IMG/VR virus record: IMGVR_UViG_3300009159_006930
Location: 1 to 25,600 of that record
DNA from: a virus
Length of the DNA stretch: 25,600 nucleotides
Strand: one strand, 5' to 3'
The notes under the pieces are model-generated. The model was not told the DNA's origin. It saw only the letters and a program-made list of their open reading frames with translations, and did not search any database. How positions within the stretch are numbered: position 1 is the stretch's first letter; each line of letters opens with the position of its first letter. A program made the translations under genes and the position numbers. Below, in pieces: positions 1 through 25,600 of the stretch.

Positions 1-24
1 CGCATCGAATCCGAACACAAATAA
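1..24 (+). CDS. 3' end of an upstream gene (partial)
   Basis: Frame 1 stays open from the first base and ends in TAA at 22-24, three bases before the ATG at 28. Given the tight packing of all later genes this is probably the last seven codons of the preceding gene. Nothing can be said about its function. Confidence 0.35.
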   Translation, partial: RIESEHK

Positions 25-27
25 ATT

Positions 28-1557
28 ATGCTCACAGTATTAATTCTGGCCGCAGGTTATGGCCGCCGCATGGGACCTTTCAGTCGAATGGTCAACAAAG
101 GACTTATTCCCTACGATAACAAGCCATTGATTAGTCATATCATGGAGAAGTTCGACCCGGAAACTAAATTTGTCATTGCCTGTGGCCATATGGGACAACA
201 AGTCAAAGACTATGTGGGAGCCGTACACACAGATAAACAAGTGGTGTATGTGGATATACCCGACTACGCAGAAGGCAGTACTGGGCCAGCCACGACTATT
301 CAATTGTGTGCAGAACATATTAACGGAGCGTTCATATGGCTCAGTTGCGATACATTGTTTGACTTTGATTATAAAAACAAATTAGATCACAACTGGATCG
401 GTGTGCATCCAGTCAACAACGATATTGCACAAGACTACTGTTGGGTCCGACGTGACGGGGAAACTATCACAGAAATTAAAAATAAAGAACCCAGTAATCA
501 AGCCGTGGATGCGTTCATTGGTCTAATGTATTGCAAGGACATGCAGTATGTGGAAAACTTGCGGGCTGCGGGCGCTAAAGAAGCATATCAAGGGCTACTG
601 AGTAATCTAGAACTGCGGGCACATACTGTGCGTGAATGGAAAGATTTTGGCACTTATGACAAGTGGGTTGAACTGAGTGCAGGACTCAAAGAAGTCAGCT
701 TTCCCAAGCCCAACGAATTGTTTTACCATGACAACGGTAAAATTATCAAGTTTACCACAGACCAGACTTTGGCCGAAAAGAAAGTTGATCGTGCTGGATT
801 GAATCCCACAGTAATGCCCACAGGTATTAAACGCAGCGGACAGTTTTTGGTATATAACTTTGTCGAAGGCGATATCATTTACAACCAACTAACTCCTGAA
901 TTATTGGACAATCTGTTGGAGTGGGCCAACAAGGATCTATGGAAACGCAAGTGGTTTCCCAACACCGAAGACATCTGCAGGAATTTCTATTTCGACAAGA
1001 CCATGGATCGACTGGCCCAGTTCCGTGTCAAGTACAGCGACTGGAGCGAGCCCAGCACTGTTAATGGTGTGGCAGTTAAAAGCATCGACGAATATTTGAA
1101 GATGATAGATTGGGACAGCCTTTGCAGCAACACCCAATGGGCATTTATACACGGCGACTTTCAATTTGAAAATATAATTTACAATTCAATAACTGACAAG
1201 TTTACCTGTATTGATTGGCGCACAGATTTTGGCGGCGACAGCTACGGCGATTTGTACTACGATTTGGCTAAAATGGCGGGCGGCATGATACTGGACTATC
1301 AAGCAGTCAAAGCAAACAAGTTAGAATACTCGGAGTCAAATGATAATGTTACGCTGAACGATTGCGCCGTTCCGGACGGGCTGGTTTATGTAAGTCAGCT
1401 GGCAGAATTTTGTATAGCATCAGGTTTGGACTGGACAAAGGTTCAGCTGCTATGGTGCATTATATATCTTAATATGAGTCCGTTACACGATGCACCATTT
1501 GACAAATATCTGTTTGCATTGGCGCAGCTACAATTTTCAAGGTATTTCCAAAAATGA
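28..1557 (+). CDS. Fused nucleotidyltransferase and APH/choline-kinase-like phosphotransferase
   Basis: A 509-residue two-domain protein. Residues 1 to about 225 look like a sugar-phosphate or choline-phosphate nucleotidyltransferase: the N-terminus carries the LAAGYGRRM glycine-rich NTP-binding loop, followed by K24 and a P-x-x-NKPLI segment, and WLSCDTLFDFD fits the metal-binding Asp region. Residues 230-509 resemble the aminoglycoside phosphotransferase/choline kinase fold: the Brenner motif HGDFQFEN starts near residue 375 and the metal-binding IDW lies near 394, so both catalytic Asp are present. The family architecture recalls LicA/LicC-type or HddA/HddC-type enzymes that phosphorylate and then nucleotide-activate a sugar or alcohol; which substrate is used is not visible. 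The gene ends in an ATGA overlap with the AroE-like gene and opens the cassette at 28-4830. Confidence 0.8.
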   Translation: MLTVLILAAGYGRRMGPFSRMVNKGLIPYDNKPLISHIMEKFDPETKFVIACGHMGQQVKDYVGAVHTDKQVVYVDIPDYAEGSTGPATTIQLCAEHINGAFIWLSCDTLFDFDYKNKLDHNWIGVHPVNNDIAQDYCWVRRDGETITEIKNKEPSNQAVDAFIGLMYCKDMQYVENLRAAGAKEAYQGLLSNLELRAHTVREWKDFGTYDKWVELSAGLKEVSFPKPNELFYHDNGKIIKFTTDQTLAEKKVDRAGLNPTVMPTGIKRSGQFLVYNFVEGDIIYNQLTPELLDNLLEWANKDLWKRKWFPNTEDICRNFYFDKTMDRLAQFRVKYSDWSEPSTVNGVAVKSIDEYLKMIDWDSLCSNTQWAFIHGDFQFENIIYNSITDKFTCIDWRTDFGGDSYGDLYYDLAKMAGGMILDYQAVKANKLEYSESNDNVTLNDCAVPDGLVYVSQLAEFCIASGLDWTKVQLLWCIIYLNMSPLHDAPFDKYLFALAQLQFSRYFQK

Positions 1558-2309
1558 ATCTGCAAAGTGCAATCGATTGGCAATCCAAGAGCAAACTGTT
1601 TGTAAGTCTTGCGGCCAAGCCCGGTAAGACTGGCGAGACTTTTTATAAAACACTGTTCGATCATCACAGCATTGACGCTGATTATGTGGCCTGCGTTTGC
1701 ACAGACTTGGCACAAGACATGCAGTTGATTCGTCGTCATTGCGCAGGTGCCAGCATTACTATGCCGTTTAAGCGCACTGCGGCACATTTTGTGGATACCA
1801 CAGTATCTCCAGTCGCTAGTGCAATCACACCCATCAACACTGTGGTCAACCGAGATGGTATTTTAACTGCTTATAACTGCGATTATCTAGGATTAGCAGA
1901 TGTGGCAGCACAGAATTTCAAAGGTCTGCATGTGGTTATACTAGGAGATGGGGCCATGTCAGAAAACGCATATTTGTTGTGCAAAGATGCTAAAATAACA
2001 TCTGTCAGCAGACGCAAAGGCACATGGCATTTGCGCAATACTTTATGCAATGTGCTGATTAATACTACCAGTATTGGCATGGGCACCGATGAAAGTCCCG
2101 TGGATTATATCAACGCTGAAACAATAATAGATTGCGTTATTGGCAATACCAAGTTGATTAACTCTGCAAAATCCATGGGAGCAAAAGTAATTTCAGGTGC
2201 CGAAATATATAAAGCACAATTCAAACATCAATTTAAGTGCTACACCAATCAAGAACCAGACTGCGCAGTAGTTGATGCTGTGGCCCAACAATTATTCGAT
2301 TATGTTTAA
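1554..2309 (+). CDS. AroE-like (shikimate/quinate dehydrogenase family) oxidoreductase
   Basis: A 251-residue protein with the main landmarks of shikimate dehydrogenases in order. SITMPFK at about residues 67-73 matches the family's N-V-T-x-P-x-K with the catalytic Lys. NTVVNRDG followed by YNCDYLG near 109 matches the substrate-binding Asn and catalytic Asp. VVILGDGAMSENA near 126-138 is a degenerate version of the G-A-G-G-A nucleotide-binding loop, and NTTSIGMG near 170 matches N-x-T-x-x-G-M. Length is slightly below the usual 270. It is placed between a sugar nucleotidyltransferase-kinase and a KdsC-like phosphatase, so I infer that it oxidises or reduces a sugar or cyclitol-like polyol and not shikimate itself. 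Overlaps the previous gene by 4 bases (ATGA) and the next by 8. Confidence 0.75.
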   Translation: MNLQSAIDWQSKSKLFVSLAAKPGKTGETFYKTLFDHHSIDADYVACVCTDLAQDMQLIRRHCAGASITMPFKRTAAHFVDTTVSPVASAITPINTVVNRDGILTAYNCDYLGLADVAAQNFKGLHVVILGDGAMSENAYLLCKDAKITSVSRRKGTWHLRNTLCNVLINTTSIGMGTDESPVDYINAETIIDCVIGNTKLINSAKSMGAKVISGAEIYKAQFKHQFKCYTNQEPDCAVVDAVAQQLFDYV

Positions 2310-2772
2310 GTATTTCATTTCAGACATAGACGGCTGTTTAAATGACGGCAGAATTTATTGGGACGCCCAGGGGCAAAAGCCTTTTAAAGCATTTGGTAAC
2401 TATGATCACGATGGTGTCAAGTTATTACGAGATCATGTCAAACTAATTTTTATCAGCGCAGATCGACATGGGTGGGACATATTGCAATCTCGAGTTGCAG
2501 ACCATATGAAATGCGAATTGCATTATGTGCCCGAAGCTGATCGATACAACTTCGTGGCGCAGTACGGATTCAACGAAGTTGCTTATATGGGAGATGGTAT
2601 ATTTGACGCCAAGATTATTCGTGCAGCCAAATTGGGAATCGCACCAGCACAGGCAAGAATTGAAGCCAAACAGGCAGCAGATTACATTACACCCAGCAAC
2701 GGCGGCGAAGGAGCATATCTGGATGCTTGCGTACATATTATGAAACAAATGGAAATACCTTATGAATTTTAA
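2302..2772 (+). CDS. KdsC-like HAD-family sugar phosphatase
   Basis: A 156-residue protein of the class C0 HAD phosphatases that includes KdsC (KDO-8-phosphate phosphatase) and the C-terminal domain of bacterial CMP-acylneuraminate synthases. Motif I is DIDGCLND (D8 nucleophile, D10 acid/base), motif II Ser lies in FISADRHG, and motif IV is YMGDGIFD near residues 95-102. TPSNGGEGAYLDAC near the C-terminus matches the glycine-rich tail typical of KdsC. The ATG at 2302 is preferred over upstream in-frame TTG 2272 or ATG 2275 because it puts the first Asp at the usual distance from the N-terminus and gives an 8-base overlap. Its likely substrate is an acidic keto-sugar phosphate, by family; the exact one is unknown. 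Confidence 0.85.
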   Translation: MFKYFISDIDGCLNDGRIYWDAQGQKPFKAFGNYDHDGVKLLRDHVKLIFISADRHGWDILQSRVADHMKCELHYVPEADRYNFVAQYGFNEVAYMGDGIFDAKIIRAAKLGIAPAQARIEAKQAADYITPSNGGEGAYLDACVHIMKQMEIPYEF

Positions 2773-3739
2773 TCTAGGTTTTGGGCCAATGAGCTCGATA
2801 GTCAACGATGTTTTGGCACGATACGCCAAAGACCGACAACGACCAGTAATGTTTATTGCCAGCCGTAATCAAATTGATGCCGACAGTGGTTATGTAATGC
2901 GAACCAAACAATTTGCAGAGCAGATATATCCTTTACGCAGTGACCACCTAATGCTGTGCAGAGATCACTGTGGGCCATATTTTCTAGATATCGAAAAAAG
3001 TCTTGGCATACGAGCAGCAGTTGAAGCCACCAAGCGTACAATTTCTGCAGACATTGAAAACGGATTTGACCTTATACACATAGATACCAGTCGCTGCGAC
3101 AATCCTTACCAAGTTGCAGATGAACTGTTTAATTTTAGCTTGAACTTAAATCCCAATATTAAATTTGAATTCGGCACTGAAGAAAATGTCGGAGTTGCTG
3201 CTGGTGTAAAGAAGTATCAAGACGATGTTAGATTTGCCAGTCAATTTCCCAATATGCAATTTGTGGTAGCACAAACAGGCAGCTTGGTCATGGAAGACAG
3301 GCAAGTGGGCAGTTTTGATGTGCCCATGGTTAAAAAATTAGCCAAGTTTGCTGAGTCGGCTGGCATTAAGTTAAAAGAACACAATGCAGACTATTTGACT
3401 GCCGCACAGGTTGCACTGCGTAAACAAGCAGGAGTTCATGCTTGCAATATTGCACCACAGCTGGGAGTTATACAAACTAAAACTGTACTGGCGTTGGCTG
3501 ATCAGTATGATGTGGACACTGGCTATTTTAAACAGCGTGTGTTGGACAGCGGAAAATGGCGCAAGTGGATCATTGACGGTGACGACTCTGTTAAGATTGC
3601 AGTGGCTGGTCATTATTGTTTCACTGAGCAAGAATATCATACGCTGGAAGACAAGATAAACTCACACTGTGATGTGGCCAAGGAAATAGAGCAGGCAATA
3701 CACTCCTGCTTAGATTTATACTACGAGAATTTACTATGA
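2762..3739 (+). CDS. GatZ/KbaZ-like tagatose-bisphosphate aldolase-type protein
   Basis: A 325-residue protein that resembles GatZ/KbaZ, the TIM-barrel partner subunit of class II tagatose-1,6-bisphosphate aldolase. Matching landmarks are FIASRNQIDADSGY (residues about 31-44, family ANRNQVD..GGY), MLCRDHCGPYF (family LGGDHLGPN.W), HIDTSRCDNP near 114-123 (family HLDCSM.CADDP) and FEFGTEENVGVAAG near 137-150 (family YVIGTEVP.PGG). It is shorter than GatZ (about 420). By position it could make or cleave a keto-sugar phosphate in the same pathway as the KdsC-like phosphatase. No catalytic GatY-type partner is seen in the window. Overlaps the previous gene by 11 bases and the next by 4. Confidence 0.7.
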   Translation: MNFNLGFGPMSSIVNDVLARYAKDRQRPVMFIASRNQIDADSGYVMRTKQFAEQIYPLRSDHLMLCRDHCGPYFLDIEKSLGIRAAVEATKRTISADIENGFDLIHIDTSRCDNPYQVADELFNFSLNLNPNIKFEFGTEENVGVAAGVKKYQDDVRFASQFPNMQFVVAQTGSLVMEDRQVGSFDVPMVKKLAKFAESAGIKLKEHNADYLTAAQVALRKQAGVHACNIAPQLGVIQTKTVLALADQYDVDTGYFKQRVLDSGKWRKWIIDGDDSVKIAVAGHYCFTEQEYHTLEDKINSHCDVAKEIEQAIHSCLDLYYENLL

Positions 3740-4830
3740 TTGTTTGGTTTAATTGTAAAATAAGCGATATTCGCCCCAACCCGCAGCCGCGTTATCATTT
3801 GAGAGATGACAACAGATTTGACATTGCTCGTTATAGCTTTGCAAGTTTTGTTCCCGTATTGCCTTTGATTAGCAAAATTGTTTTTAATTTGGAAATGGCC
3901 GATGGTCACTCACATCAACAAGCAGAAATGGAAGAGTGGCTACGCAAAATCTTCCCGGAAGATAAATTAATTATCAATTGGTATCGATGCAATAATATTG
4001 CGCAGTGGCGGGAAATGCAGGCCGTATTCAATAAAATCGATGATGATCTGATATTTCCTGCAGGCAATGAAGATCATATCTTCATGGATAGTGATATTAG
4101 TGTTTTAAAATATTGCGTGGACAATATGAAAAGTCCAAAATTTACAACAATTAATGCCACTATCATGACTAGTCATTGGCCCGAAAGTGTCAGAGCAGCA
4201 CATTATTTTAATGGTATCCACCTTGATCATCATCCCTGGGTTAGTTATTCCATAGGAAATAACGACGCCATTCGTATAATGAGGAAGGAATTCTTTGATT
4301 GGTATATAGATCAAGTAAAAGATTCCGATATGTTTGTTTTCAGAACAGAACACTGGAATGCAATTACTCTGCCAGAAAATTTTCTTCTGGTACCAACTAA
4401 AGAACAATTTAGGCATTTTGATGGATATACTCATGTTGGAATCGGAGCTGATTATGCGCCTCCTTTGGAAATTCCTCCTGGATTCTTTGAAGAAAGCATC
4501 ACAATAAAATACGGATTCGATAAACACGATCCAAAATGCGTAAACATCAATCCCCTGACTGAAAATTTGTATGCTGCTGATGGTCAAGGCACAGACTATA
4601 AATGGTGCATAGAAGATATTCCAGCTTTTTGGAAATCTTACATAAAAGAAATCATCACAGCACCCGGCATCGACGAGTCCGCAATGAAAGAAGCGAGAGA
4701 TATAAATTTACTGACCATGAGTAGACTGCATTTCGATTGGCCACATTATGGAATTCGATTTGATGAATCAAATTATCCACCTGTTGCGTGGTTAAACCCG
4801 CACATGCTTCTGGCAGAATTCAGTGATTGA
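3736..4830 (+). CDS. Unknown protein, possible glycosyltransferase
   Basis: A 364-residue protein that I do not recognise with certainty. It has no signal peptide or membrane segment. An acidic stretch with DDDLIFPAGNEDHIFMDSD near residues 100-118 resembles the DxD-type metal-binding region of GT-A glycosyltransferases, and the central part is rich in His and Trp, but a Rossmann-type start is not obvious. It starts in an ATGA overlap with the aldolase gene and closes the sugar cassette, so a transfer step is a reasonable guess and no more. From about base 3950 the gene is visibly more AT-rich than the cassette genes before it. The last codon and stop (TGA 4828-4830) form part of the promoter for the next unit. 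Confidence 0.6.
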   Translation: MIVWFNCKISDIRPNPQPRYHLRDDNRFDIARYSFASFVPVLPLISKIVFNLEMADGHSHQQAEMEEWLRKIFPEDKLIINWYRCNNIAQWREMQAVFNKIDDDLIFPAGNEDHIFMDSDISVLKYCVDNMKSPKFTTINATIMTSHWPESVRAAHYFNGIHLDHHPWVSYSIGNNDAIRIMRKEFFDWYIDQVKDSDMFVFRTEHWNAITLPENFLLVPTKEQFRHFDGYTHVGIGADYAPPLEIPPGFFEESITIKYGFDKHDPKCVNINPLTENLYAADGQGTDYKWCIEDIPAFWKSYIKEIITAPGIDESAMKEARDINLLTMSRLHFDWPHYGIRFDESNYPPVAWLNPHMLLAEFSD

Positions 4831-4855
4831 CTTTGCCAACAAAACACTATATAAT
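4827..4855 (+). promoter_or_regulatory. Sigma70-type promoter
   Basis: TTGACT at 4827-4832 and a perfect TATAAT at 4850-4855 are separated by exactly 17 bases. It lies in the only gap between the sugar cassette and the DsbA-like gene, 20 bases before the ATG at 4875, with AGGAG at about 4864-4868 as ribosome binding site. The -35 box includes the TGA stop codon of the upstream gene. Confidence 0.8.
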
Positions 4856-4874
4856 AACTTTTTAGGAGAACACT

Positions 4875-5141
4875 ATGTCAGATTACGACCGCACATTCAA
4901 CGGCGAAGCCAAAATTAAACTTACTCAACTCGTCAACGAGGGCATGGGTGTACTACAAGAGATCGAAGATCTCACCGTGGGTCTAAACGAAACTATTAAA
5001 GCAATTGCAGAAGAGTTGGAAATCAAACCAGGTACACTGAAAAAAGCTGTTAAGATTGCTTACAAAGCCAAACTTGGTGAAACAAATCGTGATCACGACG
5101 AGCTGAATACTATTCTTGAAACAGTTGGTAAAACACTTTGA
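4875..5141 (+). CDS. dsbA: DsbA-like small dsDNA-binding protein
   Basis: An 88-residue acidic, helical protein. Its size and pattern (GEAKIKLTQLV, an IxxIAEELEIKPGTLKKAVKIAYK helix-turn-helix-like middle, then an acidic helix ending in a short tail) resemble T4 DsbA (89 residues), a double-stranded DNA-binding protein that binds near late promoters. No catalytic motif is present. It has its own promoter (4827-4855) and a good AGGAG ribosome binding site, which fits strong expression of a small binding protein. The assignment rests on size, secondary-structure pattern and the T4-like context and not on a unique motif. Confidence 0.6.
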   Translation: MSDYDRTFNGEAKIKLTQLVNEGMGVLQEIEDLTVGLNETIKAIAEELEIKPGTLKKAVKIAYKAKLGETNRDHDELNTILETVGKTL

Positions 5142-5428
5142 ACAATGTCCTTTCAGGGATAATTGACTGGATCCGAGATGATTATCGCACTCATCCTTTT
5201 CGCTTTGTTGTCGAGCTACTTGCTTGGGGCATTAGTATCGGGTGTAGTATCACAATGGCACTTACGGTACCCAATCCTCCACTTATTACTCTGTATCCTG
5301 TGTGGATTCTCGGTTGTAGCATGTACGCTTGGGCTGCTTATACTCGCAAGAGCTTTGGTATGATTGCCAACTACTTACTGCTGGTTACAATTGATTCTGT
5401 TGGTTTATTTAGGATGCTGTATATTTAA
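5138..5428 (+). CDS. Small integral membrane protein
   Basis: A 96-residue protein with a short basic/acidic N-terminal segment (SGIIDWIRDDYRTHPFRF) and three hydrophobic helices at about residues 22-43, 48-67 and 76-95. It resembles small conserved membrane proteins of T4-like phages of aquatic bacteria; a distant link to the PnuC fold is possible but not shown. The start is a TTG overlapping the previous stop (TTGA), the only in-frame start that keeps the conserved-looking N-terminus; the nearby ATG at 5145 is in another frame and stops after five codons. Function unknown; it may act on the host inner membrane. Confidence 0.7.
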   Translation: MNNVLSGIIDWIRDDYRTHPFRFVVELLAWGISIGCSITMALTVPNPPLITLYPVWILGCSMYAWAAYTRKSFGMIANYLLLVTIDSVGLFRMLYI

Positions 5429-6486
5429 TGGCTAATATTATACCAATAAAAGCATCATTCCCAAAAAAGCAACTACAAGATCTTTATTGTTTAAGTCCAT
5501 TTATCAACATTCATATTGAGGTAAATGGATCAGTGTCGCTATGTGGCTGTCCGGGCTGGGGAGATCTATCAATTGGTAATATTTTTGAAACACCACTGAT
5601 TGATTTACTGTCTTCCCCGAAGGCCGTGGCAATACGAGAAAGTGTTATTACTGGCACATATGAGTTTTGCAATGAAAAACAATGTGCTGTTCTAATCAAC
5701 AATGAGCTCAATACCAAAGAGACTGTGCCAGACAATGTTAGTTTGCTACTACAAGACAGTACAAAGTTTGATTTGCCATATGAAATAAAAATAAATGGAG
5801 ATAAAACTTGCAATTTAAGTTGTCCAAGTTGTAGAACTTCGATATATAAATCTAGCGAAGATGAAATTGCAAATCAGCAAAAATTGGGACTGATATTATT
5901 CAATAACATTTTTGATAAACCATCAGATAAGTTAATAATGGTGGGCACATCTGGTTCGGGCGAAGTGTTTGCCAGCCCTATGCTGCTCAATTTGCTTGCT
6001 AATATTACATTAGATAAATTTCCAAATTTTAAATTAGAGCTGCATACTAACGGATTACTGAGTCAAAAATTTTGGCACAAGATACAACATTTAGAACCAG
6101 CCATAGAAAAAGTAGTGGTATCAATTGATGCGGCATCAAAAGAAACTTACGAAACCGTGAGAAGGGGCGGCAAGTGGGAAGATCTTCGATCTTCGCTGGA
6201 TTTTTTAAAAACCATGAAGCGTAAAATTAAATTTGAATTTAATGGACGAATGATATTTCAAAAAGAAAATTATAAAGATGCTGTGGATTTTTATCATTTT
6301 TGTAAGTCATACAATATAGATCGAGTAGAATATTCTAGGCTTATTAGCTGGAACACATGGAATAAACTTGAGTTTCAACAGCAAGATGTGTTACACTTAA
6401 TGCATGATGAAAGACCGATGGCATTGAAACAGATACAACAACTACAACTCTTACCCGGTGTGTGGTTCGAAGGGAACTTTGAATGA
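5428..6486 (+). CDS. Radical SAM protein with N-terminal SPASM-like cysteine domain (copy 1)
   Basis: A 352-residue iron-sulfur enzyme. The radical SAM motif C-x3-C-x2-C is at C128, C132, C135, followed by a GSGE segment and an HTNG motif typical of the SAM-binding barrel, and VSIDAASKETYETVRRGG as in SPASM-family enzymes. Unusually the auxiliary-cluster-like region comes first: C21, C39, C41, C81 and C86 surround NGSVSLCGC and SIGNIFETPLIDLLSS, phrases normally found in the C-terminal SPASM domain. A paralog with the same cysteine spacing sits just after the polymerase gene. Substrate unknown; peptide or sugar modification are both possible for the family. The TAATG start overlaps the previous stop by one base; the end overlaps the polymerase gene (ATGA). 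Visibly AT-rich. Confidence 0.85.
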   Translation: MANIIPIKASFPKKQLQDLYCLSPFINIHIEVNGSVSLCGCPGWGDLSIGNIFETPLIDLLSSPKAVAIRESVITGTYEFCNEKQCAVLINNELNTKETVPDNVSLLLQDSTKFDLPYEIKINGDKTCNLSCPSCRTSIYKSSEDEIANQQKLGLILFNNIFDKPSDKLIMVGTSGSGEVFASPMLLNLLANITLDKFPNFKLELHTNGLLSQKFWHKIQHLEPAIEKVVVSIDAASKETYETVRRGGKWEDLRSSLDFLKTMKRKIKFEFNGRMIFQKENYKDAVDFYHFCKSYNIDRVEYSRLISWNTWNKLEFQQQDVLHLMHDERPMALKQIQQLQLLPGVWFEGNFE

Positions 6487-9155
6487 GCTATGTAGACGCA
6501 CTTTTCGATCGATCCAAAGATCGTATTCATGTGGTTGAACGAGTTGATGGCGAACGGGTATACAGAGAATATCCGCCCAACTATGTATTTTATCATGACG
6601 ACCCCAAGGGCAAACATAGAACTATTTACGGAACTCCGGTAACTCGATTTACCACAAGAAACGGCAAAGAGTTTCAAAAAGAAATTAGAATGCATGGCAA
6701 CACTCGCCTATGGGAGAGTGATGTCAAACCAGTATTCCGCTGTCTTGAAGAAAACTATCTGGGTGCCGAACCACCCAAACTTAACATTGCATTTTTCGAC
6801 ATTGAAGTAGACTTTGATCCCCTGCGTGGATTTAGTCCGGTGGAAGATCCATTCAACAAGATCACTGCAATCTCTGTGTACATGAGTTGGTTGGAAAAGA
6901 TGGTTACTTTGGCAATTCCTCCCAAATCAATGAGTTGGGAAACTGCGGAAGAAATTGCAACACGATACAGCGACTGTTTTATTTTCGAACGAGAAGAAGA
7001 CCTGCTGGATACCTTTCTAAACTTGATTGACGACGCAGACATTCTAAGTGGCTGGAACAGCGAAGGTTATGATATTCCCTACACTGTGGGTCGTATTACT
7101 CGTGTGCTGAGTAAAGATGACACACGACGATTGTGCCTATGGGGCCAACATCCCAAGCCGCGCGAGTACGAACGCTTTGGTGCAACCAAAGGCACCTACG
7201 ACTTAATTGGTCGAGTGCATATGGACTATATGCAATTGTATCGCAAGTATACCTATGAAGAACGACATAGCTATAGCCTAGATGCCATTGGCGAATACGA
7301 ATTAGATGAACGCAAGACTGCTTATGAAGGCACTCTTGATCAGTTGTATAACAAAGACTTTGACAAGTTTTTGAAATATAACAGACAGGATACTCACTTG
7401 TTGGCAAAGATGGATAAGAAACTCCGCTTTCTAGATTTAGCCAACACCATTGCTCACGACAACACGGTGTTGTTACAGACCACAATGGGTGCAGTTGCAA
7501 CCACGGAGCAGGCAATTATCAATGAAGCACACAGTCAAGGATTGGTCGTACCTAATAGAAAAGGTCGAGACTCAGAAGAAGATACTCAGGCAGCAGGTGC
7601 CTATGTTGCTTATCCCAAAATCGGCGTCCATAAAGACATCGGGGCAATCGATATCAACTCGCTCTATCCCAGTGCTATTCAAGCCCTCAACATGGGCCCA
7701 GAAACAATCATAGGACAGTTGCGGCCAGTGATGACTGATAAGTTTATTGCTGACAAGATTGCTGCCGGCAGCAGCTTTGCGGCTGCCTGGGAGGGGTTGT
7801 TTGGCAGCTTTGAGTATGAAGCAGTTATGCGTGGAGATGCAGGTGTTGAAATTACCATCGACTGGGAAGCAGATGGAACCAGCGATGTAATCAGTGCCGC
7901 AGATATCTGGCGTATTATCTTTGACAGCAATAAGCCATGGACATTGAGTGCCAATGGTACTATCTTTACTCATGAAAAGAAAGGTATCATTCCAGGACTG
8001 TTGGCCCGCTGGTATGCAGAGCGTAAAGAAATGCAGGCCAAACTCAAAGAGATTCAAGCTACTGGTAATACCGGCGAAGCTGAGTATTGGGACAAGCGAC
8101 AGTTGGTTAAGAAGATTAATCTAAACAGCTTGTATGGTGCTATTCTTAATCCTGGTTGCAGATTTTATGACAATCGTATTGGGCAGAGTACCACATTAAC
8201 TGGGCGAGCCATTGCCAAGCACATGGACAGTTTTGTCAATGAATGCATATTTGGCAAATATGATCATGTGGGCGAAAGTATTATCTATGGTGATACTGAC
8301 TCAGTGTACTTTAGTGCATGGCCTGCCATCAAGGCAGATGTAGAAGCAGGTCGTATGGAATGGAACAATGATATCTGTATTCAACTGTACGACAACATCA
8401 GCGATAAAGTTAACGAAAGTTTCCCGGGTTTCATGGAGAAGGCATTTCATAGTCCCAGGGCCATGGGTTCGGTCATCAGAGGCGGTCGAGAGTTGGTGGC
8501 CAGTCAAGGTCTGTTTATCAAGAAAAAACGCTATGCAGTTCTTATTATCGACAAAGAAGGCAAGCGATTGGACACAGGCGGCCGGCCAGGAAAAGTAAAG
8601 GCCATGGGGTTGGATCTTAAACGCAGCGACACTCCCAAGGTAGTGCAAGACTTCTTGAGCGAGATCCTTGTTGATGTGTTAACCGGTGCTGAACGACTCA
8701 GCGTGATTGACAAAGTTCGTGAATTTAAATTGGCATTTCAAAGTAGACCAGCTTGGGAGAAAGGCACACCCAAGCGTGTAAATAATTTGACCAAGTATAC
8801 TGCGGCTGAAAAAGATCAAGGCAAAGCCAATATGCCAGGACATGTGCGAGCGGCCATGAACTGGAATAGTCTGCGCCGCATGCACAGCGACAACTACAGT
8901 CTACAAATTGTGGATGGTATGAAAACGGTGGTGTGTAAGTTACGAGACAATCCATTGGGATTTACCAGCGTGGGTTATCCCACAGACGAAACACATATTC
9001 CGCAATGGTTTAAAGATCTGCCATTCGACGATAATTTGATGGAAGCTGGCATTGTTGATCAAAAGGTAGAAAACTTGTTGGGTGTATTGGAGTGGAAAAT
9101 CTCCGAGAATACTGACATCAACAGTACTTTTGACACACTGTTTAGTTTTGAGTAA
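6483..9155 (+). CDS. 43: Family B DNA polymerase (T4 gp43-like)
   Basis: An 890-residue replicative polymerase, close to the 898 residues of T4 gp43. The 3'-5' exonuclease motifs are intact: Exo I FFDIEVDF (D106, E108), Exo II GWNSEGYDIPY near 190, Exo III YNRQDTHLLAKMD near 305. The polymerase motifs follow in order: motif A DINSLYPSAI near 390, motif B KKINLNSLYGAI near 543, motif C YGDTDSVYF near 602. Nothing suggests an intein or intron. It should replicate the phage genome with the clamp encoded at 11275. Starts in an ATGA overlap with the radical SAM gene, in the transcript from the promoter at 4827. Confidence 0.97.
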   Translation: MSYVDALFDRSKDRIHVVERVDGERVYREYPPNYVFYHDDPKGKHRTIYGTPVTRFTTRNGKEFQKEIRMHGNTRLWESDVKPVFRCLEENYLGAEPPKLNIAFFDIEVDFDPLRGFSPVEDPFNKITAISVYMSWLEKMVTLAIPPKSMSWETAEEIATRYSDCFIFEREEDLLDTFLNLIDDADILSGWNSEGYDIPYTVGRITRVLSKDDTRRLCLWGQHPKPREYERFGATKGTYDLIGRVHMDYMQLYRKYTYEERHSYSLDAIGEYELDERKTAYEGTLDQLYNKDFDKFLKYNRQDTHLLAKMDKKLRFLDLANTIAHDNTVLLQTTMGAVATTEQAIINEAHSQGLVVPNRKGRDSEEDTQAAGAYVAYPKIGVHKDIGAIDINSLYPSAIQALNMGPETIIGQLRPVMTDKFIADKIAAGSSFAAAWEGLFGSFEYEAVMRGDAGVEITIDWEADGTSDVISAADIWRIIFDSNKPWTLSANGTIFTHEKKGIIPGLLARWYAERKEMQAKLKEIQATGNTGEAEYWDKRQLVKKINLNSLYGAILNPGCRFYDNRIGQSTTLTGRAIAKHMDSFVNECIFGKYDHVGESIIYGDTDSVYFSAWPAIKADVEAGRMEWNNDICIQLYDNISDKVNESFPGFMEKAFHSPRAMGSVIRGGRELVASQGLFIKKKRYAVLIIDKEGKRLDTGGRPGKVKAMGLDLKRSDTPKVVQDFLSEILVDVLTGAERLSVIDKVREFKLAFQSRPAWEKGTPKRVNNLTKYTAAEKDQGKANMPGHVRAAMNWNSLRRMHSDNYSLQIVDGMKTVVCKLRDNPLGFTSVGYPTDETHIPQWFKDLPFDDNLMEAGIVDQKVENLLGVLEWKISENTDINSTFDTLFSFE

Positions 9156-9261
9156 AATAATCACCTTGGTCAATGTCAACAATGCTGCTTATTCTAATAG
9201 GCGGCCGTTGACCAGCGACGATGTGGCCTCGGATCATAGTTGGACTTTTGTTCAACGGAAT

Positions 9262-10281
9262 ATGAATTTTGAAAAAGACCTTAAATTAAAAGGCAGATAT
9301 TGTTATCATCCGTTTAACACTATTACCATAGACAGCTCAGGAAATGTGTTTCCCTGCATATGTCAAGCATGGCTACCAATCAGTTTAGGAAAGATTTGGG
9401 ATTTTGAAAGTCTAGATGACATTGTTCGTACTTCGCGAGCCAGAGAGATACAAGCCAGTATCTTAGACGGCAGTTATCGATATTGCGACGATAATACCTG
9501 CGGTTTACTACAAACAAATGATCTGCAAGGGCACATCAACCACAAGCCCGATTCAATTAATTGGATTAATTTTGCAATCGATCCCAGTTGCAATTTAACT
9601 TGCCCCAGTTGCAGAAAAGATTTTATTTTTATCAATCAAGGTCCCGAATATGAACAAAGGATACGCATTGTTGACCACGCAGTAAAATTAATTGAGCAAC
9701 ATGATCAATGGATTAAATTTAGTTTGAGCAGTGATGGCGATCCTTTTGCCAGTTTAATCTATAGAGATTTACTTTCCAAATTAAATGTAACCGGTAAGCC
9801 AGTAGAAATTGAAATTATTACCAATGGCATATTGGCCAAAGCGCACTGGCACAAAATGTCAGGTGTACACCACAATATTATAAGATTCAAAGTTAGTTTT
9901 GATGCAGGATCTGAAGAGGTATATAACACCATAAGACGCGGCGGCGATTGGAATAAGTTATTGGATAGCTGCGAATTTATATCCAAGTGGAAACAAAAAA
10001 ACTATAGTAAAATGTCATTGACTGCAAATTTTGTGGTACAGACCGGAAACTATCGGGACATGGCCAACTATGTAGATTTATGCGATCAACTTGGATTTGA
10101 TGAAATTAATTTTCAATCTATTAATGATTGGGGCACATTTGTTGACTTCAAAAGTCATGCAGTTTGGCAATCTTCTCACCCGGAACATGAGGAATTTTTA
10201 AAACAGTTGCATCATCCAAGTCTAAATAATAGTAAAGTAAACTTGACTAACTTAAAAGATATAAAAAATGCGACTCAGTGA
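9262..10281 (+). CDS. Radical SAM protein with N-terminal SPASM-like cysteine domain (copy 2)
   Basis: A 339-residue paralog of the protein at 5428. The radical SAM cysteines are C110, C114, C117 (CNLTCPSC). The N-terminal cysteines C14, C32, C34, C75, C80 reproduce the spacing of the first copy, around GNVFPCIC and LGKIWDFESLDDI. VSFDAGSEEVYNTIRRGG also matches the paralog. The start is chosen at ATG 9262 because C14 then lies at about the same distance from the N-terminus as in the paralog; an in-frame TTG at 9166 would add 32 residues and fill most of the 106-base gap after the polymerase, which otherwise holds nothing I recognise. Overlaps the methyltransferase gene by 14 bases, suggesting that the two act together. 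Confidence 0.8.
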   Translation: MNFEKDLKLKGRYCYHPFNTITIDSSGNVFPCICQAWLPISLGKIWDFESLDDIVRTSRAREIQASILDGSYRYCDDNTCGLLQTNDLQGHINHKPDSINWINFAIDPSCNLTCPSCRKDFIFINQGPEYEQRIRIVDHAVKLIEQHDQWIKFSLSSDGDPFASLIYRDLLSKLNVTGKPVEIEIITNGILAKAHWHKMSGVHHNIIRFKVSFDAGSEEVYNTIRRGGDWNKLLDSCEFISKWKQKNYSKMSLTANFVVQTGNYRDMANYVDLCDQLGFDEINFQSINDWGTFVDFKSHAVWQSSHPEHEEFLKQLHHPSLNNSKVNLTNLKDIKNATQ

Positions 10282-11227
10282 TCTAGTAAGACTAAGAAAT
10301 AATTTTGAAAAATTTAACGCAGTTCAGGCCAAACTAGAATTGGATATACTAGAAGGGCACATGAGCCAGCAGTTAAATCTGCCCTTGCATTCGGACTACA
10401 GCGATAATGTTCTAAGTTTGATCGGCTATTTGGCCAATTCAAATCAACAGATCATGGAAGTCGAACGCAAAATACCCGGGCTAGTAACTCAAATTGACCA
10501 AGAAATAAAAGAAATAACAGACGATTATCTTTCGCGTGGCTATGAGATAAATGGGTATTACGGGTCTAACCGTACTGATGTGACCACTGAACGAGACGGA
10601 AGAACGATGCACATCAGTGATGAAACTAGAAGCGAAATCATTGTCAGACTCCGTGGTTATACAGATTGGCATTATCCTTGTTTAGAAATTGGCCCGGGTG
10701 ACGGTGTGTGGACCGAACACCTTGTGGCAGGCGATCCGCTTTATATCATTGATATTCATCAAGAATTTTTAGATTCGACTCTGTCAAAATTTAACGGCAT
10801 TTATAGAAATAGAGTCCGCCCGTATCTAGCAGACGAAACTCATAGTAATTTACACGGCTCCATGGACATGCTGCCCAAGAATCAATTTGGATTTATATTC
10901 TCATGGAATGTGTTTAATTATTTTCCCTTGACTGAAACTAGAAATATGTTGACACAGTCCATGGAACTCTTACGGCCCGGTGGTACCATGATGTTCAGTT
11001 ATAATAACTGCGAAGTACCGCAGTGCGCAGAATATGTGGAACAGGGATTCAGAAGTTGGATGCCCCGAAGTTTGTTAGTAGAAACTTCTAAGTCTCTTGG
11101 GTTTGAAATAATTGCCACTAGAGCAATCGAAGAAACAGTTCATTGGATTGAAATACGCAAGCCCGGCGAACTTAAAACGGTAAAAGCACATCAGGTATTA
11201 GGTAAGATAGTTACCATTAACACTTGA
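10268..11227 (+). CDS. Class I SAM-dependent methyltransferase with N-terminal coiled coil
   Basis: A 319-residue protein. Residues about 1-90 are helical and charged and probably form a coiled coil. The catalytic domain begins with CLEIGPGDGVWTEHL near 137-151, the SAM-binding motif I, then YIIDIHQEF (motif II acidic residue), an FIFSWNVFNYF motif IV region and LRPGGTMMFSYNN (post-motif). The acceptor cannot be told; small-molecule or sugar methylation is common for this type. It is translationally coupled to the radical SAM gene before it (14-base overlap), and its stop codon is part of the promoter of the clamp gene. Confidence 0.85.
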   Translation: MRLSDLVRLRNNFEKFNAVQAKLELDILEGHMSQQLNLPLHSDYSDNVLSLIGYLANSNQQIMEVERKIPGLVTQIDQEIKEITDDYLSRGYEINGYYGSNRTDVTTERDGRTMHISDETRSEIIVRLRGYTDWHYPCLEIGPGDGVWTEHLVAGDPLYIIDIHQEFLDSTLSKFNGIYRNRVRPYLADETHSNLHGSMDMLPKNQFGFIFSWNVFNYFPLTETRNMLTQSMELLRPGGTMMFSYNNCEVPQCAEYVEQGFRSWMPRSLLVETSKSLGFEIIATRAIEETVHWIEIRKPGELKTVKAHQVLGKIVTINT

Positions 11228-11252
11228 TTTGTCTAAATAAAACATATACAAT
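11224..11252 (+). promoter_or_regulatory. Sigma70-type promoter for the clamp-dpdA unit
   Basis: TTGATT at 11224-11229 and TACAAT at 11247-11252 are 17 bases apart. The clamp ATG follows at 11275 with GGAG at 11266-11269. The -35 box contains the TGA stop of the methyltransferase gene. A TAAATAAA string at 11233-11240 is vaguely like a T4-type late promoter, but I give that reading less weight. Confidence 0.7.
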
Positions 11253-11274
11253 TAACTTTATTATTGGAGTATAC

Positions 11275-12006
11275 ATGAAAGACCATCTATTAGACATCGT
11301 GCAACACACGCACGGACTTGGAGTTATCGACCTTGTTAAAATTACAGGCACTGACTCAGAAACACAGCTCGAAGCACTGGCCGAAGACCGTAGTGTTATT
11401 GTGCAAGCTAAATTCAAAGGCGTGGTAGCCGAATTTGTGGGAACCTTTGGCATGCCGAATTTGGGCAAGCTAAACACTATTTTGAATATTCCTGAATACA
11501 AGGAAAACGCAGAGATCAGTGCAGCCACTCAGGACAAAGAAGGAATCAAGATTCCAGTCGGCGTACACTTTGAAAACAAAACAGGCGACTTTAAAAACGA
11601 TTATCGTTTTATGAGCGCAGATATTGTCAATGATAAACTCAAGACCGTCAAATTCAAGGGTGTTAAGTGGAATGTGGACATTGTGCCAAGCAACAACAGC
11701 ATTCAACGGCTGAAGTTTCAAGCCAGCGCCAACAGCGAAGAAAATACATTTCTTGCTAAAACTGAAAACGGGGAACTAAAGTTCTTCTTTGGAGACCATT
11801 CGTCTCATGCTGGTAACTTTGTGTTCCAGACTGGTGTCAGTGGTACACTGAGCAAGGCATGGGCTTGGCCTGTGGCTGTGGTTATCAGCATTCTTAGTTT
11901 GCCCGGCGACAAAACCTTCAAGATCAGTGATGAAGGTGCAGCAATGATTACTGTTGATTCAGGCATTGCAGAATATAACTATATTCTTCCTGCACAGACA
12001 AAATGA
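11275..12006 (+). CDS. 45: Sliding clamp (T4 gp45-like)
   Basis: A 243-residue protein close in length to T4 gp45 (228). The order of features fits: a repeated-fold N-terminal half with FGMPNLGKLNTILNI near 62-76 (T4 has DLNGFLGILSLV), a KENAEIS segment, and a C-terminal half with NTFLAKTENGELKFFFGDH and a final SGIAEYNYILPAQ (T4 ends in a similar beta strand). The trimeric ring tethers the polymerase to DNA and in T4 also activates late transcription. The ATG at 11275 has a good GGAG site; an in-frame TTG at 11224 lies inside the -35 box and is rejected. Heads a unit with a small coiled-coil protein and DpdA. Confidence 0.85.
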   Translation: MKDHLLDIVQHTHGLGVIDLVKITGTDSETQLEALAEDRSVIVQAKFKGVVAEFVGTFGMPNLGKLNTILNIPEYKENAEISAATQDKEGIKIPVGVHFENKTGDFKNDYRFMSADIVNDKLKTVKFKGVKWNVDIVPSNNSIQRLKFQASANSEENTFLAKTENGELKFFFGDHSSHAGNFVFQTGVSGTLSKAWAWPVAVVISILSLPGDKTFKISDEGAAMITVDSGIAEYNYILPAQTK

Positions 12007-12197
12007 TGATTCAGGATTCGCTGACTACTTTACAAGTATTGGCACAGGAAATTCAATTATTAAAATCTAGAATCCGGACCACCGATACCGGACATATCTA
12101 TACCACAATAGATGTATTGGAGTCACGAGTTGTTGAGTTAGAAAATACACTGACCCAAGAAGAAAATACTTGGTACGCATTAAACAAAAATATTTAA
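12003..12197 (+). CDS. Small coiled-coil protein
   Basis: A 64-residue protein with two helices (about 3-26 and 35-60) with leucine/isoleucine heptad spacing, probably a coiled coil. I do not recognise it. It overlaps the clamp gene by 4 bases and ends one base before dpdA, so all three are very likely translated from one message. A role as an adaptor between clamp and DpdA is only a guess from position. Confidence 0.65.
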   Translation: MMIQDSLTTLQVLAQEIQLLKSRIRTTDTGHIYTTIDVLESRVVELENTLTQEENTWYALNKNI

Positions 12198-12198
12198 A

Positions 12199-13764
12199 AT
12201 GGCAACCTACGACGATTTAACCAGTAAACAAAAAGACTATGCAGTCTTTTTGCCTGCCCTCAGCAGTTTTTATAGCCGAGATGTCAGTAAGCAACGACTG
12301 GATCCCAACTATATCGACCCTGCTCGAGTGCCCAGTCAATTTGAAAACGGCATCGAAGGTATCAATTGGTTGAACAAAGAAGAAGGTTACTTTACTTACA
12401 AATGGAGTTTGTACAGTGCGGGACACGCTGATATCGACATCAATAAACCGCCGGGCCGTGATGATATGGTGCGTAATCGAGATCGCGTCAACACTTTTAT
12501 TTTGGGCGACAGTGGCGGTTTCCAAATTGGCAAAGGCGTTTGGGAAGGCGACTGGAAAGATCCTAACTGCCCCAAGGCCAGTAAGAAGCGCAGGCAAGTA
12601 CTGGAATGGATGGATGCCTATATGGATCGCGGCATGATCCTTGATATTCCGGCGTGGGTTGCTCGTAGCCCAGCTGGTCAAAAGGCCACTGGTATCAGCA
12701 CTTACATTGAAGCAGTACAAGGCACTTATATCAACAACGATTACTTCATGGCCAATCGTAATGGTAATTGCAAGTTTCTAAATGTGCTGCAAGGCGAGAA
12801 TCACGGTGAAGCAGATGACTGGTATGATCGCATGAAAAAGTATTGCGATCCCCGGCAGTATAGTCAGCCGTTTGAAGGTTGGGCCATGGGTGGTCAGAAT
12901 ATGTGTGACATTCATTTGGTGTTACGCAGATTAGTTGCATTGAGATTTGACGGACTGTTAGAGCCAGGTCTACACGACTGGATGCACTTTTTGGGCACCA
13001 GTAAACTAGAATGGGCCACTCTACTGACTGATGTTCAACGAGCGATTCGTAAGTATCATAATGAAAACTTTACTGTCAGCTTTGACTGCGCCAGCCCATT
13101 TTTGGCCACTGCCAACGGACAAATTTACTATGATGTGGTAACTCCGGATCGTGGCAAGTGGAGCTACCAAATGCAGGCCAGCGTGGACGATAAAAAGTAT
13201 TCGTTGGACCAAAGGCAATTCAGAGATGCCGTGCTAACTGACGGAGTATTTGATACCTTTATGGAAAGTCCTATCAGCGAACGATTGAAGATCAAAGATG
13301 TTTGTATTTACAAGCCCGGTGATTTGAATAAGATCGGCAAAGAAGGTCGCACTTCATGGGACAGCTTCAGCTATACTTTACAAATGGGACACAATGTTTG
13401 GACTCACTTACACGCAGTACAAGAAGCCAATAGACAGTATGATTCGGGCATGTATCCAGGCATGCTGGTATCTGGTTCAGCTGATAAGAAAACCGTGCGT
13501 ATGTATGATCGAGCATACTTTAGAGACATTGTGGACGATATCTTTGCCACCAGCGACAGAGGCAAAGCCGAAGCATTAATCGAGCATTACAGCAAATATT
13601 GGATGAGCATTGTGGGCACCCGAGGTGCAACTGGTAAGAAAACATTGAACAGCGGTACCATGTTCAATTCATTGTTTGAGAATTCCGAACCAGAATTACC
13701 CGCCGTCGACGACAGCGGACTAGATCAATCTGCATTAGACCAATTAGAAGTCATAGAAGATTGA
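12199..13764 (+). CDS. dpdA: DpdA-like DNA 7-deazaguanine transglycosylase (TGT fold)
   Basis: A 521-residue protein with the active-site plan of tRNA-guanine transglycosylases. GDSGGFQIG gives the base-recognition Asp D104 (TGT DSGGFQ); ILDIP has D149; NVLQGE near 195-200 matches the QGG loop; GWAMGG near 227-232 matches G-G-L-x-x-G; HFLGTSKLEWATLL near 263-276 matches the YLMGVGxPxDLL helix; VSFDCASP supplies the likely nucleophile D296 (TGT FDCVxPTR). The C-terminal CxCxxC...H zinc site of tRNA enzymes is missing and replaced by a 200-residue phage-type extension. This is what is known for DpdA proteins, which exchange guanine in DNA for a 7-deazaguanine. FolE, QueD and QueE in the same window supply the precursor pathway. 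Downstream of the clamp gene, one base after the small coiled-coil gene. Confidence 0.88.
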   Translation: MATYDDLTSKQKDYAVFLPALSSFYSRDVSKQRLDPNYIDPARVPSQFENGIEGINWLNKEEGYFTYKWSLYSAGHADIDINKPPGRDDMVRNRDRVNTFILGDSGGFQIGKGVWEGDWKDPNCPKASKKRRQVLEWMDAYMDRGMILDIPAWVARSPAGQKATGISTYIEAVQGTYINNDYFMANRNGNCKFLNVLQGENHGEADDWYDRMKKYCDPRQYSQPFEGWAMGGQNMCDIHLVLRRLVALRFDGLLEPGLHDWMHFLGTSKLEWATLLTDVQRAIRKYHNENFTVSFDCASPFLATANGQIYYDVVTPDRGKWSYQMQASVDDKKYSLDQRQFRDAVLTDGVFDTFMESPISERLKIKDVCIYKPGDLNKIGKEGRTSWDSFSYTLQMGHNVWTHLHAVQEANRQYDSGMYPGMLVSGSADKKTVRMYDRAYFRDIVDDIFATSDRGKAEALIEHYSKYWMSIVGTRGATGKKTLNSGTMFNSLFENSEPELPAVDDSGLDQSALDQLEVIED

Positions 13765-13794
13765 CAGTAATAGTTAATTATATTAAACTACAAT
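13761..13794 (+). promoter_or_regulatory. Probable sigma70-type promoter
   Basis: A perfect TTGACA at 13761-13766 overlaps the TGA stop of dpdA. With a 17-base spacer the -10 is TAAACT (13784-13789, four of six matches); a better box, TACAAT at 13789-13794, is 22 bases away. It lies in the gap before the ATG at 13808. The position repeats the arrangement of the two promoters above. Confidence 0.55.
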
Positions 13795-13807
13795 TTTAGG
13801 ATTTATT

Positions 13808-14056
13808 ATGAATATCGAACAGGCCTCTAACTTTTTGGTTGGAAGTATATTAGTGGGAGTGGGCTTTATTGTGTTGGTGGCTGCAATAGTTGTCATTAAT
13901 AATATTCTAAGCAGATACTGGCGTCCAGTTAACTTTGGTATCATAATTCCAAAAATATTTTCAGAATCACCTGGACGATTTGCCACCGATGAAGAAATTG
14001 CCCGAATTGCCCCGCAATTTGATAAAAAATCAGTAGACCTTAGCAAAAATAAATGA
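13808..14056 (+). CDS. Small single-pass membrane protein
   Basis: An 82-residue protein with one strongly hydrophobic segment (about residues 9-33, SILVGVGFIVLVAAIVVIN) followed by a basic residue and a hydrophilic tail with an acidic stretch ending in SKNK. Likely topology is N-out, C-in. I do not recognise the family; no catalytic motif is visible. First gene after the promoter at 13761; AGGAT about 8 bases before the ATG serves as ribosome binding site. Ends in an ATGA overlap with the oxidoreductase gene. Confidence 0.65.
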   Translation: MNIEQASNFLVGSILVGVGFIVLVAAIVVINNILSRYWRPVNFGIIIPKIFSESPGRFATDEEIARIAPQFDKKSVDLSKNK

Positions 14057-14937
14057 AAAGTCTTGTAGTCGGTATGGGCATCGGCCAGTTATACAAGGCC
14101 GTATTATTAGAACTCGGACATACTGTATTCACTGTTGACCATGACATCAACCGAGGTGCAGACTATGTAAGTTATGAACTTGCATTTATTGAACAAGGCC
14201 CATTTGATACTGTGCATATTTGCACTCCGAATTTTACACACTTGGATTTGGCCATGCAGGCCGGGGAGATGCAGACTGGTATTGTGTTTGTGGAAAAGCC
14301 CGGAGTCCGCACCAGCACAGAATGGCTGGCCATGTGCAAAGTATTTCCAAAAACTCGTTTTATGCTGGTTAAGAATAATCAGTACAGAGATGAAATTAAA
14401 AAGTTTACGGACTTGGCCAATCAATCAAAGTCTGTTAAGATTTGTTGGAATAATCATAATCGTATACCCAGCCCGGGCAGTTGGTTTACCGATAAAAAAT
14501 TTGCATTTGGTGGAGTCAGTCGAGACCTGATCCCTCACATGTTAAGTTATTACTGTGCCATCGCAGACTGGCAGACTGGTAGTCAATTAAGTTCTATTGC
14601 AGAGCAACGACATCAGCTAAAAGATATCGACAGCACTGACTATGGCACTGTTAATCCCAACGGCACTTATGATGTGGATGACTTTTGCGAGATGGAGTTT
14701 ATGAGTGGCGATACCAAATGGAACTTAGAAGCCAATTGGAGAACTCTTAGTGATACCAATATCGGAATTAGTTTTGATATGAGTAGCAGCGCAATTAAAT
14801 TTGAGTTGGGACTTTGTCCAGAAAGTGCTTATAAGAAAATGATTTCAACGGCTGTGGAAAATCTAAATAACAAAGAGTTCTGGCAAAAGCAATTTGCACA
14901 GGATATTTGGATTCATCAACAGATAGAAAAATTATGA
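14053..14937 (+). CDS. Gfo/Idh/MocA-family NAD(P)-dependent oxidoreductase
   Basis: A 294-residue protein. The N-terminus has a Rossmann loop VVGMGIGQLYKAVL with G-x-G-x-x-G-like spacing and an acidic residue at the end of the second strand (VDHD). VHICTPNFTHLDLA near 55-68 and VFVEKPGV near 79-86 are hallmark family motifs; the Lys of EKP is the usual catalytic Lys. A Rossmann domain plus a C-terminal beta-sheet domain fits, though the protein is shorter than the typical 330-350. Members act on sugars, nucleotide sugars and inositols. ATGA overlaps on both sides place it in tandem with a second dehydrogenase. Confidence 0.85.
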   Translation: MKSLVVGMGIGQLYKAVLLELGHTVFTVDHDINRGADYVSYELAFIEQGPFDTVHICTPNFTHLDLAMQAGEMQTGIVFVEKPGVRTSTEWLAMCKVFPKTRFMLVKNNQYRDEIKKFTDLANQSKSVKICWNNHNRIPSPGSWFTDKKFAFGGVSRDLIPHMLSYYCAIADWQTGSQLSSIAEQRHQLKDIDSTDYGTVNPNGTYDVDDFCEMEFMSGDTKWNLEANWRTLSDTNIGISFDMSSSAIKFELGLCPESAYKKMISTAVENLNNKEFWQKQFAQDIWIHQQIEKL

Positions 14938-15839
14938 ACAGAGTATTGCAAACAACCGGCCTGGGCAAGTTTGTTGAAACAGAATACCAAGTGCCTCCTC
15001 TTACCGAAGATGAAATTTGTGTTCGCAGTGTAATGACTGGAGTTTGCCGCAGTGACATTGATATGATGACGGGATCCTTTGGTCCGTTGCCTTTAAGTAT
15101 GCAAGGCCACGAAGGATTGGGTCGTGTCATTGGCATTGGTGCCAATATCAAAGATGTCGCATTTGGTGACTATGTTGCAACCCGCGGCGAGCCTGCATAT
15201 GCAGATGTGTATAATGTTCGCCACAACGAATATGTCCCTGTGCCAGAAGCGCACCCTCGCTACATATTGGAACCGGTAGCATGTGGCATCAACATTGTAC
15301 ATCAACCAATACGCGAGATTGCAGAGCGCAGTGGGCCGGGACGCAGGCTGCTCATTTTGGGCAGTGGATTTTTGGCTTGGATTGCTTATCGTACTCTACA
15401 GCTCAATCATTTGGATTTTGAAATTACTGTTATTGGTAATAGCAACCGAGATATATGGGGTGATAGACTCAGCCAGTATTATGGTGGTAAGTTTGATGTG
15501 GTAATTGATCTGAGCAGTCGCATGGATGTATTCGAAAAAGATATCATGCACCCTGAAGGTTTGGTAGTATTTGGTGCTCAAAAACAAGTAAGTACAGATT
15601 TTAGCAACTTACTTTGGAAAGCCTGTACTATGATTTTCCCCAGTCCCAGAACTGATAGATTTTATCGTACCATGAAAGATGCCGAACAATGGATCACAAA
15701 TGGCGACATCAATGTTGACAATTTTTGGACAAAAGGCTATAATAGAGATACTGAGTGGCAGCAAGCATTCAGTGATGGCATTAACCGTCCCGCTGGTTAC
15801 AGTCGCGGATACATTTATTGGAATAAAAATGGCAATTGA
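14934..15839 (+). CDS. Zinc-type medium-chain alcohol/polyol dehydrogenase
   Basis: A 301-residue protein. GVCRSDIDMMTG near 36-47 (Cys zinc ligand), MQGHEGLGRVIGIG near 60-73 (His-Glu pair) and ILEPVACG near 112-119 (Glu ligand) form the catalytic zinc site of medium-chain dehydrogenases. LLILGSGFLAWIAY near 140-153 is the nucleotide-binding loop with the third Gly replaced by Ala. The four-Cys structural zinc lobe is absent, which together with a short C-terminus explains the length (usual 340-360). The ATG at 14934 gives an ATGA overlap; an upstream in-frame TTG at 14907 is less likely. Probably oxidises a sugar alcohol or nucleotide sugar, possibly in sequence with the neighbouring Gfo/Idh enzyme. 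Confidence 0.82.
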   Translation: MNRVLQTTGLGKFVETEYQVPPLTEDEICVRSVMTGVCRSDIDMMTGSFGPLPLSMQGHEGLGRVIGIGANIKDVAFGDYVATRGEPAYADVYNVRHNEYVPVPEAHPRYILEPVACGINIVHQPIREIAERSGPGRRLLILGSGFLAWIAYRTLQLNHLDFEITVIGNSNRDIWGDRLSQYYGGKFDVVIDLSSRMDVFEKDIMHPEGLVVFGAQKQVSTDFSNLLWKACTMIFPSPRTDRFYRTMKDAEQWITNGDINVDNFWTKGYNRDTEWQQAFSDGINRPAGYSRGYIYWNKNGN

Positions 15840-16362
15840 TACAAGTGGCCGCCAACAAGTAGATTACTTTATTGGCCAAGAAGTAGAGCATACTGCAATG
15901 CGGGGCGAACCAACTTTGTTTGTTGTAGGTATCAAACCTGTTGACGAACTCATTGCAATTGCACAACGAGAAAATCTAAGACATTTTTACTTTGGAACTA
16001 GTCAATGCTTTCATCCCCATAGTCCATATGATTGGGCACAGTGGGATGATATGATTAAACCTCTGTTGATCAAAGACTTTTGGGTCACACTGGACTTTGG
16101 AGTCGAATACTGCCGCGATATCAATGAACAGTGCTGGAACGAATACAACACATTTATTCCCATGATCAGTGTTAAGATTCCATATATTAGACTGTATAAC
16201 TACAATGCCACAGTTAAAATTGATGACAACACATGGGGTGATACCAATCCCGGTGTTTGGTGCCATCAACTTAACGCACTGATGGATCGTCGGGTTTATA
16301 CTGACTGGAAAGATTATGTTGGCGACACTTTGGTAAAACCAGTAGAGGCCGTTGATGAATAA
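15829..16362 (+). CDS. Conserved phage protein of unknown function
   Basis: A 177-residue soluble protein. Landmarks are YFIGQEVEHTAMRGEPTLFV at the N-terminus, a FGTSQCFHPHSP segment, and VKIPYIRLYNYNATVKIDD with NPGVWCH near the C-terminus. I recall similar proteins from T4-like phages of aquatic bacteria but know no function. His and Cys residues in TSQCFHPH and GVWCH could bind metal. ATG 15829 is chosen over in-frame ATG 15679, which would overlap the dehydrogenase by 161 bases; the chosen start overlaps it by 11. The gene overlaps the next one by 8. Confidence 0.75.
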   Translation: MAIDTSGRQQVDYFIGQEVEHTAMRGEPTLFVVGIKPVDELIAIAQRENLRHFYFGTSQCFHPHSPYDWAQWDDMIKPLLIKDFWVTLDFGVEYCRDINEQCWNEYNTFIPMISVKIPYIRLYNYNATVKIDDNTWGDTNPGVWCHQLNALMDRRVYTDWKDYVGDTLVKPVEAVDE

Positions 16363-16576
16363 AAACAGAGTCGATCAATTGGTACAACAAGTAGGCACAG
16401 ACACCAGCGGAAAATGGGTTAATATTGACCGCATGAATCAATTTGCTGAGTTGATTGTGCATGAATGCACCGGCGTGATAGAAAGTGGAAGTTTCTTACA
16501 TGATCAAGCACCTACTGCTATCTTCGCCAAAGAATGTAGTTCTGCTATTAAACGACATTTTGGAGTTAAACAATGA
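16355..16576 (+). CDS. Small conserved phage protein
   Basis: A 73-residue protein with the pattern RVDQLVQQVG, then FAELIVHECTGVIE and a C-terminal AIKRHFGVK. Proteins of this plan are common as short genes of unknown function in phages of many groups. Start ATG 16355 overlaps the previous stop by 8 bases; the end is an ATGA overlap with the next gene. No function can be given. Confidence 0.75.
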   Translation: MNKNRVDQLVQQVGTDTSGKWVNIDRMNQFAELIVHECTGVIESGSFLHDQAPTAIFAKECSSAIKRHFGVKQ

Positions 16577-17025
16577 ATCAAAGAGACCAGGCGCTGTCAG
16601 AACAACAGCAACGAATTATGAATTGTGCAGAGCGAAAGATCTGGGTAACCTTTCGTAAGGAAGGTATCCATCGTTATCCTGCTGCTGCCACAGATCCCGC
16701 GCTGGCCACAGGTGACGAATATGATGTCAGCTTTTTAGCTAGTCCCCATCGTCATATCTTTCACTTTCGTGTATGGATTGATGTTGTACACAACGATCGA
16801 GACATTGAGTTTATTCAGTTCAAACGCTGGTTGGAAAATCTCTACAGAGATGGCACAGTACAACTAGACTATAAAAGTTGCGAGATGATGGCAGATGATC
16901 TGTATATTCAAATTGCAGCAAAATATCCAGGCCGTGCAGTCTGGATTGAAGTGTCCGAAGATGGTGAAAACGGAGCACTAATTAAATATGAAACTCACCG
17001 CCCCAATTTAACAGTGTCCGTCTAA
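16573..17025 (+). CDS. Conserved phage protein of unknown function
   Basis: A 150-residue protein. The centre (about residues 48-90) has SFLASPHRHIFHFRVWIDV followed by HNDRDIEFIQFKRWLENLY, a well-defined conserved-looking block that I associate with T4-like phages of aquatic bacteria, without known role. The C-terminal part AVWIEVSEDGENGALI suggests a small alpha-beta fold. The His-rich HRHIFHF strand might bind metal. ATGA start overlap with the previous gene. Confidence 0.75.
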   Translation: MNQRDQALSEQQQRIMNCAERKIWVTFRKEGIHRYPAAATDPALATGDEYDVSFLASPHRHIFHFRVWIDVVHNDRDIEFIQFKRWLENLYRDGTVQLDYKSCEMMADDLYIQIAAKYPGRAVWIEVSEDGENGALIKYETHRPNLTVSV

Positions 17026-17037
17026 GGAGATATTATT

Positions 17038-17238
17038 ATGGCACAGCCCAAATGGATTGAAAAGTATTTGCGTATGAAACCCGAGGTAGAGCGTCTGTTC
17101 GACGATCTCGAAGGATATAAGAACTTTTGCAGAATGAACATGCTCAAGTTTAACGAAGCAGATCTGTATCGCAGCGAGCAATATCGCAAATTTGAGAAAT
17201 ATCGTCACTGGCTCAGCAAGCAATCCGTGGCCCGTTAA
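17038..17238 (+). CDS. Small conserved phage protein
   Basis: A 66-residue, mainly helical, basic protein with VERLFDDLEGYKNFCR and KFNEADLYRS, a pattern seen in short T4-like phage genes of unknown function. It has the strongest ribosome binding site in the region: AAGGAG at 17024-17029, directly on the stop codon of the gene before, nine bases from the ATG. This suggests high expression. Two bases separate it from the glycosyltransferase gene. Confidence 0.75.
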   Translation: MAQPKWIEKYLRMKPEVERLFDDLEGYKNFCRMNMLKFNEADLYRSEQYRKFEKYRHWLSKQSVAR

Positions 17239-17240
17239 TA

Positions 17241-18299
17241 ATGGCTAATGTATTTTTAGTCGACCTAGAAGCAGTTTCTACTCGCTATACTGGCGAGTGG
17301 AAGACTCATGTACCGGCGTTACTTAAAAAGGCAGGACACAATGTTCAAATTATCTCTGGCCCTGAGGATATTCCTTCAGCCACTACTCCTGGTGCTTTTC
17401 TTAATTTTGGTGGCACCAATATATACAAGTCTAGTCAAGTTGAACAAATGGGTCGGTTGTTTTGTAACGGATCCGTTCATCCCGGCGACCACTTTATTTT
17501 TACTGACGCTTGGCATCCGGGCATTATCAACTTAAAGTACATGAGCGAGTTGCTGGGTATACCAGTAACTACACATGGCTTGTGGCACGCCGGTAGCTAT
17601 GATCCACAAGACTTCCTGGGCCGACTAGTTGGAAAGAAAAAATGGGTCAGAAACGCTGAAAAAAGTTTCTATCATGCATTTGATCACAACTACTTCGCCA
17701 CATACTTTCATATTAATATGTTTTCTGATAATTTATTCCATGACGAGATCGTAGAATTAGAAGATGGCAAAGTTATACGCACAGGTTGGCCCATGGAATA
17801 TATGGACGAGATACTTGCTCCATATAAATGCACAAAGCGAGATTTAATTTTATTCCCACATCGTATTGCTCCAGAGAAACAAGTTGAAATCTTCCGTGAT
17901 TTGGCTAAACAGTTACCTCAGTATGAATTTGTGGTGTGCCAGGATCAACAGTTATCCAAGGATGAGTATCATACATTGCTGGGCCAGTCTAAGATTGTGT
18001 TTAGTGCTAACTTACAAGAGACATTGGGCATTAGCTGCTATGAAGGCACTTTGGTAGATGCTATCCCAATGGTGCCGGACCGTTTAAGCTATAGTGAAAT
18101 GTATCATGAAGGATTCAAATATCCCAGCGAGTGGACTGAAAGTTTTGAAAAATATGAAGCATATCGTGATCATCTGCGTCATCATATTATTACCACAATG
18201 ACACATTATGACAAGCGTGTTGAACAAGTTCAAACGCAAGCAGAAGATTTAACGGAACAATTCTTCAGTGCAGGTAAGTTACTTGAGCACATTCGATAA
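17241..18299 (+). CDS. GT-B-type glycosyltransferase (GT4-like)
   Basis: A 352-residue protein with the two-domain plan of GT-B enzymes. The N-terminal part begins with a strand and a THVPALLKKAGHNV segment, as in retaining GT4 enzymes. LILFPHRIAPEKQVEIFRDL near 207-226 is the start of the C-terminal nucleotide-sugar-binding domain, and ETLGISCYE at 260-268 gives the E-x7-E motif typical of retaining GT4-type transferases. VVCQDQQLSKDEYHTLLGQS is the usual helix region before it. No membrane segment. The acceptor could be modified phage DNA, a virion protein or a lipid-linked glycan; the sequence does not decide. Confidence 0.8.
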   Translation: MANVFLVDLEAVSTRYTGEWKTHVPALLKKAGHNVQIISGPEDIPSATTPGAFLNFGGTNIYKSSQVEQMGRLFCNGSVHPGDHFIFTDAWHPGIINLKYMSELLGIPVTTHGLWHAGSYDPQDFLGRLVGKKKWVRNAEKSFYHAFDHNYFATYFHINMFSDNLFHDEIVELEDGKVIRTGWPMEYMDEILAPYKCTKRDLILFPHRIAPEKQVEIFRDLAKQLPQYEFVVCQDQQLSKDEYHTLLGQSKIVFSANLQETLGISCYEGTLVDAIPMVPDRLSYSEMYHEGFKYPSEWTESFEKYEAYRDHLRHHIITTMTHYDKRVEQVQTQAEDLTEQFFSAGKLLEHIR

Positions 18300-18876
18300 A
18301 ATATTCGAATTCGAGCGTGAGTTGGCTGCGTTTACTGGCGCACCATATGCTGTCATGACAGACTGCTGCACCCATGCTATCGAGTTATGTTTACGGTACG
18401 AACAAGTGGCGCATTGTGAATTTACCGCATTCACTTATTTGAGTATCCTCATGACCATGCACAAGTTGGGAATAACTTATCGTTTATTAACCGAAACATG
18501 GACTGGGGAATACCGTTTTGAGGCCACCAATATTTGGGATAGTGCCAGACGGTTAGAATCAAATATGTATCGACCAGGAATGATGCAATGTTTGAGTTTT
18601 GGCTATGGAAAGCCTTTACAAATAAACCGAGGTGGTGCTATACTGTTAGACGACAAAACAGCATATGACACAATTATTCAGCAAAGGTATGATGGGCGGG
18701 ACTTAAACTGTAAGCCATGGCAATCGCAGAAAATATTTCGAGTTGGGTATCACTATAAGCCTACCATAGAAGAGGCAGTGATTGGTTTAGCAGAATTAGA
18801 AAAATATAAAGAAAATCCACAAAAACCTAAATACACTGAGTATCCAGATTTAACAACCATTACCATTACAACCTAA
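18268..18876 (+). CDS. Half-length DegT/DnrJ/EryC1/StrS-type aminotransferase
   Basis: A 202-residue protein resembling the PLP-binding large domain of DegT-family sugar aminotransferases. FERELAAFTGAPYAVM and DCCTHAIELCL match the start of the family; WDSARRLES (D91) corresponds to the Asp that pairs with the pyridine nitrogen; CLSFGYGKPLQINRGG contains K115, the likely PLP Lys, and the glycine-rich turn after it. The family is normally about 370 residues; the C-terminal small domain is nearly absent. The gene is intact and not followed by a remnant. The start is uncertain: GTG 18268 (32-base overlap with the glycosyltransferase) or TTG 18283. It probably makes an amino sugar, if active. Confidence 0.7.
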   Translation: MQVSYLSTFDKIFEFERELAAFTGAPYAVMTDCCTHAIELCLRYEQVAHCEFTAFTYLSILMTMHKLGITYRLLTETWTGEYRFEATNIWDSARRLESNMYRPGMMQCLSFGYGKPLQINRGGAILLDDKTAYDTIIQQRYDGRDLNCKPWQSQKIFRVGYHYKPTIEEAVIGLAELEKYKENPQKPKYTEYPDLTTITITT

Positions 18877-18877
18877 A

Positions 18878-19576
18878 ATGACAGACACAAGTAAAAACTT
18901 ATCACAATCTATACAGGCCAAGATGAAGCGCGATAATAAGCGTTTCTGGGCTGGTGACAACATCAGTGAATATATCAGTGAAACCGACAAACAACAACTA
19001 ATCAATGAAGCAACAGCGGCATTTGAAACAGTGCTAGATGTATTGCTGATTGATCGAGAGAATGATCCCAACAGCAAGGGCACAGCACGACGACTGGCCA
19101 AAATGTATTTTAACGAAATTATGGAAGGTAGATATGAACCAGCACCAAACGCAACCGCATTTCCCAATGACTCCTCTGACCGTTATGAAGGTATGCTTGT
19201 TGTTCGCAGTGAGCTTCGCAGTATGTGTAGCCATCATCACCAACCCGTTACTGGCGTTGCTTATATTGGTATTATTGCCGCCAACAAACTTATTGGTCTT
19301 AGTAAGTATACTCGTATTGCTCAGTGGTGTGCTCGACGCGGTACTCTCCAGGAAGAACTCTGCAATGACATTGCAAAAGAAATCTCAAAAGCAACTGAAA
19401 GCGACAATGTAGGAGTTTACCTAAGAGTGACACATGGTTGCTGTGAGAATCGCGGCATCATGGCACACGATAGTTCAACGACCACTACAGTGCTCAGAGG
19501 TGCATTTAACAAAGATGCAGGTACAAAGAAAGAGTTCTTTGATACACTGAGTCTTCAAGAATCCAACAAACGATGA
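18878..19576 (+). CDS. folE: GTP cyclohydrolase I
   Basis: A 232-residue FolE, which converts GTP to 7,8-dihydroneopterin triphosphate, the first step to 7-deazaguanines. SMCSHHHQP has zinc ligand C117 and catalytic His residues H119/H120; IGLSKYTRIAQWCARR near 139-154 is the signature helix; LQEELCNDIA follows; VTHGCCENRG holds H186 and the third zinc ligand C188; STTTTVLRGAF closes the fold as in bacterial FolE. Length matches the E. coli enzyme (222). One base follows the preceding stop. Folate synthesis is an alternative use, but QueD, QueE and DpdA in the same window favour base modification. Confidence 0.95.
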   Translation: MTDTSKNLSQSIQAKMKRDNKRFWAGDNISEYISETDKQQLINEATAAFETVLDVLLIDRENDPNSKGTARRLAKMYFNEIMEGRYEPAPNATAFPNDSSDRYEGMLVVRSELRSMCSHHHQPVTGVAYIGIIAANKLIGLSKYTRIAQWCARRGTLQEELCNDIAKEISKATESDNVGVYLRVTHGCCENRGIMAHDSSTTTTVLRGAFNKDAGTKKEFFDTLSLQESNKR

Positions 19577-19686
19577 GATACATCACAAACAAGTTCAACA
19601 GCATTCGTTTTCCTTGCGAAGAGGGATTGTTGGAATGGTTGCAGGCCACATATCCTGCGTCAAAATATTACATTAAGGAAATTTAA
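19573..19686 (+). CDS. 37-residue small protein
   Basis: An ATG at 19573 in an ATGA overlap with folE opens a 37-codon frame that ends in TAA at 19684, two bases before the next start. The peptide has charged and aromatic residues (FPCEEGLLEWLQATYPASKYY) and no membrane segment. Support is positional: it fills the gap between two coupled genes exactly. No function can be given. Confidence 0.5.
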   Translation: MRYITNKFNSIRFPCEEGLLEWLQATYPASKYYIKEI

Positions 19687-19688
19687 AA

Positions 19689-19901
19689 ATGGCAACTAAA
19701 AAATCTGTATCAACTATCGCTGACAAATTGGCCAAAGTCAGCGAAAGCTTCAGCGTAAACATGTATGACAACGGCTACATGTTTGAAATCTCGGGTCGTG
19801 ATAAAAAGGGCGATTACAAAAGTGCCAAAATCATGTGCTCCACCGTGGAACAATTGACAGCATTGGTACAAGAAGCAACTGAGTTAGACCGCGACGAATA
19901 A
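19689..19901 (+). CDS. Small conserved phage protein
   Basis: A 70-residue protein: a lysine-rich N-terminal helix, then FSVNMYDNGYMFEISGRDKK and KIMCSTVEQLTALVQEATEL. I recognise the pattern from short T4-like cyanophage-type genes of unknown function. It starts two bases after the small gene at 19573. Probably a compact beta-beta-alpha protein. Confidence 0.75.
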   Translation: MATKKSVSTIADKLAKVSESFSVNMYDNGYMFEISGRDKKGDYKSAKIMCSTVEQLTALVQEATELDRDE

Positions 19902-19914
19902 CTATCAATCATCA

Positions 19915-20136
19915 ATGACTTCTAAAGATGTATTTGATAATTTGATGTTCAGAGTAAAGCACATGCACGAATTTATTGTTATTACTGATGTTCCGCCCAA
20001 CTTCAGTTTTAATGGAGTTGTACCGTTTGATATGAACATTAAAGAAAATGTCATCACCGCCAAAGTTTGGGCTGTTGACTTCAACGAAGCAGTGCAGCGT
20101 CTTGATGATTATCTAAATTCTTGCATAGATGAATAA
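19915..20136 (+). CDS. Small conserved phage protein of unknown function
   Basis: A 73-residue protein with FRVKHMHEFIVITDVPPNF, a short central beta region and AVQRLDDYLNSCIDE as a C-terminal helix. No signal peptide or membrane segment and no recognisable motif. Overlaps the next gene by 8 bases and follows its neighbour by 13, consistent with one operon. Confidence 0.65.
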   Translation: MTSKDVFDNLMFRVKHMHEFIVITDVPPNFSFNGVVPFDMNIKENVITAKVWAVDFNEAVQRLDDYLNSCIDE

Positions 20137-20614
20137 TCAAAATACAGCAAGTAATATGGCATCGACTAGCGGCCGCTACAGCAAGGCATACACCGCTACG
20201 CCGTCAACTAGGCTCAGCCGACACCGTTCATTGGTAGGTGGAAACTCTGTCATGCCGAGCAAAAAATCCAAGATTAAAATAAATCTAAATCATGTTAGTA
20301 ATATATCAAAGGCAAGGATCAAGGTAAAAAAAATGAATAAATTTAAAATATGGTTTCGTAATTGGTTGTATGATGATCATAACGATGAGGCTGAAAAAGT
20401 CCTGGCGCACGATGACGACCATCGTAATTACGAAGACGATAAAACTTTAAAATTTAATGTTACCACCGCACGGGGCGGGGTTATCCTTACCGTTCGTAAT
20501 TACGACCAACGCCAAGATCGGCATTTTTATACTGCGCATGTGCTGCACGATGATCAAAATATAGCCGAAGGTGTTGCCCAAATTGTAAGTATGGAACTAC
20601 TGCGCACATCATAG
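20129..20614 (+). CDS. Conserved phage protein with basic, low-complexity N-terminal half
   Basis: A 161-residue protein in two parts. Residues 1-68 are rich in Ser, Arg, Lys and Asn and probably disordered. Residues from about 69 (MNKFKIWFRNWLYDD) onward look like an ordered domain with TTARGGVILTVRNYD and VLHDDQNIAEGVAQIVSMEL, a pattern I know from T4-like phages of aquatic bacteria without function. An internal ATG at 20333 could start the ordered half alone, but it has only a weak A-rich leader. The DNA for residues 8-45 is more GC-rich than its surroundings and contains a GCGGCCGC site. Confidence 0.65.
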   Translation: MNNQNTASNMASTSGRYSKAYTATPSTRLSRHRSLVGGNSVMPSKKSKIKINLNHVSNISKARIKVKKMNKFKIWFRNWLYDDHNDEAEKVLAHDDDHRNYEDDKTLKFNVTTARGGVILTVRNYDQRQDRHFYTAHVLHDDQNIAEGVAQIVSMELLRTS

Positions 20615-20628
20615 TTGTATTAATACCA

Positions 20629-20657
20629 CAGACATCAATTACAATTAACTGTATACT
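20629..20657 (+). promoter_or_regulatory. Possible promoter before the lipoprotein gene
   Basis: CAGACA at 20629-20634 (four of six) and TATACT at 20652-20657 (five of six) are 17 bases apart, in the 73-base gap between 20614 and 20688. Its expected start of transcription falls within the 5' arm of the hairpin at 20658-20683, so the two cannot both act on the same transcript. Confidence 0.4.
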
Positions 20658-20683
20658 AAAGGAATCCTAAAAATCATTCCTTT
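20658..20683 (+). terminator. Perfect 8-bp hairpin followed by T-run
   Basis: AAAGGAAT (20658-20665) and ATTCCTTT (20676-20683) are perfect inverted repeats around a 10-base loop, and the T-run continues to 20686. This has the form of a weak, AT-rich intrinsic terminator closing the operon before it. The 5' arm also holds the only Shine-Dalgarno-like AAGGA for the lipoprotein, so it could instead hide a ribosome binding site. Confidence 0.45.
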
Positions 20684-20687
20684 TTTA

Positions 20688-23003
20688 TTGGCTTTTTTAT
20701 TAACTGCTTGTGCCAGCGGCCCAGGCGGAAATACAATATCAGGTCCTTCTTACTCTGTGCCTTTTCACACACCAGTGCGTGTGGGCAGTGTGTCAATTAC
20801 ACAATCTGTTACCAGTTCTATTGCAGTAGCAGACATCTTTACCAAAGATTTGACAGGCAGCGGCGCAGAGAATGTTATTATTGCAGGCAGGTCAGTGGAC
20901 ACTACCAGGATTGATAGTCAAATTAACATCTTTGGTTGGCAAAGCGGTAGATTGATAAATCAAACCAGTAGTTGGTTTTCGGGCAATGACAATATTATCC
21001 GAGGCACCGAACCCGATATTGAATTCGGAGACTTTTTAGGCAATGGCAAAATTGGTATGTATGTGCCGCCCAGCACAGACAGCGAATCTATCAGAGGCGC
21101 ACCAGGCAGCGTTTTTATCAACAATGGAAATTCTTTTACTCGAGTCGACTTAAATCTGGGTGCTGCATGGGCGCATGACAGTGTGGTCTACGACTTTGAT
21201 CGAGATGGTCGGGCCGATATTTTTACGCTGGACTACGGGCCCAACAGTAGCCTTTCTCTCAGCAATGGAGATGGTACTTTTTCAGTGTACAGAAATAAAT
21301 CTACCAGTGCATTACAAGGAGCCAGTGGAGTGGCCGCGGGCGACTTTTTGGGCAATGGCACTGTCAGTCTAATAGTAACCGATTCTTCTACAACCCCGGG
21401 ACAACAAAACAGTTTAATGTCATGGTCTTTGTCTGGCAGTGACTTAGTAATGACCACTCAGTCATTTCTACCTGTGGGAAGATTTGATTTGCCCAAGTGG
21501 GCCAGTTATAATACCAGCCCAGGTATAGCCAGTCATAATGTACGAGCATTGGCTTTTGATTTTGACAACAGCGGTGTACCGTCTGCGATTATTTTTAGTG
21601 CTCCGTGGTTTACCAATGGAGCCAGACCTGCATGGTCTGAAGTACAATTCTTAAAAAACAACGGCAGTGGTGTGTTTACTGATGTGACTGACAGTGTGCT
21701 GATTGGCTACGACAATACCATGCCTGTCAGTTATAATCCCAAGTTAATTGATATCAATGGGGATGGGTTAACTGACATATTCTTGAGTGCGCCTGCTTGG
21801 ACTAATCCTACTAATAATACTCAGGTATTGTTGCATACCTCGGATCACAAATTTGTGGCATCCTACGCCAATGTATTCGCAGCATTTGAAAATCAGTCAT
21901 ATAATCTCGAAGCAATTCGATCTGCCGCAATTAATAATTTGAATGTGACCAATATTGTACAAGGTCCCAATAATGAATTGTATTTGATTACCTTGATTAA
22001 TACAGTAGAGAACGGTGCCGCCACCAAAGCAATTTATCTTAGTAAGATTGGTGCAATGACTACTACGGCACAGGCCACATTGGCCGCTATTAAGACCAAT
22101 TGGCCTTATCTCAGTGACGCACAGGCAAATAGTATTTTGTCAAAAACTTCAACCACTTGGTTGGGATTTAACATTGTTGATCCTGTCAGAGCATTGAGTC
22201 CAATTGGTAATTTAGGCTTGAATATCAACGGCACAAGAACTGTATTCAATGGTTATATCAGCGGATTAAAACTCAAAGACCGTAATACAGTGTTGTTTGA
22301 TGATGTTGGCAGATCCTTTGCTGTTGATTTATCTTCTACTTCTGCATTATCTCCAAATGCTTGGGCAAGATACAGTGAAAACATCACTGACGATACTCGT
22401 GGTGCTCAGTCAATGAAACTGCAATATATGCAAGCGGGCAATTTTAAATTTGGTGCAGACACTGCAACACAATCTTTGGCTGTGGGATTGACCGGAGTAC
22501 AGATCAGCAACAATAGTCAGCTGAGTTTTCAGTATACACAAATGCCGTTTAGTCCGTTTGTACAAATGTCAGGCAGTTGGGGACTGGTTAAAAAATCATC
22601 CATGCTGGAATCGACTGTGACAACCAAGTATCAGGGTTTTGTTGGTCGGGCCGGATTAATGTATGCCAATACCACTATCGATGCTGGTTTGGTCACTGAT
22701 ATCAGTGCTATCACCAGCGTGTGGTCAGAAGTGGGCTATGAATGGAAACATGCGAAACTAATGGGCGGAGTACTGCCCAAAATAGTCAGTGGCACTGCTT
22801 CATTAAGATTACCAGTAGGCGTTGACATGATGGGCGTTTCTCTGTATAATGACAGTAAGGTTAATATCAGTAATCCCACTACCAGCTATGTGAGACTTGC
22901 GTACCAAGAACAAGTCAACAAAACAGTTAGTTTTTCTTTCAATGGTTTAGTATCTGACCGCAAGCAAACCAGCTTGATGGCTGAAATGAAAATTAAATTC
23001 TGA
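20688..23003 (+). CDS. Large predicted lipoprotein with FG-GAP/VCBS-type repeats and barrel-like C-terminus
   Basis: A 771-residue exported protein. The first residues give a lipobox-like LTAC before ASGPGG. Reading the open frame upstream adds LKIIPFL, making a normal lipoprotein signal with a Lys, but no ATG, GTG or TTG lies there; the only standard start is TTG 20688, which gives a signal too short. Residues 50-400 contain calcium-loop repeats as in FG-GAP/VCBS propellers: DFLGNGKIG near 115, DFDRDGRADIF near 170, DFLGNGT near 219, DINGDGLTDIF near 355. Residues from about 555 are alternating polar/hydrophobic strands ending in MKIKF, the terminal Phe of outer-membrane barrels. It may be surface-exposed on the host during infection, perhaps in superinfection exclusion; this is inference. 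Confidence 0.75.
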   Translation: MAFLLTACASGPGGNTISGPSYSVPFHTPVRVGSVSITQSVTSSIAVADIFTKDLTGSGAENVIIAGRSVDTTRIDSQINIFGWQSGRLINQTSSWFSGNDNIIRGTEPDIEFGDFLGNGKIGMYVPPSTDSESIRGAPGSVFINNGNSFTRVDLNLGAAWAHDSVVYDFDRDGRADIFTLDYGPNSSLSLSNGDGTFSVYRNKSTSALQGASGVAAGDFLGNGTVSLIVTDSSTTPGQQNSLMSWSLSGSDLVMTTQSFLPVGRFDLPKWASYNTSPGIASHNVRALAFDFDNSGVPSAIIFSAPWFTNGARPAWSEVQFLKNNGSGVFTDVTDSVLIGYDNTMPVSYNPKLIDINGDGLTDIFLSAPAWTNPTNNTQVLLHTSDHKFVASYANVFAAFENQSYNLEAIRSAAINNLNVTNIVQGPNNELYLITLINTVENGAATKAIYLSKIGAMTTTAQATLAAIKTNWPYLSDAQANSILSKTSTTWLGFNIVDPVRALSPIGNLGLNINGTRTVFNGYISGLKLKDRNTVLFDDVGRSFAVDLSSTSALSPNAWARYSENITDDTRGAQSMKLQYMQAGNFKFGADTATQSLAVGLTGVQISNNSQLSFQYTQMPFSPFVQMSGSWGLVKKSSMLESTVTTKYQGFVGRAGLMYANTTIDAGLVTDISAITSVWSEVGYEWKHAKLMGGVLPKIVSGTASLRLPVGVDMMGVSLYNDSKVNISNPTTSYVRLAYQEQVNKTVSFSFNGLVSDRKQTSLMAEMKIKF

Positions 23004-23010
23004 GTATCAA

Positions 23011-23463
23011 ATGTTTCTTAAATTTTTAGAAAAAATCGGTCGCAAACGAATTGTCATGGACCGTGTCAATGATGAACCCTATCTCGAACGCTACTATGTA
23101 TTTCTCAAGGATCGAGCTCGATTTCCGTTTAATGTGTTCCTGCACAAATTTCTTAAATCAGATCCCGATGATGTACATGATCATCCATGGCCTTACGCCA
23201 CACTGATTCTCCGTGGTGGCTATTGGGAGTGGACACCACAGTTTGACGAGTCGGGTCACCGGTGCGGTGAGATCTCCAAATGGAGAGGTGCAGGCAGTTT
23301 AAGATTTGCCAGTGCTGAAAGTTATCATAGAATCGAATTGGATCCCGCAGTTGAATGCTGGACGCTGTTCATGCCCGGACCCAAGCAACGAGAGTGGGGA
23401 TTTTTAAGCAAAGGAAAATGGATACAATGGGAAAAGTATATTCAAGCTCGCTCAATTCGGTAA
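23011..23463 (+). CDS. Cupin-fold protein
   Basis: A 150-residue protein with a single cupin domain. DVHDHPWPYATLILRGGYWE (H56, H58 and the conserved glycine turn) matches cupin motif 1; SAESYHRIEL (H106) matches motif 2; ECWTLFMPGPKQREWGF is a typical closing strand. The three His can bind a metal. Similar short cupins occur in many phages and their hosts with unknown role; small-molecule isomerase or dioxygenase chemistry is possible. Seven bases after the lipoprotein stop; the next gene starts inside it. Confidence 0.75.
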   Translation: MFLKFLEKIGRKRIVMDRVNDEPYLERYYVFLKDRARFPFNVFLHKFLKSDPDDVHDHPWPYATLILRGGYWEWTPQFDESGHRCGEISKWRGAGSLRFASAESYHRIELDPAVECWTLFMPGPKQREWGFLSKGKWIQWEKYIQARSIR

Positions 23464-23768
23464 AAGGTACTTTTGTAGTGGACATACGCGGCTACGACGA
23501 ATCAGTACAATCGTATTTGATGCAGCGTGGCGCAGTTGAATGGACAGGCTACTACTATAGTCGCAGCATCAAGGGCAAAAATTTCAAATCAATTCATTTT
23601 CCGGGCAGCAAGCCAATGCATCACGGCTTGGATTCTACTAGATTGTTTATGCCCAGCGAAGACGAAGCACTGTTGTTTAGTCTAGCATTTGGTCATTTAA
23701 TTATCAGCACACATGTCAAATCAATACAACAATTAATAGATAATACCAATGAACAAACGAATTATTGA
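23427..23768 (+). CDS. Unknown phage protein
   Basis: A 113-residue protein with VVDIRGYDESVQSYLMQRGAV near the N-terminus and FMPSEDEALLFSLAFGHLI near residue 80, probably a small alpha-beta protein. I do not recognise it. Starts considered are ATG 23418 and ATG 23427; the second is preferred because AAGGA at 23411-23415 is then 11 bases away, against 2. An upstream in-frame TTG at 23355 would overlap the cupin gene by 109 bases and is unlikely. The chosen start overlaps it by 37. Confidence 0.6.
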   Translation: MGKVYSSSLNSVKGTFVVDIRGYDESVQSYLMQRGAVEWTGYYYSRSIKGKNFKSIHFPGSKPMHHGLDSTRLFMPSEDEALLFSLAFGHLIISTHVKSIQQLIDNTNEQTNY

Positions 23769-23800
23769 ACACAAAGAATTGAAGTTAGGTAAACAGTGTA

Positions 23801-24547
23801 ATGAATAATTTAAATGAATATGATGAAGCCAAGTTTCGAACTGAGTTTGATAAATCTTCATTGTATAAACAAATATCATCTGATTTTGATATAATTTTGT
23901 GGGACAAGCACATAAAAAACTTGTTTAATATTACTCCCAGACAATCAATGGGACAAAGAATTTTTAATGTGACGCCATTTTACTATTTGAATAAACTCAC
24001 AGAAACAAACCCTGGTAAAATTTATGATATCGGTTGTGGTTGGAACATATTTAAAAAATATGTCCCTAGTATTATTGGTATTGATTTCCGTCAACAATAT
24101 GCAGAAATATATGCAGATATAGAGGCCGATATCAATAAAGATTATATTATATCACATAAAGAACATTTTGAATCCGCATTCTCTATATGTGCATTACATT
24201 ATCATTCACTTACTAATTTAGAAAAAATTATTACAAATTTTTTATCAATGATCAAATTAAATGGAAGAGGGTTTTTATCTCTAAATTTAGAAAGAATGAT
24301 CGATGTAACATCTGCTGAAGAAAACATTAATTTATTTGGAATTGTGAATCCATCAGATAAACAATATGATCAATATATTAGATCAGTAGTAGAAAAAATA
24401 CCATGTAAATATTTAATTGTGGACATAGATGTAAGTGTCCGTAATGAATATTTAAATGGAAATATTCGTCTTGTTTTTGAAAAAATAAATAAGAGTAGCG
24501 GTCTTGGTGTCACTCCCGCTTTACAAACTCTGCCACCTATGCTATAA
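23801..24547 (+). CDS. SAM-dependent methyltransferase, AT-rich
   Basis: A 248-residue protein. KIYDIGCGWNIFKKY near 73-87 is SAM-binding motif I, IIGIDFRQQYAE near 91-102 gives the acidic residue of motif II, FSICALHYHSLTN near 126-138 resembles motif IV, and a KLNGRGFLSLNLERM strand follows. It lacks the DPPY-type motif of DNA adenine enzymes. Codons are clearly more AT-rich and Ile/Lys/Asn-rich than in neighbouring genes, which suggests recent acquisition; the last 20 codons return to ordinary composition and contain the promoter of queD. Gap of 32 bases after the previous gene. Confidence 0.75.
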   Translation: MNNLNEYDEAKFRTEFDKSSLYKQISSDFDIILWDKHIKNLFNITPRQSMGQRIFNVTPFYYLNKLTETNPGKIYDIGCGWNIFKKYVPSIIGIDFRQQYAEIYADIEADINKDYIISHKEHFESAFSICALHYHSLTNLEKIITNFLSMIKLNGRGFLSLNLERMIDVTSAEENINLFGIVNPSDKQYDQYIRSVVEKIPCKYLIVDIDVSVRNEYLNGNIRLVFEKINKSSGLGVTPALQTLPPML

Positions 24548-24548
24548 T
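24520..24548 (+). promoter_or_regulatory. Sigma70-type promoter for queD
   Basis: TTTACA at 24520-24525 and a perfect TATAAT at 24543-24548 are 17 bases apart. The -10 box includes the TAA stop of the methyltransferase gene. AGGAG at 24554-24558 is the ribosome binding site for queD (ATG 24566), so the leader is only about ten bases long. Confidence 0.75.
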
Positions 24549-24556
24549 CACATAGG
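24536..24556 (+). repeat. Inverted repeat around the queD -10 box
   Basis: CCTATG (24536-24541) and CATAGG (24551-24556) are perfect inverted repeats with a nine-base centre that holds TATAAT. The placement is what a repressor operator would have; six-base arms can also arise by chance. Confidence 0.35.
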
Positions 24557-24565
24557 AGAAAAATA

Positions 24566-25078
24566 ATGGCAACAACACTACTAACCCCCGTACAATATAA
24601 GTACACCAGTACCAAAGAGTATCACGACTCTTTCCCCTGCGCCTACAGGCAATGGCGAGCTGATAGTCACTGTAATCTGATACACGGCTACAGCTTCAGC
24701 ATGAAGTTTTACTTTGGTACCAACTATCTAGATGCACGAAACTGGGCAGCTGACTACGGCGGCCTTTCAGAACTGAAATCTGTGTTGGAAAGTCAATTTG
24801 ACCACACCTTGCTGGTGGCCGAAGACGATCCTGAACTGGCCTTTTACAAAGAAATGGAACAGCGCAAGTTGGCCAAACTGACAATTCTGCCCAAGCTGGG
24901 TTGTGAAGGTCTGGCTGATCAGCTTTACAAGTATGTCAACGGTGTGTATATTCCAGATTACCTAGGACACGGTGAAGCACAACGACTTTGGTGCTATCGT
25001 GTGGAAGTGCGTGAAACACAAAGCAACATGGCGTTCCGCGAAGGACATCGTGAGTGGAACGAGGATTTATTTGAATGA
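24566..25078 (+). CDS. queD: QueD-like 6-pyruvoyl-tetrahydropterin synthase / 6-carboxytetrahydropterin synthase
   Basis: A 170-residue T-fold enzyme that would turn dihydroneopterin triphosphate into 6-carboxy-5,6,7,8-tetrahydropterin. FPCAYRQWRADSHCNLIHGY aligns with the family's F-x-A-A-H...C...H-G-H block, with catalytic C36. QFDHTLLV (D79, H80), EGLADQLYKYV (near 114-124) and VEVRETQSN (E150) are all in place. Two of the three usual zinc His are Tyr (Y27 and Y42); H40 is kept and H35 might substitute. About 50 residues longer than E. coli QueD, mainly by an insert after DHTLLV. It has its own promoter and AGGAG site, and starts the queD-mazG-queE unit. Confidence 0.88.
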   Translation: MATTLLTPVQYKYTSTKEYHDSFPCAYRQWRADSHCNLIHGYSFSMKFYFGTNYLDARNWAADYGGLSELKSVLESQFDHTLLVAEDDPELAFYKEMEQRKLAKLTILPKLGCEGLADQLYKYVNGVYIPDYLGHGEAQRLWCYRVEVRETQSNMAFREGHREWNEDLFE

Positions 25079-25230
25079 AACCAACTCGGCAGTGGCTCAC
25101 TGCTTTAGTTAAAAAAGCAAGCAACATAGACGGCGAAGTGATTCGTATTGCTTGCATTAAAATTACTATAGTGCTAATATACACTGTATTAATCTGCTAT
25201 ATTATAGCGGGTATAATTCGACATTGGTAA
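25075..25230 (+). CDS. 51-residue single-pass membrane protein
   Basis: ATG 25075 forms an ATGA overlap with the queD stop, and the frame runs to TAA at 25228, three bases before the mazG-like start. The first 24 residues are basic and polar (MKPTRQWLTALVKK), then residues about 26-47 are a hydrophobic helix rich in Ile (IACIKITIVLIYTVLICYII), ending in IRHW. Clear membrane character and exact fit between coupled genes support it as real. Function unknown. Confidence 0.6.
   Translation: MKPTRQWLTALVKKASNIDGEVIRIACIKITIVLIYTVLICYIIAGIIRHW
25189..25217 (+). promoter_or_regulatory. Weak possible promoter with central palindrome
   Basis: A perfect TATAAT at 25212-25217 lies 17 bases after TTAATC (25189-25194, three of six). 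Between them GCTATATTATAGC at 25196-25208 is a perfect palindrome with a single central base, a possible operator. It could fire the mazG-queE pair separately from queD. The weak -35 keeps confidence low. Confidence 0.3.
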
Positions 25231-25233
25231 ATT

Positions 25234-25515
25234 ATGAATAAAAAAGAAAATGAAATTATGGACATCCTCCAAGAGGAATGTGCAGAAGTTATACAGGCAG
25301 TGAGCAAAGTTAGACGCTTCGGTATCGACAATTACAAGCCCGGAAAACCTAAAACTAACAGGGAACATTTGGAAGAAGAACTTGGTGACTTGTTAGCTAT
25401 GGTTGATATTATGCTAGAACAAGACATTGTATCATGGGGGAATCTCGAAGTGACAAAAAAGGCAAAAATTGAAAAACTTCGTAAGTGGTCAAATATTTTT
25501 GAAAAGGTACAATAA
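25234..25515 (+). CDS. MazG-like nucleoside triphosphate pyrophosphohydrolase
   Basis: A 93-residue all-helical protein with the MazG/dUTPase-2-type metal-binding plan: EECAE at residues 14-18 (E14, E15, E18) and EELGD at 48-52 (E49, D52), then DLLAMVD. Family members hydrolyse NTPs or dNTPs to the monophosphate and pyrophosphate; phage versions may trim the nucleotide pool. It lacks the second repeat of full-length MazG. Placed between queD and queE, so it may clear unwanted nucleotides during base modification, but that is inference. Its TAATG end overlaps queE by one base. Confidence 0.85.
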   Translation: MNKKENEIMDILQEECAEVIQAVSKVRRFGIDNYKPGKPKTNREHLEEELGDLLAMVDIMLEQDIVSWGNLEVTKKAKIEKLRKWSNIFEKVQ

Positions 25516-25600
25516 TGTTCGGAACCAATGAAATCATCGGAAAGAAATATTTTAAGGACGCACCAGCAGACAGTCTATATGTGACCAGTATGTTCTTTAC
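25515..25600 (+). CDS. queE: Start of QueE-like 7-carboxy-7-deazaguanine synthase (partial)
   Basis: The first 28 codons of a gene cut by the window end. The visible residues are MFGTNEIIGKKYF, then SLYVTSMFFT. The second segment matches the strand just before the LQGEG motif in QueE (E-I-F-x-T in bacteria), and phage QueE proteins often carry an N-terminal extension like this one. The radical SAM cysteines lie beyond the window, so the call rests on a short match and on the position after queD and mazG. It would convert carboxytetrahydropterin to 7-carboxy-7-deazaguanine. Confidence 0.65.
   Translation, partial: MFGTNEIIGKKYFKDAPADSLYVTSMFF

Follow-up and report, generated by a model that had tools for sequence, protein, structure and literature searches.

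What do two radical SAM proteins do on either side of a phage DNA polymerase gene, and on what do they act? The question is raised by a 25,600-base virus record, which derives from a large environmental virus of bacteria and is referred to in full as the window. The two proteins (rSAM1 and rSAM2) had been described in the first-pass annotation as flanking gene 43, and the coordinates of the three genes agree with this arrangement. A methyltransferase gene (MT) overlaps the end of the rSAM2 gene. The features under consideration are listed below.

5428-6486, + strand: rSAM1, radical SAM protein of 352 aa with an N-terminal SPASM/twitch-like domain (relatives in L001, 98%, and L002, 90%).
5488-5685, + strand: twitch-like domain of rSAM1, C21 to C86 (Pfam SPASM 32.3 bits; genome scan 34.9 bits).
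5809-5832, + strand: CxxxCxxC of rSAM1, C128-C135, predicted SAM-cluster ligands, invariant in alignment A2.
6483-9155, + strand: family B DNA polymerase (gene 43), 890 aa, of the jumbo T4-like phage type (PHROG 262, E 8e-193).
9148-10281, + strand: rSAM2, 377 aa from a conserved TTG (AlphaFold2 model, pLDDT 93.2, pTM 0.88).
9301-9501, + strand: twitch-like domain of rSAM2, C52 to C118 (Pfam SPASM; nearest solved sequence the BtrN C-terminal twitch, E 0.014).
9589-9612, + strand: CxxxCxxC of rSAM2, C148-C155, invariant in 68 relatives.
10268-11227, + strand: MT, class I SAM-dependent methyltransferase with an N-terminal helical region (Pfam Methyltransf_25/23).

Every gene in the window lies on the same strand with overlapping ends, and from this layout a common transcript for both rSAM genes and the polymerase is plausible. 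The TTG at 9148 overlaps the polymerase stop and is kept in most close relatives of rSAM2, with ATG in others. The best cultured relatives of the polymerase are those of the jumbo T4-like phages Phosso and Atu_ph07 (45-50% identity).

The two radical SAM proteins are about 29-30% identical and share exactly the five-cysteine pattern reported at first pass. In rSAM1, C21-x17-C39-x-C41-x39-C81-x4-C86 is followed by C128xxxC132xxC135, and in rSAM2, C52-x17-C70-x-C72-x40-C113-x4-C118 is followed by C148xxxC152xxC155. In both proteins the second element is CxxxCxxC, which opens the barrel and by which the radical SAM superfamily is recognized. The claim that a SPASM-like domain precedes the barrel was borne out by Pfam, for which SPASM is matched above its cut-off (21.5 bits) at residues 21-86 of rSAM1 and at residues 55-117 of rSAM2 (29.6 bits, numbering from 9139). 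The Radical_SAM family follows in each case, with 36.0 bits in rSAM2 and 28.9 bits, just below the cut-off of 29.5, in rSAM1. A conventional SPASM domain after the barrel, named in advance as the finding that would speak against this placement, was matched by the profile search in neither protein. The 68 aligned relatives (29-95% identity) all retain the five N-terminal cysteines, the motif glycine, and CxxxCxxC. The half-motif CX9-15GX4C is found in rSAM2 as an invariant C52-x12-G65-x4-C70, and CxC becomes CC in more distant relatives. When the N-terminal domains were excised, 37 of 38 members matched Pfam SPASM, with no other Pfam family among the matches. The second-cluster motif of a full SPASM domain (CX2CX5CX3C) is absent on reading the sequences, in which only five N-terminal cysteines are conserved. 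Both proteins are under purifying selection, with dN/dS values of about 0.23 for rSAM1 and 0.09 for rSAM2.

When a profile of the N-terminal domain was compared with all solved structures, the top match, albeit weak, was the C-terminal twitch domain of BtrN (2-deoxy-scyllo-inosamine dehydrogenase, PDB ID: 4m7t), with the first cysteine pair aligned. A whole-length profile likewise matches BtrN (E 2e-4), and the barrel aligns with those of ordinary radical SAM enzymes. Because the N-terminal domain is nearest to a C-terminal twitch while the barrel is ordinary, the domain order is, as judged from the profiles, reversed, with the twitch-like domain first and the barrel second. BtrN also has a single twitch domain but, unlike rSAM1 and rSAM2, carries it after the barrel, and the overall similarity is weak. 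The proposal that the proteins are circularly permuted thus holds for the reversed order but goes too far in invoking permutation. The order is already cataloged in the NCBIfam model NF033640 (N_Twi_rSAM), which likewise describes a twitch-like domain N-terminal to the barrel. rSAM1 and rSAM2 align to positions 3-319 and 4-355 of its 398 positions, and their scores (59.6 and 53.4 bits) fall well short of the 170-bit cut-off, whereas true members elsewhere reach 258-332 bits. From a match that spans most of the model at scores far below its cut-off, we infer that rSAM1 and rSAM2 are a sister group of the N-twitch subfamily. The twitch-like domain has CxC in rSAM1 and rSAM2 and CC in many relatives. 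Scores for W_rSAM_matur (TIGR04317) are 62.5 and 54.4 bits against a cut-off of 380. In the literature searched, no paper treating NF033640 or an "N-terminal SPASM" was found, nor was a characterized radical SAM enzyme with an auxiliary-cluster domain ahead of the barrel.

Although the two genes are diverged copies on either side of gene 43, as had been noted, they do not behave as a functional couplet. rSAM1 is known from three contigs only (the window, L001, and L002). In the near-identical L003 nothing but about 9 bases occupies its slot, and other contigs have different inserts there. At 35%, the GC content of rSAM1 is lower than that of the window (41%). rSAM1 is a lineage-specific insert of recent origin, an enzyme of the same family as rSAM2 that probably acts on a different substrate. 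rSAM2, in turn, separates the polymerase from MT in 25 of the 41 contigs that remain distinct once loci of the same contig are removed. In the other 16 it is absent from this position, and MT starts 0-36 bases after the polymerase. rSAM2 is lineage-stable yet optional, and the occurrence of the two genes as a pair is partly accidental.

The likely partner of rSAM2 is not rSAM1 but the downstream MT. In ten loci (L021-L028, L031, and L033), rSAM2 and MT form a single open frame of about 690 residues, 692 in L031, with the Pfam order SPASM, Radical_SAM, methyltransferase. Together with L029, a fragment at a contig end, the fused proteins make up one clade with support of 100/99. This in-frame fusion is the strongest clue that rSAM2 and MT probably share a substrate. 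It is new, in that no earlier description was found, and it suggests a two-step modifying enzyme of a kind not yet described, for which it offers a definite partner to test as well as one protein with which to look for the product. The predicted structure of the fusion has a pTM of 0.59, and a structure search with MT returned generic class I methyltransferases that give no hint of the substrate. It could be argued that the adjacency and the fusion reflect only gene order and coupled translation, and that rSAM2 works on its own as an auxiliary metabolic enzyme. The 16 contigs in which MT directly follows the polymerase without rSAM2 indicate that MT is independent of rSAM2, a phage in which about 20 kb separate rSAM2 from MT (L007) fits this account as well, and the fusion is apparently a single event in the tree. 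However, both domains of the fused frame are under purifying selection (dN/dS 0.12) in ten loci that differ in sequence, and we consider this account rather unlikely.

The explanation that we tentatively prefer is that both proteins are radical SAM enzymes with a lone twitch-like domain before the barrel, and that rSAM2 and MT act one after the other on a common small molecule, which is most likely a sugar or glycan. SAM would be cleaved at a [4Fe-4S] cluster bound by CxxxCxxC, and the resulting 5′-deoxyadenosyl radical would abstract a hydrogen from the substrate. A putative auxiliary cluster on the N-terminal cysteines may accept an electron or hold the substrate, by analogy with proposals made for BtrN and MoaA. 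rSAM2 would then carry out an oxidation or rearrangement and MT a methylation, in either order; the shared substrate would most likely be a small compound from the sugar or glycan metabolism of the phage. A small molecule is suggested because the solved folds nearest to the barrel of the rSAM2 model are those of BlsE, viperin, DesII, and NifB (Z 14.8-17.2), which are small-molecule or nucleotide enzymes; this likeness is confined to the barrel alignment, at 11-20% sequence identity. MoaA is also among the neighbors. Viral proteins that align over the full length exist in BFVD, including an uncultured Caudovirales protein (TM 0.75) and a KVP40 protein (TM 0.52). A sugar or glycan is suggested because BtrN, the nearest solved sequence, is the dehydrogenase of a sugar-like aminocyclitol, and it is favored because members of the wider family sit in glycan gene settings. 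Four radical SAM genes of the cultured Vibrio phage K566 lie among GT8/GT4 glycosyltransferases, close to a gene annotated as pagP, and glycosyltransferases neighbor wider-family genes in Sinorhizobium and roseobacters. Within three genes of wider-family members are found epimerases, a sulfotransferase, a carbamoyltransferase, a glycosyltransferase, and several methyltransferases, with few at six or more genes; this enrichment is small and comes from a non-independent sample. Compared by eye, the presence of rSAM2 shows no correlation with that of the GFO and ADH sugar genes.

A genomic island in a Pseudobdellovibrio MAG, another of these glycan settings, has N-twitch enzymes alongside a nucleotidyltransferase-kinase fusion and a GatZ-like gene. 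A contig of a Pseudobdellovibrio MAG (L189/L190) carries about nine radical SAM genes, mostly of the N-twitch type, plus SGNH-like genes. Positions 28-3739 of the window encode a nucleotidyltransferase-APH kinase fusion and AroE-like, KdsC-like, and GatZ/KbaZ-like proteins, a cassette that is widespread in viral contigs and is partly common to the Pseudobdellovibrio island. That one bacterial island suggested a link between N-twitch enzymes and the GatZ/nucleotidyltransferase cassette, which the viral contigs did not bear out: an N-twitch-type enzyme lies within 10 kb in only 6 of 78 and 17 of 74 loci and is usually far off.

In the main rival to a sugar or glycan substrate, rSAM2 and MT would act on a nucleotide or a base of DNA, for example a 7-deazaguanine, made or inserted beside the replisome, and hypermodify it. 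The neighbors of rSAM2 itself are replication genes, and the order polymerase, (rSAM2), MT, clamp-like, TGT-like is conserved across contigs. The window carries FolE (18878) and a 6-PTP synthase/QueD-type gene (24566), and the nucleotide enzymes viperin and MoaA are among the fold neighbors. The TGT-like protein (12199-13764) has DSGGFQ and DCASPF, which resemble motifs of tRNA-guanine transglycosylase/DpdA. However, it has no Pfam, PHROG, or PDB profile match, and its relatives in PA5oct-like jumbo phages are annotated as hypothetical. Adjacency in a replication cluster, moreover, does not imply a shared pathway, and relatives of rSAM2 in other phages and in bacteria are often near glycan genes rather than polymerases. 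We regard base or nucleotide hypermodification as unlikely, and less likely still is the specific form in which rSAM2-MT would be a bifunctional enzyme beside the replisome that gives a nucleotide or base in the phage's own DNA a new modification, made by radical chemistry and then methylated.

Maturation of a peptide (RiPP or protein) by a SPASM-type enzyme appears improbable. Many characterized SPASM enzymes do have peptide substrates (PMC9012708), but the NCBIfam peptide-maturase models all score far under their cut-offs for the window proteins. A survey of relatives for linked peptide or sugar genes, suggested in the first-pass annotation, returned glycan genes in the wider family; directly beside rSAM2, where the neighbors are the polymerase and MT, there is no conserved small peptide gene. 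One distant clade does have a small ORF immediately upstream of the enzymes (L045, L054, L056, L058, L063, L065, L072, L073, L078, L080, and L083); this ORF is conserved, about 55-107 aa long, and lysine/arginine-rich in L080. A viperin-like synthesis of nucleotide analogs is highly improbable: the barrel does resemble viperin, but the matches are limited to it and leave the N-terminal twitch domain outside, and the prokaryotic viperin model NF038283 scores only 28 bits against a cut-off of 180.

The view that radical SAM/SPASM enzymes are rare in phages did not survive the survey, in which at least 262 relatives were counted in viral contigs and 180 in genomes of bacteria and archaea, these last sharing about 28-37% identity with rSAM2. 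Environmental phages and many bacteria are rich in radical SAM enzymes with a putative auxiliary-cluster domain before the barrel. Among 50,697 cultured-phage records, rSAM1, rSAM2, and MT all lacked a match, and with a relaxed E value rSAM2 returned weak matches only. Profile matches numbered from 1 to 8 per phage in the 18 records searched, and one locus (L034) has seven consecutive radical SAM-cluster genes. Published accounts also describe as many as 12 radical SAM genes in a phage genome (PMC5332604, PMC2853527) and pelagimyophages that vary in radical SAM cassettes (PMC7029224). As in Campylobacter phages CP220/CPt10 and marine T4-like genomes, several such genes may occur in one phage, with modular gain and loss; the available portions of these papers (PMC2853527; PMC5332604; PMC7029224) do not discuss domain order or mention a methyltransferase fusion. 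Finally, two further gene fusions were observed. An 845-residue protein in L081 (8534-11071) has two CxxxCxxC motifs and is apparently a fusion of two radical SAM enzymes, and in L053 (14407-15240) a cold-shock domain is fused to a 2OG-Fe(II) oxygenase near radical SAM genes.
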